Origin: Nitrospiraceae bacterium
Lineage (GTDB): Bacteria; Nitrospirota; Nitrospiria; Nitrospirales; Nitrospiraceae
Length of the DNA: 64,000 bases
Direction of reading: 5' to 3'
Assembly: GCA_019637075.1 (NCBI GenBank)
Contig: JAHBWI010000002.1
Coordinates: forward strand, 744,001-808,000
Under the pieces are notes generated by a model that saw only the letters and a program-made list of their open reading frames with translations, ran no database searches and was not told the origin of the DNA. Below, piece by piece: positions 1 through 64,000 of this stretch; within the stretch, counting starts at the first letter, position 1, and each line of letters begins with the position of its first letter. Both the position numbers and the translations under genes were made by a program.

Positions 1-3000
1 GATGGAGTTGCGCACGATGATCCCGGCCAACGCGATAAATCCGATCATCGACGTGGCGGTGAAGTAGGAGCCGGTCAGCCAATGCCCCGGCAAAATGCCG
101 ATCAAGGTGAGCGGGATGGGCGCCATGATGACGACCGGGGTCAGGAAGGATTGAAATTGCGCGACGATCAGCAAGTAGATCAGGATCATCGCCACGCCGA
201 AGGCAATGCCCATGTCGCGAAACGTTTCGACCGTGATATGCCATTCCCCGTCCCACTTCATCGCAAACCGCTCTTCCGACCAAGGTTGCGCCGCATAATG
301 TTGCGCGAGTTGGTAGCCTTCCGGCAGCGTGAATTGTTCCAGCTTCCGGCCGACGCCCAACACGCCGTAGACCGGGCTGTCGCCTTTATCTGAAGCGGCC
401 CCGCCGACATCACCAACGACGTACACCACGGGTTTGAGATTCTTGTGGTAGATGGCGGACTCCCGCACGGTCTGCTCCATCCGCAACAGCTCCGCCAGCG
501 GCACCATGCGGCCGGCGGGGGTGCGCAGGGCGATCTCACCGAAATGTTCCAATCCCGACCGTTCGCTGACCGGCAGCCGCAGCATGATCTGCACCGGCCG
601 CTTTTCCCGCGGCAGGTGAACCAGCCCGACCTGGCTGCCCTCCAATCCGAGCCGAAGGGTCTTCACGATTTCATCGGAAGGAATCCCGGCCAGCGCCGCC
701 TTCACGCGGTCGACCGTGAACACATACTTTGTTTGGTCGGCCTCGATGTAGTCATCCACATCCACCACGCCCTGCGTGGATTCGAAGAGCCGACGGACGT
801 CCTGCGCGATGGCCGTCTGTCGCGCATAATCAGGGCCGTAGATTTCTGCCACCAAGACGGATTGGACCGGCGGACCGGGCGGCACCTCCACGATCTTCAC
901 ATTGGCCCCATGCTGCCGGGCAATCTGTTGCAGCTCGGGACGAATTCGCTGGGCGATGTCATGGCTCTGCGAGCGGCGTTCCCCCTTGGCGACCAGGTTG
1001 ACCTGAATGTCCGCTTCGTGGGGTTGATCGCGCAGATAGTAGTGCCGCACGAGACCGTTGAAGTTGAACGGCGAGGCCGTCCCCACGTAGGCCTGGTAAT
1101 CCCGCACTTCCGGAATCGTGCGCACGTATTGGGTCAGCGCCTGAGTCACGCGGGCCGTCTCCTCCAACGTGGTCCCTTCCGGCATATCGACCACGACCTG
1201 CAGTTCGCTCTTGTTGTCGAACGGCAGCATCTTCACCACCACGCCGCGCGTATAAAACAGACACAGCGATCCGGCGAGCAGCAGCGCAATGAACCCCAGC
1301 ACGGCATAGGCCATGACCGGGTGAGAGAGCACCGGCGTCAGCACGCGTTGATAGAAGCGGTAAGCAAGACCGCCTTGGAACTGTTCGTGGTCGACTCCCG
1401 CCATTTTCACGCCGGGACGGTAACAGGCCTGGCAAAACCAGGGAATGACCACGAAGGCCACCAACAACGAGACGAACATTGCGATGGAGGCGTTCACGGG
1501 GATCGGCCGCATGTACGGCCCCATCAAGCCGGACACGAAGGCCATCGGCAGCAGGGCCGCGATCACCGTCAACGTCGCCAGGATCGTCGGGTTCCCGACC
1601 TCATCCACCGCATACAACGACGCCTCACGGTGCGGACGCAGGCGCATCGTCAAATGGCGATAGGTGTTTTCAACCACCACGATGGCGTCATCGACCAAGA
1701 TGCCGATGGAGAAAATCAGCGCGAAGAGGGTCACGCGGTTGATGCTGTACCCGATGAGCATCGAGACGAACAGCGTCAGCGCCAGGGTGAGGGGAATCGC
1801 GACCGACACGACGACGGCCGGACGGCGCCCTAAGGTCAGGCCGAGAAACACCACCACCGCGACCACGGCAATCAGCAGGTGCCAGAGCAGTTCGTTCGCT
1901 TTCTCGTCGGCCGTTTCGCCGTAATCCCGCGTAATCGTCACACGCACGTCGGCAGGAATGACACGCCCTTTCATCTCCTCGACCTTGCGCACGACGTCTC
2001 GCGACACCGTCACGGCATTCGTGCCGGCCTGTTTGGCCAAGGCCACGGTAACGGCGGGAAACTCGCTGGACGTGAGACGTGAGAGGTCAGACGAAACCCC
2101 GGTCGTCTCCCGCCTGACGTCTGACGTCTGACGTGCCCCCCGTACTCCTTCCCCAAACCACACGTATTGCTTGGTTTCGCTCGGGCCATCGGTGACCTCC
2201 GCGACTTGGCGCAGATATACCGGATGCTGTTCATGTACCCCCACGACCAGGGTTTCGAGATCGTCCTTGGAACGGATGAAGCGCCCCGTTTCCACGAGCC
2301 GGCTCGCATTCTGGCTTTCGAACGATCCGGCCGGCAATGCCAAGTTCTCGGCTTTGATGACGCCGGCGACGGCTAACGGGGTCAGTCCGTAGGCCTTCAA
2401 GCGGGCCGGATCGATCTGGACACGCAGTTCTCGATCGTGGCCTCCGACGACGAACCCACCGGCCGTGCCCGCCACCTTCTTCGTCTCCTCCAGAACCTGA
2501 TCGGCCAATCGGCGCAGGTCGAAATCCTGATAGCGCTCGCTGGAAAGGGTCAGCGTCACGATTGGCACGTCGTTGACGTCTCGGGGCTTCACGAGAAAGG
2601 GCTCGGCCCCCGGCGGTAGAAGATCCTGGTTGGACATCAGTTTGTCGTACAAATCGACCAGGCTCTGCTCCATCGGCTGGCCGACGTAAAACCGGACGAT
2701 GATCAAGGCTCCGCCGGGACGGGAGATGGAGTAGACATACTCGACCGTTTTGATTTCTGATAGCTTTCGCTCGATCGGCTTGGTGAGTTGCTCCTCCACC
2801 ACCTTCGCGGAGGCACCGGGAAAGGGAAGCCAGACATCGGCCATCGGCACGACGATCTGCGGTTCCTCCTCTCGTGGTGTGACCGCCACAGCGAATACAC
2901 CCAGGAGAAGCACCGCCACGATGATCAGGGGCGTCAACTTGCTGTCGATGAATTGCGCCGCAAGGCGACCGGAAGGACCGAGGGGATGTGGTGAACCAGA

Positions 3001-3006
3001 TGACAT
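1..3006 (-). CDS. RND efflux pump inner-membrane permease (AcrB/CusA superfamily), cut by the left window edge
   Basis: Proton-driven inner-membrane pump of a tripartite RND efflux system. The frame is open from the ATG at 3006 to base 1 (1002 codons), so only the end of a roughly 1050-residue family member is missing. The first membrane segment is near residues 17-40. The acidic pair of TM4 is visible in ILVDDAIVVVENTYRH, the residues that relay protons in RND pumps. Hydrophobic clusters recur at the positions expected for TM2-TM6 and for the C-terminal half. The adaptor gene lies 136 bases upstream on the same strand. Substrate cannot be read from the sequence. Residues about 291-314 are encoded by a short palindromic repeat that resembles nearby intergenic repeats (see findings). 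The start is the first plausible ATG; no strong ribosome site precedes it. Confidence 0.93.
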   Translation of the reverse strand, partial: MSSGSPHPLGPSGRLAAQFIDSKLTPLIIVAVLLLGVFAVAVTPREEEPQIVVPMADVWLPFPGASAKVVEEQLTKPIERKLSEIKTVEYVYSISRPGGALIIVRFYVGQPMEQSLVDLYDKLMSNQDLLPPGAEPFLVKPRDVNDVPIVTLTLSSERYQDFDLRRLADQVLEETKKVAGTAGGFVVGGHDRELRVQIDPARLKAYGLTPLAVAGVIKAENLALPAGSFESQNASRLVETGRFIRSKDDLETLVVGVHEQHPVYLRQVAEVTDGPSETKQYVWFGEGVRGARQTSDVRRETTGVSSDLSRLTSSEFPAVTVALAKQAGTNAVTVSRDVVRKVEEMKGRVIPADVRVTITRDYGETADEKANELLWHLLIAVVAVVVFLGLTLGRRPAVVVSVAIPLTLALTLFVSMLIGYSINRVTLFALIFSIGILVDDAIVVVENTYRHLTMRLRPHREASLYAVDEVGNPTILATLTVIAALLPMAFVSGLMGPYMRPIPVNASIAMFVSLLVAFVVIPWFCQACYRPGVKMAGVDHEQFQGGLAYRFYQRVLTPVLSHPVMAYAVLGFIALLLAGSLCLFYTRGVVVKMLPFDNKSELQVVVDMPEGTTLEETARVTQALTQYVRTIPEVRDYQAYVGTASPFNFNGLVRHYYLRDQPHEADIQVNLVAKGERRSQSHDIAQRIRPELQQIARQHGANVKIVEVPPGPPVQSVLVAEIYGPDYARQTAIAQDVRRLFESTQGVVDVDDYIEADQTKYVFTVDRVKAALAGIPSDEIVKTLRLGLEGSQVGLVHLPREKRPVQIMLRLPVSERSGLEHFGEIALRTPAGRMVPLAELLRMEQTVRESAIYHKNLKPVVYVVGDVGGAASDKGDSPVYGVLGVGRKLEQFTLPEGYQLAQHYAAQPWSEERFAMKWDGEWHITVETFRDMGIAFGVAMILIYLLIVAQFQSFLTPVVIMAPIPLTLIGILPGHWLTGSYFTATSMIGFIALAGIIVRNSI
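2068..2136 (-). repeat. Palindromic repeat lying in frame inside the RND pump gene
   Basis: Read on the minus strand, the heptamer ACGTCAG is repeated in tandem, and after a short centre come CGTCTGAC and two copies of CTCACGT. GTCAGACG and CGTCTGAC are perfect inverted copies. The same vocabulary (gacgtgagatg, gtctgacgtct) occurs between genes at 3066-3130 and 26764-26800. All codons stay open and encode a polar stretch of about 24 residues. Confidence 0.7.
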
Positions 3007-3130
3007 AGCGCGTATCGCTGATGGCGTATGGCTCAGTGAGCGTACCTCGTGAAGCGTATACCGCCGGACGTGAGATGTAAGCCGTGAGGCATGAGACTCG
3101 GCCGGACTTCATGCGTCTGACGTCTACCGG
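3007..3130. repeat. Intergenic repeat cluster between pump and adaptor genes
   Basis: Contains one copy of the gcgtatcgctgatggcgtatggc repeat (about 3010-3032), followed by gacgtgagatgtaag and gcgtctgacgtct motifs. Related copies occur near 20291, 26743, 28113 and 47511, always between genes. No gene is seen here. Confidence 0.6.
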
Positions 3131-3142
3131 TTTTCGTCTGCT

Positions 3143-4213
3143 TCACGTCTTCTCCGGCCTGGCTACCGCCGTCACTTCTTGAACAGGCGCCCCGTCCCTG
3201 CCCTTGGTCCCGTCCTCCATGACCACTTCACCGACATTGAGTCCCGACAGGACCTCGATGGTGTCGTTCAGATTCCGTCCCACCTTGATCCAGCGAAGGC
3301 GGGCAATGCGGTCAGGACCGACGACAAACACGCTCGACAATTCACCCCGCTCGACCAATGCCCTGCGAGGCAGTACCAGGGCCTGACTGGTGCCCTTCTC
3401 GAGTTGCAGTCGCCCAAACATACCGGACTTCAGGCCTGTGGTTTGCGGAAGGTCTACCTTGACCGTGAAGGTGTGGGTTTGCGGATCGCCGGCCGGTAGA
3501 ATCTGGGCGACGGTCCCTTGCAATCGACCGGCCCCAAGCGCATCGACGACGATCGGCAACGACGCGCCCACCGTCACCGCTTGCAGATCGCTTTCCGCCA
3601 CGGTCGCTTCGAGCCGGAGTTCACCGGGGTTTTCCATGCGCAGCAGGGCCTGACCCGGCGAGGCGAGTTCGCCCGCTTCCACCTTTTTGTCGGTAATCAC
3701 ACCGTCGAACGGCGCCTTGACCACCGTATAGCTCAATTGCGCAACCACGGCCTTCTGGCCGGCCTCGGCGACCTTGTAACTTCTGGTCGCATTCTCCAAC
3801 TCTTGTTTGGACACGGCATCCTTGCGGTACAGATCGGCCATACGGTCGAGTTGCGCCTTGGCGTTTTCTACTTCGGCCTTGGCTCGCGCCAATTCGGCCT
3901 GCAGGTCCCGACTATCCAGCGTGACAAGCGGTTGCCCTTTCTTCACGACATGGCCTTCGCGGACGAGCACCGCCTCGATCATGCCTTGCACACGGCTGGC
4001 CAATGTCGCCTGATAGACCGCCGTGACCTGGCCGGTCACTTCAAGCCTCAAGGGCACCTGCGCGGCCTTCACTTCGACCAGCGTGGCCTGAATCGCGGGC
4101 GGTGCTTTGGCCTCCATCACCGCTCCACCCTGCCGCGGAGATTCCTCACCAGGCCCGCATCCGGCTAGTGCGGCCAACAACAACATCATCATCGGAAAAG
4201 CGGATGTTCTCAT
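3143..4213 (-). CDS. RND efflux periplasmic adaptor lipoprotein (membrane fusion protein)
   Basis: Periplasmic adaptor that links the RND permease to an outer-membrane channel. The 356-residue product starts with a lipoprotein signal whose lipobox is LAGC (Cys19), so it is probably anchored to the inner membrane. Next comes a biotinyl-lipoyl half-motif (VLVREGHVVKKGQPL, about residues 84-98), an alpha-hairpin rich in Ala, Lys and Glu (about 105-150), and the second lipoyl half (VVKAPFDGVITDKKVEAGE, about 163-182). A beta-barrel and membrane-proximal domain follow, ending near VMEDGTKG. It sits directly upstream of the permease, on the same strand and behind the DUF2892 gene. No outer-membrane factor is adjacent. 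The substrate is unknown. Confidence 0.92.
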   Translation of the reverse strand: MRTSAFPMMMLLLAALAGCGPGEESPRQGGAVMEAKAPPAIQATLVEVKAAQVPLRLEVTGQVTAVYQATLASRVQGMIEAVLVREGHVVKKGQPLVTLDSRDLQAELARAKAEVENAKAQLDRMADLYRKDAVSKQELENATRSYKVAEAGQKAVVAQLSYTVVKAPFDGVITDKKVEAGELASPGQALLRMENPGELRLEATVAESDLQAVTVGASLPIVVDALGAGRLQGTVAQILPAGDPQTHTFTVKVDLPQTTGLKSGMFGRLQLEKGTSQALVLPRRALVERGELSSVFVVGPDRIARLRWIKVGRNLNDTIEVLSGLNVGEVVMEDGTKGRDGAPVQEVTAVARPEKT

Positions 4214-4253
4214 ATGGGGTCGGGACGACTCCCGAGTCAGCGGAACCTTTCTT

Positions 4254-4442
4254 CTATTCTTGGACTCCCAGCTTTCGCAGGAGCGCCATCATCGGACACC
4301 AGCCGGTAAAGGCTGACTGAATCAGATTGGCGGCGACGAACGCCGCAGCGTAATTATAGTAAGGATGTACCGTCGCGCCCAGGAAAACTGCTAGAAGCAC
4401 AACGCCCCCGGCGATCAACCGCAGCCATTCATTAAGTCTCAT
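4254..4442 (-). CDS. Small membrane protein, DUF2892 (YgaP-like transmembrane domain)
   Basis: A 62-residue protein with two hydrophobic helices (about residues 8-24 and 30-46) and the GWCPMMALLRKLG ending typical of DUF2892, the membrane part of YgaP-type rhodaneses. I chose the inner ATG at 4442 because AGGAGGTGAGG lies just upstream; the longer reading frame adds 33 residues that look non-coding. It lies between an SQR gene and an efflux pump on one strand. DUF2892 proteins often neighbour sulfur-handling genes, so a link to sulfide stress is plausible but inferred. Confidence 0.85.
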   Translation of the reverse strand: MRLNEWLRLIAGGVVLLAVFLGATVHPYYNYAAAFVAANLIQSAFTGWCPMMALLRKLGVQE

Positions 4443-4586
4443 GGCCTCACCTCCTAATGTACCCGGTATGAGCGGCGGGGAAGGGAAAGGATTCATCGAG
4501 GATACGAGGCGGCACGGGGCAAGAGTCTCTACCTCAGGCAATCTGATTCCTGCCCACCGGTGACCCTCGCCCCATCCGACGCCTCT

Positions 4587-5834
4587 CTATGCGGAGGCCT
4601 CCAGCTTCGTGATCCCCATCGCCTTGAGAATGGCCTTTTCAAAGAATGGTTCGCTGACGCCCCGCTTCATCTTCATGAGGAAGTATTTTTCCAATCCAAT
4701 CTTGGCAAGGTGAACCCATTTACCCTTCCTGGCCCAGGTCACGTTCCGCGGCGCCATCTGCGGGATCGCGACGAAGGCCATGCCCGTGTCGCCCATGTCG
4801 GCCAAGCAGATCGCGTTCCATGTCGCGGTCTCCCGCTTGGAATTGTTGTCGATGTCCGCCTTGATGTTGTGAACTGCAGCCGCCACCATCGATTCAATCA
4901 TGTAGCCGGTCTTCGGAGCACCGGTCGGCACAGGTGTCTGTTCCACCGGAGGAATCGCCACACAGACACCCACGGCGTAAATGTTCTTGTATTTGGGATT
5001 GGTCTGATAGGCATCGATGTTGACAAAGCCTTTCGGATTGCAAAGACCGGCCGTGGACGCCACTGCTTCCACCCCGGCAAACGGCGGGATAATCATGGAA
5101 TACCGGAACGGCACCTCTTGTCCGTCTTCCAACATGAACTTGCCCGGTTGCACTTCCTTGATCGACGCACCCGTCATGGGCTTGATCGCATGTTCCGAAA
5201 ACTCATCCTCCATCAAGCGCCGCGATTTCCCCACTCCTGCCAGCCCCATGTGTCCGATGTAGGGCTCAGGCGTGACAAAGTACATGGGGACTTTCTTCCG
5301 TAGTTTGCGCTGCCTCAGATCCGCATCGAGAATGAATGCCATCTCATAGGCTGGGCCGAAACAGGAGGCCCCTTGCGCGGCGCCGATGACGATCGGGCCA
5401 GGATCCTTGAGAAAACTCTGATAGGCCCCCCATGCCTGCTCGGCATGGTCGACATTGCATACAGACTGGGAATAGCCGCTCGGCCCCAAGCCCGGCACTG
5501 CACCGAAATTCAGCCTCGGTCCAGTCGCGATGATGAGGTAGTCATAGGGGACTTCGCCCTTGGAAGTCATGACGCGGTTTTGCTCGGCTTCGATCCGGTC
5601 TGCCGCCACGTGGAGAAACTCAATGCCCTTCTTTTCCAGCACGGGCCCAAGAGCAAAGCTAATATCCTTCCGCTTCCGCCACCCAACTGCGACCCAGGGG
5701 TTGGAGGGAACGAAATGGAACGATTCGACGTTCGAGATGACCGTGATTTTGTGCTGCTCGCCCAGTAGCTCCCGGGCTTCGTAGGCGGCGGGTAATCCGC
5801 CGATCGAGGCCCCGACAATGACCACCCGCGCCAT
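4587..5834 (-). CDS. sqr: Sulfide:quinone oxidoreductase-like flavoprotein
   Basis: Membrane-associated FAD enzyme that oxidises sulfide to sulfane sulfur and passes electrons to quinone. The 415-residue product begins with the FAD-binding GASIGGLPAAYE (residues 8-19). Three cysteines match the SQR catalytic set: Cys126 (SVCNVDHAEQ), Cys158 (GASCFGPAYE) and Cys343 (NAICLADMGD). The C-terminal half carries PVPTGAPKTGYMIE and an amphipathic tail expected to sit on the membrane. The start at 5834 is preceded by GGGAGGTG; an upstream extension of 49 codons is unlikely. It heads a same-strand group with DUF2892 and an RND pump. It could serve sulfide detoxification or supply electrons to the quinone pool. 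Confidence 0.93.
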   Translation of the reverse strand: MARVVIVGASIGGLPAAYEARELLGEQHKITVISNVESFHFVPSNPWVAVGWRKRKDISFALGPVLEKKGIEFLHVAADRIEAEQNRVMTSKGEVPYDYLIIATGPRLNFGAVPGLGPSGYSQSVCNVDHAEQAWGAYQSFLKDPGPIVIGAAQGASCFGPAYEMAFILDADLRQRKLRKKVPMYFVTPEPYIGHMGLAGVGKSRRLMEDEFSEHAIKPMTGASIKEVQPGKFMLEDGQEVPFRYSMIIPPFAGVEAVASTAGLCNPKGFVNIDAYQTNPKYKNIYAVGVCVAIPPVEQTPVPTGAPKTGYMIESMVAAAVHNIKADIDNNSKRETATWNAICLADMGDTGMAFVAIPQMAPRNVTWARKGKWVHLAKIGLEKYFLMKMKRGVSEPFFEKAILKAMGITKLEASA

Positions 5835-6328
5835 AGGACACCTCCCTGTCATGAACCGCTGGAGCCGCTGCCGGGGCTCCCTATAGATGGTAGAGGCCTG
5901 CGCGGGCGATTGGATTCGTCCCGCCCGTCGACATGTCACTGGCCGACCAAGGCAAGAATTGCAAAAAGATAGCCCTCCCACGATCCCTGCTAAAACCTTG
6001 GAATCTCAAGGAAACATCCGCATGACTCTCAGACAGTCCGCGCACATGAAACAGCAGAGCGAGGCAACTTGCGCCTACGGAACGCATCACATTGTTGCAA
6101 TAGGCGACATGCCGTGCGGCCATGCCGATCTTTAGACCACTGTATCAGCGGAACCTATTCGAGATTTCCGGTAGTTGATTGAGACCCATGAAATACGTAA
6201 TCTGTGCTTGTGTGATACACTTTGGACATCTTCCGGGGGATCAGCATTATATTGTCGGATTGACAGTCGCTCCCGGCCTCAATACAAGTATTCCATTCGC
6301 ACGTCGTTTTGTTTTTTGGGGAGGCACC
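5835..6328. other. Divergent intergenic region without a convincing gene
   Basis: This 494-base stretch separates the SQR gene (minus) from the CHASE3 gene (plus). An open frame at 5887-6135 has no domain-like sequence or ribosome site and is not called. A weak sigma-70 pair (ttgatt 6175-6180, taatct 6198-6203, spacing 17) could serve the CHASE3 gene. Confidence 0.5.
5959..5975 (-). promoter_or_regulatory. Possible sigma-54 type promoter upstream of the SQR gene
   Basis: Minus-strand GGGCTATCTTTTTGCAA has the GG and GC doublets at sigma-54 spacing and a good TTGCA -12 box, but its -24 box lacks the usual CAC. It lies about 125 bases before the SQR start. A chance match is quite possible. Confidence 0.25.
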
Positions 6329-7030
6329 ATGCGCTTCACGCAGATCTATAAGCAGACAGGGTTGTTCGTCGGCATCATTCTCGCGTTCATTGCGTTGGAA
6401 TCATTGGTTGCCGCAAGCTTTCTGAGTCTCGTGCATTATAAGACAGCGAATGGGGGAGTCGCCCAAACCCAACAGATGTTGCTCGAAGTAGAATCCTTGA
6501 TGGGGCAACTCTCCTCTGCGGAAACCCACCAACGGGGTTTCCTGGTCACCGGCTCTTCCACCTACCTGCAGCCCTATCAGCATTCCGTGGACAGCGTGGA
6601 GCGCCACCTAGAGCAGCTCTCCCGCCTGGCGGCTCACAACCCCGAGCATCGCAACCGAATCGCCTTCTTGGATCAGCAAATCGACCGACGGGTCGGCGAG
6701 ATGACCGAGGCCCTCGAACGCAGAGAGCGGGATGGGTTCGGTGCCGCAAAGGCCGTCCTGGTGGCGAATGCCCAAGGCTTTACGATGGAGTCGATTCGGG
6801 AAGTGGCGAACCAGGTTCGGCTGGAGGAGTACGAGCGGCTCAAGCGAGGAAAAGCCGACTCCGAAATTTGGGCCGTGACGACCGGCGCCTTATCGGTATC
6901 ATTCTTCCTGGTTACGTTGGTGATTTTTGCGCTGTTCTGGGTGATGCTCCGATTGACGCTCACCGTGCAGCAACAGGCACAGACCCTGGCCCAGCTATTC
7001 GCCGAACAACAGCCATCCCGCCCAAGCTGA
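6329..7030 (+). CDS. CHASE3-domain membrane protein without an output domain
   Basis: The 233-residue product has a first membrane helix (about residues 9-33), an extracytoplasmic helical region typical of CHASE3 (about 38-165; core ETHQRGFLVTGSSTYLQPY), a second helix (about 182-206) and a short tail. CHASE3 domains normally sense external signals for kinases, cyclases or chemoreceptors. Here translation stops about 25 residues after TM2, with no kinase, HAMP or other output. The start at 6329 follows GGGGAGGCACC; the longer frame adds 50 residues with no such site. It may act through a partner protein. No partner is evident next to it. Confidence 0.8.
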   Translation: MRFTQIYKQTGLFVGIILAFIALESLVAASFLSLVHYKTANGGVAQTQQMLLEVESLMGQLSSAETHQRGFLVTGSSTYLQPYQHSVDSVERHLEQLSRLAAHNPEHRNRIAFLDQQIDRRVGEMTEALERRERDGFGAAKAVLVANAQGFTMESIREVANQVRLEEYERLKRGKADSEIWAVTTGALSVSFFLVTLVIFALFWVMLRLTLTVQQQAQTLAQLFAEQQPSRPS

Positions 7031-7034
7031 ATTA

Positions 7035-7063
7035 GCGCGGCGGTAGACGGGCAGACGCCGCGC
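7035..7063. terminator. Hairpin between convergent genes
   Basis: Perfect 8-bp stem GCGCGGCG / CGCCGCGC with a 13-base loop, between the ends of the CHASE3 and CopD-like genes. No T-run follows on either strand, so its role as a terminator is uncertain. Confidence 0.4.
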
Positions 7064-7071
7064 TGCCGGGT

Positions 7072-7545
7072 TCAGGAACGCGCCAGCTGGACTGCCAGAA
7101 AAAGGACAGCCAGAGCGAGCAGCAGCGACAGACGCGGGACGAGCGCAGAATACCGCAGCCACATCCGATCCGACTTGCTGCGCTGGGCCTCCGGGACTGC
7201 CAACACTCGTCTGACCCCAGGTCCCACGACAAGATCGTGCAGGAAGGTCAGACTCAATAAGACGCTGACCAAGGAAATTTTCACCACAAAGATGGTCGGC
7301 CAGTGAGCGGGGTCGGTCAGCGGGATGGCCCTCCCCGCCGCAAGAAAGATTCCGGACCCCACCAACATCGCCATCGCTCCCCACACGACCGATCGAAACC
7401 GCAAGGCCACGGTTCTGAACAGGCTTGCGTGCTGGGCGAACTGACCGCCTTGCCGTAAGACCGGGACCAGCACGAGGGACAGAAACACCATCCCTCCGAT
7501 CCAGACGACTGCGGCCAACAGATGTCCCCACACGAGAATCGTCAT
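7072..7545 (-). CDS. CopD-family integral membrane protein
   Basis: A 157-residue protein with four hydrophobic helices (about residues 5-27, 50-70, 85-103 and 137-155). It shows the early His/Trp pattern of the CopD domain (WGHLLAAVVWIGGMVF), where the histidine may bind copper or heme. CopD proteins act in copper handling in the cytoplasmic membrane; stand-alone short versions are common and poorly characterised. It is convergent with the CHASE3 gene. The copper oxidase locus begins about 1.2 kb further on, but nothing shows a direct link. Confidence 0.75.
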   Translation of the reverse strand: MTILVWGHLLAAVVWIGGMVFLSLVLVPVLRQGGQFAQHASLFRTVALRFRSVVWGAMAMLVGSGIFLAAGRAIPLTDPAHWPTIFVVKISLVSVLLSLTFLHDLVVGPGVRRVLAVPEAQRSKSDRMWLRYSALVPRLSLLLALAVLFLAVQLARS

Positions 7546-7609
7546 CGATCGATCCCTCTGCTAGTTCGGGTGACTGGTCGGTTCGAGAAAAGCTAGGCAG
7601 GATGACTAC

Positions 7610-7807
7610 TCAGCTGCGCGGGACATCCGGCGCCACGACCAAATTGAGGCACCAGTCGACCTCCCCCAGCACCGCCAGCACCTGGGTTCGCGGGAGAAGC
7701 GCGAGGGACTTCTCGTGCTTTTCAATCAAGTCGCACTCGCGGCACAAGAACTGACACGCCGTGCTGGCTGAGCCAGGAGACGGAGGCGAGGGAATCCATC
7801 CTCCATC
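7610..7807 (-). other. Possible small Cys-rich ORF or gene remnant
   Basis: A minus-strand frame of 65 codons between the CopD-like and flavodiiron-like genes ends in TGA at 7610. Its second half reads like protein (CxxC in FLCREC, then LALLPRTQVLAVLGEVDW). There is no in-frame ATG: the open stretch begins after a TGA at 7808-7810, and only TTG or GTG codons could start it. It may be a small protein started at TTG, or the tail of a gene that lost its front. The rest of 7546-7842 holds nothing I recognise. Confidence 0.25.
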
Positions 7808-7842
7808 TCAGCCGGTACGTGCACGGCCAATGTCACGGCACC

Positions 7843-8667
7843 CTAAAAGCGCGTCCCACCATACAGGTAGTCGACGCCGACCGGCAACTGCTCAAGCCAA
7901 CGGAAAAACTTGCTGACCTCATCTCCTCGAAAAATCGAGCCGTGCTGCGGCAGCAGGCCCTTGATCGGAAGTCCTTCGACCTTTCTCACGAAGCCCTGCA
8001 CGGCCCGATTCGAACTCATATAGCGCTGATGGAATCCCTGCATAGCGGACACATGGCCCGCCCAATCGTCCACAACGAGCCGAAGCTTACCGTCCTTGAA
8101 GACCGCTGCGCCGATATCGCCGGAAAACATGAACCCGCTGACCGAATCGAACATCACCATATTGCCGGGAGAATGGAGGTAGGGCGCCGAGATGCAGCGT
8201 AATTGCCCACCTGTCTTGAACGGCAAGACCACCCCTTCGTCCGAGACCGGAAGGTAGGCCAGATTGTCTCCGGCCACCTGGGAGACGTTCCAATCCATGT
8301 AATGAGGAAGAAACCGAGTCCATTGGGACGGCAGCACGATCTTGATTTTATTGTTCGTGCGAATCCAGGCCGGGATCGAGGCACAGAGATCGGGGTCTTG
8401 ATGGCTCACCAGAAGGTGCGTGATGGCCATCGCGTTCATGACCTGATTGATCTTATTGAGGACGGGGATGTAACGGTCGTGGCCGCCGGGCTCGATGAGA
8501 AAGCCTTCACCCCCGTCCACAATCAAGTACGTGTTACATTCGATTTCGTCTCCACCGCCTTGGATGCCGACCCAATAGACCTGATGTTGAGAATCGTCGT
8601 AGAGCTTGACCGGTAATGATGCGTTGATCCCAGCGTTCGTCACACTCGACAACAAATTCCCGGCCAT
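7843..8667 (-). CDS. Flavodiiron-type (ODP) metallo-beta-lactamase-fold protein without flavodoxin domain
   Basis: The 274-residue product has the MBL fold of flavodiiron proteins and stand-alone oxygen-binding diiron proteins. Likely metal-ligand motifs are SHQDPDL (His89, Asp91, Asp93), LHSPGNM (about 166-172), FSGDIG and LPQHGSIF. Flavodiiron proteins reduce O2 or NO and carry a C-terminal flavodoxin; here the protein ends without one, as in bacterial ODPs. HxD replaces the usual HxE of the first ligand motif. AAGGGAGG precedes the ATG at 8667. It may sense or reduce oxygen in the cytoplasm with an external electron donor; this is inferred. Confidence 0.8.
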   Translation of the reverse strand: MAGNLLSSVTNAGINASLPVKLYDDSQHQVYWVGIQGGGDEIECNTYLIVDGGEGFLIEPGGHDRYIPVLNKINQVMNAMAITHLLVSHQDPDLCASIPAWIRTNNKIKIVLPSQWTRFLPHYMDWNVSQVAGDNLAYLPVSDEGVVLPFKTGGQLRCISAPYLHSPGNMVMFDSVSGFMFSGDIGAAVFKDGKLRLVVDDWAGHVSAMQGFHQRYMSSNRAVQGFVRKVEGLPIKGLLPQHGSIFRGDEVSKFFRWLEQLPVGVDYLYGGTRF

Positions 8668-8742
8668 AGGTCCTCCCTTGTTAAAGGTCGCTCAGTACAT
8701 CGCTCAACATCGCGGTCTACGGGTCGGCACAATCTCCCTGGC

Positions 8743-9444
8743 TTAGAAGCTGATACCCACGTAGGGCCCGACTTGGAAGTAGCTATTATTGGTGTTGGTC
8801 ATGTCGGCCGTCCAGTGATACCGCCCGTCCACGCCCAGCTTGACTGCCTTCCACACCTGCACCTCGAAGCCGGCTCCGAACTGCAAACCGATATCCAGGT
8901 ACTGCGTACGGTTGGACGGCGGGCTGATCACGTGAAAGTCCAGACCGACGGGAATGATCCACGGACGGAACCAGCTGTCCTCCATGAACTTGATCTTCGG
9001 CGCGACGTCGATGGTCAGCATCGTCAACTGGACCTTCTGCGGATCCGTCCCCGTCGTACCGGTCAACGTATGCGTAGCGATACTACCGGCCACGTTGTTG
9101 ACACGTGCGGAATTGATGCGGTTGAACTGCAACCCGATTTCTCCCAACACCCAGGTCTTGTCCATCCCGCCCCACACATTCTTCGACATCACCAGGTCAA
9201 GGCCGGCGCCCGCGTACCATCCCGCGTTCCCGCCGTTGACCCCTGTCAGACCTGCGGTGTCCGAAAAGATCTGCCCCGAGCGGTCGCTGTTCAGATTCAT
9301 GAAACCGCCCTTGAAGAAGACCATATTCCCGGTGCCCTCGTCAGCCGAAGCCAGCGAGACACCAGAAACACCGAGCACCCCGACGATCGCAACCGTTGCA
9401 CACAATACGCCACCGATCCCACGACTCAGCCAATTTCGCATCAT
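8743..9444 (-). CDS. Exported outer-membrane beta-barrel protein
   Basis: A 233-residue product with a signal peptide (hydrophobic about residues 12-32, cleavage near SLASADEG) followed by alternating beta strands and a C-terminal QVGPYVGISF. The aromatic final residue is typical of outer-membrane barrels. The strand count suggests a small 8-10 stranded barrel of the OmpA/OmpW size class; I cannot assign a family. Start ATG at 9444 follows AAGGAGGGGGGC; a second ATG comes right after. It lies 119 bases downstream of the FGE-fold pair and may belong to the same transcript as the copper proteins. Confidence 0.75.
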   Translation of the reverse strand: MMRNWLSRGIGGVLCATVAIVGVLGVSGVSLASADEGTGNMVFFKGGFMNLNSDRSGQIFSDTAGLTGVNGGNAGWYAGAGLDLVMSKNVWGGMDKTWVLGEIGLQFNRINSARVNNVAGSIATHTLTGTTGTDPQKVQLTMLTIDVAPKIKFMEDSWFRPWIIPVGLDFHVISPPSNRTQYLDIGLQFGAGFEVQVWKAVKLGVDGRYHWTADMTNTNNSYFQVGPYVGISF

Positions 9445-9563
9445 GCCCCCCTCCTTGGGCTGTCGGCGACGGATGTTCCTCACCCGTCTCCCGACTCGTT
9501 GCATGATGCCCGCCGGCCCGAGACATCATTTTGTCAGAAAGCACACGAAGCATAATTGCTCCG

Positions 9564-10535
9564 TCAATTCCCCGCCGGCGCTGAGACGGCGGCGGCCTGC
9601 GCCCCCTTGTCCTGCACGTCCCGCGCACAACGGAAACCCATCCAATTGATCTTGGTATTCGGATCCGTTCCATTCCTCATCGCAGCGCGCATGGTCGTAG
9701 TGCTGTCCATCCAGCCGCCGCCACGAAAGGCCTTTTGTGTCCCACTATTAGGCCCCTTCGGATTTCGGTCCGGGGCGCTCTTGTAATAATCCTGGTCATA
9801 CCAGTCGTTCACCCACTCCGAAACGTTACCCATCATCTGGTAAAGGCCGTAGGGGCTCACGGCATTGTCATACTTGTCCACGGAAATAAGGGGTGGATAC
9901 AGCAGAAGCCGCTCCGGACGGTCACGCACAGGACCCGACAGACCGGTCCTACCGAAATTCGCGCGAGTCAACCCCGCAGACTGATTACCCCAGGGATTCA
10001 GGCGACCGTCTTCACCTCGAGCCGCCTTCTCCCATTCCGCCTCGGACGGCAAGCGCTTGCCTGCCCAGCGGCAGTAGGCATCAGCGTCGAACCAGGACAC
10101 ATGCATGATGGGATGGTTGGCCATCGTGTCCTGGAAATTGCCGCCGTCGTATCGCCAATCAAGCTGCGGGTTTCGCCCAGTCGACAAGATGAACTTCATA
10201 TAGTGGAGGTTCGTCACCTCGTACTTATCAATCTCATAGGCATCCAAGTAGACCTTTCGCTGCGGCAGTTCGGAACGGTAGGCCACGCGGTCAACCTTCT
10301 TGTCGCTGCCCATAAGGAACTCGCCGGCGGGAATGAGAACCATCTCTTCCTTCGGCGTCCAGGTACGAACCCGCTCCTCGGCCAACTTGCGCCCTTCCGG
10401 GGTGAATTCAACGATGATATCTTGCGTGTCCAGCCCCCAGACCGCGTTGGCCAGGGAAAGGATCGCTGCTCCAGCCAGGAGCGCGTTTACTACCCATTCA
10501 ATCCGTCTTGTCTGCCTCTGCGCCTGCGACTGCAT
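9564..10535 (-). CDS. FGE-fold (SUMF1-like) periplasmic protein, first of a tandem pair
   Basis: A 323-residue exported protein of the formylglycine-generating-enzyme fold. After a signal or anchor helix (about residues 15-35) come the family marks VLIPAGEFLMGSD, VYLDAYEIDKYEVTN, HPIMHVSWFDADAYCRWAGKR, LPSEAEWEKAARG, GNVSEWVNDWY, FRGGGW and GFRCARD. True FGE needs two cysteines between FRGG and GFRC; here that stretch (STTTMRAAMRNG) has none, so sulfatase activation is unlikely. Non-catalytic relatives include NirV beside copper nitrite reductase. Start ATG at 10535 follows AAAGGAGG. It lies 48 bases after its paralogue in a run of genes ending at the multicopper oxidase, so a role with that oxidase is plausible. 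Confidence 0.88.
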   Translation of the reverse strand: MQSQAQRQTRRIEWVVNALLAGAAILSLANAVWGLDTQDIIVEFTPEGRKLAEERVRTWTPKEEMVLIPAGEFLMGSDKKVDRVAYRSELPQRKVYLDAYEIDKYEVTNLHYMKFILSTGRNPQLDWRYDGGNFQDTMANHPIMHVSWFDADAYCRWAGKRLPSEAEWEKAARGEDGRLNPWGNQSAGLTRANFGRTGLSGPVRDRPERLLLYPPLISVDKYDNAVSPYGLYQMMGNVSEWVNDWYDQDYYKSAPDRNPKGPNSGTQKAFRGGGWMDSTTTMRAAMRNGTDPNTKINWMGFRCARDVQDKGAQAAAVSAPAGN

Positions 10536-10583
10536 TTTCGGCCTCCTTTGAAGTATCTCCACACGGTGAATCATCACGGGCGA

Positions 10584-11507
10584 TCAGGGGATCGCCTCCG
10601 GCCTGCGTGACGCTTCCCGTTTCACGCTCAAGGTTTCCTGCGCATTCTGCGCGCATCGAAATCCGGTCAGGTAACTCCGTCTTCCCGGTTCGCCGCCGTT
10701 ACGGCCAGCTGACCGAGCCACTTCCGGATCCTCATTCCATGAACCGCCTCGAAACACCCGCAACTCTCCCGTCTCAGGCCCTTTCGGATTACGATCCACG
10801 CCCTTGCGGTAGTACTCCGGATCAAACCAATCCGCGACCCACTCACTCACATTGCCGGCTAGCTGGTAGACCCCATACGGGCTGACACCTTTGTCGTAGC
10901 GATTGATGTTGGCAAGCGGCGGATACTTGGCGCCGCGCTTCGATCCCGGGTGAGCGATGTTGCTCTTGATCCAACCGGCTGGTTCGTCGCCCCAGGGAAA
11001 CATTCGACCATCCTCGCCTCGCGCGGCCTTCTCCCATTCCGCCTCGGTCGGCAACCGTTTGCCCGTCCAACGGCAGTAGGCATGCGCGTCTTCCCAACTG
11101 ACATTGATGACCGGGTGCAGTGCCATCTTGTCCGCGAAGGGTTTGGCTCGCCAGAACTGCGGCCAGTCGGCTCCGGTGGCGAGCACATAACGCAGGTACT
11201 CCACATTCGACACTTCGAACCGATCGATCGTGAACGCATCGAGATAGACGCGATGCTGCGGGAACTCCTGCGGACCGGCTGCCCGATCTTTGCGAGGATC
11301 GCTTCCCATCAAAAAATCTCCGGCAGGGACCAGCACCATCCCCCCCGGTGCCTCCAGCGTCGCCATTTGCTCGACCTCATCGACGGGCGTCCATAGCGGC
11401 GGCTGTTTCGCCGATTCATGGTTGGCACGCGCGGTCGGCGCGAAGGTGCCCGCGAGCGCACAACCGACAATGACACATGAAAACACGAACCACCTGCACT
11501 TAGTCAT
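10584..11507 (-). CDS. FGE-fold (SUMF1-like) periplasmic protein, second of a tandem pair
   Basis: A 307-residue paralogue of the neighbouring gene. Signal peptide about residues 1-28 (cleavage near ARANHE), then VLVPAGDFLMGSD, VYLDAFTIDRFEVSN, HPVINVSWEDAHAYCRWTGKR, LPTEAEWEKAARG, GNVSEWVADWF, FRGGSW and GFRCAQN. As in the other copy, the region that should hold the catalytic cysteine pair (NEDPEVARSAGRNGG) contains none. The fold is therefore probably used as a binding module or for another chemistry. It is 16 bases downstream of the cupredoxin-like gene, which suggests co-transcription. The two FGE-fold proteins could form a heterodimer; this is inference. Confidence 0.88.
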   Translation of the reverse strand: MTKCRWFVFSCVIVGCALAGTFAPTARANHESAKQPPLWTPVDEVEQMATLEAPGGMVLVPAGDFLMGSDPRKDRAAGPQEFPQHRVYLDAFTIDRFEVSNVEYLRYVLATGADWPQFWRAKPFADKMALHPVINVSWEDAHAYCRWTGKRLPTEAEWEKAARGEDGRMFPWGDEPAGWIKSNIAHPGSKRGAKYPPLANINRYDKGVSPYGVYQLAGNVSEWVADWFDPEYYRKGVDRNPKGPETGELRVFRGGSWNEDPEVARSAGRNGGEPGRRSYLTGFRCAQNAQETLSVKREASRRPEAIP

Positions 11508-11523
11508 CTTGCCTTGCCAGAAT

Positions 11524-12522
11524 CTAGTTCCCTTTATGCCCTTGTTTTTCCAGCAACGGATCGATTTCCTTCTTCGCTTCCTCGGTCACGTTATAGCGGG
11601 TGTAGGCGTGTTCCAAGACCTCGTTGGCGTACAGCCGTCCGGTGGGCGCCGGAATCGCCAGAGTGGCGTCGACGGTCCCGTTCGGACCAATAGTGACGGT
11701 TTGTTCCGTCGAGGTCCGGATATAGGGATGCCAGACCACCAGCTTGTACGTACCAGGAGGGATATCGCCGATCGTAAACCGGCCCTGGTCGTCCGTCTTG
11801 GCAAAATAGGGGTTCATGACGGCCACACCCCAGCTCTCCATATACGCATGGAAGCCGCATTGCATGACAAAAACTCTCCGCCCCTTGCTGAGATTGACCA
11901 ACTGCTTCATCGGCGGCCCAGCCATGTGCTTGTGATACATCCCGGCTTCGCTCCGATCTTTGAAGTTGCGTGGATGCTGCGGATTCATCGGCAGCGGGAC
12001 ATTGAACAAGACGCGCGCGCCCAAGTTCGACGTCTCATAGGCCTGGATATCGTGCATGACGGGATCCATGTTCACCACCGTCACGGATTGATCGTCGCGC
12101 ACTACAGTCGTGAAGGGAAGGAAGAGGCAATCCTTCGCTTCGATCTGCGGCACGCCCCCTTCCTCGAATGGTTTCCCTTTCTCTACTCCTTCGAGATACA
12201 CCACCACCTCGCGGAATTCGCCGCCTGATCCGACGTTAAAAGGCTGCAGAATGCGCCATCCCTCCCCATCGGAGATGCGGCCGCAATAGAACGGGTCCGG
12301 CAGGGTCGTCAGGTTGTACCCTTTTGGCTTGGGGACGGCCCCGACAAGCTTGACGGTCCCGTGCAAAGTCCCTCCATCGATCACTTTAGTCTCTTCATAG
12401 GCACCGACTGGGGGCGCCACGATGCTTACCAATGCAAAATGGAAAACTGCCAATACATATAACGGGATTGCGCACTTTTTCATTTTGCACTTGCTCTCGA
12501 TGATTCCGTTTGATGCTTTCAC
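11524..12522 (-). CDS. Exported cupredoxin-like protein with carboxypeptidase-regulatory-like domain
   Basis: A 332-residue exported protein. I place the start at GTG 12522, since AGGAGGCCGAAA directly precedes it, the same Shine-Dalgarno context seen before the first FGE-fold gene. A signal peptide follows (hydrophobic about residues 17-40). The first half has a cupredoxin-like layout with possible copper ligands His (DPVMHDIQAY), then Cys, His and Met in QCGFHAYME. The second half (about 250-310) has the DDQGRFTIGDIPPGTYKLVVWHP pattern of a carboxypeptidase-regulatory-like fold. It could be a periplasmic copper or electron-carrier protein for the oxidase. It lies after the oxidase terminator, so it may have its own promoter. 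Confidence 0.75.
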   Translation of the reverse strand: MKASNGIIESKCKMKKCAIPLYVLAVFHFALVSIVAPPVGAYEETKVIDGGTLHGTVKLVGAVPKPKGYNLTTLPDPFYCGRISDGEGWRILQPFNVGSGGEFREVVVYLEGVEKGKPFEEGGVPQIEAKDCLFLPFTTVVRDDQSVTVVNMDPVMHDIQAYETSNLGARVLFNVPLPMNPQHPRNFKDRSEAGMYHKHMAGPPMKQLVNLSKGRRVFVMQCGFHAYMESWGVAVMNPYFAKTDDQGRFTIGDIPPGTYKLVVWHPYIRTSTEQTVTIGPNGTVDATLAIPAPTGRLYANEVLEHAYTRYNVTEEAKKEIDPLLEKQGHKGN

Positions 12523-12610
12523 TTTCGGCCTCCTCGGTGATTGGTCCAACCGCTTTCGCTCCCTAATGGGCCATGATACATGGACTCAATCATCGATTCC
12601 TATCAAAGTC

Positions 12611-12653
12611 AAAAAACACGATGGGGGAGCCGCATGGTTCTGGCAGCTCCCCC
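12611..12653 (-). terminator. Rho-independent terminator of the multicopper oxidase gene
   Basis: Minus-strand transcript forms GGGGGAGC (12653-12646) pairing with GCTCCCCC (12630-12623), followed by ATCGTGTTTTTTG. A perfect 8-bp stem plus a T-run, 29 bases after the oxidase stop codon. Confidence 0.85.
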
Positions 12654-12681
12654 ACCGGTAGTTACACCCTATCCCACCCGC

Positions 12682-15600
12682 TTACTTCATGGCGGTTGGA
12701 ATGGCCTGCGGCTGAGGCGCCACTTCCGCTTGGCGCGCCCCGGTTCCGCCGGCGCTCAGAGACTGAATCCGGGAGTCGCCAGCCGGCAACACACGGAGGT
12801 AGCCCCACTGTCCGGACTGCGTGTAGGGCAGCCGCTGGTTGGACCACACGAAGTCTCCGACCTGGCGATACGGACCGCCCGCACCGCCGCGGAGGAAGAC
12901 ATCGAGGGTTTCAGACCCGGCATACTCCACCACGCTGATCATGTCGGCACCCGGCATGTACGGCTCGATCGGCCACTCGTGGCCCTCGATGCCGAACATT
13001 CCGTTCTGTTCGCTGTTCGCGCCGACCACGTGGATGCGGACCGGGTCACCCGCGTGCGCCTCGATCAACGGCGTCACGGGATCCTCGGGCTTATCCACCT
13101 TGCACGGCTGGAAGATCTTGCCCAGCGAGCAGCCTTCTTCCTCACGGAACTTGTACGGTTCCGCGCGGTAGTTGACCGACGTCAATCCGGCTACGTTCTG
13201 CACGTACGGCATGAACGCGGTTCCGATGATGTTGTCCTCGTCCTGGAAGAACAAGGCCACGTCACGGTAGTTCCGCTTGCCGACGTTCTCCGGCAGGCTG
13301 GCGTCGACGATGACATCCGCACGCCAGGTATTCTTCAACGATACATCCGCACCGGTCACCGGGTCGCGGTACTGCGAACCCTTCGGACCGATCACGATCG
13401 CGCCGTACAACCCGTTGCGCGGGTTGACCACGATATTACCGCCGTCCCACACCAGGGAGGTCGTCTCCTTGTTGGCGGGATGCGCATAATAGGTGTAGTT
13501 CCGGCTTTCGCCCGGACCCACGGTCTGATCGCCGCCGTTGTTGCCGACGTTCAGGCCCTGGCTGTCTCGCGGATCGAAGGCAAGGCCCGGGACGAAGAAC
13601 GACGCCCGGCTGGCCTTCATCTTGTTCTTCAGAGTCACCTTGATGCAGTCGCCCAAGTTCGCACGCAGCGTGAGCGGATTCGGCATCACGTTGCCCGCGA
13701 CCGTGGCGGCCTCTTCCTCGAGCGCGAAGATCTTGCCTTCCGGCATGGTCATTTCAATCTTACGCTCGAAGTCCACTTCGATGGCATCCGGCGCCTTCGG
13801 ATTGAGCTTCATCGGGCGATCCAACGCCACCACGTTGAAGTTCTTCACCGGGGCGTCCGACGGACACACCGAGCTCGGCGTGGCAGGGATCCCGAGCGGG
13901 TTGGTACCCTTCGGGAGCGGCATCAGATCCGCAACCTGCTTGTCGAGCACGCGGACGATACCCCATCCACCTTCGGCGAAGTGCGAGCTCCGGCCGTTGA
14001 AGTGGATGTAGTCGCCCGGCATACCCTGGAATCCACCCGCCTTGGTGACGAGGTCATACCGCTCGGCGATACCGACGTGAATCGAGTACTTCCGGTTGGC
14101 ATCCGCCGCATACCGCTCCGTGAGGAAGGTATGGCCGGCGATCGTCCAGACGTGAGATTCGTTCATCAGCTGGTGCAGCAGACGGAACACCATCGTGTCA
14201 CCCGTGTAGGCCCGCAAGAGGGGCGTGTCCGGGTCACCGTGGATCGCGCTGCTGAACAGCTTCGATGTGTCAGGATTGTTTGAGAGGCGCTGCGCAAACG
14301 GTTCCGCGCGGAAATTGAAACCGCTGCCGGTCGTGTGCGTACCACCGTTGATGTACTTGTTCGGCGCGTTCAAGATCTTATCGGGCATCTGGAACGACAC
14401 CGTCTTACCTGCTTCCAACGCCACTTCGATCGGCTGTCCAGGAGGATTGCCGGCTTCAATGACGTTGACCGTGTGGGGCACCGTGTCGTGGATGGAGACC
14501 ATCAACTCACGGAAGCTGCCGCTCACACCGGCACCGATCGGCTCATTCGTATGGATGTCCGCAACCGGTCCGCTCCAAACGAGCTTGCCATTCTTCGGAT
14601 CGTGATAGGTGGACCCGAACGGCTCCACGATCGTCACGCCGAACCCGCCATGCGGCCAGGTCGTCGCGCCGAACGCGTGGTCATGCCAGAACACGGTCCC
14701 CAAATCCACGTCCACCCACCACCGATACCGGACGAACTCCGGCGACACGAGGTCGTTGGCCGGGTGGTTGTTCTTCAACGGCTTGAAGAAGGTCACCTGG
14801 TCGCCCTTGATTTCCTTGATGCGGGCGACTTCGGAGCAACTCTTGTCCCGCGCCAAGGAGGCCGTCGGGTCGTTGCCCTTTTCCAAGCAATCCATGCCCA
14901 CCATGAGTTCGGTGTTGGGATGGAACTTTGATGCACCGGGAGCCATCTCGATCTTGATCGAGGTCGCTCCGGCTTTCGCTCCACCGACGACCTTGGCGAC
15001 CATCGGAGCAGGCAAGCCGTGCTTGGTCTTCTTGCCCCACATAGTGAAGGGGCGAACGGACATCTCATACTCCATGCCCGAGATCACTCCGTCCGAGTTC
15101 CCTGTATCGAACTGGAAGAAGTGCGGGTGGATGTTGATCTTCGACGACTGGAAGTTCGTGTAGTCGTCGTCGTCCCACTCGCTGGTCAAAAGTATGTCGA
15201 CGCAGTCATACACGTTGGCGCGAATGACAGCCGGCAACTTGAGATCGTCGTTGGCACGCGTGAGGTTTTCTTCCTCATGCAGCAAGTAGATCAGACCGTC
15301 CTTGTCCGTGATGGCCGGCTCTTTCCCTTGCTTCTTGGCCAGGGTGATCGGCATGCGGACAAAGTGAATGTTGTAATGCTTCCGATTGGCGTTGTCAGGG
15401 CACAGGCTCCAACGACCCTGTTCGCCCGGCATCGCCGGCTCGGAGGTCCGCTCACCGTTGGCATCCTGGTGAATCGGCTCCAACCATGGCGCACCGCTGT
15501 GGTTCGCAGAGAACGGCACGCGCTTGCCGAAGTGCGGCTTGAACAACGGCCAGGCCATTTTTCCCGTCGTCGGATCGAACAGGATCGCCGGTCTGGTGCT

Positions 15601-17619
15601 GTCATCCCACTTGGCCGCCCATGGATACTTCGGATTCTGGGCCGTGCTCTCCCGCTCACCGCGGGCGATGTTGCCGTCCCACTTCCAGTCCCACACCGTC
15701 GAGTCATAGGCCATGATCTGGCCCTTCTCATCGTTGGTGTGGCCCGGTTGACCCTGAGCCGGCACGAACATTTCCACCCAATCCTTGATGTTCACGATCA
15801 CAGGATCGGACTTCCAGTTCGTCTTCTGGCTCTTGTCGACGATCTTGAAGGTCTTGCCGAACCAGTCGACCGTGGTGCCGATCAACTTATCCGACGAGAC
15901 ACCCTGCTTCATGCGGCCCTTGCGATCCGGCAATTCCTGCAAGTCCGGCATCGTGTCGGTGTGCGCATTGCCGACCTGCAACGTATTGTAGAACCGGCCG
16001 TACCCCCACATGCCCGCCACATAGTGGTGCGCCACGTGGCAGTGATAGAGGAATTCGCCGGCCAGGTGCTGACAGCCACCGCCGCCGCATTCCGGCTCCA
16101 GGTCCAAGGCTTCCGACGGACCGATGACTTCCACGTCGACCCGATCCGACTTCGTCCGGACCACCGGATACTTCACCGGACCGTCCTGACCCATCGCCCA
16201 CATGTTGTTGGGCTCGGTCACCGGGCTGCGCTGCCAACGGATGGTCCCGCTGTGCGGATGGTGGGAGTGGAATACTTCCGACCCGCCATGGACCACCCGC
16301 CACTTCACCGGCTCCCCGAGGTAACCGCGGGCAATCGTGGTGGGCGGGTCACCGAAGGTGTAGGCGCTGTAGGCCAGCGATTCATCTTCGAAACCGAAAT
16401 ACTCATGCTGCAAATGCATCTGATCGATGCCGAACGGCTCGCTGCGATAGTTCAACGCGCGGCCGCCCGGACGATAGGCGTCCGTCAGCGGATCGCGCTG
16501 CGGCAAGAAGTCACCCTTCTTGTTCAGCGGACGGAAGGCTTCGTCGCCGATTTCGTGATAGAACAACACGAACTCGCGGAAGTCCGGTCCCGACCCGTTA
16601 TCGATGTTGACCTGCCAACCGCTCTTCACTTCCTTGTCAGGCCCGCTGCCTATGGAGTCGAAGTACTTCGAGCCCTTCGGCTCGACGATGAAGGCCCCGA
16701 AGAGACCCAAGACCGTCAACTCGCGGTCATGGCTCCAGGAGTGGAACTGACGCACACCTTCCTGCATGTTCGGATGGATGTACCATTCGAACTCCTGGCT
16801 CTTGCCCGGGGACACGATGGCATCCGGGTTCGTGGTCGTCGCCGGCTTGCCGGTCGAGCTCACGATCATGCTGGAGGCCTGGATGAACAAGCTGCCATCC
16901 TCGCCTTCCATCTGGTTGCGCAGCGTCATCTTGACGCAGTCACCCTGGTTGGCGCGCAAGACCAGCGGCTGAATCACGTCGCCCTGCAACCCGGTTGTCA
17001 CGGCTCCCGGATCAAAGCCATCTTTCTCTCTGGACGCTTTGTTTTTCGCTTCCTCGGCGCGGGCCTGGTCGACATCCTCGGTATGGACATACATGTACCC
17101 GGGATAATAGTCCAACCAGCGGTTCAACGTGACCTCGATGTTGATCATCGAGACGTCGTACTTCTTCACCGGCGCATTGGCAGGACATTTCCCGCCGGAC
17201 GTCAACACCGGTTCGCCCTTACTCGAGTCCGACATGAGCAGGAAGCTGCTGCCGTCCTGCCCCATGTACTGGTGCATCATCGACATGTCGTTGAACGCAC
17301 CCGACGTCGGTTGAGCCTGCCCATCCTTGTAGGCCTGCTCCTGGAGCTTCTCCATCAAACGATGGTGCTGCAGCTCCATCTTCTCCGAGCGATCAGGACG
17401 CCCTTCGATCGTGTCCTCCACGACTGTCTGACCCTTCAGGGCCTGAGTCCAACCCGGCATCGAGACGGGCTTCGCATGTCCATCATGCGACTGATCTCCC
17501 GGCCCGGCCGCAAATAACCACGGCGTCGCGAGCAAGCTGCTCGTCAGAAACGCCGCTTGCAAGCCCAGCGTCGTACGACGCCGGCGCCTGCGCTGGGATG
17601 AGTACCATGAAGACCTCAT
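12682..17619 (-). CDS. Giant multicopper oxidase, 1645 residues, motif order C-D-A-B (MnxG-like)
   Basis: Exported multicopper oxidase built from many cupredoxin-like units. It has an Arg-rich start, a signal peptide to about residue 38, and the four HxH-type copper motifs once each: FHSHHPHSG (450-458, type C), FLYHCHVAHHYVAGMWG (523-539, type D with the type 1 copper Cys527), HPHFFQFD (831-838, type A) and FWHDHAFG (977-984, type B). Ordinary laccases run A-B-C-D, so the order here is permuted. The remaining units (about 1100-1645) lack full ligand sets. Very long multicopper oxidases include Mn(II) oxidases (MnxG, Pseudomonas McoA/MnxG), so oxidation of Mn(II), Fe(II) or another metal is possible, not shown. 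A strong AAGGAGGGAGG lies before the ATG. Regulation appears to involve sigma-54 and a structured leader. Confidence 0.93.
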   Translation of the reverse strand: MRSSWYSSQRRRRRRTTLGLQAAFLTSSLLATPWLFAAGPGDQSHDGHAKPVSMPGWTQALKGQTVVEDTIEGRPDRSEKMELQHHRLMEKLQEQAYKDGQAQPTSGAFNDMSMMHQYMGQDGSSFLLMSDSSKGEPVLTSGGKCPANAPVKKYDVSMINIEVTLNRWLDYYPGYMYVHTEDVDQARAEEAKNKASREKDGFDPGAVTTGLQGDVIQPLVLRANQGDCVKMTLRNQMEGEDGSLFIQASSMIVSSTGKPATTTNPDAIVSPGKSQEFEWYIHPNMQEGVRQFHSWSHDRELTVLGLFGAFIVEPKGSKYFDSIGSGPDKEVKSGWQVNIDNGSGPDFREFVLFYHEIGDEAFRPLNKKGDFLPQRDPLTDAYRPGGRALNYRSEPFGIDQMHLQHEYFGFEDESLAYSAYTFGDPPTTIARGYLGEPVKWRVVHGGSEVFHSHHPHSGTIRWQRSPVTEPNNMWAMGQDGPVKYPVVRTKSDRVDVEVIGPSEALDLEPECGGGGCQHLAGEFLYHCHVAHHYVAGMWGYGRFYNTLQVGNAHTDTMPDLQELPDRKGRMKQGVSSDKLIGTTVDWFGKTFKIVDKSQKTNWKSDPVIVNIKDWVEMFVPAQGQPGHTNDEKGQIMAYDSTVWDWKWDGNIARGERESTAQNPKYPWAAKWDDSTRPAILFDPTTGKMAWPLFKPHFGKRVPFSANHSGAPWLEPIHQDANGERTSEPAMPGEQGRWSLCPDNANRKHYNIHFVRMPITLAKKQGKEPAITDKDGLIYLLHEEENLTRANDDLKLPAVIRANVYDCVDILLTSEWDDDDYTNFQSSKINIHPHFFQFDTGNSDGVISGMEYEMSVRPFTMWGKKTKHGLPAPMVAKVVGGAKAGATSIKIEMAPGASKFHPNTELMVGMDCLEKGNDPTASLARDKSCSEVARIKEIKGDQVTFFKPLKNNHPANDLVSPEFVRYRWWVDVDLGTVFWHDHAFGATTWPHGGFGVTIVEPFGSTYHDPKNGKLVWSGPVADIHTNEPIGAGVSGSFRELMVSIHDTVPHTVNVIEAGNPPGQPIEVALEAGKTVSFQMPDKILNAPNKYINGGTHTTGSGFNFRAEPFAQRLSNNPDTSKLFSSAIHGDPDTPLLRAYTGDTMVFRLLHQLMNESHVWTIAGHTFLTERYAADANRKYSIHVGIAERYDLVTKAGGFQGMPGDYIHFNGRSSHFAEGGWGIVRVLDKQVADLMPLPKGTNPLGIPATPSSVCPSDAPVKNFNVVALDRPMKLNPKAPDAIEVDFERKIEMTMPEGKIFALEEEAATVAGNVMPNPLTLRANLGDCIKVTLKNKMKASRASFFVPGLAFDPRDSQGLNVGNNGGDQTVGPGESRNYTYYAHPANKETTSLVWDGGNIVVNPRNGLYGAIVIGPKGSQYRDPVTGADVSLKNTWRADVIVDASLPENVGKRNYRDVALFFQDEDNIIGTAFMPYVQNVAGLTSVNYRAEPYKFREEEGCSLGKIFQPCKVDKPEDPVTPLIEAHAGDPVRIHVVGANSEQNGMFGIEGHEWPIEPYMPGADMISVVEYAGSETLDVFLRGGAGGPYRQVGDFVWSNQRLPYTQSGQWGYLRVLPAGDSRIQSLSAGGTGARQAEVAPQPQAIPTAMK

Positions 17620-17847
17620 ATGTCGGCCTCCCTCCTTGTATTTCCCGCACCCTTACCGCGGGAGTGGTTAAGAAACTTGGTCGTGTGACCGGCCTCCGTC
17701 AGGAAGGATCCCGGCTGCTCCGGCCTCTCTTGACTTTCCCCCACGAAATACAACTCAAGGAAAGTAAGAGCTGGTGAAGGATTCCCTCTTGCGAGAGAGC
17801 AGGTCATTCGGAGGCCGGTCCTAATCACCCGCACCTTCACCAGCGGT
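17620..17847 (-). promoter_or_regulatory. Structured 5' leader of the multicopper oxidase mRNA
   Basis: If transcription starts near 17847, the leader is about 228 bases. Arm P1 CTGGTGAAGG (17843-17834) pairs perfectly with CCTTCACCAG (17780-17771). Inside that loop, GACCGGCCTCCG (17820-17809) pairs over 12 bp with CGGAGGCCGGTC (17698-17687), which lies outside P1, giving a pseudoknot-type layout. The same inner segment can alternatively pair over 8 bp with GAGGCCGG near 17730. A 63-codon frame (ATG 17808, TGA overlapping the oxidase ATG) also crosses the leader but has no Shine-Dalgarno site. It fits no riboswitch class I recognise. Confidence 0.55.
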
Positions 17848-17858
17848 CTCTTCCTACC

Positions 17859-17873
17859 GCAACAGCTGTGCCC
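17859..17873 (-). promoter_or_regulatory. Sigma-54 type promoter for the multicopper oxidase
   Basis: Minus-strand GGGCACAGCTGTTGC matches TGGCAC-N5-TTGC except for the first base, with GG and GC doublets at exact spacing. It faces the oxidase gene. A sigma-54 activator gene lies immediately upstream, and a palindrome sits about 160 bases upstream. Confidence 0.6.
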
Positions 17874-18029
17874 GAATGTAGCATAAAATATAAATAGAAA
17901 TTTTTTGTCGTAGTTTCCAACACTTGAATGTGCAGATGAATCACGAGTTGGGAAAACCCTACGCCGCACAAATCCACAGCACTAGACACTCTTAGAGATA
18001 TCGTATTAGGCACAACGAAATATCAACGA

Positions 18030-18061
18030 GTTACACCGTCTAAACACTTAGACAGTGTAAC
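18030..18061. promoter_or_regulatory. Palindromic candidate enhancer site upstream of the oxidase promoter
   Basis: Arms GTTACACCGTCTAA (18030-18043) and TTAGACAGTGTAAC (18048-18061) are inverted copies with one mismatch, separated by ACAC. The distance to the sigma-54 element (about 160 bases) is typical of activator sites. A weaker related sequence, ctagacactcttaga, lies near 17981-17995. The rest of 17874-18159 holds nothing else recognisable. Confidence 0.55.
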
Positions 18062-18159
18062 GCATAATTTGGGGATGTATGCTACATGGCACAGGGCATT
18101 ACCGCACAAGGAATGTCGGATAAATACTTACAGGAGGACGACTGCGAGAAAGGACAAAG

Positions 18160-19551
18160 CTACTGAATATCGTATTCGCGGAGCTTGTTATAGAGACTGG
18201 CGCGACTGATTTTGAGCAAGCGCGCTGCCTTCATGCGATTGCCAGCGGCTTGCTGCAATGCTTGCAAAATTCTCGTTCGCTCAACCTGCCGGACTGCCCC
18301 ACGGGAAGCTGCGCGAAGGTCCACACCCTCGGTCGTACTCTTGCCCAAAAGATCCCTGCAGGGCAGATCCGTCCCTGTAGTCGTGACGACGGCACGTTCG
18401 ATGTAGTGCTGCAACTCCCGCACATTGCCGGGCCAGGCAGCGCTCGTCAAGGCGCGCATGGCGTCATCACCCACGTCCCGAGCCGGCTGGCGATGCCGCG
18501 CACAAGAATCCGCCACAAATCGCCTCACAAGCAATGGGATATCACTGCGCCGGTCGCGCAACGGCGGCAAATGAAGCGGCAGCACCGCAAGGCGATAGTA
18601 GAGGTCCTGCCGAAAGGCCTTCATCTTGACTAGCTCGGCCAGATCCTTGTTGCTGGCCGAAATAACGCGCACGTCGATCTTGATGGATTGCGTGCCACCG
18701 ACCCGCTTGATCTCGCCTTCCTGGAGCACACGAAGCAATTTGGCCTGGAACGTCGGAGTCGTGTCCGCGATCTCATCCAGGAACACCGTGCCGCCGTCGG
18801 CTTCCTCGAACAGCCCTCGCTTGGCACTGCTGGCTCCTGTAAATGCGCCTTTGACGTGGCCGAACAATTCGCTTTCCAGCAGTGTCTCGGGAAGGGAGCC
18901 GCAATCCACGACCACGAAGGGTTTATCCCGCCGGTAGCTTGTCTTATGGATGGTTCTGGCGACGAGCTCCTTACCGGTTCCGCTTTCACCCTGAATCAGA
19001 ACAGTGGCCGAGCTGTCTGACACTAACGTGATCATATCGAACAACTGCCGCATGCCCGGGCTGCTACCGATCAACTCCCCAAGGCCCTCAGAACGTCGCT
19101 CGGGGCGCCTGGTTCCCTCCATCGGCTCAGGAATGGGCAAGGAAGTAACGGTACCACTCGGCGGCTGCCGAAATAAAACCAGCACCATCCCGACTTCGCC
19201 GTTGCTCGACGTCAAAGGTAACGCCTGGTACATGCCGCAAGGGGTAGCTGCCGCAGCAACCGATTTCGCTGCCTCCTGGGAGTCAAACACCGAGGTCGCC
19301 GGGCAGGCACTGCAGTGGTCTTGGAGTTGGACGAAGGCTTCGTAACACTTGGCAGGGCGTTCGCCTGATTCGCCGGGATTGGTCCGACCCCAGGCCGCTT
19401 CATTAGCATAGATCACGTTGAACTCGCGATCCATCACGGCGACCTGATCCTTCATACCTCCGGCGAGTTGCATGAGGGCATCGACACGGGCAGCCAAAAT
19501 CGGATCACTAAACGCACTTTTGCCGCTATGCTCCGGCCGGGCATCGGTCAT
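18160..19551 (-). CDS. Sigma-54 enhancer-binding protein with Cys-bearing PAS domain
   Basis: A 463-residue transcription activator that hydrolyses ATP to open sigma-54 promoters. The N-terminal PAS domain (about residues 22-130) carries Cys69, Cys80, Cys83 and Cys105 (KCYEAF, DHCSACP), suggesting a metal, cluster or redox sensor rather than a phosphorylated receiver. The AAA+ domain has GESGTGKE (188-195), a perfect GAFTGA (235-240) and VFLDE (256-260). A Fis-type helix-turn-helix ends the protein (AARLLKISRASLYNKLREY). AAGGA precedes the ATG. It lies upstream of the oxidase leader on the same strand, about 540 bases from the oxidase start, and is the best candidate for its activator. The receiver gene upstream probably shares its transcript. 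Confidence 0.92.
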   Translation of the reverse strand: MTDARPEHSGKSAFSDPILAARVDALMQLAGGMKDQVAVMDREFNVIYANEAAWGRTNPGESGERPAKCYEAFVQLQDHCSACPATSVFDSQEAAKSVAAAATPCGMYQALPLTSSNGEVGMVLVLFRQPPSGTVTSLPIPEPMEGTRRPERRSEGLGELIGSSPGMRQLFDMITLVSDSSATVLIQGESGTGKELVARTIHKTSYRRDKPFVVVDCGSLPETLLESELFGHVKGAFTGASSAKRGLFEEADGGTVFLDEIADTTPTFQAKLLRVLQEGEIKRVGGTQSIKIDVRVISASNKDLAELVKMKAFRQDLYYRLAVLPLHLPPLRDRRSDIPLLVRRFVADSCARHRQPARDVGDDAMRALTSAAWPGNVRELQHYIERAVVTTTGTDLPCRDLLGKSTTEGVDLRAASRGAVRQVERTRILQALQQAAGNRMKAARLLKISRASLYNKLREYDIQ

Positions 19552-19641
19552 CGAGTCTCATTCCTTGTGGTTCGAGGAGTTCGCTCCGATTCAGAGGGCC
19601 CTATTGTGCCCCGAATCGACCCCACAACTCAACCCGCCCGA

Positions 19642-20067
19642 TCAGGGGGCGACTCCCGGTCTCCTCGCTTCCGGACTTCCGCTCAAATCCCCCCTTTGCT
19701 CCCCGGTTCCATTCGGCTGCCGATCAAGCAGCTGCCGCACCAGCAATTTGAGTTCCGCCAGCCTCACCGGCTTGTCCACATAGGCACTCGCCCCGCTCCT
19801 CAGTGCCTCGGCTTTGGTGTGGGGCTCGCCGAAAGCCGTCATGACGATTATCGGGCAATCCGGGGCAAAAGTCCGTAGCCGGTGGATATAGTCAAATCCC
19901 CCCGCCGGCATCTTGAGGTCGGTCACGATGAGGTCAGGCACCGTCGTCAATATCGATTCGAGCCCTTCGTGACCATTTGCCGCTTCCCGTAACTGGTAAC
20001 CGTCCCCCCACAGTTCGTCGCAGAGCAAACTGCGCATAGCTTCGTCATCTTCCACAATCAGCACCAC
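19642..20067 (-). CDS. Response regulator receiver protein (single domain)
   Basis: A 141-residue protein with one CheY-like receiver: acidic pocket VEDDEA (residues 5-10), phospho-acceptor Asp50 in IVTDLKM, conserved Thr in VMTAFG and Lys in YVDKPV. There is no output domain; a short polar tail of about 20 residues follows. I take GTG 20067 as the start because GGGAGG lies 9 bases upstream; the longer frame adds 37 poorly plausible residues. It precedes the PAS activator by 90 bases on the same strand. It may shuttle phosphate, for example from the nearby histidine kinase, or act by protein contact. Confidence 0.85.
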   Translation of the reverse strand: MVLIVEDDEAMRSLLCDELWGDGYQLREAANGHEGLESILTTVPDLIVTDLKMPAGGFDYIHRLRTFAPDCPIIVMTAFGEPHTKAEALRSGASAYVDKPVRLAELKLLVRQLLDRQPNGTGEQRGDLSGSPEARRPGVAP

Positions 20068-20130
20068 AGCCGTTCGCCTCCCTTCCACAATGAGCTCCCT
20101 TTGCTGACGGCCTCTGGGGAAAGTGCGTTC

Positions 20131-20145
20131 GCAAGGGATATGCCA
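20131..20145 (-). promoter_or_regulatory. Sigma-54 type promoter for the receiver/activator genes
   Basis: Minus-strand TGGCATATCCCTTGC matches the consensus TGGCAC-N5-TTGC with one change (T for C) and exact spacing. It sits about 64 bases before the GTG of the receiver gene. This makes the activator operon itself a candidate sigma-54 target. Confidence 0.6.
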
Positions 20146-20448
20146 TTGATAGATCTCATGGTGCCCAAATAAATCCATGATTTTTCAGGAATACTGAGGG
20201 CGAGGCTGGCTGTAGGATTTTCCCTAGCTGGCGACAAAGACCCCAATGGAGACGCCGCGCTGTTGCGGGCCGCCACAGTGAGTCGGAAGGGCTGATGGCT
20301 TATCGCATACGGCAGATGCCAAGAGCTACCGGCAGAATAGGAAACGGCTTATAGAGGGCATAAGCGGCAAACTTTCAAGATCGATCGGTACCTAGGCTTC
20401 GATCATTCGTTCGCGCTGCAAGCCATCGGCTGTCGGGTTTGCCAGAGG
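20146..20448. other. Intergenic region with a repeat copy
   Basis: Between the kinase end and the receiver promoter. It holds a diverged copy of the dispersed repeat (gctgatggcttatcgcatacg at 20291-20311). No gene is seen. Confidence 0.5.
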
Positions 20449-23400
20449 CTATAGGCCCTTATGTATCGGCAGGCTGATCGTGAACGTCGTGCCCCGGTTC
20501 GGCTCGCTCTCGACCACAATGGTACCTTGATGCTCCTCGATAATCCCCTTCACCACTGTAAGCCCCAAGCCGGTCCCCTTCCCGAATTCCTTGGTGGTAA
20601 AGAATGGGTCGAAGATCTTCGCAATGACGTCCTTCGGAATGCCGTGACCGGTATCGGATACCGTCAGCAACACTCGACCGCTCGCGGGCGTAAGCCCGAT
20701 GCGCAGGGTGCCTCCGTCCGGCATTGCATGGATGGCATTCATCACTAGATTAATCAACACCTGGCTCATCTGGTCGGGATCGGCATGCACGGGCGGGCAG
20801 GAATCCGGAAACGAGACCTCAAGCCGTACTTGCGCCCGGGCCAAACGTTCTTCAAAGATTTCGAGGTTGTCTTCGATGGTTCCCTTCAGGTCGAGAGATC
20901 GGCGCTCCGGCGTGCGGCGCCTGGCAAACGACAATAACTGGTTCATCACTCTGGTAATCCGCTCGACCTGCCCCACGATCGTCTGCAATCCGCGCTTGAT
21001 CGGTTCTTCCTTGACCCGCTGCATCAAGTACTCGGCTCGGCCGAGAATTACATTCATTGGCGTCCCAATCTCATGGGCCATACCTGAGGCTAACGTGCCC
21101 AATTCGGCGATGCGCTCGGTCCGTCGAAGTTGCTCTTCGAGGTTCCGTTGATCGGTTACGTCGACACAAGCCCCGATCGCGTGCAGCGGCCGGTCCTCGG
21201 CATCGACCGCCACTTGGCCGCGATTGCGGAACCATCGGATCTCGCCGTCCCCTCGAATGATGCGATGGGTCACGTCGTAGATGCGCGTCACCTCGATCGC
21301 CTCGGCCCAGGCCTGCGCGCAGGCCGCCCGATCCTCGGGATGGATTCGCCCTATGAAATCCTCCAACGGCTGAGAACTTTCCACTGGCAGCAGCCCCAAC
21401 ATTCTATTCAGGCCCGAGTCGCGGGTATCCATTTTGGTCTTCAGATCGACCATCCACGTGCCGACATTGGCCGCAGCGATGGCGGATTGCAGGCGGGCCG
21501 CACTGGTTCGCAAGGCTTCCTCAGTCTTCTTCCGCTCCGTGATATCGCGCACGATCGCCGCCACTCCCGCCGGCCTTCCATCCTCGCCCTTGACGGCAAA
21601 CACCGTCAAACTCACCGGAATGCGCGAGCCGTCCCTCTGGACATACACTTTTTCGTATTCCCTCGGCTCTCCGGTCTTCAGAACGCCCGCGATCACTTCC
21701 GCCTGAATCTCCCGATACTCCGGCGGAGTCAGATCGCGGTACGTGCGGGTCAAGAGTTCCTGCTTTGAATAGCCGGTCAGGCGGGCAAAGGCATCGTTTG
21801 CCAGCACGAAGGTGCCGTCGAGAGAGGCATACCCGATCGCATCTTTCGACGCCTCAAAGATATCTTCGAATCGCTCCTCCGCTCCCCTCAGTGCCTGCTC
21901 GGCCGTTCGTTTTTCCGTCACGTCCGCAGCAACCCCATCGATTCGGAGCGCCTGCCCCTGCTCGTCTCGAATGATTCGGCCGCGGTCCCTGATCCATCGG
22001 ATGCCGCCATCCGGCCGAACGATGCGATATTGCACGTCAAAAGCACGGCCTTCTGCCGTGTCCCGTATCGCTGCCTCCGCGATCAACCGATCGGCAGGAT
22101 GAATCATGTCGATCCACAGGGATGGATGGACGATAAAGTCGGCCGAGGCGACGCCGTATATCTTCATCACGGCAGGGCTCACGTACAGCACTTCCGAGAA
22201 ATCCAGCGAGCTCGACCAGACGACTTCCTCCATTGAGTTGAGGATATTCTGGAGTCGCTCCTCGCTTAGGGAGAGCGCCGATTCGACGTCCTTCCGCGTC
22301 GTGATATCCCGCGTGACTCCGAGCACGCCGGTGATCGCCCCCCGTACATCACGCAGCGGCACCAGGTGAGTTTCAAGCCAGCGGCGGGCCCCTTTCAACC
22401 CGACCATTTGAAACTCAAGCACGCCGGTCTCTCCGCGAGCCGCTCGCCCGGTCAACTCGGCGAAGGCAGACCGAAACGCCGGCGTGACCAACTGGCAGAC
22501 GTCCTTTCCCACGATTTCCTCGGTGGTCCCCGCCTCTACCATGGCCAACCCGGCCAGATTCATCGACCGCACCGTCCCGTCGAGATTCAAGACCTTCACG
22601 CACTCCGGCTCCGTCTCGATGATCGTCCGCAGAAGCGATTCACGCTCTTCCAAGTCCCGTTGAAGCCGCTTCCGCTCCGTGATGTCGACGATGGCCGCCA
22701 ACACCCGCAGACCGTCCTTCGTCCGAATCGGATTCAACCCGATCTCGATCGGAAACACCGTGCCGTCACGGCAAAGTCCATTCAGTTCGCGTCCGCCCCC
22801 CATCTGTCTGGCTTGAGGCTCGGCCATGAATCGCGCTCGAAGCGCCCCATGACTGTCCTTGGCGACGTCGGGCACGAGGATTTCCACCGAGCGGCCGATC
22901 AGTTCATCACGGGTATAGCCGAACAATCTTTCGACCTGCGCGTTGACGAGTTGGATCGTCCCTTCTTCGTCGATCAACACCATGCCGCTTGGCGCCGCTT
23001 CGACCGCGACCCGAAACTGCTCGGTCAGGCGGTTGCGCTCGGTAACGTCGCGGGTGACCTTCGCAAACCCGGTCAGATGTCCCTGCGCATCGCGTAGCGC
23101 CGTGAGCGCAACGTCGGCAAAGAACTGCGTCCCATCCTTCCGAACCCGCCATCCCTCATCGACCACATGCCCGTCTTCCTTCGCCCGTTGAAGCAACAGG
23201 TCCGGATGCCCGACCGCTCGGTCCTCGGCACGATAAAACCTGGAAAAGTGGCGGCCGATGATTTCCTCCGCCTCATACCCCTTAAGCCGCTTGGCACCTT
23301 CATTCCAGGTGACGACCACCCCCTCGGGATTCAACAAGAAAATCGCGTAGTCGCGCACTCGATCAACCAGTTGCCGGTAGACCTCGTCGCGAGCTTCCGG

Positions 23401-23742
23401 CCGCGGCTCGACTTGCTGCCGCGATCGGTCGTGTCCTCTCAGCAACCACACGAGCCCCCATATCACGAGGATGCCAAGCCCGCGGTTCCACAGCGTCAAG
23501 CGGAATGCAGGTTCGCCGGCGGACAGGTAGCCTCCCAGGGCGATCAAGACCGTCAGGCCGGCCGCAAACTCATAGGGTGAACGGCGTGGAACCGAGCGCA
23601 GGGCAACAACGAGCGGGAGAAGATACAGCAGCCAGGCCGCCCAGCCAGGCGGTGCAGACACGTCGATGATGAAGATGGAGCAGGTCAGCAGAAGGAGAGC
23701 GCTGACCGAGAAGGCGATCGGGGTATTGGAGCGCAACGTCAC
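20449..23742 (-). CDS. Membrane-anchored multi-PAS sensor histidine kinase
   Basis: A 1097-residue kinase. The N-terminus has about four hydrophobic helices (residues 8-105). At least six PAS-type sensor units follow in series between about 125 and 860; recognisable starts include [58 protein letters not shown] and [15 protein letters not shown]. The HisKA dimerisation box is [14 protein letters not shown] (phospho-acceptor His). The ATPase domain shows [34 protein letters not shown]. No receiver is fused. The GTG start at 23742 lies 33 bases after the NtrC-type gene, so the two are a likely operon and cognate pair. The signal is unknown; stacked PAS domains suggest redox or small-molecule input. 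Confidence 0.93.
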
Positions 23743-23775
23743 GGGCTGGTTACATCCGAGAAATCCTTCGTTATG

Positions 23776-25152
23776 TTACTCGTGAGCTTTCTCTTGTTCA
23801 ATCTCCCCCAACTTGCGATAGAGGGTCTTGCGGTCGATGCCGAGCACGTGCGCCGCCTGATACTTGTTGCCTCCGGTTTTCTCGAGAATTTTGAGGATGT
23901 ATTCCTTCTCGACTTCGTGCAACGGCAGAGTCCGTTCGGCCGCTTCGTCCAAGACACGGCGATCGCCCCGCGCCCCCTGGATAGCCGGCGGGAGATCATC
24001 CGCGACGATCTTTTCGCCCCGGCTGAGCGTCACCGCCCGCTCGATGACATTCTCCAATTCCCGCACGTTCCCGGGCCAGGCATAGTCGACCAGCATGGCC
24101 AACGCAGCCTCGCTGACCGCCTTCACCTGCTTTCCACGAACCTCGCCGCACTTCTTCAGGAAAGCCTCGACCAGAAGCGGAATGTCCTCCCGCCGCTCAC
24201 GCAGGGGCGGCAATTTCAGCTCAATGACATTGAGTCGGTAATAGAGATCTTCCCGGAACCGCTTGCTTTTCACTTCCTCGGGCAAATGGAGATTGGTCGC
24301 GGCGATGATTCGCACATCCACGGAGATCGGTTTGTTCGCCCCGACCCGTCGAATCTCCTTTTCTTGAATCGCCCGCAACAATTTGGCCTGGAGCATGAGC
24401 GGGAGCTCGCTGATTTCGTCCAGAAACAGGGTGCCCTTCTGAGCCTCCTCGAACAACCCTCGCTTGTCCATCTTCGCATCGGTGAAGGCGCCCCGCATGT
24501 GCCCGAACAATTCGCTTTCCAACAATTGTTCGGGAATCGCGGCGCAGTTCACCGGCACGAACGGCGCATCCCGCCGGTCGCTGTTGTAATGAATGGCCTT
24601 GGCCACCAGCTCTTTTCCGGTTCCGCTTTCGCCGGTGATCAACACGTTCGTGGGGCCGTCGGAGACGCGTCGAATCAAATCGAACACGTCCTGCATCGGC
24701 TTGCTCTTTCCGATGATCTGATGGAAGCTGTACTCCTTGTGCACTTCCTTCCGCAGCCGGCCCACTTCCCGGCGAAGCGACGCCTCGCGGATGGCGCGTT
24801 CGACCACCCGCACCAGCTCCTCGGTTTTGACCGGCTTCGTCAGGTAATCGCTCGCGCCACGCTTCATGGCATCCACGGCCGTCTCGACCGAACCGAACGC
24901 CGTCATCAGAATGACTCCGATATCGGGATAGGCCCGGCGAATCTCCGTGAGGAGCTCCGTGCCGAGCATGCCCTTCATGCGCAGATCGGTCAGCACCACC
25001 GCAAAATCCTGCTCCGCAAGCTGACGAAGCGCCTCGTCGCCGCTCCCGACCGAGACACACTGGTGCCCTCGATCCTGCAATACATCACAGACGAGGCTCC
25101 GCATCTCTGCGTCGTCGTCAACCACCAAAACTGCGCCCCACTCCTCCGTCAT
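23776..25152 (-). CDS. NtrC-family sigma-54 response regulator with GAFTDA loop
   Basis: A 458-residue regulator with a receiver domain (phospho-acceptor Asp56 in VVLTDLRM, Lys107 in YLTKPV), AAA+ domain (GESGTGKE 174-181, Walker B TLFLDE) and a Fis-type helix-turn-helix (AAHVLGIDRKTLYRKLGEI). The sigma-54 contact loop reads GAFTDA (221-226) instead of the canonical GAFTGA. I start at ATG 25152; a TTG 33 bases earlier would add 11 residues. The histidine kinase follows directly. Divergently, a sigma-54 type promoter faces the MacA-like gene, so the pump is a likely target. Confidence 0.93.
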   Translation of the reverse strand: MTEEWGAVLVVDDDAEMRSLVCDVLQDRGHQCVSVGSGDEALRQLAEQDFAVVLTDLRMKGMLGTELLTEIRRAYPDIGVILMTAFGSVETAVDAMKRGASDYLTKPVKTEELVRVVERAIREASLRREVGRLRKEVHKEYSFHQIIGKSKPMQDVFDLIRRVSDGPTNVLITGESGTGKELVAKAIHYNSDRRDAPFVPVNCAAIPEQLLESELFGHMRGAFTDAKMDKRGLFEEAQKGTLFLDEISELPLMLQAKLLRAIQEKEIRRVGANKPISVDVRIIAATNLHLPEEVKSKRFREDLYYRLNVIELKLPPLRERREDIPLLVEAFLKKCGEVRGKQVKAVSEAALAMLVDYAWPGNVRELENVIERAVTLSRGEKIVADDLPPAIQGARGDRRVLDEAAERTLPLHEVEKEYILKILEKTGGNKYQAAHVLGIDRKTLYRKLGEIEQEKAHE

Positions 25153-25376
25153 GCTTCCATCCTGTGTTTCGATCACGTCGTCCAAGATTCCCCTTACAGG
25201 TGAAACCAGCTGCTCACCCTACCCAGCTTTTCGCGAGGCGGTCAAGGGGCAGGCTGCCGCAGGGGAAACAGCCGGACTGTCGCCAAATGCCCCAGTCGCT
25301 GTCACGGCGTCACCGGCACTTCTTCACGCTCTGCCTCATCATCCTCGCTTCCGCCCATGTTCCTGGTGAACGGGAA

Positions 25377-25391
25377 AGGCACTGCTTTTGC
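25377..25391 (+). promoter_or_regulatory. Sigma-54 type promoter for the MacA/MacB-like genes
   Basis: AGGCACTGCTTTTGC matches TGGCAC-N5-TTGC except for the first base, with exact spacing. It would start transcription near 25403, about 12 bases before the MacA-like ATG. The NtrC-type gene is transcribed away from it. The rest of 25153-25376 shows only a short ggcaggctgcc palindrome (25248-25258). Confidence 0.6.
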
Positions 25392-25414
25392 GTGTATTCA
25401 ATCCACGGTGACTC

Positions 25415-26731
25415 ATGCAACAGGATCAGGCGTCTTCCCAATCTCCGTCTGGCGAATCGTCCGTTTCGACACCGCTCACGCCGGTAGTTCTGCAAACTCA
25501 GGGCCACCAGGCAGTAACCGAGGCCAGGCCCCGGGATGCCCCCCAGGCGACGGCGTCACGGAGCAGGTGGCTCCGCTGGCTTCTCCTCCCGATTCTGCTG
25601 ATCGCGCTCGCCGTCTGGCACTGGTACCAATCCAACCACACCGCCCCGCTCTATAAGAGCCAACCGGTCGACCACGGGCCGATCACGGCCATCGTCACTG
25701 CGACCGGCGCGGTCAACCCGGTCGTATCGGTCCAGGTGGGCAGTCAAGTCTCGGGCAAGATCGCGAAGCTCTATGCAGACTTCAACTCGGTCGTACGAGA
25801 GGGGCAGATCATCGCATCGATCGACCAGAAACCCTTCATCGCCCGTGTGAGTCAGGCGAAGGCCGCGCTCAAGAACGCCCGCGCGACCGTGGCCAAATCC
25901 AACAACATGCTGGCGCTGCGACGGTTGGAACGGGATCGAACGACCGTGTTGCGGCGCCAGCAGTTCGTCGCACAGTCGGACTTGGATCTCGCGATGAGCA
26001 ACTACAACGATGCAGCTGCGCAGGTGGAAGCGGCTCAAGCGCAAGTCGATCAGGCCCAGGCGACGCTGGACTCGGCCGAACTCGACCTCGGCTATACGAC
26101 CATCTACTCTCCGGTCAACGGCACCGTCGTCTCGCGCAACGTCGAAGAAGGGCAGACGGTCGCCGCATCATTCCAAACGCCCACGCTGTTCGTGATTGCG
26201 CAGGATCTCACCCGCATGCAAGTGATCGCCAACGTGAGTGAATCGGACATCGGCGGCGTGGCGGAGGGCAAATCGGCTGATTTTCGCGTCGATGCCTACC
26301 CGCGTGAATTTTTTCACGGCATTGTCACGCAAGTGCGCAATGCTCCGATCAGCATCCAAAACGTCGTGACCTATGACGTCATCATCTCCGTGGACAACCG
26401 TGAATTGAAGTTGAAGCCCGGCATGACGGCCAACGTGACGATCGTGACGGCGCGCAATGAGAACGCATTGCGAGTGCCCACGACCGCGCTCCGCTTTCGG
26501 ATGCCCGGGGCGGCGCTGGACAAAAAACACTCGCAGGTCTGGGTGGTGGACGAACAAGGCCGAGCCACGAGTCGCTCCGTCACGACGGGCATCGCCGACT
26601 CCCTCTCCACGGAGATCGTCCAAGGCGACGTGAAGGAAGGCGACCAGGTCGTGATCGGGTTGATCGAAGCGGACGACCAATCACAGGAAACGTTACCGCC
26701 GGGGTTCCAGATGGGACCCAGAATGAAATAG
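25415..26731 (+). CDS. MacA-like periplasmic adaptor of an efflux system
   Basis: A 438-residue membrane fusion protein. A polar, Pro/Gln-rich N-terminus of about 50 residues precedes one membrane helix (about 53-70). Next come a lipoyl half-motif (SGKIAKLYADFNSVVREGQIIA), an alpha-helical hairpin rich in Ala and Gln (about 130-215), the second lipoyl half (YSPVNGTVVSRNVEEGQTV), and barrel and membrane-proximal domains with KPGMTANVTIVT. This layout matches adaptors of MacB-type ABC pumps. The permease gene lies 126 bases downstream across a repeat region. No ATPase gene is adjacent. Substrate unknown; regulation by sigma-54 is suggested by the upstream element. Confidence 0.9.
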   Translation: MQQDQASSQSPSGESSVSTPLTPVVLQTQGHQAVTEARPRDAPQATASRSRWLRWLLLPILLIALAVWHWYQSNHTAPLYKSQPVDHGPITAIVTATGAVNPVVSVQVGSQVSGKIAKLYADFNSVVREGQIIASIDQKPFIARVSQAKAALKNARATVAKSNNMLALRRLERDRTTVLRRQQFVAQSDLDLAMSNYNDAAAQVEAAQAQVDQAQATLDSAELDLGYTTIYSPVNGTVVSRNVEEGQTVAASFQTPTLFVIAQDLTRMQVIANVSESDIGGVAEGKSADFRVDAYPREFFHGIVTQVRNAPISIQNVVTYDVIISVDNRELKLKPGMTANVTIVTARNENALRVPTTALRFRMPGAALDKKHSQVWVVDEQGRATSRSVTTGIADSLSTEIVQGDVKEGDQVVIGLIEADDQSQETLPPGFQMGPRMK

Positions 26732-26742
26732 GAGCGAGAACC

Positions 26743-26811
26743 AATCGCCGATGGCGTATGGCCTGACGAGGCGTGAGATGTCAGGCGTTAGATGAGTGAC
26801 GCATCGCTTGT
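26743..26811. repeat. Intergenic repeats between the MacA-like and MacB-like genes
   Basis: Holds aatcgccgatggcgtatggcc, a copy of the dispersed cgctgatggcgtatgg repeat, followed by gaggcgtgagatgtcagg and gttagatgagtgacg, related to the 3066-3130 repeats. The spacer replaces the place where an ATPase gene usually lies. Confidence 0.6.
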
Positions 26812-26857
26812 GCCATAAACTATACTCCATTCGCTCTTAGCTCCTGGTGGACCACCC

Positions 26858-28090
26858 ATGGGCTTTCTCTGGCTCACCATCCAATCGGCACTCCGCGTCC
26901 TGCGACGCAATCCGTTGCGTGCCGGGTTGACCATGCTCGGCATCGTGATCGGTGTCGGAGCCGTCGTGGCGATGGTGGGGCTCGGCCAAGGCGCGACGCT
27001 GTCGGTACAAAGGGAAATCGCCAGCCTCGGCACGAACGTGATGATCATCATCCCGGGCGCCACCACCGTCAGCGGCGTCAGGGGCGGGCTCGGCACCGTC
27101 TCAACACTCACCCTCGACGATGCCAAAGACATCGAGCGAAAGACGGGGGATGTCAGCCTCGTCACCTACGCCACTCGTTCGGTCTTGCAAGTCGTCCGCG
27201 AGCATAAGAACTGGAACACCGTGGCCCTGGGAACAACTGCCGCCTTTCCCGACTTGCGGAACTGGCCGGTGGCCGAAGGCAGCTTCTTCACCCAAACGGA
27301 CGAAGATGCCGCCACCAAAGTGGTCGTGATCGGGAAAACCGTGGTGGACAACCTCTTCGAGCGCGGCGAAGAAGTCATCGGCGCACAGATACGGATCAAA
27401 AATGTGCCGCTGCGTGTGATCGGTGTACTGGCGCCGAAGGGGCAATCGCTGACGGGACAGGATCAGGATGATCTCGTCGTGATGCCCTTTTCCACCGCCG
27501 AACGGAAGGTGCTGGGGACGAAGTTTTTGGGCACCGTCGGGATCATTATGGTCGCTACTCGCCATCGCCAGACCATCCCCGGGGCCGTAGAGGAAATCAA
27601 GGATCTCTTACGCGCCCGTCACCGGTTGCATCCGTCCGAAGAAGACGACTTCACGATCCGGACGATGGAAGATGTGGCCAAGACTGTCGCAGGAGCCAGC
27701 CGCACGATGATGATCATGTTGCTGAGCATCGCCTCCATTTCCCTCGTCGTGGGGGGCATCGGGATCATGAACATCTTGCTGGTCTCGGTGACGGAACGGA
27801 CGAGGGAAATCGGAATCCGCATGGCCGTCGGGGCGAAGCGGGCCCACATCCTCTTGCAATTCCTGATCGAAGCCATGATCCTCACGGCCATCGGAGGAGT
27901 GGCCGGTGTCATGTTCGGGATCGTCGGGGCCAAGGTGATGACGAAGCTGGTCGGCTGGCCGACTATCATTTCTCCGCAAGCCATCGCTGTCGCCTTCTTT
28001 TTTTCACTCGTGGTGGGAATCTTCTTCGGTCTCTATCCGGCCAACAAGGCCTCGCGCATGAACCCCATCGAAGCGCTGCATTACGAGTAG
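26858..28090 (+). CDS. MacB-type ABC transporter permease (no ATPase domain)
   Basis: A 410-residue inner-membrane permease of the MacB/FtsX type. It has one N-terminal helix (about residues 20-42), a large periplasmic domain (MacB_PCD type, about 45-250) and three C-terminal helices (about 283-305, 330-358, 375-395). The family motif GGIGIMNILLVSVTERTREIG and the ending MNPIEALHYE are visible. Such permeases work by mechanotransmission, driven by a cytoplasmic ABC ATPase. In E. coli MacB the ATPase is fused at the N-terminus; in most operons it is a separate gene. Neither is present here, so the ATPase must come from elsewhere or is lost. Confidence 0.92.
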   Translation: MGFLWLTIQSALRVLRRNPLRAGLTMLGIVIGVGAVVAMVGLGQGATLSVQREIASLGTNVMIIIPGATTVSGVRGGLGTVSTLTLDDAKDIERKTGDVSLVTYATRSVLQVVREHKNWNTVALGTTAAFPDLRNWPVAEGSFFTQTDEDAATKVVVIGKTVVDNLFERGEEVIGAQIRIKNVPLRVIGVLAPKGQSLTGQDQDDLVVMPFSTAERKVLGTKFLGTVGIIMVATRHRQTIPGAVEEIKDLLRARHRLHPSEEDDFTIRTMEDVAKTVAGASRTMMIMLLSIASISLVVGGIGIMNILLVSVTERTREIGIRMAVGAKRAHILLQFLIEAMILTAIGGVAGVMFGIVGAKVMTKLVGWPTIISPQAIAVAFFFSLVVGIFFGLYPANKASRMNPIEALHYE

Positions 28091-28226
28091 GAGCAGATGG
28101 CATGAAGGGCTTGGCGCGTATCGCTTATGGCGATAGTCCCAAAAGCCTAGCTCTCGGAATCCTGCAGAGAAGCGCGCCGGCGTCGGGCGGGCGAGAAGAG
28201 ACCATTTCACTTGCAGTCACGGGATC

Positions 28227-28343
28227 TTCAAAATGGCCGTCCGGTTAGGCTGCAGCGAGCGCGAGGTCGAGGCGTTCAAAGGAGCCGCACGTGGAGAGAT
28301 CAAGCGAAACGAGAGCGACGCCGGAGACCATTTTCAACATCCC
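28227..28343. repeat. REP/MITE-like element at the 3' end of lipA
   Basis: About 117 bases beginning ttcaaaatggccgtccgg and ending gaccattttcaacatcccg. It aligns with the element at 47595-47713 at its start, centre (cgaggcgt, acgt-gag, agcga) and end (ttcaac-cc). The two ends are imperfect inverted repeats. Its end supplies the lipA stop codon. A further dispersed repeat (gcgcgtatcgcttatggcg) lies just upstream at 28114-28132. Confidence 0.6.
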
Positions 28344-29281
28344 GGGACTTGTTGTTCGGCATGGTAGGAGCTGCGCACCAGCGGACCCGATTCGACATGG
28401 CGAAAACCGAGGGCGAGGCCCTCTTCTTTCAACGCGGCGAATTCGTCGGGGAGGTAGAAGCAGGCAACCGGCAGGTGTTCCTTGGTGGGCTGCAGATATT
28501 GGCCGATAGTCATAATGTCGCAGTCAACCGCACGAAGATCCCGCATCACCTCGCGAACTTCCTCGATGGATTCTCCCATCCCGACGATCAGGCCTGACTT
28601 GGTCGTCATCCCCATCCGTTTTGCCTGCCTCAACAGCTCAATCGAGCGTTGATACTTTCCCTGCGGACGGATGGTCGGAAACAGACGCCGCACCGTTTCG
28701 ATATTATGATTAAGAATGTCCGGCCGCTCGGCCGCAACCAGCGTCAAGGCCGCTTCATTGCCTTCGAAATCCGGAATCAAGACCTCGACCGAGCAAGTGG
28801 GAATCAATCGCCGAATCTGGCGGATCGTCTCGGCAAAGACCGAGGCACCGCCATCCTCCAGCTCATCTCGGTTCACCGAGGTAACGACGGCATGACGGAG
28901 GTTGAGGGCCTGCACCGCCTCCGCTACACGCAAGGGCTCCTCCGAGTCCACCGCATGGGGCCGACCGGTGGCGACCGAACAGTAGTGACAGCGTCGCGTG
29001 CATATATCCCCCAGAATAAGGAACGTGGCCGTTCTGGCGTTCCAGCATTCCCACATGTTGGGGCAACGCGCTTCCTCACAAATCGTGTGGAGCTTGAGCC
29101 GATCCATCGTCGTGCGAATGTCGTGGTAATCCGGGCCGGTCTGTAACCGGACCCTGAACCAGGGGGGAAGCCGCCGAGGCCGAAGATCGGACGGGTCGGA
29201 GTCGGTCCCAGGCGAAGGAGAGGCATCAACAGGCCGCAGCTGTGTGACGGGAATGAAGCTCATACGACTTGCATTATGCAT
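28334..29281 (-). CDS. lipA: Lipoyl synthase
   Basis: Radical-SAM enzyme that inserts two sulfurs into protein-bound octanoate to make lipoyl cofactor for 2-oxoacid dehydrogenases and the glycine cleavage system. Both cluster motifs are present: the auxiliary cluster CEEARCPNMWEC (CX4CX5C) and the radical-SAM cluster CTRRCHYC (CX3CX2C). Further LipA marks are TSVNRDELEDGGA, FEGNEAAL, NHNIETV and the C-terminal VRSSYHAEQ with the conserved RSSY serine ligand. The start is uncertain: ATG 29281 and ATG 29263 are both possible and neither has a good ribosome site. The last codons and stop lie in a dispersed repeat, so the C-terminus (QQVPGC) may be a recent change. Confidence 0.96.
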   Translation of the reverse strand: MHNASRMSFIPVTQLRPVDASPSPGTDSDPSDLRPRRLPPWFRVRLQTGPDYHDIRTTMDRLKLHTICEEARCPNMWECWNARTATFLILGDICTRRCHYCSVATGRPHAVDSEEPLRVAEAVQALNLRHAVVTSVNRDELEDGGASVFAETIRQIRRLIPTCSVEVLIPDFEGNEAALTLVAAERPDILNHNIETVRRLFPTIRPQGKYQRSIELLRQAKRMGMTTKSGLIVGMGESIEEVREVMRDLRAVDCDIMTIGQYLQPTKEHLPVACFYLPDEFAALKEEGLALGFRHVESGPLVRSSYHAEQQVPGC

Positions 29282-29350
29282 GGCCACGGATGGCCGACTC
29301 AACCCCGTGTGCAGGAGATCAATGCGGTGAAGAACCGGAGAGAAGATTAA

Positions 29351-29376
29351 CGGGGAGAAGCGAGAGCTTCTCCCCG
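29351..29376 (-). terminator. Probable terminator after the exported hypothetical gene
   Basis: Perfect 11-bp stem CGGGGAGAAGC / GCTTCTCCCCG with a 4-base loop, 8 bases after the stop codon at 29384 and followed on the minus strand by TTAATCTTCTC. Confidence 0.65.
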
Positions 29377-29383
29377 AGAGGGC

Positions 29384-30058
29384 TCACTTGACCTTGGAGA
29401 AATCGGCGTCGATCTTGATTTCCTGGCCGTCCTGCAACGTCACAACGATGGTCGTGTTGGCATTGGGATCGAAGGTGTCGTAACCGAACCGCGCGGTGAA
29501 GCGGGCGCGATAACCCGGCCCCTGCCCTTCGTTCTTTCTGCCACGCTCAGCCGGGCTCACATCGATCGGCTTGATGTTCTTCCCCTTCTGCTGAAAGACC
29601 ACGTCGGCCTTTTCGGCGAAGTACTCGTCGTCGCCGCAGAGCTGCACTTCCACTTCCATGTTGGGCATGTCGATGACCTTCTGGATGAACTCCTCGGGCA
29701 TTCGGACATCCTTTTTCTGTTTCTTGGACTCCGCGGCCTCCTGACGCCCGAACGCTTCCAACCGAAACCGCTTGGTACGTAGGATTGCGCTCGCTCCGCA
29801 AGGATCTTTTTCGGGATCAGCCCCGACTCGGGTGGCCACCGAGGCTTGCTGCAACACTTTCTTCACGTCTTCCGGCGATGCCGCCTTCTCCATGGGAACC
29901 CGCCCGGCTTCCAGGGATTTCTTCGCTTCGTCCGAGGACAACTTCACATCGATCGCCCACGCACCGGTTCCGATGCCCAAGAACAGGGTTCCGGCTGCGA
30001 CTGCGAGCACTAGGCTTGATGATCGACGCCCAATGGCTTGTTCACACTGAACGGACAT
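29384..30058 (-). CDS. Exported protein of unknown function
   Basis: A 224-residue protein with a signal peptide (hydrophobic about residues 13-33, cleavage near GAWAID). The mature part has a Lys/Glu-rich helical first half (SSDEAKKSLEAGR, SPEDVKKVLQQA), two cysteines that could form a disulfide (DPCGAS, VQLCGDD), and a beta-rich C-terminus (TTIVVTLQDGQEIKIDADF). I do not recognise the family. AGGAGGTTGTC precedes the ATG at 30058; the 41 residues upstream in the open frame are not credible. It appears to be a single-gene unit, ended by a hairpin. Confidence 0.8.
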   Translation of the reverse strand: MSVQCEQAIGRRSSSLVLAVAAGTLFLGIGTGAWAIDVKLSSDEAKKSLEAGRVPMEKAASPEDVKKVLQQASVATRVGADPEKDPCGASAILRTKRFRLEAFGRQEAAESKKQKKDVRMPEEFIQKVIDMPNMEVEVQLCGDDEYFAEKADVVFQQKGKNIKPIDVSPAERGRKNEGQGPGYRARFTARFGYDTFDPNANTTIVVTLQDGQEIKIDADFSKVK

Positions 30059-30257
30059 GACAACCTCCTGCGACAACGACACAACAATCCGCGCATTGTA
30101 CGGAGGCCCGGCGGGTAATGCAATCGGCTCGCCCGCCATCGAATGTGACGGCGCGCGTCTCAATCCCGGCGAACTGTGCACGACGCTTCACATACGACGA
30201 CGGCCGCAGAACGCGACCGTGCGCAGTGAAGAGCAACACGCTGGTCGATGGTTGCGT

Positions 30258-30887
30258 CTACGGGAAGCTTCCCCAATTCGGGTAGGGCCGTTCGCGGTAG
30301 AGTCGATCCAGATCCATGGGGCAGTGCATTCCGCGACCGGCAAGCATCGCGGCCACCAATCGAAGCGGCAATCCCACTGCAGCGGTGAAATCGCCCTCGA
30401 TTGTGGCAATGAGGGCCCCCCCGGCTCCTTGAATCGAATAGGCGCCGGCCTTGCCCAGGCTCTCACCTGTCTCGATGTATGCGGCCAGCTCCCGTTCGCC
30501 GAAGGGTTTCATCGTAACCTGCACTGTGTCCACGGCGACATCGCAGAATCTTCCCTCGCTCCCGACGAGTGCCACGCCGGTATAGATCACATGCCTCCGC
30601 CCGGACATGCGGCGAAGCATGGCCGCCGCCTCCGACAGATCGGTGGGCTTGCCCAACACTTCCGAATCCAGGCCGATCAACGTATCGCTGCCGAGCACGA
30701 GCGCGTCTTCGGAACCAACCGTGCAAGATCGGGCCTTGCCCGCGGCAAACTCCTTTGCTTGATCCATCGCGGTCTTGCCGGGCAACACCTGCTCCACATA
30801 GTCGGGCGAAGCCAAGTCGAATGGAAGCCCCAGCAGACTCAGCAACTCTTTTCGTCTGGGTGAAGTGGATGCCAGAATCAGTCGCAT
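30258..30887 (-). CDS. maf: Maf-family nucleotide pyrophosphatase
   Basis: A 209-residue house-cleaning enzyme that hydrolyses non-canonical or modified nucleoside triphosphates to monophosphates. The N-terminal signature ASTSPRRKELL (residues 6-16), the catalytic GSDTLIGLDSEVLGKP and the late GKAGAYSIQGAGG are all present. The length is typical. The gene follows the tRNA-dihydrouridine synthase with 3 bases between them, and it ends the DUF692-dus-maf run. Its substrate preference within the Maf family cannot be fixed from the sequence. Confidence 0.92.
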   Translation of the reverse strand: MRLILASTSPRRKELLSLLGLPFDLASPDYVEQVLPGKTAMDQAKEFAAGKARSCTVGSEDALVLGSDTLIGLDSEVLGKPTDLSEAAAMLRRMSGRRHVIYTGVALVGSEGRFCDVAVDTVQVTMKPFGERELAAYIETGESLGKAGAYSIQGAGGALIATIEGDFTAAVGLPLRLVAAMLAGRGMHCPMDLDRLYRERPYPNWGSFP

Positions 30888-30890
30888 CGT

Positions 30891-32066
30891 TCAGGAGAGG
30901 CAGGATTCCGGAAGGGGTGGCGAGGTCTCGCGGGCCGGCGGGGTGATCTCTCCCGACCCGAGCACATCGCCGCAAAACTCTTGGATCACTTGCTCGACAT
31001 CCGACACGTTCGAAACTTGGAACATTTTGGCCCGCATGGCGGCAGCGTGGGGAAATCCTTTGCAGTACCAACCCAGATGTTTACGCATGGAACGAAAACG
31101 TTCGAGTCCAGCCACGGCCTCGTACTGTTTGGCATGGTCCAGCATCAACGTCATGCGCTCCGCCAGCGACATGGGAGCCTCCCACGCTTCGCCCTCGTGG
31201 ACAGCCCCTTGCCGGATTGCTTCACGGGCACGCTCCTTGTGCCGGAAAAACCAGGGCATTCCGAGTGTTCCCCGCCCAACCAAGGCGCCATGGACATGGC
31301 TTTCCTTCACGCGTCGCACGACGTCCGCCAGCGTCATGAGATCGCCGTTACCTAAAATGAGTGTGTCCGTCCGCCGCACCAGCGCAGCCGCGGCGCCGAT
31401 CGCCGACCAGTCCGCCCCTCCTCGATACATCTGTTGCAACGTCCGTCCATGGATGGTGATCGCTACCGGCCGCTCGGCCAGCAGGGTGTCTACCCACTGC
31501 TCCACGATGCTGGAGTCATACCCCAGCCGAGTTTTTACCGAAAGCGGAATCACGCGCCGCGGCGGCGCGGCGACGCCGCTACGGCGGAGGTTGAGCGTGC
31601 GGATAAAGTCGATGCGGGACCACTTGAAGGCTGCCTCGTCCAAGTTCCGTCCCCCGGCCCAGTCCTCGATGCCTTGACGCGCCGATCGCATGATGGCCTG
31701 CGCCAACGCCGGTGTTTTGATCAGCCCCGCACCGGACCCCGAGGAAGCGACGCTCTTGGAGGGACAGCCCATATTGATGTCCAGCCCATCAAACCCCAGT
31801 TCACAGACAACTTGCGCCGCGCGATAAAAGAGTTCCGGATCCTTGCCGTAGAGTTGCGCCACCACCGGACGTTCGAGCTCGCTGTAGATCAACGTCGAGA
31901 GCAGATGCTCGGGGCCGCGACAGACTTCGCTGACGTTGGTGAATTCCGTGAAGGTAACGTCGGGCCTTCCCTGGGAGGCCACGACGCGTCGGAACGTCGC
32001 ATCGGTGACGCCGTCCATCGGGGCCAATCCAATGATCGGTTGCGGCAGGGTTCGCCAGAAGTTCAT
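30891..32066 (-). CDS. tRNA-dihydrouridine synthase family protein
   Basis: FMN-dependent enzyme that reduces uridines to dihydrouridine in tRNA. The 391-residue product shows APMDGVTDATFR (residues 15-26), PVVAQLYGKDPELF, the catalytic-cysteine motif INMGCPSKSV, the FMN phosphate region ILGNGDLMT and LVGRGTLGMPWFF. It is longer than DusB (about 320) because of an insert around residues 130-170 (EDWAGGRNLDEAAFKWSR) before the SVKTRLG strand, and a Pro-rich tail. The start overlaps the stop of the DUF692 gene by four bases (ATGA), so translation is coupled. Which uridine it modifies is unknown. Confidence 0.92.
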   Translation of the reverse strand: MNFWRTLPQPIIGLAPMDGVTDATFRRVVASQGRPDVTFTEFTNVSEVCRGPEHLLSTLIYSELERPVVAQLYGKDPELFYRAAQVVCELGFDGLDINMGCPSKSVASSGSGAGLIKTPALAQAIMRSARQGIEDWAGGRNLDEAAFKWSRIDFIRTLNLRRSGVAAPPRRVIPLSVKTRLGYDSSIVEQWVDTLLAERPVAITIHGRTLQQMYRGGADWSAIGAAAALVRRTDTLILGNGDLMTLADVVRRVKESHVHGALVGRGTLGMPWFFRHKERAREAIRQGAVHEGEAWEAPMSLAERMTLMLDHAKQYEAVAGLERFRSMRKHLGWYCKGFPHAAAMRAKMFQVSNVSDVEQVIQEFCGDVLGSGEITPPARETSPPLPESCLS

Positions 32067-33574
32067 GCGTCCGCTCTCATACAGGGCGCCGGAACGTTGG
32101 CTGCCTCGTAGGCTCTCCGAAGTTCGTCGGCTTCCCTGCGCGCAACCGGACCGGCCGACGGACAGAAACTCTCCACGAACTCGAGGAAACGGTCGATCTT
32201 GATCAAAAAGAAATCAAACACGCCAGTCTCGCGCCGCGGGGAATGCCGCCAGAATGTGACGAATTCCTCCATCTCCACTCCGGCCTCGCGAAGCGCCGCA
32301 CAGGTGGCCGGAAACATGGCCGATAGGTCGCCGCCCCAATGCAGCAACTCGTACGGCAAATACATCTCACGGTAGCGCGAAAGATCCTCCCCGCACCCGT
32401 CAAGTAACGAACCACCGGCTGCGGCACCACCCTTCACGGCCAAAGCGAACTCCGCATAGCGGCCATACGCCCCGGCCAACGAGGCTCGCTCGTCGTGGGT
32501 CAGCCCATCCTGACTCAAGAAACTGCTCGACGGGCCTGGACCGACTGCCCCTTGCGATGCGACACGATCCTTTCCGACCCACCGTTCCCGTTCACGGGCG
32601 AAGGCCTTCAGGAACGTGCTGAATTCAGACTGGATGTCAGGAATCGGCTTCGTGTCGACTTCCAAGGCGATGCCTTTCAGGCTCACCAAGCGGCTATCCT
32701 GCAAAACGGTCCGCAGAAGATCGAACAAGACGCTGGGAATCGGTGCCCCATGGGCATCGATCCAACGAGGCAATTCGTGCGGCGGGGTCCTCTCGGAAGC
32801 AGCCGGCTCCTCACCGTGAGGAGCCAGTCCCGCAACGTGAATCTCAATGACCCGCTCCATTGGAAATTCCCGCAAAAACTCGTGGGCGAATTCCTGTACG
32901 GACTGGCGGCGCCACGCACCCGTATAGCGATACACCGTCCAGACATGGCCGATATCGAGTACCAACCCACAGCCTACACGATCGGTAACAATTCGGAAAA
33001 ATTGCGGAATCGGCAGTTCGCCGCAGCCGAAATAGGTAAGCGGAGGCATCTCCAATAATAGGAGAGCCGGAACCATACTCTCTGCCTGCGCCCGTTCGTC
33101 CAACCGCTCCTGGACGAAGCGCAGGTTTTCCGCCGTCATCTTGGCGGCAGACTCCATATATAAAGGAGGCAGGTAGGTGCCGAACGAGTAGCCTGCCATT
33201 TGCTTGGTCGCGCACTCGTGGTTCAACCAGGCGCTCTGCAACGCCGTGATATGGTCGCAGGCCTCTACTACTCCCGTGCGACCTGACGGGCTGTCACGAA
33301 ATTCAGGCTGCGTGACCCACAGTCCCTCGCCGTGATAGGTCAGCAACATACCGCTCAGCTGCTGCCGCACCGACTGGAGCGCAGGGGTGGCGGCTTTGAA
33401 CACCTCGAGAAAATCGGGAGCCGCGCCTGCGTCCCGTAAGGTGCGAACGAGTTCCATCAGGTCCGGGCTGTACACGTCCACGGATAGGCCAAGGCCGTGC
33501 GGCAGTATTTTCCCCGCGCGTTCTTCGAATTCCCTTTGCATCATGTCCGGTTTGTCATATTTTGAAGCTACCAT
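32063..33574 (-). CDS. DUF692/MNIO-family putative iron oxidase with extra C-terminal domain
   Basis: A 503-residue protein. Residues about 26-330 form the DUF692 TIM-barrel of multinuclear non-heme iron oxidases (MbnB, TglH relatives). Candidate metal ligands are in place: His81 (HGEGLW), His119/Glu120 (NHEC), Glu174 (LLLEMPP), Asp206 and His209 (LDIGHVW), His245 (EIHVAGL), Asp272/His274 and Glu304 (ALEVD). Known members oxidise cysteines in ribosomal peptides. The C-terminal part (about 340-503) is helical and unknown to me. No partner scaffold protein or Cys-rich precursor peptide is nearby; instead the gene is translationally coupled to dus. A different substrate, perhaps RNA-linked, is possible but unproven. 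Confidence 0.8.
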   Translation of the reverse strand: MVASKYDKPDMMQREFEERAGKILPHGLGLSVDVYSPDLMELVRTLRDAGAAPDFLEVFKAATPALQSVRQQLSGMLLTYHGEGLWVTQPEFRDSPSGRTGVVEACDHITALQSAWLNHECATKQMAGYSFGTYLPPLYMESAAKMTAENLRFVQERLDERAQAESMVPALLLLEMPPLTYFGCGELPIPQFFRIVTDRVGCGLVLDIGHVWTVYRYTGAWRRQSVQEFAHEFLREFPMERVIEIHVAGLAPHGEEPAASERTPPHELPRWIDAHGAPIPSVLFDLLRTVLQDSRLVSLKGIALEVDTKPIPDIQSEFSTFLKAFARERERWVGKDRVASQGAVGPGPSSSFLSQDGLTHDERASLAGAYGRYAEFALAVKGGAAAGGSLLDGCGEDLSRYREMYLPYELLHWGGDLSAMFPATCAALREAGVEMEEFVTFWRHSPRRETGVFDFFLIKIDRFLEFVESFCPSAGPVARREADELRRAYEAANVPAPCMRADA

Positions 33575-33593
33575 ACTGACTATGCTTACTGTG

Positions 33594-33623
33594 TAGTCTA
33601 AGCATCTAACTGATTGTTTGACA
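33594..33623 (-). promoter_or_regulatory. Sigma-70 type promoter for the DUF692-dus-maf operon
   Basis: Minus-strand TTGTCA (33623-33618) and TAGACT (33599-33594) at 18-base spacing. Transcription would start about 13 bases before the ATG at 33574. Confidence 0.45.
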
Positions 33624-33734
33624 AGGCAAGATGCGCACCAGGGCCAGCCGACACCGTCTGATATACTTCCTTTCGTCGTGGTGGTCGGCCGGCCGTATCG
33701 TCAACCTGATGACCGGCGAAAAGAGAACCAAGCC

Positions 33735-34505
33735 ATGACAAAGGTCGGCTCCATGCTCCGCGACAGATCGGCAAATTCTTCAACCTCCATGGTGGCACAC
33801 ATGATGACTCCGGGCGTGGTGCAGATCCCTGGAGACATTTCGGTCAGTGAGGCGGCACTGCTCTTGGAACGCGAACGCATGCCCTGCCTCCTGGTCAAGG
33901 ACGGCGAGGCCATGTTCGGCATCATGACCTCCAGCGACATCGTCAAGAAAGTCGTGGCGCAAGGACTCGAGCCTCAGGAAGTCGAGGTGCGGGAGATCAT
34001 GTCGAGACCCGTGCATTCCATTGAGTATGATCACTTGCTGGATGACGCCACGAACCTCATGGCCACCACCGGCGCGTCGCTGCTCATCGTCACGAAACAG
34101 AGTCAGCCGGTCGGAATCCTCACGGCGCGGGACCTCGTTCTGGCCCCGAAGCGCTGCGAAGCCAACATTCCCGCCACCGTGCAAGTGGCCGACTGTGAGG
34201 GCGCGCGGCACATTGCCACGATTCGTCAGTTGAGCCATGTCGGCGCCTCCATCGAAAGCACCACCCTGCTGCTACCCGGCACGAGCGTGACCCTCTCGTT
34301 CGTGTTGCCGGAAGTCGGTCTGAGCTTCACCGTTCGAGGCACGATCCTCAACGGCAGTTATGAGCCGGACCAACTGGACCACGGGGACCTGGACGACGTG
34401 CAGCCGATGGTCGACATTCAGTTCTCCCATATGTCCTCCTCCGACGAATCCAGAATCCGCGCCTGGGTCCTTCAGAATCTGTCCCGAATGTCCGATCTCT
34501 CCTGA
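33735..34505 (+). CDS. CBS-pair protein with PilZ-like C-terminal domain
   Basis: A 256-residue cytoplasmic protein. Two CBS motifs (about residues 20-75 and 85-140; MTPGVVQIPGDISVSEAA and MSRPVHSIEYDHLLDDAT) form a Bateman module that usually binds adenine nucleotides. The C-terminal 100 residues resemble PilZ (RQLSHVGASIES, then a beta-barrel-like stretch), but the RxxxR and D/NxSxxG signatures are incomplete, so c-di-GMP binding is doubtful. The start at 33735 is chosen because the 39 upstream residues look non-coding. It could couple energy state to another protein. No partner is evident from the neighbours. Confidence 0.8.
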   Translation: MTKVGSMLRDRSANSSTSMVAHMMTPGVVQIPGDISVSEAALLLERERMPCLLVKDGEAMFGIMTSSDIVKKVVAQGLEPQEVEVREIMSRPVHSIEYDHLLDDATNLMATTGASLLIVTKQSQPVGILTARDLVLAPKRCEANIPATVQVADCEGARHIATIRQLSHVGASIESTTLLLPGTSVTLSFVLPEVGLSFTVRGTILNGSYEPDQLDHGDLDDVQPMVDIQFSHMSSSDESRIRAWVLQNLSRMSDLS

Positions 34506-34530
34506 GTCGAGCGCATCCTTCGAGGCACCT

Positions 34531-34559
34531 TTGCATCGTCATCCATTGATTGTTATGAT
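34531..34559 (+). promoter_or_regulatory. Sigma-70 type promoter for the LOG-family gene
   Basis: TTGCAT (34531-34536) and TATGAT (34554-34559) at the ideal 17-base spacing, 55 bases before the ATG at 34615. Confidence 0.6.
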
Positions 34560-34614
34560 TTTCTTCCGGTCCGACGCAGACCGGATGCACCGCCCCTCCA
34601 TTAGGTGAGACACG

Positions 34615-35670
34615 ATGAAGACTTCCGCTGCCCGTTCGAAACCGATTCCAACCAAAGATGAAATACTGACCCAGTTGAAAAGTCTCCTCGAGCGCCCGGA
34701 CGACGACATTCAAGCCGCCCTGATGAAGGAAATCCTGGCCGGCGTGCTCCGACTGTCGGATGCGAACCTGGACGTGCTGGACTTGAAGATCGTCAACCGC
34801 GCGCTGAAGGAATTGCGCCATGCGTTCGGAGTCTTTCAAGGTTATCGCAGTCGCTTGAAGATTAGCGTGTTCGGTTCCGCCAGAACGGCCGCGGATGATC
34901 CGAACTATCAGCTGGCCTACCAGTTCGCCCGCCGCATGGTCGAGGAAGGCTACATGACGATCACCGGCGGCGCCGACGGCATCATGCGGGCCTCCCAGGA
35001 AGGGGCCGGGCGCGAGCACAGTTTCGGGGTCAACATCATGTTACCGTTCGAACAGGGCGCGAATGCCGTCATTGCCGACGACCCTAAACTCGTCACCTTT
35101 AAATACTTTTTCACCCGCAAGCTGATGTTTCAAAAGGAATCGCATGCGATCGCGCTCTTCCCGGGCGGATTCGGTACACATGACGAAGGGTTTGAGATTC
35201 TGACGCTGGTGCAAACCGGCAAGAGCGACCCGAAGCCCATCGTCTTCCTCCAGGCCCCCGGCTGCGACTACTGGAATCACTGGCATTCCTTCGTCACCGA
35301 CCAACTACTGAAACGTCGGTTGATCAACGCCGAGGATTTATCGCTCTACCGCATCGTGGACAACGTCGAGGACGCGGTCACCGAAATCCGCAACTTCTAT
35401 CGCCGCTACCACTCGCTACGGTTCGTTGGCAGGCAACTGGCGGTTCGCATGAAAGCACCCCTGACGGATGAGCAACTCCGGGTCATTCAGGACCAGTTCA
35501 AAGATCTCCTGACGGATGGCACCTTCGAACAGCGTCCTTCGCTTCCGGAAGAGATGGACGAGCCAGCGTTGAAGGATCTCTCGCGCTTGACGTTCCTGTT
35601 CAACCGTCGAAGCGCTGGCCGGCTACGCCAGCTCATCAACCATCTAAACGCGCTCCCAGACCGGGCCTGA
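34615..35670 (+). CDS. LOG-family protein (cytokinin riboside 5'-monophosphate phosphoribohydrolase-like)
   Basis: A 351-residue protein of the LOG/lysine-decarboxylase-like Rossmann fold. The signature PGGFGTHDEGFE (LOG consensus PGGxGTxxE) and GGADGIMRASQEGA are clear, with ISVFGSARTA opening the fold near residue 82. Extra N-terminal (about 75 residues) and C-terminal (about 90 residues) helical extensions make it longer than LOG (about 190). Family members cleave ribose-5-phosphate from nucleotide monophosphates; those with these extensions resemble PpnN-type nucleosidases in size, though that assignment is tentative. It is preceded by its own promoter and followed by the DHH gene. Confidence 0.87.
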   Translation: MKTSAARSKPIPTKDEILTQLKSLLERPDDDIQAALMKEILAGVLRLSDANLDVLDLKIVNRALKELRHAFGVFQGYRSRLKISVFGSARTAADDPNYQLAYQFARRMVEEGYMTITGGADGIMRASQEGAGREHSFGVNIMLPFEQGANAVIADDPKLVTFKYFFTRKLMFQKESHAIALFPGGFGTHDEGFEILTLVQTGKSDPKPIVFLQAPGCDYWNHWHSFVTDQLLKRRLINAEDLSLYRIVDNVEDAVTEIRNFYRRYHSLRFVGRQLAVRMKAPLTDEQLRVIQDQFKDLLTDGTFEQRPSLPEEMDEPALKDLSRLTFLFNRRSAGRLRQLINHLNALPDRA

Positions 35671-35720
35671 AAGCCGATCGACCGATCCGACGCATGCCGG
35701 CCTCGAGCGAGATAGTCCTT

Positions 35721-35748
35721 TTGTCTCCCTCGGCCGGCGTGCTATGGT
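35721..35748 (+). promoter_or_regulatory. Sigma-70 type promoter just before the DHH gene
   Basis: TTGTCT (35721-35726) and TATGGT (35743-35748) at 16-base spacing. The predicted start, near 35755, almost coincides with the ATG at 35758, and no Shine-Dalgarno site is present. Confidence 0.4.
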
Positions 35749-35757
35749 GTCTCGCGT

Positions 35758-36609
35758 ATGAGTGCGGCCGCCATTCGACGTCCCTTCATTGTTCCCCCAA
35801 CCCTGATTCTCTACCACGCCGAATGCGCGGACGGTTTCGGCGCCGCCTGGGCCATCTGGAGACGATATCCGGAGGCGAGATTCCAGCCCGTCAAGCACGG
35901 TGAACCGCCTCCCGCCGATCTTGGCGGCGAACGCGTCGTCATTGTGGATTTCAGCTACACCCGCCCCACCCTGGAGGCGATGGCGAAAGAAGCCGACGCC
36001 CTCATCGTCCTCGACCATCACATTACAGCCGAGCAAGCCCTTGCGGACCTGCCCTTCGCCCATTTTGATCTGTCGAAATCCGGAGCCCTCTTAGCATGGG
36101 AATGGGCGCATGACGAGCCGGCGCCCTGGCTCCTGCGCTATGTGCAGGACAAGGACCTGTGGCACTGGGCGCTGCCGCACAGCCGGGAAATCAGTGCCGC
36201 GCTCGCCTCTCACCCGTTCGACTTCGAGCTCTGGAGCCGCTTCGAGCAGCATGAACTGGAACGGGAGGGGCGGGCGATCTTGCGTTATGAGAATGAGCTG
36301 GTGACCAAGCTCGCCTCTCACGTCATGATGGTTCGATTCGAAGGGGAACTCGTGCCGTCGGTTCAGAGCGCCGTGCTGACGAGCCAGATCGGCGAGCGGC
36401 TTTCAGCCCAGCATCCCTTTTGCCTCATCTGGCACGATCGTAACGGTCGCCGGTACTACAGCATGCGCTCGCGCGAGGACGGCACCGACGTCGGCGGCAT
36501 TGCGGCCTCCTTCGGTGGCGGAGGTCACACCCATGCGGCCGGGTTTTCCGTTCCGTTGCAGCCCGACGGATCGGTTCCTGCGGATCCTCGGCTCCCCCGG
36601 CCAGCCTAA
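35758..36609 (+). CDS. DHH-family phosphoesterase
   Basis: A 283-residue protein with the metal-binding DHH motif (VLDHHIT, about residues 83-89), an early His/Asp set (YHAECADGFGAAW, 19-31), the aspartate of VDFSY, and a C-terminal DHHA1-like GGGGHTHAAGF. Relatives include nanoRNases, oligoribonucleases and phosphodiesterases of cyclic dinucleotides. The N-terminal YHxxxxDG pattern is that of stand-alone phosphohydrolases. It lies between the LOG-family gene and a rhomboid gene. The substrate cannot be named. The message may be leaderless. Confidence 0.87.
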   Translation: MSAAAIRRPFIVPPTLILYHAECADGFGAAWAIWRRYPEARFQPVKHGEPPPADLGGERVVIVDFSYTRPTLEAMAKEADALIVLDHHITAEQALADLPFAHFDLSKSGALLAWEWAHDEPAPWLLRYVQDKDLWHWALPHSREISAALASHPFDFELWSRFEQHELEREGRAILRYENELVTKLASHVMMVRFEGELVPSVQSAVLTSQIGERLSAQHPFCLIWHDRNGRRYYSMRSREDGTDVGGIAASFGGGGHTHAAGFSVPLQPDGSVPADPRLPRPA

Positions 36610-36636
36610 TCCCGACCAGCCCGCAGAGGTGCCCCC

Positions 36637-37338
36637 ATGATGCCGCTGCATGACGACAATCCCACCGAACTTACCCCGGTCGTCACGGTCAGCTTCATCG
36701 TCGCCTGTTGCCTCATCTTCTTTTATCAAGCCTCGCTCCCCTCCGGACCGGGTGAAGCGTTCGTCTTCAGTTACGGCGCTATTCCGGCATTGGTGCTTGG
36801 CCATGCTCGACTTCCCGCGGAAGTTGCGGCCATCCCGGCCTATGCGACGCTCTTCACCAGCATGTTCCTGCACGGCGGATTGATGCATCTGCTGGGCAAC
36901 ATGCTGTACCTGTGGGTGTTTGGGAACAACATCGAAGACGTGATGGGGCATGGCCGCTTCGTCATCTTCTATGTGACGTGCGGTCTGTTAGCCGCCTTCT
37001 CCCATGCGCTCACCGATCCCTCATCGACCGTGCCGATGGTGGGAGCCAGCGGCGCAATTTCCGGCGTCCTCGGGGCTTACCTGCTGCTGTTTCCTCGCGC
37101 GCGCGTGCTCGTGCTGGCTCCATACATCGGCACAACGTATGTGCCGGCCGGGTTCGTGCTCGGGCTCTGGTTCGTCATGCAGATCCTGAGCGGCGGTGCG
37201 AGCCTCGGCTCCAAGGGCGGCGGTGTGGCATTCTTCGCGCACATCGGAGGGTTTGTGGCGGGGATGATTCTGATCGGACTCTTTAAACGGCGGGACGTCG
37301 AGTTTTTCGCTCCGGCGCGGCATGCCGAATGGAGATGA
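36637..37338 (+). CDS. Rhomboid-family intramembrane serine protease
   Basis: A 233-residue polytopic protein with six hydrophobic helices. The catalytic Ser is in GASGAISG (about residues 133-140) and the catalytic His in FFAHIGGFVAG (about 201-211). The conserved HGGLMHLLGNMLYLWVFG loop and helix (about 78-95) is complete. Rhomboids cleave membrane proteins within or near the bilayer. The gene starts 27 bases after the DHH gene on the same strand, so co-transcription is likely. It converges with purK; the 95-base gap holds no clear terminator. No substrate can be inferred. Confidence 0.92.
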   Translation: MMPLHDDNPTELTPVVTVSFIVACCLIFFYQASLPSGPGEAFVFSYGAIPALVLGHARLPAEVAAIPAYATLFTSMFLHGGLMHLLGNMLYLWVFGNNIEDVMGHGRFVIFYVTCGLLAAFSHALTDPSSTVPMVGASGAISGVLGAYLLLFPRARVLVLAPYIGTTYVPAGFVLGLWFVMQILSGGASLGSKGGGVAFFAHIGGFVAGMILIGLFKRRDVEFFAPARHAEWR

Positions 37339-37433
37339 GCATTCTCGTCGCTCGTGAAGCGAATCTCGCCACGTCCTGTTTTGGAGAATCGTTGCCGTCG
37401 ATCACGGCCGGACAGTCGAATGAGGCGGGCGTC

Positions 37434-38579
37434 TTAGCGGAGGATAGCGCAGAAGGCATCGGCCCTGGCAGCTGCCTCGCCGGTGGAGTCAGCCAGGAAG
37501 GTCACATGGCCCATTTTCCGCCGCGGCCGAACCGTCCGTTTTCCATAGAAATGCACGGCGGCACCCGGCACCTCAAAGAGATTCCCCTTACCGCTCACGG
37601 CATCAATCTCTGACCCGATCAAGTTGATCATCACTGCGGGGCTCAATAAGCGAACTTCACCAAGAGGCAGGCCACAAAGGACGCGCACCTGCTGTTCGAA
37701 CTGCGAGACGGTGCAGGCATCGAGCGTATAGTGGCCTGAGTTGTGCGGACGCGGCGCCACCTCGTTGATCAACACACGGCCGTCCGCCATCACGAACAAC
37801 TCGACACAGAACACCCCTATACCCTTCAACGCCGTCACCGCACGAGCCGCTAAGTCCGTCGCGTGATCGGCAACGCCTGAGGAAACGTCAGCCGGTACCG
37901 TAGTCCGTCTCAGAATTCCGGCTTCATGCACATTGTCCACGAGCGGATAGGTGCGGATCGCGCCGTCCACCCCCCGCACGACCAAGACCGAAACCTCCCG
38001 TTCGAACCGCAGCAGTTCTTCCGCAATCCATCGCATACCCGGTTGCGCGCCTTCTTGCATGGCCGCCCGCGCCTGCGTTAGCTCGGCTGTTCCCGTGACC
38101 ATCCACTGCCCTTTCCCGTCATACCCGGAGCGGGCGGTCTTGCAGATCAACGGCAGACCAAGCGCCTCGTCACGGCCCAATTGCTGTGGACTCGTAATGA
38201 TAGAAAACCGCGGGACCGCCAGGCCCTGCCGCTGCAGGAAGGTCTTTTGTTCAATGCGATCTTGGATGATCCGAAGCACCGAACTGGATGGCCTGACCGG
38301 CCGCTCCTGCTCCAGCCTCGCACAGAGGTCGCTGGGGACATTTTCCCATTCGAAGGTCACGGCCTGGACCTGCCGCGCAAACTCGGCGGCCGCCGCGGTA
38401 TCCGCAAAGGGCTTCGTAATCGAGCATTCTGCCAGTCGATGCGCCGGGGCATCGGCATCAGGGTCCCAGACCGCCACCCGATAGCCCAGGCGACGGGCGG
38501 CGGCGGCAAACATGGCCCCGAGCTGGCCTCCGCCAAGAACACCAATGGTCGCGCCTGGTGCAAGGAGCGGATCGGTCAC
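37434..38579 (-). CDS. purK: 5-(carboxyamino)imidazole ribonucleotide synthase
   Basis: ATP-grasp enzyme of purine biosynthesis that carboxylates AIR with bicarbonate to give N5-CAIR. The 381-residue product begins GVLGGGQLGAMFAAAA (residues 13-28), and contains FEWENVP, CKTARSGYDGKGQWMV, the metal-binding FVMADGRVLINEVAPRPHNSGHYT and the C-terminal HFYGKRTVRPRRKMGH. The length and motifs are standard. Its start overlaps the purE stop by four bases (ATGA), so the pair is translationally coupled and works in sequence. Confidence 0.97.
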   Translation of the reverse strand: MTDPLLAPGATIGVLGGGQLGAMFAAAARRLGYRVAVWDPDADAPAHRLAECSITKPFADTAAAAEFARQVQAVTFEWENVPSDLCARLEQERPVRPSSSVLRIIQDRIEQKTFLQRQGLAVPRFSIITSPQQLGRDEALGLPLICKTARSGYDGKGQWMVTGTAELTQARAAMQEGAQPGMRWIAEELLRFEREVSVLVVRGVDGAIRTYPLVDNVHEAGILRRTTVPADVSSGVADHATDLAARAVTALKGIGVFCVELFVMADGRVLINEVAPRPHNSGHYTLDACTVSQFEQQVRVLCGLPLGEVRLLSPAVMINLIGSEIDAVSGKGNLFEVPGAAVHFYGKRTVRPRRKMGHVTFLADSTGEAAARADAFCAILR

Positions 38580-39130
38580 GGGCGCCGGCTCGTACTGGCT
38601 GAAGCGGTCGATCGAAACGGCGGGTTGAGTCGGCCGTCATCCTGCGAATCCAAGACCGATTGGGTCTGATTGGCCCGGTATCGCTTGAACCGTTGGCGAA
38701 TCTCGGGGGACGCCAATGAAAGAATTTGCGCCGCCAGCAACGCGGCATTTTCGGCCCCGCCGATCGCCACCGTCGCAACGGGGATGCCACGTGGCATCTG
38801 CACGATGGACAGCAACGAATCCAAGCCCCGTAACTGTTCTGTGGGAATGGGCACACCAATGACCGGTACGTGCGTCTTAGCCGCCAGCATACCCGGCAGG
38901 TGCGCGGCGCCTCCAGCCCCGGCGATGATGACCTGAATTCCCCGCTCCGGCGCCTGCTCGGCATAGGCAAAGAGACGGTCCGGGGTGCGATGGGCCGATA
39001 CCACCAACAATTCGTTGGGGATGCCAAGTTCATTCAACAGTGCCACTGCCTTTTCAAGGACTGGGAAATCCGATTTGCTGCCGCCGAGTACACCGACGAT
39101 GGACTTGGGAGTTTTGTTGGTTTTTGCCAT
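38576..39130 (-). CDS. purE: N5-carboxyaminoimidazole ribonucleotide mutase
   Basis: Class I PurE, converting N5-CAIR to CAIR in purine biosynthesis. The 184-residue product has the active-site GGSKSDFPVLEKA (about residues 16-28), VVSAHRTPDR (about 43-52) and AGAGGAAHLPGMLAA. The tail beyond about residue 160 (RANQTQSVLDSQ and onward) is longer than usual and polar. ATG 39130 is chosen as the start, with AGGTGA upstream; a GTG four codons earlier is possible. It is coupled to purK by an ATGA overlap. Confidence 0.96.
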   Translation of the reverse strand: MAKTNKTPKSIVGVLGGSKSDFPVLEKAVALLNELGIPNELLVVSAHRTPDRLFAYAEQAPERGIQVIIAGAGGAAHLPGMLAAKTHVPVIGVPIPTEQLRGLDSLLSIVQMPRGIPVATVAIGGAENAALLAAQILSLASPEIRQRFKRYRANQTQSVLDSQDDGRLNPPFRSTASASTSRRP

Positions 39131-39170
39131 GAGCAAGGTCACCTAGGTCGAGGGGTGAATAAACGTAGGA

Positions 39171-39200
39171 ACCTTAGCCGTTCCCCTATCGAAGGGTCAA
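39171..39200 (-). promoter_or_regulatory. Sigma-70 type promoter for purEK
   Basis: Minus-strand TTGACC (39200-39195) and TAAGGT (39176-39171) with 18-base spacing, about 40 bases before the purE ATG. Confidence 0.4.
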
Positions 39201-39229
39201 GCCGGAGATCGCCGAAAACCCTGCTTGAA

Positions 39230-39259
39230 TTGACCAACCTCTCGAAAATCCACTATCAT
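39230..39259 (+). promoter_or_regulatory. Sigma-70 type promoter for the export-like operon
   Basis: TTGACC (39230-39235) and TATCAT (39254-39259) with 18-base spacing. Transcription would begin near 39266, about 35 bases before the TTG start of the HlyD-like gene. Confidence 0.5.
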
Positions 39260-39299
39260 AAACACTGGTCAAGTTGCCTTGCTCTGCGCGGAGGACCCG

Positions 39300-40736
39300 T
39301 TGCAACGCATCCGAGAGGGTCTGAAAGCCAACATCCGCTCCCTCGTCAACCGACATACCGGATTGGATGAGATTGCGGTTGACGATCTGGCCACCTCCAC
39401 GAAACTCCAATCGTGGGAGGCGGTACAGATCCCCGAACGGCTGCGCTTTTCTTCGCGCCTGGCCATCAAGCTTGTCGCGCTGTTCATCCTGATCGTCGCC
39501 TTCGTCCCCTGGACCCAAACCATTACCGTCACCGGACAGCTTTCCGCCTACACCCCGTTCGAGCGGCCGCAGGACATCGAAGCCCAGATCACCGGCCGCA
39601 TCAGGAAGTGGCATATTTTCGAAGGCGTGCGCGTCAAACAGGGCGATATCATCCTCGAACTCGACGACTACGATCCCAACTACATGGCCCCCGACCTCCT
39701 GAACTTGCTCGATCAGCGCAAACAGGCGCTGACGGACACTCACAAGGCAGCGACGAGTCGTGCCGACCAACTCGACCGACGCATCAAGGAAATGCAGAAT
39801 CTCGTGAAGGCTGCCGTACCCTCGGCCGGCGCGCGCGTGCTGGAGGCGGAAAGTAAGGTTCGCGAGGCCCACCAGAAGGTCGAGGCGGCGAGAATTGCCG
39901 TCACCACCGCTGAGCTCAACGTCGACCGCCACAAACAGTTGGCCGAGCAGGGGCTGGTGTCCCAGCGGGAGCTCGAACTGACCATCCAGTCCGCGATCGC
40001 CAGCAAGGCTGATCTGCAGGGAGCGCAGGCCAACTTGAAAGCGGCCGAGCAGGGCATGAAGGCCTTGAGCTTCGGCCGGGAACAGGTCAACGCCGAAGTC
40101 TTGCAGCGGCTGCTGGACGCCGAGGCGGCGAGAGACGCATCGATCGCCGAGGCAGCCAGGGCGACCGACCAGTTGGCCGACGTCTCCTTACGGCTTTCGA
40201 ACGCCAACCAACGCCGGCTGGCCAGCCGCATCTATGCGCCGATCGACGGCACAGTCGTGAAAATGTCGCAAGCCGGCGCGGGGGAAACCGTACGGCCGGG
40301 TGAAAAACTGTTGCGCATTTCTCCGACGAGCACCGACAAGGCCATCGAGATGACGGCCGATGGATTGGATGCTCCGCTGTTGAACGTCGGACGGAAGGTC
40401 AAGATCCTGTTCTACGGCATTCCGGCCATCCCGCTTCCCGCCTGGCCCGAACTGATGGCCGGCACCTACAACGGGGTCATCAAGGTGGTCGACCAAGTCG
40501 ACGACGGCAAAGGCAACTTCCGCTTCTGGGTCGTACCGGATCCCGACGAGCGCCCCTGGCCGCCGCAGGAACATGTGCGCCAGGGCACGAAGGTGATGGG
40601 TTGGGTCGTCCTCAACCGTGTCCCGCTTTGGTATGAGCTGTGGCGCCGATTCAACCTCTTCCCGCCCGACTATCAGGAGCGCCCGCCGAGCCTGATCGAT
40701 ACCCTCCTGCCCAAGGCTGGGCGAGGGGCGAAATAG
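39300..40736 (+). CDS. HlyD-family adaptor of a type I-like exporter
   Basis: A 478-residue inner-membrane adaptor. A TTG start at 39300 is chosen because GGAGG lies 5 bases before it; the frame opens 7 codons earlier without such a site. A cytoplasmic N-terminus of about 50 residues leads into one helix (about 54-71). A lipoyl half-motif follows (GRIRKWHIFEGVRVKQGDIILELDD), a long coiled coil (about 115-290, rich in Ala, Glu and Arg), the second half (IYAPIDGTVVKMSQAGAGE) and a beta domain with VKILFYGIPAIP. It opens the operon HlyD-TolC-ABC-ABC-sensor. In type I secretion such adaptors bridge the ABC pump and TolC; here the ABC proteins look unable to hydrolyse ATP normally. Confidence 0.9.
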   Translation: MQRIREGLKANIRSLVNRHTGLDEIAVDDLATSTKLQSWEAVQIPERLRFSSRLAIKLVALFILIVAFVPWTQTITVTGQLSAYTPFERPQDIEAQITGRIRKWHIFEGVRVKQGDIILELDDYDPNYMAPDLLNLLDQRKQALTDTHKAATSRADQLDRRIKEMQNLVKAAVPSAGARVLEAESKVREAHQKVEAARIAVTTAELNVDRHKQLAEQGLVSQRELELTIQSAIASKADLQGAQANLKAAEQGMKALSFGREQVNAEVLQRLLDAEAARDASIAEAARATDQLADVSLRLSNANQRRLASRIYAPIDGTVVKMSQAGAGETVRPGEKLLRISPTSTDKAIEMTADGLDAPLLNVGRKVKILFYGIPAIPLPAWPELMAGTYNGVIKVVDQVDDGKGNFRFWVVPDPDERPWPPQEHVRQGTKVMGWVVLNRVPLWYELWRRFNLFPPDYQERPPSLIDTLLPKAGRGAK

Positions 40737-40820
40737 ATCTTTCCCCGTGCTGGATTCCGGCTGGGGCACCCTCTCTTTCAGTCCGAACCCTTTTCTTCGT
40801 CTGGTGAAAGGAGTCACCTC

Positions 40821-42311
40821 ATGACACGTCCGGTCTTGGTCTTTGTGCTGATTGCGGCGGCCACCTTGCTGCCGCGCCTGAGCTTCGCGGCGGAGGAACC
40901 GAGCAAGGGACGACCGTTACCCCCGATTCCGCTTTCGCTCGATGAAGTGTTGGCATGGATCGACCGGGCTCATCCCCTGCTCAAGGGCGCGGGAACGGAC
41001 AAAGTCGCCGCCCGAGGAAAAATGTTGAAGGCCCTGGGCGCGTTCGAACCGACCTTCATCAACGACACGGAAGTCGAGCGATTCGTTTCCAAGACCGATC
41101 CCGGCAAAGGCACGCAGACCGTCGGCTTCAACGATACGCTGGTGGAAGCCCGCCATCCCTGGGGCTTTAGAGGCAGCGCCGGGTTTCGTCAGGCCATCGG
41201 CGACGCCGTCATCCCGGACTTGTCGCTCGGCCACAATCGGCAGGTGCTGGTCGGCGGCTTCGTCCCACTCTTGAAGGGCCTGATGGTCAACCCGGAAAAC
41301 GCCGAACTGCAGCGCTCCGAGTATGCAGATCCGCGAGCGGATGTAAAAATCTCTCAGACCCGGCAGGACCTCTTTCTAGCGGCAGCCAGTCAGTTCTGGG
41401 ATTGGGTCTCGACGGCCAAGTTCGTGGACATTCAGCGCCGCGCCCTGTCCGTCGCGGAAGAGCGCCTGCGACAGGTGGAAGGGCGGGCCAAGGCCGGGGC
41501 GGTCGCCCCGTTGGACGTTGTCGAAGCAGGCCAAGAGGTCCAGCGCCGCCGGGAAGTGGCGATTGCCGCCCAACGCGCGCTGGAGCAAGAGCAGTACAAG
41601 CTCTCGATGTTCCTGTGGGACAACCAGGCCCCGACGATTCCGCCGTTGGAACGGGCCCCGGACTTCCCCCCGCCCGCACCGACGCCGGCCATGGACATGG
41701 TTCAGGCACACAAACTCCAAGCCAAGACGGATCGCCCTGAGATTCGTGAAGTCGACATTGAAGCCAAACTGAACAACATCGACCTCGAGCTGGCCAAGAA
41801 CAACCTCCTGCCGAGTCTCGACGCGGAGGCCGCCCCGGCCCGTGCCCCGGAAAAGTTCGTGCTGGGTCTCGGCTATCGGTTCGGCCTGGAACTGAAGATG
41901 CCGATCCTGCAGCGCAAGAGCCGCGGCGAGGTCCTGGAAGCACAGGCCCAGGCCGACCGATTGGTGCTCGTCCAGCGGTACCGGGAGCAGCAGGTCGCCG
42001 TCGATGTGGACAATGCGCTCTCCGCGATCGAGCGGGCCAAGGAGCGAGTCGCCGCCGCCACCGAATCCCTCCGCATGGCCAAAACGCTCGAGGAGGGCGA
42101 ACGGTTCCGATTCAGCCTGGGCGCCACAAGCGTGCTCTTCGTCAATCTCCGTGAGCGGAATTCGGTGGACTCGGAAAACCAACTCGTCAGAGCCAAGGCG
42201 GATTACCAGAAGGCCTTGGCCCTGTACCAGTGGGCGACGGGGTCCTGGGCCAGGAGCACGCCGAGCGCGGTGCCGGTGAATTATCGGATCGGAGCGAACC
42301 TTTCCAAATAG
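40821..42311 (+). CDS. TolC-family outer-membrane efflux protein
   Basis: A 496-residue outer-membrane channel protein with a signal peptide (residues 1-23, cleavage near SFAAEE). Two repeats of the outer-membrane efflux type are visible as long amphipathic helices, including LFLAAASQFWDWVSTAKFVD, ALSVAEERLRQVEGRAKAGAVAPLDVVEA and the later EEGERFRFSLGATSVLFVNLRERN, which match the TolC pattern ExRxxxGxxxxxDVLxA. TolC proteins form trimers that carry substrates across the periplasm and outer membrane. The gene is 84 bases after the HlyD-like gene and precedes the two ABC genes. Confidence 0.9.
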   Translation: MTRPVLVFVLIAAATLLPRLSFAAEEPSKGRPLPPIPLSLDEVLAWIDRAHPLLKGAGTDKVAARGKMLKALGAFEPTFINDTEVERFVSKTDPGKGTQTVGFNDTLVEARHPWGFRGSAGFRQAIGDAVIPDLSLGHNRQVLVGGFVPLLKGLMVNPENAELQRSEYADPRADVKISQTRQDLFLAAASQFWDWVSTAKFVDIQRRALSVAEERLRQVEGRAKAGAVAPLDVVEAGQEVQRRREVAIAAQRALEQEQYKLSMFLWDNQAPTIPPLERAPDFPPPAPTPAMDMVQAHKLQAKTDRPEIREVDIEAKLNNIDLELAKNNLLPSLDAEAAPARAPEKFVLGLGYRFGLELKMPILQRKSRGEVLEAQAQADRLVLVQRYREQQVAVDVDNALSAIERAKERVAAATESLRMAKTLEEGERFRFSLGATSVLFVNLRERNSVDSENQLVRAKADYQKALALYQWATGSWARSTPSAVPVNYRIGANLSK

Positions 42312-42360
42312 TGACAATTTAGGTATCGCTCTGATAGGGTCTAGTGTAGACTGACTGTCC

Positions 42361-42402
42361 CTGAGGCGCGGCCGGGGAGAGATTCTTCCGGCCGCGCCTC
42401 AG
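42361..42402 (+). promoter_or_regulatory. Perfect 15-bp hairpin between tolC-like and first ABC gene
   Basis: Stem CTGAGGCGCGGCCGG (42361-42375) and CCGGCCGCGCCTCAG (42388-42402) around a 12-base loop. No T-run follows, so a simple intrinsic terminator is unlikely. It may protect the 3' end of the upstream message or lower expression of the ABC genes. Confidence 0.6.
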
Positions 42403-42448
42403 TCTGCCGACGAGGAATCGGGATCGGTCCCTACCCAAGAGACGCCCT

Positions 42449-44116
42449 ATGGCCCAGCAGCAGTCGAGCGGTACCGGCAATTTGTTTCAGGCCGTGCTCA
42501 GCCACCTTGGCTTGCTGTTCAGCCTCGAACGCCGCATCCTTGGTCTGGTTTTTTCGTACTCCATTGCCATCGGGCTCTTCTCCCTGATCGTTCCGTTGAC
42601 GGTCCAGGAGTTGGTCAACACCTTCGCTTTCTCGCTGCAACCCGTCACCATCGTGACGTTGGCGGTCATCATGGTCATCGGCCTGCTGTTCGTCGGCGCC
42701 CTCCGCGCCCTGCAATATTTTGCCGTGGAGGTGCTGGAGCGGCGGATCTTCGCGCGGGTCGCCATTGCCATGACCAATCAGTTGCCGCGCTTCCGGTTCC
42801 AAGGCTTCAAGCCGCGCTACGCCAACTACTTCTTTGAAACCATCCTCATGCAGCGGGCCATTTCGGTCCTGCTGGTCGACTTGATCAACGTGATCGTCGG
42901 TGGCGCCGTCGGCATGACGATCCTGGTGTTCTATCACCCCTATTTCCTGCTGTTTAACGCCATTCTGCTCGTCGGCTTCAACGTGGTGTTCTTCCTCATG
43001 AGCCACGGCGGACTCAAGGCCGATATGGATCTCTCGCACGCCAAGTACGACACGCTGCACTGGCTCCAGGAAATCTCCTACAACCTCCTGCACTTCAAGT
43101 CGACCGACAGCCAGGCGTTGCTCATCAAGAAGACCGACGACCTCGTGGACCACTACGTGGACGTGCGCCGGAGGCGCTTCACGATCCTGATCCGGCAATA
43201 CCTAAGCTCCCTTGGGTGGCAGGCATTGGCCCACAGCGGCCTCATCGCCACAGCCGGCTGGCTTCTGAGTATCGGGCAGCTGACGATCGGCCAGTTCGTC
43301 GCTGCCGAAGTCGTCGTGAGCGGCATCCTGTTGAGTTTCGACGGCGTCGTCAAACGCATGGGGCACATCTACTACTTCCTCACGGCGATGGGAGAACTGA
43401 ACTTTCTCTTCTCGCTGCCGAAGGATCAAGACACGGCGACTCTATCGATTCCGCTACCGGACCCTACGGTGCATGGTATTCGGGTCACCTGCAAGGACCT
43501 GAGCTTTGCCTCGGAGCCGGCCCACCCGATCTTTCAGGGATTCAGCTTGGAGGTCACACCGGGCGAGAAAGTGGGGATCTATGCCGGCACAACCGTAGCC
43601 AAGACCGCGCTGGCGCGAGTCCTCTCCGGATTGGAATCGCCGACATCCGGAGTCATCCGCTATAACGGCGTCGACCTCCGCCACCTCAACCTCGATACCG
43701 TGAACCGGTTCAGGGGGTTCGTGCTGGATTCCCAGTTGTCATTGTTCGAAGGGACCATCGAAGAGAACATCGTGCTCGGCCGCAACTACGTCCCCTACAG
43801 CGATGTACGGTGGGCACTGCGGTTCACGGAACTGGAAGAAGAGATCGATGCCCTGCCGCAGGGACTCAAGACCCATGTACGGGCGCCGGGGAAGGTCTTC
43901 GCCCCGACCCATATTCTACGCATCCTGGTCGCCCGGGCGATCCTGGCGCGCCCGCAACTGCTGATCTTTGACGGCATCCTCCACAACATGCAGCCGGCGT
44001 TGAGGGAGGCGATTCTTCGGCGGCTCTGCAGCAAGGATGAGCCCTGGTCCGTGATCTTCGTGTCGAACGATCCGAATTTAACGCCTCACATCGACCGCCG
44101 TATCATCCTCGACTGA
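42449..44116 (+). CDS. ABC exporter-type protein with degenerate ATPase domain (first of pair)
   Basis: A 555-residue protein with the half-transporter layout: six membrane helices (about residues 28-310) and a nucleotide-binding-domain-like C-terminus (about 340-555). The motifs for ATP use are eroded: the Walker A position reads GTTVAKTA (380-387, Lys385 kept but glycines lost), the LSGGQ signature is replaced by APGKVFAP (479-486), the catalytic Glu after Walker B is Gly509 (LLIFDG), and the H-loop His is Asn540 (FVSNDP). The frame is intact throughout. The paralogue downstream shows the same losses. ATP may be bound but normal hydrolysis seems unlikely. No C39 peptidase domain. Role unknown. 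Confidence 0.9.
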   Translation: MAQQQSSGTGNLFQAVLSHLGLLFSLERRILGLVFSYSIAIGLFSLIVPLTVQELVNTFAFSLQPVTIVTLAVIMVIGLLFVGALRALQYFAVEVLERRIFARVAIAMTNQLPRFRFQGFKPRYANYFFETILMQRAISVLLVDLINVIVGGAVGMTILVFYHPYFLLFNAILLVGFNVVFFLMSHGGLKADMDLSHAKYDTLHWLQEISYNLLHFKSTDSQALLIKKTDDLVDHYVDVRRRRFTILIRQYLSSLGWQALAHSGLIATAGWLLSIGQLTIGQFVAAEVVVSGILLSFDGVVKRMGHIYYFLTAMGELNFLFSLPKDQDTATLSIPLPDPTVHGIRVTCKDLSFASEPAHPIFQGFSLEVTPGEKVGIYAGTTVAKTALARVLSGLESPTSGVIRYNGVDLRHLNLDTVNRFRGFVLDSQLSLFEGTIEENIVLGRNYVPYSDVRWALRFTELEEEIDALPQGLKTHVRAPGKVFAPTHILRILVARAILARPQLLIFDGILHNMQPALREAILRRLCSKDEPWSVIFVSNDPNLTPHIDRRIILD

Positions 44117-44237
44117 GGACGCCTTCACTCGGCCGGCCCGGCCCCCGTCACAGCCCGCGCCGGGAGAGGCATCTTGACAGTCGCCCACGGATTGCCGAGA
44201 CTGCGCCAGCAGTTGTCGTATCATCCGAGCCTCCGGC

Positions 44238-45908
44238 GTGAACGATTCCACCGACTCGACCAACGCTCCCGCGTCCATCTGGACCATCCTCGCGCGTCTG
44301 AACCTCCTCGTCGAGCTGGAGCGACGCATCCTGCTCATCATCGCGTCGTACGCCGTCACCATCGCCCTCTTCGCGCTGATCATCCCGCTGACTGTCCAGG
44401 AACTGGTCAATACCTTCGCCTTTGCCATTCAGCCCGTGATGATCGTCACGCTCGTCGCGATCATGCTGGGCGCCCTGCTGTTCATGGGGGCTTTCCGGGT
44501 GCTGCAGGCCCGGGCAGTCGAGATCCTCGTTCAACGGCTGTACACACGCCTGGCGCTGGCGTTCACCGAGGCGCTCCCGCGCGTGCAGGAGGATGCCTTC
44601 GCCCCCCATCACACCAATTTTTTCCAGGAGGCGGAGTTCCTGCCTCGCGCGCTGGTCGCGATGCTGACGGACCTCATCAATATTCTGGTCTCAGGCACGG
44701 TGGGCATGGGCATCCTGGTCATGTACCACCCCTATTTCCTCGGCTACAACGTGCTGGTCGTGACGGGCTTGGCGTTCCTTCTTTCCTTCTTCGGACGGGG
44801 CGGTTTGGGCATCACGCAGAGGGTCTCCAATCTTCACTACGAGATCTTTCGCTGGCTGCAGGACGTCGGCCACAACCGATTGCACTTCAAGGCGACGGAA
44901 AGCCTCCCCCTCTTGCTCAAGAAGACAGATCGCCTGACGAAAGCCTACGTCCAAGCCAGAAAAATGCGAAGCGACATCCTGACGGGCAATCAGTATAAGA
45001 GCTCCGTCATTTTCCAAGCTTTCGCGCACAGCGGCATGATCGGGCTCGGCGCGTTTCTGCTCTCGGTCGGCGACATCACGCTCGGCCAGTTCGTTGCGGC
45101 GGAAGTCATCGTCGGTACGCTCCTGCTGAATCTCGACATCCTCTCCCGCCGGCTCTATGCGCTGCTGTATGTGTTCACCTCGCTTGAGGAACTTTCCCGT
45201 CTGTTCGAATTGCCCCAAGACGCCGATTCGGTGCCGCTGGACGTCTCGCTGCCGGACCCCTCGCTCTATGGCGTCCGTCTCACGGCCAAAGACCTGTCGT
45301 TTCAGCAGGGCTCGGTCCGGGTGTTCGAGCATTTCGACCTGGAGGTCACGCCCGGCGAGAAAATCAGCGTGCTCTCCAAAACCAGCATCAGCAAGAGCAC
45401 GCTCGCCCTCGTGTTAGCCGGACTGTATCGTCCGGCTTCCGGCGTCGTCCGCTACAACGACGTGGACTTGCGGGACGTCTCGCTCTCCTACATCAACCGT
45501 TGCCGAGGCTTGATGCTCGACTCCTTGCCGGTCCTCTTCGAAGGCACGCTGGAAGAGAACATCTCGTTGCATCGCCCCAACGTCACCTTCGACGATCTCG
45601 GATGGGCCCTGCGCTTCGTAGAACTGGAAGACGAGGTAGACGCCCTGCCCCAAGGCCTCGAAACCCCCGTACAACCCAACGGCGCTAACTTTACCCGCAG
45701 TCAGATCCTGCGAATCCTGCTGGCCCGCACCATCGTCACGAGACCGCAGTTGTTGATCTTCGACGGGAGCCTCCACAACGTCGAACCCGCCACCCGTATG
45801 ACCCTGCTCCGCCGGCTCTGCTCCAAAGAAGAGCCCTGGTCGGTCGTGTTCGTCTCCAATGACCCGGATATGGCCCCGCTGGTCGACCGGCGGGTCGTGC
45901 TTGAGTAG
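44238..45908 (+). CDS. ABC exporter-type protein with degenerate ATPase domain (second of pair)
   Basis: A 556-residue paralogue of the preceding gene with the same six-helix membrane part (shared LTVQELVNTFAF, YHPYFL, LLKKTD, GQFVAAEV) and a C-terminal ATPase-like domain. Walker A reads SKTSISKST (380-388: Lys386 and Ser387 kept, glycines lost), the signature is NGANFTRS (481-488), Walker B is LLIFDG with Gly510 for the catalytic Glu, and Asn541 replaces the H-loop His. The GTG start at 44238 lacks a strong ribosome site. A heterodimer with the first protein is the natural reading. The parallel loss of the same residues in both copies argues for a conserved, non-hydrolytic function rather than random decay. 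Confidence 0.9.
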   Translation: MNDSTDSTNAPASIWTILARLNLLVELERRILLIIASYAVTIALFALIIPLTVQELVNTFAFAIQPVMIVTLVAIMLGALLFMGAFRVLQARAVEILVQRLYTRLALAFTEALPRVQEDAFAPHHTNFFQEAEFLPRALVAMLTDLINILVSGTVGMGILVMYHPYFLGYNVLVVTGLAFLLSFFGRGGLGITQRVSNLHYEIFRWLQDVGHNRLHFKATESLPLLLKKTDRLTKAYVQARKMRSDILTGNQYKSSVIFQAFAHSGMIGLGAFLLSVGDITLGQFVAAEVIVGTLLLNLDILSRRLYALLYVFTSLEELSRLFELPQDADSVPLDVSLPDPSLYGVRLTAKDLSFQQGSVRVFEHFDLEVTPGEKISVLSKTSISKSTLALVLAGLYRPASGVVRYNDVDLRDVSLSYINRCRGLMLDSLPVLFEGTLEENISLHRPNVTFDDLGWALRFVELEDEVDALPQGLETPVQPNGANFTRSQILRILLARTIVTRPQLLIFDGSLHNVEPATRMTLLRRLCSKEEPWSVVFVSNDPDMAPLVDRRVVLE

Positions 45909-45986
45909 TCTCCCGTCCGGCGACGCCCTTTCGGCTGCATTCTTCGCCGGCAATCTGGTAGACTTGACTCAACGAAAGGATCCGCC

Positions 45987-46778
45987 GTGTCCCTGCTGAG
46001 CCGCTTCCGGATTCCGTTTCCCTCGACGAACCAGCTGATCATCAGCCTCCTCATCGCCGGTTTGGGCTGGCTGAGCGGCCAGGCCTTGAGTCAGATCGAT
46101 CAAGACCTGCGCATCATGTACACGGAATACACGCTCGGCGCGGCGGATCTCGCCCATATCTCGGCCGACGTGATGCGTTACCGCAACACGATCATCAGGT
46201 CGTTGGAAGCCGACAGCCGAAAGGATTTCGAACGGATCACCGACTCGCTGCCGACTCAGCGGGCGCGAATCCAACATGCCGTGGACCGCTATGCCGCGGC
46301 GGGTTTACGCGTGTCGAGAAGCGGCCGGAGTGAGGAAAAAGACATTCAAGCGGTCCGGGAAAGTCTGGACCAATATTTCTCGGCGGCCAGCAAGACGATT
46401 CAGCTGCTCACGATGCAGTGGAGCGCCAGTTCGCCGCAGGAGGCCGCGGACCTCCGCCGCAAGGCGGAGTTGCACGCGGCCGACAATGCCGGACCGAAGG
46501 TCATGCAAGTCAGCCTGGCCCTGGATCGTCTTTTGGAAACGGTGGCCGAAGTGGCGAAAGACATGCGGGACGAAGGGACCAAAACGATCCGCAGCACCAG
46601 TACCTGGCTGGTGGGCGGAAGCTTTTTCATCGCCCTGCTGAACCTGTTTCTGCGGCGCTCCCGGTCGGAATCCGACAGCCAAGATTCCCTGGCAGCTCAG
46701 GCCCGCCCCACCGACCGCAGCGACCCTCCCCTACCCCTCTCGGGCGAACCACCCAAGCACGCCCTTCGCGCGGAATAG
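45987..46778 (+). CDS. Two-helix membrane protein with a four-helix-bundle-like periplasmic domain
   Basis: A 263-residue protein: helix TM1 (about residues 16-33), a helical periplasmic region (about 36-200) like the 4HB_MCP sensor module of chemoreceptors, TM2 (about 206-223) and a short Ser/Pro/Asp-rich tail. No HAMP, kinase or signalling domain follows. The GTG start is preceded by AAGGATCCGCC. It comes 78 bases after the second ABC gene and probably closes the operon. It could report a periplasmic condition to the ABC pair or stabilise the complex. It resembles the CHASE3 protein at 6329-7030 in lacking any output. Confidence 0.75.
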   Translation: MSLLSRFRIPFPSTNQLIISLLIAGLGWLSGQALSQIDQDLRIMYTEYTLGAADLAHISADVMRYRNTIIRSLEADSRKDFERITDSLPTQRARIQHAVDRYAAAGLRVSRSGRSEEKDIQAVRESLDQYFSAASKTIQLLTMQWSASSPQEAADLRRKAELHAADNAGPKVMQVSLALDRLLETVAEVAKDMRDEGTKTIRSTSTWLVGGSFFIALLNLFLRRSRSESDSQDSLAAQARPTDRSDPPLPLSGEPPKHALRAE

Positions 46779-46780
46779 CG

Positions 46781-47491
46781 TCAAGTCCCCTCGGTGGTCG
46801 TCCGCCCGATTGCGCGGAACAGGTCCGCTCGCTCAGCCTGCGTCAGGTATTTCCACTGCCCCACCTTCAGTCCGTCGATCGTGATGTGCATGATGCGGAC
46901 GCGATGGAGTGCGACCACCCGGTAGCCCAAGGCCTGTGTCATGCGCCTGATCTGGCGGTTGCGGCCCTCGGTCAGGATGATCCGAAACGTGCGCGTGGCC
47001 AACCTGGTCACCGTGCAGGGCCTCGTCATCACGCCGAGAATCATCACCCCGGCCGCCATGCGGTCGAGAAACGCCTGGTCGAATTCTCGATCCACCTCCA
47101 CTCGATACTCGCGCTCATGCCCGTGTTCCACGCGCAGAATCTCGTTGACGATGTTCCCGTCGTTCGTGAGCAGAATCAGACCCGTAGAATCTTTGTCCAG
47201 GCGGCCGATGGGAAAAATTCTCGCGGGGTGGTTGATCTCGGCGATGATGTTACGCCGCACGTCCGGCTCGCTCGTCGTCGTGACGCCGGCCGGCTTGTGA
47301 TACTTGATGTAGACCGCCTCGTTGTCGCGCGCGATCACCACACCATCGCGTGCCACCACGTCTCCCTCGGAGACCTGATCACCCAATTTGGCAACGAGGC
47401 CGTTGATCGTGATCCGGCCTTCCTCGATCAGGCGATCCGCCTCGCGCCGTGAACACAGCCCCTGTTCGGTGAAGAATTTGTTGATACGCAT
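46781..47491 (-). CDS. rluF: 23S rRNA pseudouridine synthase, RluF-type
   Basis: A 236-residue RsuA/RluB/E/F-family enzyme that isomerises uridine to pseudouridine in rRNA. The N-terminal S4 RNA-binding domain (RINKFFTEQGLCSRREADRLI, residues 2-22) is followed by YIKYHKPAGVTTT and the catalytic motif IGRLDKDSTGLILLTNDG (catalytic Asp), then EGRNRQIRRMTQALGYRV. The length and the GRLDKDSTGL form fit RluF better than RsuA or RluB, so modification of 23S rRNA near position 2604 is likely but not certain. It is convergent with the export-like operon, ending 2 bases after it. Confidence 0.87.
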   Translation of the reverse strand: MRINKFFTEQGLCSRREADRLIEEGRITINGLVAKLGDQVSEGDVVARDGVVIARDNEAVYIKYHKPAGVTTTSEPDVRRNIIAEINHPARIFPIGRLDKDSTGLILLTNDGNIVNEILRVEHGHEREYRVEVDREFDQAFLDRMAAGVMILGVMTRPCTVTRLATRTFRIILTEGRNRQIRRMTQALGYRVVALHRVRIMHITIDGLKVGQWKYLTQAERADLFRAIGRTTTEGT

Positions 47492-47510
47492 GGATGGGAT
47501 GGGGAAGCTG

Positions 47511-47546
47511 GAGCGTATAGCGTATGGCTTACAGCAAATGGCTCGG
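47511..47546. repeat. Copy of the dispersed intergenic repeat
   Basis: Reads gagcgtatagcgtatggctt then acagcaaatggctcgg, related to copies near 3010, 20291, 26743 and 28113. Confidence 0.55.
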
Positions 47547-47594
47547 AAAGAAAGAACACCATCGGAAACGATTACGGCGTATCGGGCGACGGGG

Positions 47595-47713
47595 TGTTGA
47601 AAATGACCGACCAGCGCGGCCGCAACTAGCGAAGATGCGAGGCGTACTCTGAGTCGTACGTCGAGCGTCTGAGCGATGTGAGAACAACGCTGGCGGCCAC
47701 CTTCAACGCCCTG
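47595..47713. repeat. REP/MITE-like element at the 3' end of the agmatinase gene
   Basis: About 119 bases from ttgaaaatgaccgaccagc to gctggcggccaccttcaac; the ends are imperfect inverted repeats. Inside is CGTAC-N8-GTACG. It is related to 28227-28343. It abuts the agmatinase stop codon. Confidence 0.65.
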
Positions 47714-48646
47714 CTAATGGACGCGCCGGCCGGCGCGAATCCGTCCCAACATCCGATAGATCAGACGCGCCATGCCGAACTGCGGCGCCACCATTCCTTC
47801 GATCGGAGCGATCTCGCTGATATCCAACCCGACGATGCCGGGACCGTTCGCGAGCGCCGTAATCAACGCCAGCGTGTCGTACCAGCCGAGTCCACCCGGT
47901 TCGGGCGTACCTAAAGCGGGCATGATCGCGGCATCCAATCCGTCGCAATCGAACGTGAGATAGACGGGACCGCTGCAGGCCGCTACCACTTCGGGAATCC
48001 AACGGGCCGCGCGGCCTTCGTAGGGACCGGAGGGATCAAGGATCGACGCGGCAAAAAAAGTCTTGATGCGCGGAGTCTTTTCGATCAACTCGATTTCTTC
48101 AGGGCTGATCGAGCGAATCCCGACCTGAACGAGCGGCAAACCGTCCTGCACCACTCGGGCCATCACGCTCGCGTGGCTGAAGGGATTGTCTTGATACGCG
48201 TGGCGCAGGTCGCCGTGCGCGTCGATCTGCAACACACACATCCCAGGATATGCCTTCGCATGGGCGCGGATCGCCCCCAATGCGCCCGTGTGCTCACCGG
48301 TCAAGGTCACCAGGAACTTGCCCTTCCCGACATGGGGCTGGACGAAATCCTGAATCGCCTGCACTGCGGCTCCGTCGACACGGCCCTTCAGATCGAGAGT
48401 TCGCGCCGTCGCGACCCCGCCCCACTCACGGTAGGGTTCGCATCGCAATGTTTCGTCGTAGAGCTCGACCTGTTGGGAGGCTTCGATGATCGCGGACGGA
48501 CCGTGATCGGAACCGAGGATGTAGCTCGAGGTATGCTCGTACGGCGCGGGAAGAACATAGACGCCTGCCTGGTCCGGATGGCACCAGGGCTCATCGATCC
48601 CAAGAAAATTATCGTTGAGCCCGAGCCAGCCTGCCGGGATCGCCAT
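47714..48646 (-). CDS. speB: Agmatinase (ureohydrolase family)
   Basis: Mn-dependent enzyme that hydrolyses agmatine to putrescine and urea. The 310-residue product carries the metal-ligand motifs of the arginase/agmatinase family: GEHTGALG (His), QIDAHGDLR (Asp, His, Asp) and TFDCDGLDAAIMPALGTPEPGG (Asp, Asp). DISEIAPI closes the active site. It lies 13 bases after the pyruvoyl arginine decarboxylase, so the two steps arginine to agmatine to putrescine are adjacent. Other ureohydrolases such as guanidinobutyrase are alternatives, but the context favours agmatine. Confidence 0.93.
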   Translation of the reverse strand: MAIPAGWLGLNDNFLGIDEPWCHPDQAGVYVLPAPYEHTSSYILGSDHGPSAIIEASQQVELYDETLRCEPYREWGGVATARTLDLKGRVDGAAVQAIQDFVQPHVGKGKFLVTLTGEHTGALGAIRAHAKAYPGMCVLQIDAHGDLRHAYQDNPFSHASVMARVVQDGLPLVQVGIRSISPEEIELIEKTPRIKTFFAASILDPSGPYEGRAARWIPEVVAACSGPVYLTFDCDGLDAAIMPALGTPEPGGLGWYDTLALITALANGPGIVGLDISEIAPIEGMVAPQFGMARLIYRMLGRIRAGRRVH

Positions 48647-48659
48647 AGGGATCTGTGGG

Positions 48660-49235
48660 TTAACCGCGGCGCCGGCCGCTCTTCGGCAGGTTTTCGATCG
48701 GGATGAAGACCGCGAGCGCCACGACCGTGGTCCAGCGATGCGGACGCCCGATGGCGGACTGGGTGATGTTCATGGTCCGGACGATCTTGCCGCCCATCTT
48801 GAACACCTGCTCGCGCTCTTTCCACGCTACGTTCGGGTCGAACTCGATGCCTTGCGTGGTGGCCAACATCTGCGCGGCCAAATCTTCCGTGTACTCGCCC
48901 GACTCCTCGTCCGTTTCGCCGTAGGCGTGATGTTCAGAAAGATATCCGTACGTGCTGCGGTCCGTCGGGACGGCCAACCCGATCGAGGCGGAAATCAGCC
49001 GGTTGCGTTCGTTCGTCTCGGAGCGGGCCATCACGCAAAAGGTGATTTCACCCGGATTGAGCAGTTTTTCTCCGCGTTTGCGCGGAATGATTTTGCAGTT
49101 CGGCGGCAGGATGGAAGAGACGCTGACGAGGTTGCAGTACGCCACGCCGGCGCTTCGAAGCGCTTGCTCGAAGGAGGCCAACTTCTCCTTATGCACTCCG
49201 ACCCCTCTCGTCAAAAACATGTGCGTTGGTACCAT
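48660..49235 (-). CDS. pdaD: Pyruvoyl-dependent arginine decarboxylase
   Basis: A 191-residue proenzyme that cleaves itself to form a pyruvoyl group and decarboxylates arginine to agmatine. The cleavage region is [11 protein letters not shown] (about residues 37-47), where Ser-Ser marks the serine that becomes pyruvoyl. [27 protein letters not shown] and [12 protein letters not shown] are typical of the PvlArgDC family. The length is standard. The agmatinase gene is directly downstream. The 175-base gap upstream (49236-49410) separates it from the aldehyde dehydrogenase gene and could hold a promoter; I see none that is convincing. Confidence 0.95.
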
Positions 49236-49410
49236 CGTGCCTCTCTCCCTTCACCGATCAACGCGATCGCTCACGCAGGGCGATCGATCAAAATGTCATG
49301 GGTCTAAAACGACGGGATCCTGCTCGGCGGATACGGCGCAAAGTTGTATCAAGTTTGTGTTCCATCCGCAATATGGCGGCAGGTTTTTTTTGCCGCACAC
49401 ACGGTGCGCC

Positions 49411-50841
49411 TTACGACCGCGGCAGGTTCAAGACAAGCAGTTTTGGCTCGGTCATATCTTCCATCGCGTACCGTACCCCTTCGCGGCCGATTCCCGAATC
49501 CTTCACCCCACCGTAGGGCATATGGTCGGCACGAAACGTCGGAATTTCGTTGGCGAGCACTCCCCCCACCTCCAGCCGATCGAAGGCCCGGAAGATCCGC
49601 CCGACCTGCTGCGTGAAGATGCCGGCCTGCAGGCCGTAGTCGGAGTCGTTCACCGCCTGAAGGACCGCATCGAAATCGCGGTAGGGCGTCAAGGTCACCA
49701 GCGGGCCGAACACCTCGTGGCAGGAGACCTTCATCGCGGGCGTCACCTGCGACAAGACAGTGGGCGGCACCACCGATCCCGTCCGGCCGCCACCGTGCAA
49801 GACCTTGGCGCCTTGCGTCACGGCTTCACCGATCCAGTGTTCCACCCGACGGGCAGCGCCCGTATCGATCAGAGGACCGACGACCGTTCGCTCATCCGTC
49901 GGGTCGCCGGACTCCAGACGGGACACCTGGGCGACAATCTTGTCCGTGAACGGCCCGATAACCGACTCGTGGACGAAAATCCGCTGAACGGAAATGCAGG
50001 TCTGCCCCGCATAGGTGTAACCGCCGGTGACGCAGCGCTGCGCGGCATGGTCGAGATCGGCGTCCGGCTCGACGATGACCGCGGCATTGCCGCCGAGTTC
50101 CAAGACCGCCTTCTTCTTGCCGCACTTGGCCTTCAGCATCCAACCGACCGGGGCACTGCCGGTAAAGCTCAAGAGTTTGAACCGCGGGTCGATGACCAAC
50201 TGCTCGGCAACGGCATTGCTGCAGGGCACTACATTGTAGCCGCCGGCCGGAAGCCCAGCCTCGGCCAACACCTCCCCGAGCAAGAGAGCCGTGAGCGGGG
50301 TCTGCGGTGCCGGCTTGATGAGGATCGCATTGCCAGCCGCCAGCGCAGGCGCCACCTTGTGCGCCACCAGATTAAGGGGAAAATTGAAGGGCGTGATGCC
50401 GAGGATGGCCCCAAGCGGGAACCGACGAGTCATCCCCCAATAGGACTCCATTCCCGGCGACCAATCGAGCGGAATAACTTCTCCACCGAGACGCTTGGCC
50501 TCCTCCGAGGCAACGATGAAGGTCTGAATCCCGCGTCCGACTTCCCGGCGGGCATCCGTAATGGGCTTACCGGCTTCCGCCGTGATGGTCTGAGCGAACT
50601 CTTCTTGGCGCGATTGCAGAAGCTGGGCGGTCTTGGCGAGGATCGAGGCCCGCGCATGGGCAGGCAACTGGCGCATGGCTGCAGCGCCTTCAACCGTTGA
50701 TGCCGTCGCCTGGGAGGCCTCGTCGGCCCCGGCCTGGCAGACCAGCGCGAGAATATCACCCGTGAAAGGGTTATGAAGAGGAGCCGTAGTCGCCGTCCGA
50801 TGCCACCGGCCGCCGACTAAGAAAGGACGCGCTTTTTCCAA
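49411..50841 (-). CDS. NAD(P)-dependent aldehyde dehydrogenase
   Basis: A 476-residue aldehyde dehydrogenase oxidising an aldehyde to its acid. Visible are the NAD-binding TPFNFPLNLVAHKVAPALAAGN, SFTGSAPVGW, the general-base Glu in LELGGNAA and the catalytic Cys in YAGQTCISVQR. The end motif is MPYGGVKDSGIGREG. I choose TTG 50841 as start (GGAG lies 8 bases upstream); the 77 residues before it overlap the zinc-ribbon gene and are not credible. Its place in the polyamine cluster suggests an aminoaldehyde substrate, such as 4-aminobutanal from putrescine, but the GQTC form also fits lactaldehyde-type enzymes. Confidence 0.9.
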   Translation of the reverse strand: MEKARPFLVGGRWHRTATTAPLHNPFTGDILALVCQAGADEASQATASTVEGAAAMRQLPAHARASILAKTAQLLQSRQEEFAQTITAEAGKPITDARREVGRGIQTFIVASEEAKRLGGEVIPLDWSPGMESYWGMTRRFPLGAILGITPFNFPLNLVAHKVAPALAAGNAILIKPAPQTPLTALLLGEVLAEAGLPAGGYNVVPCSNAVAEQLVIDPRFKLLSFTGSAPVGWMLKAKCGKKKAVLELGGNAAVIVEPDADLDHAAQRCVTGGYTYAGQTCISVQRIFVHESVIGPFTDKIVAQVSRLESGDPTDERTVVGPLIDTGAARRVEHWIGEAVTQGAKVLHGGGRTGSVVPPTVLSQVTPAMKVSCHEVFGPLVTLTPYRDFDAVLQAVNDSDYGLQAGIFTQQVGRIFRAFDRLEVGGVLANEIPTFRADHMPYGGVKDSGIGREGVRYAMEDMTEPKLLVLNLPRS

Positions 50842-50864
50842 CGGCAGGACTCCGTAACAGAAGC

Positions 50865-51143
50865 CTACTGCGTCGACTCGACAGGGGCAGCGGCGGGAGC
50901 GGCGGCGACGGAGGCCTCGCCTGCTTCCTGAGCCGCCACGGCTTTGGCGATCAGGTCGTCGGTTCCCCAATCCCGTACCGCCGCAAGTGTAAAGGGCTCG
51001 TAGGTCGAAGCCCCATGGCACGATGGGCAATCCGGCATGGGCACCTTCCGGTAAAACACTTCGTTGAGGCAAGACATGCAGACCCAGAGATCCGGTTGAC
51101 CGTCTTTCTGCGGCACAGTCCAGAATGCTTGCTTCCCACCCAT
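50865..51143 (-). CDS. Small zinc-ribbon protein of unknown function
   Basis: A 92-residue protein with two CxxC pairs (VCMSC and DCPSC, about residues 21-42) forming a probable zinc ribbon, followed by an Ala/Pro-rich tail. AGAGGG lies before the ATG. It sits between dsbA-like and aldehyde dehydrogenase genes in the same direction, 45 bases from the former and 23 from the latter. Function unknown; a rubredoxin-like metal site is an alternative to zinc. Confidence 0.75.
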   Translation of the reverse strand: MGGKQAFWTVPQKDGQPDLWVCMSCLNEVFYRKVPMPDCPSCHGASTYEPFTLAAVRDWGTDDLIAKAVAAQEAGEASVAAAPAAAPVESTQ

Positions 51144-51188
51144 AGACGTTTCCCTCTTTTTATGATCTGCGCATACCGCGTGTCTGTA

Positions 51189-51884
51189 CTAACGACCGGA
51201 CTTGGATCGGCCCGGTTCCGTCTTCGGCGCGCCGCCTTTGACCGGCGGAGCCGTCGCCAACATCTTTTCGATTTCCTCGGCAAACGCTTCGAACGGAAAT
51301 GCGCCGGGGATCGCCACGGCAGGGTCTTTGGTCGTCGGTTCTTGCGCCGTCTTCAGCAACACGAAGCCCGGCGTACCGCGAAAACCCCAGGCATTGGCTT
51401 CCTGGCGGTCGTCGAAAATCGACGGTAGGTGCGACGCGTCCCGAAGACACTGCCGAAAGTTCGATTCCTTCAGGCCGATCGCCTTGGCGTGGGAGAAGAA
51501 CACGTCGGAATCCAGCCGGCCTCCCTCGGCAAAGAGCCGATCATGCATCGGCCAATACGCCCCTTGGTCACCGGCACAGCGGGCCGCCAACGCAGCCGCA
51601 ACACCGGGCCCCTGGTCGGCGCGAGGATAGTCCTTGTAGAGGAACCGCACCTTCCCCGTGTCTACATATTTGGCCTGCAGGCGCGGCCAGGTCTCTTTGA
51701 AAAACTTCAGACAGTACCCGCAGGTGAAGTCGGAGTATTCGACGATGGTCAGCGGAGCCTCCGCACTTCCCCTAACCCGGTTGTCGACGCTGGGGCTGGT
51801 CTTCGCGACGGCCACGCCGGCCAATACGACCACCGCCAGGGACGAGAACAGGGTGCGCAGCATTCCCAATTTCATGGTGCTCAT
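51189..51884 (-). CDS. Exported DsbA-family thioredoxin-fold protein
   Basis: A 231-residue periplasmic thiol oxidoreductase. A signal peptide (hydrophobic about residues 10-27) is followed by VEYSDFTCGYCLKFFKE with the CGYC active site (about 55-58), and GFRGTPGFVLL carrying the cis-Pro typical of DsbA/DsbG proteins. An Ala/Pro/Lys tail follows. It may form or isomerise disulfides in exported proteins. Its ATG overlaps the preceding stop (TGATG), so it is coupled to the deoxyhypusine-synthase-like gene; the functional link is unclear. A start at the inner ATG 51875 is possible. Confidence 0.9.
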   Translation of the reverse strand: MSTMKLGMLRTLFSSLAVVVLAGVAVAKTSPSVDNRVRGSAEAPLTIVEYSDFTCGYCLKFFKETWPRLQAKYVDTGKVRFLYKDYPRADQGPGVAAALAARCAGDQGAYWPMHDRLFAEGGRLDSDVFFSHAKAIGLKESNFRQCLRDASHLPSIFDDRQEANAWGFRGTPGFVLLKTAQEPTTKDPAVAIPGAFPFEAFAEEIEKMLATAPPVKGGAPKTEPGRSKSGR

Positions 51885-52984
51885 CAGGCTGAAGACTTCT
51901 TCCGTTGACGTTCGAGTAAACCCATTACGAGCAACGGCCAGACCGTGGTGGCGTCGCTTAAGACTTCGGCAAACCGGCCCCCCTCAGCAGGCGGCACGAA
52001 CTTGCCCCACGAAATGCCTTCCTGATAGGTGCATCCGCTGAGGCCGCCCCAATAGTCTGGTTCGGGGCAGATACGGACGCCATATTGAAACCGCGGCGGC
52101 TTCACATTGAGCCCAAGCCGCACGTTGCCGATTTCAATGTAGGGCGCGACCTGCTGGGCCCAATTGCGCGGCACGCCACCCCCGACGGTGAAGATCCCGA
52201 GACGCTTGGAGCCCAGGATCTGTTCGGCATAGTCGTTGAGGTCCAAATACGGATTGAAACTCGGGCAGGACTGATGCAGGTTCCGCAGGATGGCCGTGTC
52301 GCCGCCTTCCTTCGCCTGACTCCTGGCGCGATCGATGTTCTTGCTCATGGCCCACGTGCCGACGTCCAGCCCCATTTCGGAATCGGTAAAGGCCGGAATA
52401 TAGACCGGGACCTTCTTCAGGTAGGCGCTCTTCAAGATACCAGGGCCGTCGAACTCCTCGGCCAACGTTTTGCCCAGTTCATGGGTCAGGAGGTGGGACG
52501 AGAGCGGCTGCTCGGAATCGATCCGCTTCAGCGTCATCGAGACGACATGTTCGACATAGTTCAGGTTCGACTCCATCTCGAGCGTGTCGTACACCCGATT
52601 GTAGCCCTTGCGGAAGAGTTCCTCGTCGGAAGCCGACGGACGGTGCCGATAGTGGACCTTCCCGACAGATTCGCTGAGCCCGTGGGCAATCAGCGCCCCC
52701 GTCGACACGATGATGTCGATCATGCCGTGATCGATCATGGTGCTGATGAGCTTGCCCATCTTGGCAATCGTCATCGCCCCGGACAGGGTCAGCACGATTT
52801 TGCAGTCGGGATCCTCCACCATGGCAGCGAGCACTTCATAGGCTTCGCCCAGCCGGCGGCCGCCGAAGGCCGTCTTTCGCATCGCCTCCAGCAACTCGGA
52901 AAAGGAATGGATCTTGTCGGGATCGAGGGGTTCGAGCGCCTCCAACCCGTCCTTTGCACCGTCATGAAATTCGCGCGCAGCCAT
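51884..52984 (-). CDS. Deoxyhypusine-synthase-like enzyme (probable homospermidine synthesis, SpeY-type)
   Basis: A 366-residue NAD-dependent enzyme of the deoxyhypusine synthase fold. Motifs include LTLSGAMTIAKMGKLI (65-80), VSTGALIAHGL (93-103), PAFTDSEMGLDVG (198-209) and FTVGGGVPRNWAQQV (265-279). Eukaryotic deoxyhypusine synthase has its catalytic lysine just after GGG; here Arg273 stands in that region. Bacteria lack the eIF5A substrate. A homologue (SpeY) is needed for homospermidine in the cyanobacterium Anabaena. With the arginine decarboxylase and agmatinase nearby, homospermidine from putrescine is the likely product. GGGAG precedes the ATG, and a good promoter lies 48 bases upstream. 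Confidence 0.87.
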   Translation of the reverse strand: MAAREFHDGAKDGLEALEPLDPDKIHSFSELLEAMRKTAFGGRRLGEAYEVLAAMVEDPDCKIVLTLSGAMTIAKMGKLISTMIDHGMIDIIVSTGALIAHGLSESVGKVHYRHRPSASDEELFRKGYNRVYDTLEMESNLNYVEHVVSMTLKRIDSEQPLSSHLLTHELGKTLAEEFDGPGILKSAYLKKVPVYIPAFTDSEMGLDVGTWAMSKNIDRARSQAKEGGDTAILRNLHQSCPSFNPYLDLNDYAEQILGSKRLGIFTVGGGVPRNWAQQVAPYIEIGNVRLGLNVKPPRFQYGVRICPEPDYWGGLSGCTYQEGISWGKFVPPAEGGRFAEVLSDATTVWPLLVMGLLERQRKKSSA

Positions 52985-53031
52985 GGTGAATCACTCCCGG
53001 GAAAATCTGAATAATCCTACAAGCCGCAAAT

Positions 53032-53060
53032 CTTATACACAACCTGTCGACAGGGGTCAA
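53032..53060 (-). promoter_or_regulatory. Sigma-70 type promoter with palindrome for the polyamine cluster
   Basis: Minus-strand TTGACC (53060-53055) and TATAAG (53037-53032) with 17-base spacing. A perfect 12-bp palindrome CCTGTCGACAGG (53044-53055) fills the spacer and touches the -35 box, a position suited to a repressor. Confidence 0.65.
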
Positions 53061-53162
53061 TTGAAGTTCCGGCGCGAGGCGGAAGGCCCGGTCGCCATGA
53101 AAAGTGACGCAATCCGAGCCATGCGCGGCAGGGTGGAAACGAGAGCTCCGCTCATGCTCGGA

Positions 53163-53186
53163 AGGGGCGTCGTCAGCAACGCCCCT
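53163..53186. promoter_or_regulatory. Small hairpin in the divergent region before the lipoprotein gene
   Basis: AGGGGCGT / ACGCCCCT stem of 8 bp with an 8-base loop, about 105 bases before the lipoprotein start. No T-run. The rest of 53061-53290 shows nothing recognisable. Confidence 0.35.
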
Positions 53187-53290
53187 ACCAACGATGGATT
53201 TACCCCAAACGCCATCGCGTGCGACGTACTCCTTCATACCGCACTGCCCTGGAAACCAGCAACCACGCAAGGGCTGAAGGAGGTGAGCAG

Positions 53291-53800
53291 ATGAAACGCT
53301 TTCCTGATGGGACCGGAATGCTCCGTATCGTCGGCTCGATGCTATTGCTGATCCTCGCAAGCTGCTCCACCAGAGTTGAATATCTCACCGATGCCGCGTA
53401 CCCGGCAGGCAGCCAAGACAGGCAAGTCCAGTGGCTTCCTACGGAACCGAGCCGACCATACATTGAACTGGCTTCGATCACCGTCAGTGGATCGTTGCTG
53501 AGCCAGGATACGCTGCGAAATCGGATTCTCGATCGTGCGCGCCAACTTGGCGCTGATGCGGTGATGAATGGAGGAACTGCGATTGTATCAAGGACACCCG
53601 TAAGCCCTTACTTTGAACCGGGGCTTTTGGGTCCGGCGGGTGCCGCCTTCCACTTGTACGGATATGGCTGGTACACCCCCTACGCCTCAAACCCCTACCT
53701 TCTGACTCAGGGGTCGGCGGACCAGCCCAGGCAGGAACGCTATGTATCCGGAGTGGCTATTCGATATCTTGATGAACCGGGGGAGCGGGAGGGCCGGTAG
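53291..53800 (+). CDS. Predicted lipoprotein of unknown function
   Basis: A 169-residue lipoprotein: signal peptide with lipobox ILASC (Cys near residue 25), then a domain with IELASITVSG and RILDRARQLGADAVMNGGTAIV, a pattern seen in small outer-membrane lipoproteins that contain a YbjQ/heavy-metal-binding-like or Rcs-type fold; the match is only impressionistic. The C-terminus is rich in Tyr, Pro and Gly. GGAGGTGAGCAG precedes the ATG at 53291, a strong ribosome site. It is divergent from the polyamine cluster and converges with the iron-sulfur flavoprotein gene. Confidence 0.8.
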   Translation: MKRFPDGTGMLRIVGSMLLLILASCSTRVEYLTDAAYPAGSQDRQVQWLPTEPSRPYIELASITVSGSLLSQDTLRNRILDRARQLGADAVMNGGTAIVSRTPVSPYFEPGLLGPAGAAFHLYGYGWYTPYASNPYLLTQGSADQPRQERYVSGVAIRYLDEPGEREGR

Positions 53801-53818
53801 GACATCGAGCGCACGACT

Positions 53819-55129
53819 TCAGCCGGGAACCGCAGTTCCGTAAAAGGTATCGACCATCACTCCGATCTCTTTCAACATCGGCGTGGGCAGTGTCCCACCG
53901 GCACACACGATGACGGCTTCGTTCTTGATGTTGTGAATCGTGCCCTGTTGGTCCAACGTCACGTCTCCGGCGCCAATCCCTTTCACCGCACAATTAACAA
54001 AAACGGCAAGCTTCCCCTGCGCCACAAACTGTTTCATCTGCTGCCGATTCTTTTCTTTCGGCCGAGTGTAGATTTCCTCGCCTCGACAGGAAAGGGTCAC
54101 CGTCGTGCCAGGCTCCGCCGCGATTGCCAATGCGGCCTCCGCAGCACTATCCCCGCCTCCCACCACAAGGACATGGCGCCCCCGATACTGCTCGGCGTCG
54201 ATAAGTCGATATACGACCTTCGGCTGTTCCTCACCAGCGACCCCGAGCTTTCTCGGCGTCCCTCGCCGTCCAATGCACAACAGCACATTCTTGGTCCCAT
54301 AGCTCTTCTTTGAGGTTTTGACCACGAAACTGCCGCCGTGTTTGGTCACGGCCTCCATTCGTTCCATGAAATTGATCTTCAAGCCCGTCTGCCGAAGAAT
54401 CTTATTCCAAAACGCCAGCAATTCCTCTTTGCTGATCTCGAACATCTTCACCGTGCCGACCATCGGCAACTGCATCGGAGCGGTCATGGCGATCTTGTTT
54501 CTCGGATAGTGATACACCGAGCCGCCGAAAGAGTCTTCCTGTTCGATCGTCACGAACCGCAAGCCCGCCTGTTTTGCCGCAAGCGACGCCGACAGTCCGG
54601 CTGGACCGGCCCCGACAATGACTACGTCCAATTCATCCGCGCCACCTCTGTTGCGCTGAATCGCCTCCACCGCCCGCGCACCTTGTTCCACACCCTTTCT
54701 GATCAGCCCCATTCCTCCCAGCTCGCCCGCGATATAAATCCCCGGCACGTTGGTTTCAAACGTGGGTTTGACGTGTGGAATATCGATACCGCGCTTTTCG
54801 GTCCCGAACACCAGCGTAATCGCCTCGACGGGGCAAGCCGATTCGCAGGCCCCGTGCCCGATGCAATGGTCCGGAGCGACGAGCACGGCTTTGCCCTTCA
54901 CGATACCAAGCGCCCGCTCAGGACAGGCCTTTACACAAGCACCCGACCCCATGCAGATATTGGGATCCACCACCGGATGCAGGGTCAGCGGCTCAGTGAT
55001 CCCCGCTTTCACGGTGGCTTGCAGCTTCGTCTCGTACTGGGTTTCTTTTTTGCGGTGACGCCGCTGATACAACATCAACACGACGATCAGAGGTAGGAGA
55101 TACAGCAGCGTCATCAAGGATAACGACAT
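53819..55129 (-). CDS. Membrane-anchored flavoprotein with two [4Fe-4S] ferredoxin motifs
   Basis: A 436-residue protein: one N-terminal helix (about residues 5-20), a ferredoxin domain with CMGSGACVKACP and CIGHGACESACP (about 59-100), and a thioredoxin-reductase-like FAD/NAD(P) part with VIVGAGPAGLSAS (about 169-181), FGGSVYHYPRNK, VLVVGGGDSAAEAAL and CAGGTLPTP. There is no CxxC redox pair, so it is not a classic thioredoxin reductase; YpdA-type and ferredoxin-NADP reductases are the closest shapes. It follows ccmI by 15 bases and probably ends the ccm operon. It could move electrons between NAD(P)H and ferredoxin. A role in cytochrome c maturation is only suggested by position. Confidence 0.85.
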   Translation of the reverse strand: MSLSLMTLLYLLPLIVVLMLYQRRHRKKETQYETKLQATVKAGITEPLTLHPVVDPNICMGSGACVKACPERALGIVKGKAVLVAPDHCIGHGACESACPVEAITLVFGTEKRGIDIPHVKPTFETNVPGIYIAGELGGMGLIRKGVEQGARAVEAIQRNRGGADELDVVIVGAGPAGLSASLAAKQAGLRFVTIEQEDSFGGSVYHYPRNKIAMTAPMQLPMVGTVKMFEISKEELLAFWNKILRQTGLKINFMERMEAVTKHGGSFVVKTSKKSYGTKNVLLCIGRRGTPRKLGVAGEEQPKVVYRLIDAEQYRGRHVLVVGGGDSAAEAALAIAAEPGTTVTLSCRGEEIYTRPKEKNRQQMKQFVAQGKLAVFVNCAVKGIGAGDVTLDQQGTIHNIKNEAVIVCAGGTLPTPMLKEIGVMVDTFYGTAVPG

Positions 55130-55144
55130 GGGACAAGCCTCGCG

Positions 55145-56428
55145 TTAGGGCACTACACTATCGATCACGACCGATACTCCTTGGGTCCCCGGGGTCACGG
55201 GTTGACTCTTCCCCTGGAGGTCTCCGCTCTTCGGCATCGCGTCCCCGGATTTAGAAAGGCGCGCCACGATCATCACGTGGTCCATGTCGGAGAGCTTCCT
55301 GCTCGGCATCGGGCTGTTCGTATCGTCCAGGCGGAAGGAAAACGGGAGCGCCTGTTTTGTGAGACGTACAATCGCCACCGGCATCGGCGCACCGTCGACG
55401 GCACGGGCAAATACAAACAGCGTGTCGGTGGCCGCCACCTTCGCGAGAAGATTCGGGGCCAGCGTAATCCGTCCGGTGACGGCACGGAGGGATTGATCTG
55501 AGCCAGGCTGTTTGCCGGACGACATCGCCGTCGCCGCCGGCGGCGTAGACAGCGCTCCACCTTTTGCCAGACCGCGGGCCTCTCCAATCCCGGACACCAG
55601 TTCTTGGACCACCTCCGGTTCCGCATCGGGGGGAAGATTCGTCCGGGCCTGTTCCCAATACTGTGCCGCCTTCGCAAACTCGCGCCGATCGAACGCGACG
55701 GTGCCAGCCAACATCAACGCCTTCACATTCCGGGGATCAGCCTTGAGCGCTTGCCGAATCAGCTCTTCGGGCTTCCCCTCCAGACTTCGACCGTGCAGCA
55801 TCCCCAGCGCATCGGCATAGTCGGCCAACAATTGGGCATCATCGGGGAGCAACGTCATCGCCCGTTCGTAGATCGGCACGGCATCCGCATGGCGCCCGAG
55901 TTCGACGTAAGAGCGCGCCAGGAGCGCCCATCCGCCCCCGTCGTCAGGAGTCTGTTCCAATTTCTTTTTGAGCCGCTCCGTCAGGTCGTCGAGTCCATTC
56001 ATCGATTGGTGACTGGCTTCCGATGCGGAAGAGTAGTCAGGAACCGGGGCCAACGGATGCGTCAGCGCGAGGGGAGTCCCCAACTTCCAATACAGCAACA
56101 GGCTGGCCAGGGGCAGGATGATCGCGACCACTCCCGCCACCAGTCGCGGAGAAAAGCGCCCCTTCGCGACGGACCGGGCCGGCGTTGTCGCGGCCTCCTC
56201 CAACACGCGTCGTTCCAGTTCCTGCTTCGCCTGCTGATAGCGCTCCACCGTGATGGCACCGCTGTGCCGATCCTCTTCCAGTTCGGCAAACTGCTGCCGA
56301 TAGACCGAGAGCAGTGTCTCATTGTCGTTCACCGAGCCGCCCCCTGACTCCCGCTTGAGTAACGGCCACACCAACAGGCCGGTCACCCCGAGGATCAGCC
56401 CCCCCGCAGCAATCCAAAATGTGATCAT
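55145..56428 (-). CDS. ccmI: Cytochrome c maturation protein CcmI (TPR)
   Basis: A 427-residue CcmI that holds apocytochrome c for heme attachment. Two membrane helices (about residues 2-21 and 97-116) flank a cytoplasmic loop with YRQQFAELEEDRHSGAITVERY, the CcmI signature. Periplasmic TPR repeats follow (about 160-290, including GWALLARSYVELGRHADAV), then a beta-rich C-terminal domain ending VSVVIDSVVP. The ATG at 56428 overlaps the ccmH stop. The 51 residues upstream in the open frame overlap ccmH and are rejected. Confidence 0.93.
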   Translation of the reverse strand: MITFWIAAGGLILGVTGLLVWPLLKRESGGGSVNDNETLLSVYRQQFAELEEDRHSGAITVERYQQAKQELERRVLEEAATTPARSVAKGRFSPRLVAGVVAIILPLASLLLYWKLGTPLALTHPLAPVPDYSSASEASHQSMNGLDDLTERLKKKLEQTPDDGGGWALLARSYVELGRHADAVPIYERAMTLLPDDAQLLADYADALGMLHGRSLEGKPEELIRQALKADPRNVKALMLAGTVAFDRREFAKAAQYWEQARTNLPPDAEPEVVQELVSGIGEARGLAKGGALSTPPAATAMSSGKQPGSDQSLRAVTGRITLAPNLLAKVAATDTLFVFARAVDGAPMPVAIVRLTKQALPFSFRLDDTNSPMPSRKLSDMDHVMIVARLSKSGDAMPKSGDLQGKSQPVTPGTQGVSVVIDSVVP

Positions 56429-56895
56429 GAGGAGAGTCGCTCCTTCTCCATCAGCATGTTGGTTACGCGCTGACGCTCTTCCGTCGACAGTGGCGCCTCG
56501 GAAATCTTTCGCGCCCGGCTGCGCAGCGCCCAGAGGAGTGCACCGAGGCCGACCACCAGCAGTATGAACGGGCCGCCCCACAGCAGGAGCGTCGTCGCCT
56601 TCACCGGCGGCCGATACAACACAAAATCACCGTACCGAGCCACGAGAAAATCGAGGATGTCTCGATCACTCATATTCTTCGAGGCCATCTCCCGAATTTC
56701 CTGCCTCAGGTCTTCCGCCAGCGGCGCATTGGAATCTGCCAGCGTCTGGTTCTGACACACGAGGCAACGGAGTTCCCCCGCTAGTTGCTTGACACGTACT
56801 TCGACGGAAGGATTCTGTGCCGACGGCTTCGCCTCCTCAGCCATCGCCAACGCGGGTACCACCATCGAAAGGCAAAAGAGTAAGAGAAGCTTCAT
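56425..56895 (-). CDS. ccmH: Cytochrome c maturation protein CcmH
   Basis: A 156-residue periplasmic thiol protein that reduces apocytochrome c before heme ligation. A signal peptide (to about residue 19) leads to the redox motif LRCLVCQNQ (Cys44 and Cys47) and DLRQEIREMASKNMSDRDILDFLVARYGDFVLY, typical of CcmH. A membrane helix (about 102-126) anchors the C-terminus. It overlaps ccmG and ccmI by ATGA at both ends, as expected in a tightly coupled ccm operon. Confidence 0.96.
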   Translation of the reverse strand: MKLLLLFCLSMVVPALAMAEEAKPSAQNPSVEVRVKQLAGELRCLVCQNQTLADSNAPLAEDLRQEIREMASKNMSDRDILDFLVARYGDFVLYRPPVKATTLLLWGGPFILLVVGLGALLWALRSRARKISEAPLSTEERQRVTNMLMEKERLSS

Positions 56896-57419
56896 CCCTG
56901 TTGCAGCCGTTTCACCAGCGGAAGAATTTTGGCGCGCACCGTCTCGTCATCCAACGGACCAATCTGTTTGAAACGGATCACGCCGGCCTTATCGATCACA
57001 TAGGTCTCCGGTACTCCGTAGACTCCGTAATCGATGCCCACGCGGCCGGTTTCGTCTGTTACCGTGACCAGATAGGGATTGCCCCGCTGTCTCAACCAAG
57101 TCAGCGCTTCGTCCCGTCGGTCTTTGTAGTCCATCCCATAAATGGGCACGTCGCCGGCTTCGGCCAATTGCATCAGGAGTGGATGTTCCTCCTTGCAGCC
57201 CCCACACCAGGAGGCCCAGACATTGAGCATCCAGACCGTGCCGGCAAGATCGCGTGGAGCGAGCGCTTTGGTCGTGTCGTGAAGCTGAGGAAGGGAGAAT
57301 GCCGGCGCCGGCTTGTCGATCAAGGGCGAGGGAACTTCACGGGGATTCAAGGTCAATCCCACCGCGAGAAACCCCACCAAAACGCCGAAGATTGCCAGCG
57401 GCAGGAGATATCGCTTCAT
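56892..57419 (-). CDS. ccmG: Thiol:disulfide oxidoreductase CcmG/DsbE
   Basis: A 175-residue membrane-anchored thioredoxin-fold protein that keeps the CcmH/apocytochrome thiols reduced. One N-terminal helix (about residues 4-24), FSLPQLHD, the active site WASWCGGCKEEHP and GVYGVPETYVIDKAG with its cis-Pro are visible. The CGGC pair differs from the usual CPTC-type sequence. The ATG at 57419 overlaps the ccmF stop; the longer frame runs into ccmF and is rejected. Confidence 0.94.
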   Translation of the reverse strand: MKRYLLPLAIFGVLVGFLAVGLTLNPREVPSPLIDKPAPAFSLPQLHDTTKALAPRDLAGTVWMLNVWASWCGGCKEEHPLLMQLAEAGDVPIYGMDYKDRRDEALTWLRQRGNPYLVTVTDETGRVGIDYGVYGVPETYVIDKAGVIRFKQIGPLDDETVRAKILPLVKRLQQG

Positions 57420-59407
57420 GCGGCCTTCTCCCGTTCCGGGGCGACTGCTGCCATGGTTTCGGCGCTCTGCGTTCGCTTGGCGACCCGGTACCGGCGATCG
57501 CTGATCGCCACCCCGCCCCCCAAGGCCATGAGGAGACAGCCTCCCCAAATCCAATCGATGAATGGCTTGTGATACAAGCGGACACTCCACCCGCCGTCAT
57601 CCAACGGTTCGCCCAAGGAGACGTAGAGATCACGCCACAACCCCGCATCGATGGCCGCTTCAGTCATGGTCTGGTTCTGGGCCGTATAGAGCCGCTTCTC
57701 CGGATACATAACCGTCACCTCACGCCCGTCACGACTCACATGGACCCGGCCGCGCGCAGCAAGATAGTTTGGGCCCTTCACCTCCTGCGTGCCGTCAAAC
57801 CTAAAAGTGTACCCACCAAGTGTCGCCGTGGACCCGACCGTCATGCGGACGTCTTGTTCCGTCTCAAACCCCTTCACCAGTGTCACGCCGACGATGAATG
57901 CGGCCACACCAATATGCGCGACCACCATGCCCCAGTAGGACCTCGGAATATTGGCCCATGCTCGTATCCCGCCCGCGCTCGCTCCCGACCGGAGCCGGTC
58001 ACGGAGGCCGACTATGGCCGTCGTGACAATCCACACGGCCAGTAGGAGACCGAGACTGAGCAGGGGCGTCCACTTACCCAGCACCAACGGCAATCCGCAG
58101 GCGGTCGCCAAGCTGACGCCGAACGCCCAGCGCAACCGAACCGCCAATGCCGGCGCCGAAGCCTGTTTCCATTGGGCGAGGGGACCGATTCCCATTAGGA
58201 ACAGCGCAGGCGTGATCAGCGGAACGAACACCGTATCGAAGTAGGGCGGGCCGACCGAGATCTTTCCTAGATTCAGCGCATCGAGGACCAAGGGATACAG
58301 CGTCCCCAACAACACGGCCGCCATCGCCACGATGAGGAGCACATTGTTCGTCAGGAGCATCGATTCGCGCGACACCAACCCAAAAACGCCGCCCAATCCT
58401 ACTCGTGGGGCCCGCCAGGCAAAGAGGAGCAGCGATCCACCTACCACGACGGCAAGGAAGGCCAGAATGAACAGGCCTCGCTTCGGGTCCGTGGCAAAGG
58501 CATGAACGGAGGTCAGCACGCCAGATCGCACTAGGAAGGTGCCCAGGAGACTGAGAGAAAAGGCCAGAATGGCCAGGAGCACCGTCCAGACTTTGAAGCC
58601 GCCGCGTTTGTCGGTGACGGCCAAGGAATGGATCAAGGCCGTGCCGGCCAGCCAGGGCATAAACGAAGCGTTCTCGACCGGGTCCCAGAACCACCACCCA
58701 CCCCATCCCAACTCATAGTAGGCCCAGCCACTTCCAAGCGCGATACCGACGGTCAGGAAACACCAGGCCACCGTGGTCCAGGGACGAGACCAGCGAGCCC
58801 ACGCCGCATCGAGATTTCCTCCAAGCAGCGCCGCAATCGCGAACGCAAAGGCAACGGAAAAGCCGACATACCCCATGTACAACATGGGCGGGTGGAAGAC
58901 CATGCCGGGATCTTGGAGCAGCGGATTGAGATCGCGCCCTTCGGTTGCCGCCGGAATCAAACGCTCGAATGGATTGGAGACAGTGAGCATGAACAACAGA
59001 AACCCGGCGCCGACCAACCCCATGACACCCAGAATCCTGGCTCGCATCGTGTCGGGGAGATGCCGAGAACACACCGTCACCGCCAGCATCCACAGCGTGA
59101 GGATGAAGGTCCATAAGAGGAGAGACCCCTCGTGCGCACCCCACAGCGCCGCCAATCGATAGTGCAGGGGAAGTTGGGAATTGGCATTCGCTGCGACATA
59201 CAGGACGGAAAAATCCTTGGTCCAGAACGAAGACCCCAGCGCGACGACCGCGAGGGACACGAGCAGAAACAGCGCCCGCGCGGCGGGCTTCGCCACGGCC
59301 ATGAGCGGCGCGTTCCCGGTCGCGGCCCCGACCAAGGGAACCGTTCCCTGGACGACGGCGACACAGAGGGCCACGATGAGGGCAAAATGACCAAGTTCTG
59401 GAATCAC
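57416..59407 (-). CDS. ccmF: Cytochrome c heme lyase CcmF
   Basis: A 663-residue polytopic membrane protein with about fifteen helices. It joins heme from holo-CcmE to apocytochrome c. The tryptophan-rich WWD motif is WGGWWFWDPVENASFMPWL. Histidines expected to bind heme lie near ALWGAHEGSLLLW, VFHPPMLYMG and LIHSLAV. The length is standard. It follows ccmE by 9 bases and overlaps ccmG. Confidence 0.97.
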   Translation of the reverse strand: MIPELGHFALIVALCVAVVQGTVPLVGAATGNAPLMAVAKPAARALFLLVSLAVVALGSSFWTKDFSVLYVAANANSQLPLHYRLAALWGAHEGSLLLWTFILTLWMLAVTVCSRHLPDTMRARILGVMGLVGAGFLLFMLTVSNPFERLIPAATEGRDLNPLLQDPGMVFHPPMLYMGYVGFSVAFAFAIAALLGGNLDAAWARWSRPWTTVAWCFLTVGIALGSGWAYYELGWGGWWFWDPVENASFMPWLAGTALIHSLAVTDKRGGFKVWTVLLAILAFSLSLLGTFLVRSGVLTSVHAFATDPKRGLFILAFLAVVVGGSLLLFAWRAPRVGLGGVFGLVSRESMLLTNNVLLIVAMAAVLLGTLYPLVLDALNLGKISVGPPYFDTVFVPLITPALFLMGIGPLAQWKQASAPALAVRLRWAFGVSLATACGLPLVLGKWTPLLSLGLLLAVWIVTTAIVGLRDRLRSGASAGGIRAWANIPRSYWGMVVAHIGVAAFIVGVTLVKGFETEQDVRMTVGSTATLGGYTFRFDGTQEVKGPNYLAARGRVHVSRDGREVTVMYPEKRLYTAQNQTMTEAAIDAGLWRDLYVSLGEPLDDGGWSVRLYHKPFIDWIWGGCLLMALGGGVAISDRRYRVAKRTQSAETMAAVAPEREKAA

Positions 59408-59416
59408 GAGCAGGTC

Positions 59417-59890
59417 CTATGGCGTCGCCGGCCCCGACGCAGTTCGGCCGATTGGCCTCGTACCGGCTGCCTTTGCCTTGGCCAACGCCTCCGCTGCCTC
59501 AGGGGGCATGTAGTTTTCATCATGCTTCGCCAACACTTCGCTGGCCTGGAAGGTGCCGTCGGAGCCCAGCCGCCCTTGAGCCACCGCCCCCTTCCCTTCC
59601 TTGAACAGGTCCGGCAGGATTCCTTTGTAGACCACGGGAATAGCCTTTGTGGTGTCGGTCACCACGAAATGGACCGTCAGCCCGTCGCGCTCACGTTGGA
59701 CGCTCCCTGCCTCCACGAGCCCACCGATTCGGAAGCTCTTCCCAACCGGAGCTTCACCGTTCGCAACCTGGGTCGGCGTGAAAAAGAACACAAGATTGCT
59801 GCGGAAGGCATTCAGGACGAGGGCTGCAGCCAAACCCAGCACGGCAATCCCCAGTCCGATCAGGACAAACCGCCGTTGACGAGGACTCAT
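59417..59890 (-). CDS. ccmE: Heme chaperone CcmE
   Basis: A 157-residue periplasmic heme chaperone with one N-terminal anchor helix (about residues 8-26), an OB-fold and the heme-attachment motif [12 protein letters not shown], in which the histidine forms the covalent bond and the tyrosine assists. A flexible Ala/Pro tail follows. It lies between ccmD and ccmF in the operon. Confidence 0.96.
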
Positions 59891-59899
59891 TGCAAACGT

Positions 59900-60061
59900 T
59901 CACTCCCGTGATGCGGCCATCTCGATCGCCGCGGCGTGCCGACGACGAACGGCGACGACTTCCCAGCACAGGCACAGCGCCGTCACCCCGAATGAGGTCC
60001 AGACGTACAACCCGTAGCCCCCCAAGAAAAAGACGGCAGCGATATTCGTCCACTGCATCAT
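59900..60061 (-). CDS. ccmD: Small membrane protein CcmD
   Basis: A 53-residue protein with one hydrophobic helix (about residues 7-35; FFLGGYGLYVW then TALCLCWEVVAV) followed by a basic RRRH stretch, the usual CcmD pattern. CcmD helps release holo-CcmE from the CcmABC complex. The start ATG at 60061 overlaps the ccmC stop (ATGA), and the gene fills the expected place between ccmC and ccmE. Confidence 0.9.
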   Translation of the reverse strand: MMQWTNIAAVFFLGGYGLYVWTSFGVTALCLCWEVVAVRRRHAAAIEMAASRE

Positions 60062-60810
60062 CGGGCCTCCAAGACCGGATGCCCCGTCACGAAGTCCTTC
60101 ACCGCCGGTTGACGCTCACGCTCAAGAATGACGCAGCGGACCCGCGCAAGAATCACCGCAAAGCTATACATCCAAAATCCCAGCGTCATCAGCAGCATCG
60201 CCGTCAACATCGCAGCAGCCATTTTCGGGGCGGCAGTCATGCTGACCGAGGCTCCCTGATGCAGGGTGTTCCACCAGGTCACTGAAAAGTAGATGATAGG
60301 CACGTTGACCACCCCAACGAGTGCACACACGGCGCTGGCGCGGTCCGCACGACGGGGATCGTCAATGGACGAACGCAACAACATGACGCCGGCATAGAGA
60401 AACAGAAGCAGTAGTTCCGACGTCAGCCTGGCATCCCAGACCCACCAGGTCCCCCACGTGGGCTTTCCCCACATCGACCCGGTCACCAATGCCAAGAAGG
60501 TGAACAACGCACCGGTCGGCGCAATGGCTTGCGCCATCATGAACGACGGCCTGACGTTGAGCCCGAGCCCGAGCGCCGCCCATCCGGCCATGGCGACGTA
60601 GAGCACCATCGACATCCACGCCGCAGGGACATGGACGAAAATAATTCGATAGGCTTCACCCTGCTGAAAATCGGTGGGAGCCACGGCAAATCCGACGTAC
60701 AGTCCGGAGGCGATACAGAGGGCCGCCGCCGCCGCGCACCAGGGAACGAGCCGGCCGGCCATGGGATAGAGCGCCTGCGGCGAGGAATATTTGAACCAAT
60801 TCACAGCCAT
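60058..60810 (-). CDS. ccmC: Heme handling protein CcmC
   Basis: A 250-residue membrane protein with six helices that loads heme onto CcmE. The WWD motif WGTWWVWDARLTSELLL lies near residues 119-135, flanked by the conserved histidines in IIFVHVPAAWMS and TWWNTLHQGAS. The gene is 15 bases after ccmB and overlaps ccmD. Confidence 0.96.
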   Translation of the reverse strand: MAVNWFKYSSPQALYPMAGRLVPWCAAAAALCIASGLYVGFAVAPTDFQQGEAYRIIFVHVPAAWMSMVLYVAMAGWAALGLGLNVRPSFMMAQAIAPTGALFTFLALVTGSMWGKPTWGTWWVWDARLTSELLLLFLYAGVMLLRSSIDDPRRADRASAVCALVGVVNVPIIYFSVTWWNTLHQGASVSMTAAPKMAAAMLTAMLLMTLGFWMYSFAVILARVRCVILERERQPAVKDFVTGHPVLEAR

Positions 60811-60825
60811 CTCCTGCGACCGGGC

Positions 60826-61512
60826 CTACGACTCCACTGCAATCCGCACCGCCGCCGCCGTCGCAACCGGTGCCAATACGGCAGCGATGAGTAAACAGGC
60901 TCCCAGCAACGACACATTCGCCTCGATCCCGAGTCCCGCTTCATGTCCGGTCACGGCTCCGGCCCCGAAGATCAGCACCGGCACGAACAGAGGCAATACC
61001 AGCAAGGCCACGAGCGCCTGTCCTCCCCGCACCCCGAGCGTCAGCCCGGCGCCGATCGCCCCGATGAAACTCAGCGTCGGAGTGCCCAGCAAGATGGACA
61101 GCGTCAACACGCCGATCGACTCCCCATCCATTCCAAAGACGATGCCCAAGAGAGGCGAAAGCAGGACCAGCGGAAGACCGGATACCAACCAATGGGCGCA
61201 GACCTTGGCCGCGACGAGGACCGATAAGGGATGGGACGTCAACACGAACTGTTCCAGTGACCCATCGAGGTAGTCGGCAGTGAACAGCCGGCCCAAGGAC
61301 AGTAGGCACGAGAGGAGCGCCGCAACCCAGAGAATGCCGGGAGCCATGGTCCTGATCACCGCGGGCTCCGAGCCCACACCAAGAGGAAATAGGCTCGCGA
61401 CCACGATGAAGAACATGATGCTCGTGGCCAGGTCGGCACGGCGACGCAAGGCCAACAAGACATCCCGTCGCACGACGGTTTGCCAAGCGCCAAGCAGGCC
61501 TTGTGCCGTCAT
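60826..61512 (-). CDS. ccmB: Heme exporter permease CcmB
   Basis: A 228-residue membrane subunit of the CcmAB ABC transporter with six helices. RRDVLLALRRRADLATSIMFF, DGSLEQFVLTSHPLSVLVAAK and LLVLPLFVPVLIFGAGAV match CcmB. The ATG at 61512 overlaps the ccmA stop (ATGA). A longer upstream frame overlaps ccmA entirely and is a shadow. Confidence 0.95.
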   Translation of the reverse strand: MTAQGLLGAWQTVVRRDVLLALRRRADLATSIMFFIVVASLFPLGVGSEPAVIRTMAPGILWVAALLSCLLSLGRLFTADYLDGSLEQFVLTSHPLSVLVAAKVCAHWLVSGLPLVLLSPLLGIVFGMDGESIGVLTLSILLGTPTLSFIGAIGAGLTLGVRGGQALVALLVLPLFVPVLIFGAGAVTGHEAGLGIEANVSLLGACLLIAAVLAPVATAAAVRIAVES

Positions 61513-62129
61513 CCCGCCAGCCTCAGGCAACGAAGGTCGATCGTCGGAAGGTCGAGTTCCTGATGCGTCGCAACGACGATCGAACCACCTCGTTCCAGAT
61601 GCAGGCTCAAACGATCGGTGACCAGGCGCGTCGCCGCCGCATCCAACGACGTGAATGGCTCGTCCAGAATCCAGACGGGACGGCCGGTCAGCCAAAGCCG
61701 GGCCAGAGCGACGCGACGTTTCTGCCCCTGTGACAATACCTGGGTGGCCAACCGCCGAGTCTTCGCCCCGATCCCGACCGCTTCCAGTGCAGATGCCAGT
61801 TCCCCGTCTGTGGGGACGTGCCCGTCCAGACTCATCGTGATGTGCAAATTTTCCATCGGCGTCAGGTCGTCCTTGGTACCGTTCAGGTGCCCCAAATACG
61901 CCACCTGCATCCGATACTGTTCTCCCAGCACGGCAATATCGGTCCCGTGCCACAGCACCCGCCCTTCGTCCGGAGTGAGCAGTCCGCACAGCGCACGCAG
62001 GAAGCTGGATTTTCCGCTGCCGTTTTCGCCGAGCACGGTCAGGATCTGGCCTGGGCCGACGGTCACCCGAAGATCCGAAAATACGCGCCGATCACCGCGA
62101 TTGCAGCCTAGTTGAACCGCTTCCAACAT
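61509..62129 (-). CDS. ccmA: Heme exporter ATPase CcmA
   Basis: A 206-residue ABC ATPase that powers release of holo-CcmE from CcmC. Walker A GENGSGKSS (about residues 33-41), signature LSQGQKRRVALARL (near LSGGQ, with Gln in place of one Gly), Walker B VWILDEPFTSLD and H-loop VVATHQ are all intact, in contrast to the ABC proteins at 42-46 kb. The start at 62129 is one base after the upstream stop. Confidence 0.96.
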   Translation of the reverse strand: MLEAVQLGCNRGDRRVFSDLRVTVGPGQILTVLGENGSGKSSFLRALCGLLTPDEGRVLWHGTDIAVLGEQYRMQVAYLGHLNGTKDDLTPMENLHITMSLDGHVPTDGELASALEAVGIGAKTRRLATQVLSQGQKRRVALARLWLTGRPVWILDEPFTSLDAAATRLVTDRLSLHLERGGSIVVATHQELDLPTIDLRCLRLAG

Positions 62130-62130
62130 C

Positions 62131-64000
62131 TTAGGAGAAATCCCAGCGAACGCCAAAGAAAAAGAACTCTCGCACCGTGCGATCCTTCTGCAGCGGACTC
62201 TCCGTTATGGTTTTCTCCACGCCTCCGGAGCCCTCAATCGTCCAGCCGTCACTGAATCGGTAGTCGACGCGTAGCGTCGGCGTCACCCGATACAGCTCCA
62301 CGTCGGCACTGTCCTTTTGATGGTACAGAATCAGGAACGTGTCGAGTTGCCATTGTTGGCCGAATCGGCCGAGCGAGTTCAACGTCAACGATTCGCCGCG
62401 ATACGTCGGACTATTGATATAGCTCGCGTTCACCACGAACGTATTTTTTTCGAAGGGGAAATCGGTGCCGATCGCCTGCAGAGTGTACGTCCAAATATTG
62501 CCAGTACCCGGCAAAGCTTGCAAGGAACATGGCGCATCCGTCGTGGCGTTCGGATTCAGGAACAACGTGCTGGTACCCGGCAGAATGACCAAGCAGTTCG
62601 ACGCCGAGGTCCCCGAAATCCGGTTCATTCGCACGTCGCCGCCCAATTGCCAATCCTTGCTTACCGCGTGGAGCACCCCGACAAGGAATAAGTCACTCGT
62701 GGCAGTGACGGCTTTCGCTTGCGCCCGCAGGATCGCCTCATTGGTCGTATTGATGTGCTCAAGCGAGGCATTGGGAGCTCCGAAGAGTGAGTTTGTCGTT
62801 TGGAGATACGGCGTTCTTCGATGATCGGCGAGGACCGTGTAGGTCGTGCCTTCGGTCACCCAGGTGCCGTTGAGCATGGCGACGTTCAGCACGCCGTACG
62901 AGATGTCATAGTCGACGAGCCCGAACGCGTTCTTTCCATTCGACGAATAGCGGATCTCACTTCCGACCGCCCGACGATCGACGACGCCGTTCACCATTTG
63001 ATTCAAGTAGTAGACGTTTCCGCTCCAAGCCTCCCCGAGCGGACCGATATCGACATTGGCTCCGTAAAAATAGCGTTTCAGGTCCGCGCGGAAATTGCGC
63101 GGATCGTCGGGTACGTAGCGGGAATCCAAACTGAACTGTCTCGGCTGCCCTCCGATCAGATTGACATTGAGGAGCTGGGGCGCAACGGTATACCGGAACC
63201 AGGCTCCGTCGAAGCGATAATCCAGCACACCGCCGGTGTTGCCGGGCTGCCGCCCGACGCGAAGGAAATAGGCATCCTGCTTCGAATGCTCGACGTACGC
63301 GGCCCGAAGCCGGCTCACGTTGCGTCGCACGTCGTCGCTTGTGAGGAGATCCAGCGAATGGGTCCCGCGGACGACCATCTTGGTGTCGTACTCATCTTTG
63401 CGATAACGCCCGGTCACGTCGAACGCCGACACCAGCAGAGACTGGTCATGCGTATTGAGGGTCGTGGTGATATTCGTATCCTTCGCGGTGCTCTTGGTCT
63501 GGCTGTATCCGCCATAGTAGTACTCGTAGACACTGCCGTAGACCCTGGTCTCCTCGATCTTTTTCGGCTTCCTCGCGCCCGGCTTCTGTTGCGCCATTTG
63601 CGTACCGGCTTCAGCCAGCGCCGCCAGCCGCTGCCGCACTCTGGTGGCGCCTTCACCCTCCGGATACGCCTTCAAGTAGTGCTCGTATTCAGCTTTCGCT
63701 TTGGCCAGTTCCCCGCTGCGCTCTCGGGCCACACCGACCATCTCCTGCGCATCCTGCGACTGCCGGTTGGGCGGAAGATTCAACAGGACGTTGAAGATCT
63801 GAACGGCCTTTTCGTTTTCTTCCGCCTTGAGCGCGCCTCGGCCCAACTGCATCAGGTCGTCGGCATACTTGCCGACATCCATTCCCGGGCGGAACGGCGG
63901 AACGGCGAAAGACTGTGTCGGCGCTTGTCCCTTGGCCGGAGGGGCCGCCGCCGACTGAGGGGCGCGGACCGTAGGTGGAACAGGCGGCAACTGGGCGGGA
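62131..64000 (-). CDS. TPR plus outer-membrane beta-barrel protein, cut by the right edge
   Basis: At least 622 residues are visible and the frame is still open at base 64000, so the true start lies outside. The visible N-terminal part is Pro/Ala/Gln-rich, then TPR-like helices (GRGALKAEENEKAVQIFNVLLNLPP, ELAKAKAEYEHYLKAYP, about 45-125), then about 480 residues of alternating beta strands with Tyr-rich stretches (YEYYYGGY), ending EFFFFGVRWDFS with the terminal aromatic motif of outer-membrane barrels. It lies one base before ccmA, so it may share the ccm transcript. The architecture is like exopolysaccharide-export (AlgE/PgaA) and MtrB-type porin proteins; I cannot choose. Confidence 0.75.
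   Translation of the reverse strand, partial: PAQLPPVPPTVRAPQSAAAPPAKGQAPTQSFAVPPFRPGMDVGKYADDLMQLGRGALKAEENEKAVQIFNVLLNLPPNRQSQDAQEMVGVARERSGELAKAKAEYEHYLKAYPEGEGATRVRQRLAALAEAGTQMAQQKPGARKPKKIEETRVYGSVYEYYYGGYSQTKSTAKDTNITTTLNTHDQSLLVSAFDVTGRYRKDEYDTKMVVRGTHSLDLLTSDDVRRNVSRLRAAYVEHSKQDAYFLRVGRQPGNTGGVLDYRFDGAWFRYTVAPQLLNVNLIGGQPRQFSLDSRYVPDDPRNFRADLKRYFYGANVDIGPLGEAWSGNVYYLNQMVNGVVDRRAVGSEIRYSSNGKNAFGLVDYDISYGVLNVAMLNGTWVTEGTTYTVLADHRRTPYLQTTNSLFGAPNASLEHINTTNEAILRAQAKAVTATSDLFLVGVLHAVSKDWQLGGDVRMNRISGTSASNCLVILPGTSTLFLNPNATTDAPCSLQALPGTGNIWTYTLQAIGTDFPFEKNTFVVNASYINSPTYRGESLTLNSLGRFGQQWQLDTFLILYHQKDSADVELYRVTPTLRVDYRFSDGWTIEGSGGVEKTITESPLQKDRTVREFFFFGVRWDFS

Follow-up and report, generated by a model that had tools for sequence, protein, structure and literature searches.

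What does the leader of a giant multicopper oxidase gene do with several stretches that can all pair with the same short loop? In the window (the whole stretch of 64,000 nucleotides of Nitrospiraceae DNA that was analysed), this leader runs on the minus strand from approximately 17847 down to 17620, with a conserved RNA part of about 75 nt. An earlier note on the window had described two interlocking perfect inverted repeats here, and both were found on the minus strand; the 12-bp repeat (17687-17698 with 17809-17820) was exactly as described, whereas the shorter one (17770-17780 with 17834-17844) has 11 bp and not 10, being one base pair longer than claimed. The alternative 8-bp partner that had been placed near 17730 proved to be GAGGCCGG at 17720-17727, and the downstream arm, put at about 70-80 bases from the start codon, was measured at 68-79 nt. 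A fourth member of this set of sequences had been overlooked; it lies at 17624-17631 and is the Shine-Dalgarno region of the oxidase itself, GGAGGCCG. The parts of the leader are the following:

17770-17844, minus strand: three-way-junction leader RNA domain P1-P2-P3 (alignment A1, covariation; model R1, E 1e-15 here)
17834-17844, minus strand: 5' arm of P1, GCUGGUGAAGG (inverted repeat and covariation)
17802-17830, minus strand: P2 hairpin with the invariant apical loop (alignment A1; its pairs are mostly invariant and have less covariation support than those of P1 and P3)
17809-17820, minus strand: anti-Shine-Dalgarno loop GACCGGCCUCCG (complements the leader's own RBS, the decoys and the MCO-B RBS)
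17783-17797, minus strand: P3 variable hairpin (double changes in 6 of 6 pairs)
17770-17780, minus strand: 3' arm of P1, CCUUCACCAGC (inverted repeat and covariation)
17720-17727, minus strand: decoy 2, GAGGCCGG, an 8-nt complement of the loop (repeat search)
17687-17698, minus strand: decoy 1, CGGAGGCCGGUC, a 12-nt complement of the loop (repeat search; duplex energy -28.9 kcal/mol)
17624-17631, minus strand: Shine-Dalgarno region GGAGGCCG, an 8-nt complement of the loop (forward-strand letters CGGCCTCC)

The repeats had been judged unlikely to arise by chance, and when 17620-17969 was shuffled 2000 times with dinucleotides preserved, a perfect 12-bp inverted repeat appeared in 0.05% and an 11-bp one in 0.6%, while the two together were never obtained (0/2000). 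The folding energy of the leader corresponded to z = -3.6 relative to its own shuffles. Two other candidates in this region were dismissed: a 117-aa open reading frame overlapping the leader (17616-17969, minus strand) was rejected as a gene, having no Pfam match and an RNA-like pattern of conservation, and a 9-bp pair (17636-17644 with 17745-17753) was absent from the relatives inspected by eye and was treated as chance.

A nucleotide search with the intergenic region gave short matches in 46 of 100 related genomes, centred on the P1-P2-P3 hairpin and located upstream of giant oxidase genes. Alignment A1 comprises 35 distinct hairpins, and in it P1 (11 bp), the interrupted P2 and P3 together left 95% of the cells paired, as compared to approximately 38-56% in slid controls. 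Compensatory change of the arms in relatives, on which the earlier note had made its proposal depend, was evident, as double changes occurred in 12 of 24 pairs (47 cells versus 12 in shuffles) and 0 of 500 shuffles reached the observed value. Double changes were present in 6 of the 11 pairs of P1, where 99.7% of the cells were paired, whereas P2 is mostly invariant, and it is thus P1 and P3 that carry the covariation support. In 35 of 35 sequences of A1 the apical loop GGACCGGCCUCCG was identical; the conserved leader RNA is made up of P1, P2 with its invariant loop GGACCGGCCUCC, and the variable P3.

Of the 175 genomes that make up the family of the window, 151 carry the element according to model R1; seven more with it belong to a sister family within the order, and the rest of the phylum sample gave no match. 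When a 24-base pattern containing the loop was searched against 84,980 species, 100 stretches were returned, and the matches listed, which include N. defluvii and N. moscoviensis, were all labelled Nitrospira, Nitrospiraceae, Nitrospirae or Nitrospirota, except for one Nitrosospira label that is probably a mislabelled comammox bin. Among 156 loop-plus-stem candidates for which the downstream sequence was long enough, 144 had a giant oxidase gene within about 600 nt downstream. By eye, the 12 exceptions were mostly antisense or coding matches; two resemble real hairpins, one having its oxidase further downstream (L335) and the other seemingly having lost it (L490). In L335, a MAG contig, the oxidase starts approximately 800 nt past the hairpin leader; a sequence of the GGGGAGGCCAA type separates the two, as if the leader had been duplicated or interrupted.

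Searches of the window and seven related loci against Rfam 15 yielded zero matches at the gathering threshold, in agreement with the earlier statement that no known riboswitch class has such a layout, and at a relaxed E-value two weak sub-threshold matches only. The more general proposal of a structured leader RNA whose pairings exclude one another was likewise borne out, as the fold covaries and the loop has competing partners. In its layout, the leader resembles a riboswitch in the functional sense, with a conserved structured 5' domain and an alternative pairing that reaches an expression signal; a riboswitch would in addition bind a small ligand directly. Judged by comparative sequence analysis, the element is a previously uncatalogued conserved leader RNA structure.

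The gene that follows this leader encodes a distant relative of a manganese oxidase:

12682-17619, minus strand: giant multicopper oxidase MCO-A, 1645 aa (Cu-oxidase_3; distant MnxG homologue)

Assignment of MCO-A to the multicopper oxidases follows from its PF07732 score (43.9 versus a cut-off of 21), with PF00394 just under its cut-off. It matched the structure of MnxG (PDB 9bxa) with E 2.4e-85 and scored 113 against the MnxG equivalog NCBIfam NF041487, for which the cut-off is 3100; MCO-A thus resembles MnxG, a manganese-oxidising multicopper oxidase, as a distant homologue below the equivalog cut-off. Many Nitrospirales genomes encode several paralogues of the giant oxidase. Downstream of the oxidase and on the same strand, two adjacent genes resembling EgtB/formylglycine-generating enzymes were observed at 9564-11507.

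Upstream of the leader, three features bear on its transcription:

17859-17873, minus strand: sigma-54 promoter GGGCAC-N5-TTGC (GGGCACAGCTGTTGC), assigned by sequence motif, with a predicted start at approximately 17847
18030-18061, unstranded: conserved palindrome CTGTCTAA-N6-TTAGACgG (inverted repeat)
18160-19551, minus strand: gene of a sigma-54-dependent activator (NifA/NtrC-type, 463 aa; Pfam Sigma54_activat E 3e-70, HTH_8)

The promoter has the sigma-54 form GGYA-N6-YTGC, for which a start is expected about 12 nt downstream, and the same motif precedes 88 of 99 leaders, usually at a distance of 9-14 nt from P1. A transcription start downstream of 17780 had been named as incompatible with a leader RNA; the start predicted at 17847 lies upstream of this position, and the RNA would thus begin at P1. 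The near-perfect palindrome, with the consensus CTGTCYAA-N6-TTRGACAG, was present in 104 of 125 sigma-54 leaders as compared to 2.6% in a shuffled control, in most cases some 230-237 nt ahead of the loop, and the copy at 18030-18061 is a probable activator binding site (UAS). Sharing of such a palindromic activator site would imply a small sigma-54 regulon. The activator gene upstream of the oxidase is a candidate activator of the leader promoter. Its adjacency, frequent as it is, was rejected as a universal feature, a homologue being found in 56 of the 110 loci taken from around hairpins and oxidase genes. The N-terminal region of the activator contains a cysteine-containing stretch, CYEAFVQLQDHCSACPA, that might be a metal or redox sensor. 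On the coding strand of the MCO-A leader, neither an intrinsic terminator (none near P1) nor a sigma-70 promoter was found, and a processing site releasing a short leader RNA is possible. Small RNAs had been removed in one N. moscoviensis transcriptome (PMC6606698).

The RBS of MCO-A, GGAGGCCG, lies a few bases before the ATG and complements the loop. A contiguous RBS-loop complement of at least 7 nt was present in 90 of 99 leaders and one of at least 8 nt in 73 of 99, while an 8-nt complement was seen in 2.1% of shuffled RBS controls. The earlier note had considered direct masking of the RBS no likelier than other effects, a view that must be revised since the most conserved partner of the loop is the RBS itself. 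The 12-bp and 8-bp partners that it did describe are real, but they are extra copies competing with the RBS, the key partner that had been missed. Of 99 leaders, 49 have such decoys between the hairpin and the RBS, as compared to 1.2% of shuffled spacers, and the two decoys of the window leader are the pairings spotted before. The duplex energies with the loop were -28.9 kcal/mol for decoy 1, -18.8 for decoy 2 and -19.2 for the RBS in cis, as compared to -30.2 kcal/mol for the trans target described below (the MCO-B RBS). Decoy 1 is stronger than the cis RBS and near the trans target, and may thus keep the loop occupied; decoys of this kind may tune the pairing of the loop.

Taken across the leaders compared, the loop-RBS pairing is well supported. 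Since the MCO-A loop is invariant, its own pairings show no compensation. The cis complement has been lost in a few loops (L123, L258, and L262). The sister family includes g24, a genus with small genomes, in which no hairpin was detected in some of the sigma-54 oxidase leaders; these have the RBS GGAGACC, GGAGGTGA or GGAGGCTA, with the exception of G061, which retains GGAGGCCG. The combination of GGAGGCCG and ATG was tried as a mark of the regulon and rejected, as there were approximately 26-83 sites per genome, about twice the reversed control; the 8-mer alone is uninformative, whereas the 12-mer is informative.

The 12-mer leads to MCO-B, a paralogous oxidase whose gene has a promoter of the sigma-70 type and no hairpin leader. 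The RBS of MCO-B is AAGGAGGCCGGTCCATG, in which GGAGGCCGGTCC complements the loop exactly, and the message thus carries a 12-nt loop complement (GGAGGCCGGUCC) immediately 5' of its AUG. The 15-mer GGAGGCCGGTCCATG was found in 45 of 100 relatives, mostly at MCO-B starts, and its reversed control in none (0). Within the 4.06-Mb genome of the window the 12-mer occurs five times, in the loops of three leaders that precede MCO genes (one of them the window's) and in two RBSs, one of which is that of MCO-B. On contig C10 of the same genome (L191), GGAGGCCGGTCCATG is present at 1167-1181 and at 1467-1481, 300 nt apart; MCO-B starts at the second copy, an 11-codon open reading frame at the first, and for the latter a role as leader peptide or as decoy target is conceivable.

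A third oxidase type, MCO-C, has a related leader (alignment A3 and model R2) that covaries too, and its loop, unlike that of MCO-A, varies. In four genomes of one genus (G058, G154, G189, and G121), an MCO-C loop GGACCGACCUCC (as GGACCGACC) is accompanied by an MCO-B RBS GGAGGUCGGUCC (GGAGGUCGG), and in two genomes of two genera (G032 and G208) an MCO-C loop GGACUGGCCUCC (as GGACUGGCC) is accompanied by an MCO-B RBS GGAGGCCAGUCC (GGCCAGUCC). The unchanged counterpart of GGACCGACC is the loop GGACCGGCC, and the RBS-side change GGAGGUCGG alone leaves a G-U pair; in G039, G036, G046, and G207 the loop has U while the RBS is still G, indicating that a G-U pair is tolerated. The changes of loop and RBS affect two different positions, one of them in two genera. 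Across the 23 genomes with both partners, 269 of 276 positions were Watson-Crick pairs and one was a mismatch, and none of 20000 permutations matched loops and RBSs as well (0/20000), in a test that ignores relatedness. Genome G193, read after this tally, had a single mismatch and a single wobble pair. When two loci show compensatory changes that can be read from sequence, this argues strongly that their RNAs pair in trans; the pairing of the MCO-C leader with the MCO-B RBS is supported by such change, whereas for the MCO-A loop it is exact complementarity that suggests an action in trans as well.

Six genomes yielded no MCO-B, and in these the loop of the MCO-C leader has drifted to GGAUUGGCCUC(C/U). 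For the drifted loop GGAUUGGCCUCC there was no other exact complement in genomes G049 and G145, and additional sites were present in the remaining genomes of the six. Conversely, an exact MCO-B-type RBS occurs in three genomes of the sister family (G067, G070, and G077), and one with a single change in two genomes of another family of the order (G060 and G072), all with no hairpin detected; the site may thus have another partner in such genomes.

The explanation that we favour, and regard as probable, is an anti-Shine-Dalgarno riboregulator that controls its own message in cis and the message of MCO-B in trans. The sigma-54 transcript would start at P1 and fold into a three-way junction displaying the loop GGACCGGCCUCC. 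In cis, this loop would pair with its own Shine-Dalgarno sequence GGAGGCCG as a pseudoknot, blocking ribosome binding, or alternatively with the upstream decoys, leaving the ribosome site free; being transcribed ahead of the RBS, the decoys may capture the loop first, and the oxidase would then be translated. A loop left free could mask its own RBS, and the MCO-B RBS as well, whether as part of the mRNA leader or of a processed fragment. In trans, the loops of MCO-A and MCO-C would pair over 12 nt with the RBS of the leaderless MCO-B and silence it. Sigma-54 activation would thereby be coupled to a choice between the oxidase paralogues, in which the switch may be set by a ligand, a protein or cleavage. 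Our sequence comparisons demonstrate the fold, the complementarity of loop and RBS, and the compensation between MCO-C loop and MCO-B RBS; from these we infer that pairing represses translation, as well as the direction of this control and its signal. Hence, the leader probably decides which sister enzyme is made. If so, a single change in the loop or the RBS would break the silencing of MCO-B and a compensatory pair would restore it, and the element would exemplify the choice of an enzyme paralogue by a leader RNA.

A ligand-binding riboswitch would be compatible with this riboregulator and would add a ligand to it, the junction serving as aptamer for a metal, a redox cofactor or another compound and the loop-RBS pseudoknot as expression platform. 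This reading is in keeping with the compact junction conserved at the very 5' terminus, with the pseudoknot-type alternative pairings and with the strict association with copper oxidases; however, strong conservation is seen mainly at nucleotides that pair with RBSs or belong to the stems, P3 varies freely, the MCO-C leaders share the loop while their junction differs, and the riboswitches of Rfam gave zero matches, and we consider a ligand-binding function possible but rather unlikely. A response to copper or redox state, which the earlier note had labelled as speculation, is still to be regarded as speculative. Purely cis translational control, in which the loop masks its own RBS only and the MCO-B RBS is similar by inherited untranslated regions, would be in line with the near-universal cis complement among hairpin-bearing leaders and with the presence of MCO-B-type RBSs in genomes without a detected hairpin. 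Yet the complement in MCO-B spans 12 nt versus 8 nt in cis while the remaining leader sequence is unalike, and the altered MCO-C loop of G058 fits MCO-B and not its own RBS. The complementary co-change of MCO-C loop and MCO-B RBS is impossible from shared ancestry, and an action restricted to cis is in our view improbable.

The inverted repeats could also be operator sites for a protein, acting as DNA and not as RNA helices. Palindromes are common near activator-controlled promoters, and a real one is found upstream at 18030-18061, but the repeats in question sit downstream of the sigma-54 promoter within the predicted transcript, three helices covary as RNA with G-U pairs included, and the loop of a related leader covaries with a distant RBS, which makes a DNA element very hard to maintain. 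Chance repeats in GC-rich DNA would draw on the GGCC-rich words that are frequent in the genome of the window; the shuffles, the conservation in more than 150 genomes and the covariation leave this a negligible probability, conservation having already refuted it.

Nitrospira are nitrite- and ammonia-oxidising bacteria that are central to nitrification and water treatment, and the element is widespread in this group and tied to giant copper oxidases related to the manganese oxidase. In the literature on Nitrospira riboswitches, small RNAs, MnxG, and multicopper oxidases we found no description of it. We see an even chance that it represents a new RNA family of nitrifying Nitrospira that combines cis self-control with trans shut-off of a paralogue, with a loop coevolving with the target RBS and possibly switched by metal or redox state.

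Among known systems, the alpha-r14 or 'cuckoo' sRNAs of alphaproteobacteria, such as NfeR1, are free-standing RNAs that carry three hairpins with CCUCCUCCC and have many targets (PMC10746234). Like these, the Nitrospira element uses a hairpin to display an anti-Shine-Dalgarno motif that pairs with RBSs, and has an ultraconserved loop on variable stems. Unlike the sRNAs with their three CCUCCUCCC hairpins, it is an mRNA leader with the single loop GGACCGGCCUCC, and its exact 12-nt matches in its own genome are only oxidase leaders and MCO-B-type RBSs, in contrast to the many targets of cuckoo RNAs. Pairing of a loop with mRNA RBSs, as in cuckoo RNAs, is indicated for the MCO-C leader by sequence comparison only. 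SreA, a SAM riboswitch of Listeria that acts in trans on prfA, is released by transcription termination (PMC8079631) and is similarly a 5' leader with a role in cis that is able to pair with a second mRNA in trans, hindering translation; for the Nitrospira leaders, such trans pairing is indicated by covariation only for MCO-C and by exact complementarity only for MCO-A. While SreA senses SAM, targets an unrelated gene and pairs upstream of the Shine-Dalgarno site, the Nitrospira leader, which is without known ligand or terminator, would target a paralogue and cover the Shine-Dalgarno sequence itself.

Follow-up and report, generated by a model that had tools for sequence, protein, structure and literature searches.

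A sigma-54 promoter and a structured leader RNA upstream of a giant multicopper oxidase gene in Nitrospiraceae: a candidate two-layer control module with a paralogous target

The window analyzed in this study, a stretch of 64,000 nucleotides from a Nitrospiraceae bacterium, contains the gene of a long multicopper oxidase, MCO1, preceded on the minus strand by the gene of an enhancer-binding protein, EBP1, and a gap of 540 bp (Table 1). The question raised by this locus is how the oxidase is controlled. A first-pass annotation had described a complete sigma-54 circuit, composed of a promoter element, a palindrome and the activator gene. In the present study, this circuit was strongly supported by phylogenetic footprinting and by the co-occurrence of the activator with a leader RNA, but as an account of the locus it was incomplete, because a second operator, the structured leader RNA itself, and the complementarity of this RNA to the ribosome-binding sites (RBSs) of the operon and of a paralogous oxidase gene, MCO2, had been missed. 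With a probability of roughly two in three, we favor a two-layer control module in which an EBP1/sigma-54 promoter would be combined with a leader RNA acting on RBSs in cis and in trans.

The host genome comprises 4.06 Mb in 22 contigs, and among named organisms the closest matches to the oxidase locus belong to Nitrospira, the members of which are major nitrifiers (e.g., Candidatus Nitrospira defluvii, 91% protein identity). MCO1 reached 113 bits against the NCBIfam MnxG model (NF041487), which has a curated cut-off of 3100, and is thus a relative of MnxG only. Relatives of MCO1 were found in 146 of the 147 family genomes and in 80 named loci. The operon is likely to extend from MCO1 through P6 and FGE1 to FGE2. 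The two adjoining FGE-sulfatase-like proteins (9564-11507) were encoded beside the oxidase in most relatives read and are possibly assembly or modification factors.

Table 1. Positions in the window of the genes and regulatory features discussed in the text.
Feature	Position	Strand	Basis or remarks
FGE2, sulfatase-modifying-factor-like	9564..10535	-	RBS GGAGGCCGAAA-ATG, GGAGGCCG at 10539; ATG start is the author's reading
FGE1, sulfatase-modifying-factor-like	10584..11507	-	start without GGAGGCC
P6, CarboxypepD_reg protein	11524..12522	-	RBS GGAGGCCGAAA-GTG, GGAGGCCG at 12526; GTG start is the author's reading
MCO1, 1645-aa MnxG-related multicopper oxidase	12682..17619	-	Pfam Cu-oxidase_3
MCO1 ribosome-binding site GAGGGAGGCCG	17624..17634	-	complementarity to the RNA loop over 8 nt
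Mid-leader CGGAGGCCGGTC, complementary to the loop region over 12 nt	17687..17698	-	100% complementary to 17809-17820
Leader RNA, helices P1, P2 and P3; 5' end at the predicted transcription start	17770..17844	-	covariation, model R1
Invariant loop GGACCGGCCTCC	17810..17821	-	leader comparison
Sigma-54 -24/-12 element GGGCACAGCTGTTGCG	17858..17873	-	consensus match and conservation
Second, weaker operator TGTCTAGTGCTGTGGATT	17971..17988	-	conservation across upstream regions
Palindromic operator	18030..18061	.	14-nt arms 93% complementary, 4-nt centre; core 18037-18054
EBP1, PAS-AAA+-HTH enhancer-binding protein	18160..19551	-	Sigma54_activat, AAA+ lid, HTH_8
Single-domain response regulator, neighbor	19642..20178	-	domain search, neighborhood comparison
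Multi-PAS histidine kinase, neighbor	20449..23742	-	domain search, neighborhood comparison
EBP2, NtrC-type response regulator, neighbor, rival activator	23776..25185	-	domain search, neighborhood comparison

Promoter, operators and activator

The sigma-54 element upstream of MCO1, GGGCACAGCTGTTGCG, contained a perfect GGCAC-N5-TTGC core and had mismatches at two flanking positions only. A consensus scan of the window returned 25 matches with two mismatches or fewer, compared with 27 expected; because a consensus match was thus at background level, the evidence was taken from conservation instead. The regions compared were 66 distinct orthologous MCO1 upstream regions of at least 75% identity, from which 11 duplicates and three regions that were too short or misplaced (L014, L020 and L033) had been left out. 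The core GGCAY-N5-TTGC was exact in 61 of the 66 regions and was present at a fixed place in all of them when one mismatch was allowed; the GG-N10-GC pattern of sigma-54-dependent -24/-12 promoters was therefore conserved at fixed spacing throughout the set (66/66, one mismatch at most). Moreover, the exact composite of upstream operator, spacer and sigma-54 core was found in 73/147 family genomes, and the reversed composite used as a control was found in 0/147. The upstream regions of MCO2, which are paralogous loci of 64-71% identity, contained neither an exact operator nor an exact sigma-54 core. These data bore out the near-consensus element of the first-pass annotation, and the predicted MCO1 promoter is well supported by the comparison.

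The palindrome with 14-nt arms upstream of this element also proved real. It was the sole such repeat in the window, none was seen in nine of ten first-order simulations, and it occurred once in the host genome at up to three mismatches. The full 32-bp palindrome was rejected as the conserved unit, as only its inner 18 bp, TGTCYA-N6-TRGACA, were kept; outer arms of the GTTACAC type were complete only in the host genome among the loci scanned. The search upstream of homologues that had been suggested earlier thus succeeded for the 18-bp core, hereafter UAS1, which was exact in 45 regions and within one mismatch in 66/66, but not for the outer arms. UAS1 was positioned 177-194 nt upstream of the sigma-54 core in all 66 regions, and a second, degenerate operator, UAS2 (TGTCTAGTGCTGTGGATT in the window), followed 65-69 nt after UAS1 in 58 of them. 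EBP1 adjoined MCO1 with a gap of less than 800 nt in 42/66 regions and was farther away or out of view in 24, and the operator was present in both sets. Matches to the operator core with one mismatch numbered 19 in the host genome, compared with 5 for the reversed control, and were not accepted as a regulon; one of the 19 lies upstream of the MCO3 leader copy.

EBP1 carries the Sigma54_activat domain with GAFTGA and the Fis-type HTH of bacterial enhancer-binding proteins. In an alignment of 25 proteins, limited to those that were complete enough, the GAFTGA loop already noted in the window protein was intact in 20 orthologues and was replaced by GSFTGA in the other 5, and the four cysteines to which attention had been drawn (69, 80, 83 and 105) were present and invariant in 25/25. 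A receiver (Response_reg) was looked for by Pfam domain search and was not found, which agreed with the earlier description. Pfam gave weak scores for the PAS domain (E 0.067 in the window protein, and PAS_4 at E<=0.1 in 14/20 orthologues), and a PDB structure search with a model of the N-terminus, at a low to moderate confidence (pLDDT 67.5), returned mostly PAS domains. EBP1 may thus be assigned to the PAS-type enhancer-binding proteins without a receiver, with weak Pfam scores and a PAS-like fold by structure search. The proposal that EBP1 responds directly to a redox or metal signal is compatible with the four invariant cysteines, which may be ligands of a metal or a cluster or may form a disulfide. 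EBP1 is also the putative protein that binds the operators. On its far side (19642-25185), EBP1 is adjoined by a response regulator, a multi-PAS kinase and EBP2, and this neighborhood was kept in many relatives.

The leader RNA and the ribosome-binding sites of the operon

The segment directly downstream of the sigma-54 element was conserved far above its surroundings. When 35 sequences were compared, 91.3% of the cells of the RNA fold were paired, versus 34-55% (maximum 55.2%) in slid controls, and two-sided changes were observed at 12 pairs, amounting to 65 cells. In particular, the 11 bp of helix P1 were paired in 100% of cells, and 7 of these 11 pairs had two-sided changes. Compensatory base-pair changes of this kind are characteristic of a structured RNA, and the predicted structure of the leader is well supported by them. 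In 66/66 upstream regions, the first base of P1 was 13-16 nt downstream of the C of TTGC. The 5' end of the RNA is thus where transcription from a normal sigma-54 promoter would begin, and the transcription start of MCO1 is predicted there. Among the 4227 models of Rfam, none matched the leader RNA, either at the gathering threshold over the window or at E<=5 over 501 nt. The window element scored 93.5 bits against the covariance model R1, which was built with the window copy included. This model detected the leader RNA in 128/147 family genomes. Of 395 genomes of the phylum, 112 contained it, and all of these belonged to the host family or a sister family of the same order. No terminator-like site was detected on 17550-18160. 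There is thus no indication that the RNA is released as a free small RNA, and the leader does not fall into the class of trans-acting small RNAs with their own terminator.

The distribution of the leader RNA was closely associated with that of EBP1. Across 147 genomes, including those with the two on different contigs, both were present in 124 and neither in 16; the RNA was present without EBP1 in 4 and EBP1 without the RNA in 3 (Fisher p 4e-15, a value that ignores relatedness and missing contigs). EBP1 was counted as absent where its best E was weaker than 1e-100; G004, which carries a truncated match of 62%, was thereby among the absences. When the comparison was restricted to assemblies of >=90% completeness and <=5% contamination, EBP1 was missing in 8/10 without the RNA and in 2/99 with it.

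The loop of helix P2, GGACCGGCCUCC, was identical in all 78 MCO1 leaders examined, and this invariance means that there is no compensatory change between loop and target. The complement of the loop begins with a Shine-Dalgarno sequence, and the loop is complementary to GGAGGCCG at the starts of MCO1, P6 and FGE2. For the MCO1 RBS, the duplex with the loop was calculated at -19.3 kcal/mol. GGAGGCC was found near the MCO1 start in 58/66 distinct leaders and in the middle of the leader in 47/66. In a count of GGAGG-type RBSs from 81 sources, CC followed the GGAGG in 59/84 oxidases, 14/20 FGE2 genes and 10/50 P6 genes, compared with 0/4 FGE1 genes and 3/71 other genes; the three EBP and kinase genes in the same count were also without CC. 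Some other oxidase RBSs, like that of FGE1, do not contain GGAGGCC.

Complementarity to MCO2 and the competing explanations

MCO2 is located on another contig and has no cis element. Its RBS, AAGGAGGCCGGTCC-ATG, or AAGGAGGCCGGUCC-AUG as RNA, is an exact 12-nt complement of the loop that ends at the start codon, and the predicted loop-target duplex amounts to -27.3 kcal/mol. Five exact 12-mers were present in the host genome, of which three were element loops and the other two were located in the leader of MCO2. In other genomes, the 12-mer was also met inside unrelated genes, and the reversed 12-mer was not rare either; most of the remaining 12-mer sites, lying inside or near unrelated reading frames, were dropped as chance. 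A second AAGGAGGCCGGTCC-ATG occurs 300 nt upstream of the MCO2 start (G000:C10:1167-1178; L242:868-879), before an 11-codon frame, and is possibly part of a leader peptide or a decayed duplicate.

Among 29 MCO2 loci, the target was exact in 19 and also, by a separate scan, in L054, which had been scored off-place; the rest had 1-3 changes. Conserved complementarity to a target RBS thus places the leader among candidate trans base-pairing RNAs. Whether the target decays with the RNA was examined in 30 loci, of which L339 and L341 were excluded as other oxidases with a cis loop and L337 as ambiguous (64%, no target); L338 (63%), which has a near-match at its start, was retained. The target was exact in 10 of 11 genomes with an RNA model match versus 8 of 16 without (p 0.04; 0.11 when L337 is included). 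Many of the RNA absences look like assembly gaps. In RNA-negative genomes, the target was exact in 6/6 of those with a fragment of another long oxidase and in 2/10 of those without, and the two exact exceptions among the latter were the least complete assemblies (66% and 72%). When genomes showing signs of either the RNA or an MCO1 fragment were pooled, the target was exact in 16/17 versus 2/10 (p 0.0002, relatedness uncorrected; 16/18 versus 2/10 and p 0.0005 with L337), under an assembly-gap rule chosen post hoc, after the data had been seen. The match of MCO2 therefore seems to decay in most lineages that apparently lack the RNA, a conclusion that leans on this post hoc rule. The changed targets were spread over five genera (g2, g5, g10, g11 and g22). 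One genome, G032, has the RNA together with a mismatched target, and since its variant is shared with G052, the latter is not an independent case. In the sister family, the element and oxidase RBSs of the GGAGGCC(GG) type occur in one stretch, with the element approximately 95-190 nt upstream, which suggests that control in cis is the older form and that MCO2, where the match is longer, came under trans control later.

Comparison of the aligned sequences established the promoter, the operators, the RNA structure, and the complementarity with its phylogenetic behavior, and the following mechanism is proposed. In the first layer, EBP1, as a PAS-type activator of sigma-54 RNA polymerase, would bind the two TGTCYA-N6-TRGACA-type operators approximately 115-180 bp upstream of the -24/-12 promoter and switch on MCO1-P6-FGE1-FGE2. 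In the second layer, the transcript would start approximately 12 nt after the -12 element with the three-helix RNA displaying the loop, which would pair in cis with the GGAGGCC(G) RBSs of its own operon; the mid-leader copy could bind the loop in competition with the MCO1 RBS and thereby shield the latter. In trans, the loop would pair with the exact complement at MCO2 over 12 nt, from the Shine-Dalgarno sequence to the start codon. Occlusion of a Shine-Dalgarno sequence is usually repressive, so that MCO2 would be expected to fall when MCO1 rises. The induction of MCO1 would in this way be coupled to the control of MCO2, most simply by translational repression, as an isoenzyme switch. The leader RNA probably represses MCO2 in trans, where we infer both the pairing of loop and target in the cell and its repressive sign. 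The more far-reaching statement, namely that a sigma-54-driven leader is a trans antisense RNA that silences MCO2 and controls the RBSs of its own operon, as a switch across Nitrospira-type nitrifiers, is in our judgment an evenly balanced proposition.

Several other explanations of these data were weighed. The leader might act in cis only, regulating its own operon through the MCO1, P6 and FGE2 RBSs in the manner of a riboswitch or a ribosomal-protein-type leader, and the MCO2 match would then be a relic of an ancestor in which MCO2 itself carried the element. The close arrangement of element and oxidase RBS in the sister family and the 8-nt complementarity of the MCO1 RBS to the loop are in favor of such a reading. 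In the host family, however, MCO2 is without a cis element, yet its complement is longer, at 12 nt, and has been retained, with changes mostly in genomes that seem to have lost the RNA and MCO1; we regard restriction to cis as unlikely, though a serious contender. The operator may alternatively belong to EBP2, which is of the NtrC type and probably driven by the neighboring kinase, in which case MCO1 would be controlled by a two-component system, comparable to that of MnxR in Pseudomonas putida. EBP2, the kinase and the regulator adjoin EBP1 in many loci, but the gene adjoining the operator is EBP1 rather than EBP2, and it is EBP1 that co-occurs with the RNA across genomes, EBP1 alone having been searched genome-wide. 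Assignment of the operator to EBP2 is also unlikely.

Recognition of the shared sequence by a protein instead of by pairing, whether a CsrA-like protein at GGA or a DNA-binding repressor at GGAGGCCGGTCC, has to be considered because GGA is present in both the loop and the RBS and CsrA prefers GGA motifs, and because the sequence lies just downstream of the promoter at most elements. The loop and its targets are complementary and not alike, however, the loop invariably caps an RNA hairpin whose stem covaries, and the targets are in the opposite orientation and end at the start codon, all of which makes this reading very improbable. That the palindrome and the sigma-54 match are mere chance features might be argued from the background frequency of the latter; positional conservation in 66/66 upstream regions and the empty reversed control refute this with near certainty.

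Relation to known systems and further copies of the element

The two-layer module resembles several known systems in part. The Qrr sRNAs of Vibrio are activated by LuxO and sigma-54, and as in the arrangement predicted here, a structured regulatory RNA starting at the promoter is transcribed under the control of an NtrC-type activator and sigma-54; the Qrr RNAs are stand-alone sRNAs, whereas the RNA described here is the leader of an oxidase mRNA. TyrR, a regulator of aromatic amino-acid genes, recognizes the TyrR box, TGTAAA-N6-TTTACA, an 18-bp palindrome. The operator core is likewise an N6-centered 18-bp palindrome bound, in the TyrR case, by a member of the enhancer-binding protein family, with half-sites that differ from those found here.

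According to the passages available, the MnxG/McoA manganese oxidases of Pseudomonas putida and its relatives are under the control of MnxR and sigma-54, and an rpoN insertion in strain MS-1 abolishes Mn oxidation (PMC11930936, PMC11409713). Two long MnxG-type multicopper oxidases, predicted sigma-54 promoters and a sigma-54-dependent activator are, on those passages, common to both systems. The Pseudomonas activator described there is a response regulator, whereas the adjoining activator here is a PAS protein without a receiver; the same passages mention no leader RNA, and the manganese function described there is that of the Pseudomonas enzymes. As described in the parts consulted of PMC8079631, SreA of Listeria is a SAM riboswitch that is released by termination and acts in trans on the prfA mRNA, and is thus also a structured 5' leader acting on another mRNA by pairing and masking translation initiation. 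SreA pairs upstream of the Shine-Dalgarno sequence in that account, whereas the pairing predicted here spans from the Shine-Dalgarno sequence to the start codon and no terminator was found. Rli51 of Listeria, by its description in excerpts of PMC11394854, is another 5'UTR-derived trans-acting sRNA; the likeness lies in the trans role of a 5'UTR RNA, and organism and target differ. Furthermore, post-transcriptional control of a multicopper oxidase through RBS availability is represented by CutF-CutO in the sections covered of PMC10502375. There, a local stem-loop is opened by stalling on an upstream peptide, which depends on copper, and no trans RNA is involved in the mechanism as given in those sections.

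Sigma-54 control of MnxG-type oxidases, trans-acting leaders and translational control of multicopper oxidases are therefore each already known separately. Within the open-licence literature searched, we encountered neither their combination nor the RNA family nor the paralogue as a target. The portions covered, including those of PMC6606698, also yielded no Nitrospira regulatory RNA and no assignment of function to the giant oxidases of Nitrospira. The module predicts an activator, an operator, a transcription start, a family of leader RNAs not represented in Rfam, targets and partner mutations. If true, it would clearly exemplify the control of one mRNA by the leader of a paralogous one, and it offers an entry to the question of when Nitrospira-type bacteria use each oxidase.

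Three copies of the RNA were found in the host genome, before MCO1, a 930-aa oxidase (C2:246511) and another oxidase (C2:239191). The 930-aa oxidase (L164:8863-13642, host C2) has its own sigma-54-type regulator pair and kinase upstream and the same promoter-RNA architecture. Of 27 further element matches examined, L176 (E 0.097) was set aside, which left 26 credible copies; a sigma-54 core was present 27-29 nt upstream in 20 of these and GGAGGCC just before the start codon in 18. Nearly all the RNA copies read precede MnxG-related oxidase genes, the exceptions being L172, with no oxidase downstream, and L342, in which the oxidase start is frame-broken or truncated.

Additional sites were observed in genus g18. 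An exact GGAGGCCGGTCC is situated just upstream of EBP1 in L245, L277 and L278, approximately 160 nt before the start in L245, and is possibly a feedback target of the RNA; GGAGGCCGGTCC was not present upstream of EBP1 in the host genome. The GGAGGCCGGTCC sites in L244, L252, L256 and L279 were considered as sponge hairpins and rejected, since they are element-like loops on the other strand, which precede a further oxidase gene by the author's opposite-strand reading. The hairpins in these four loci are simpler, with the loop AGGACCGGCCTCC or close to it before that other oxidase gene, and they occur singly or in tandem approximately 104 nt apart, as a second structural class of the element.
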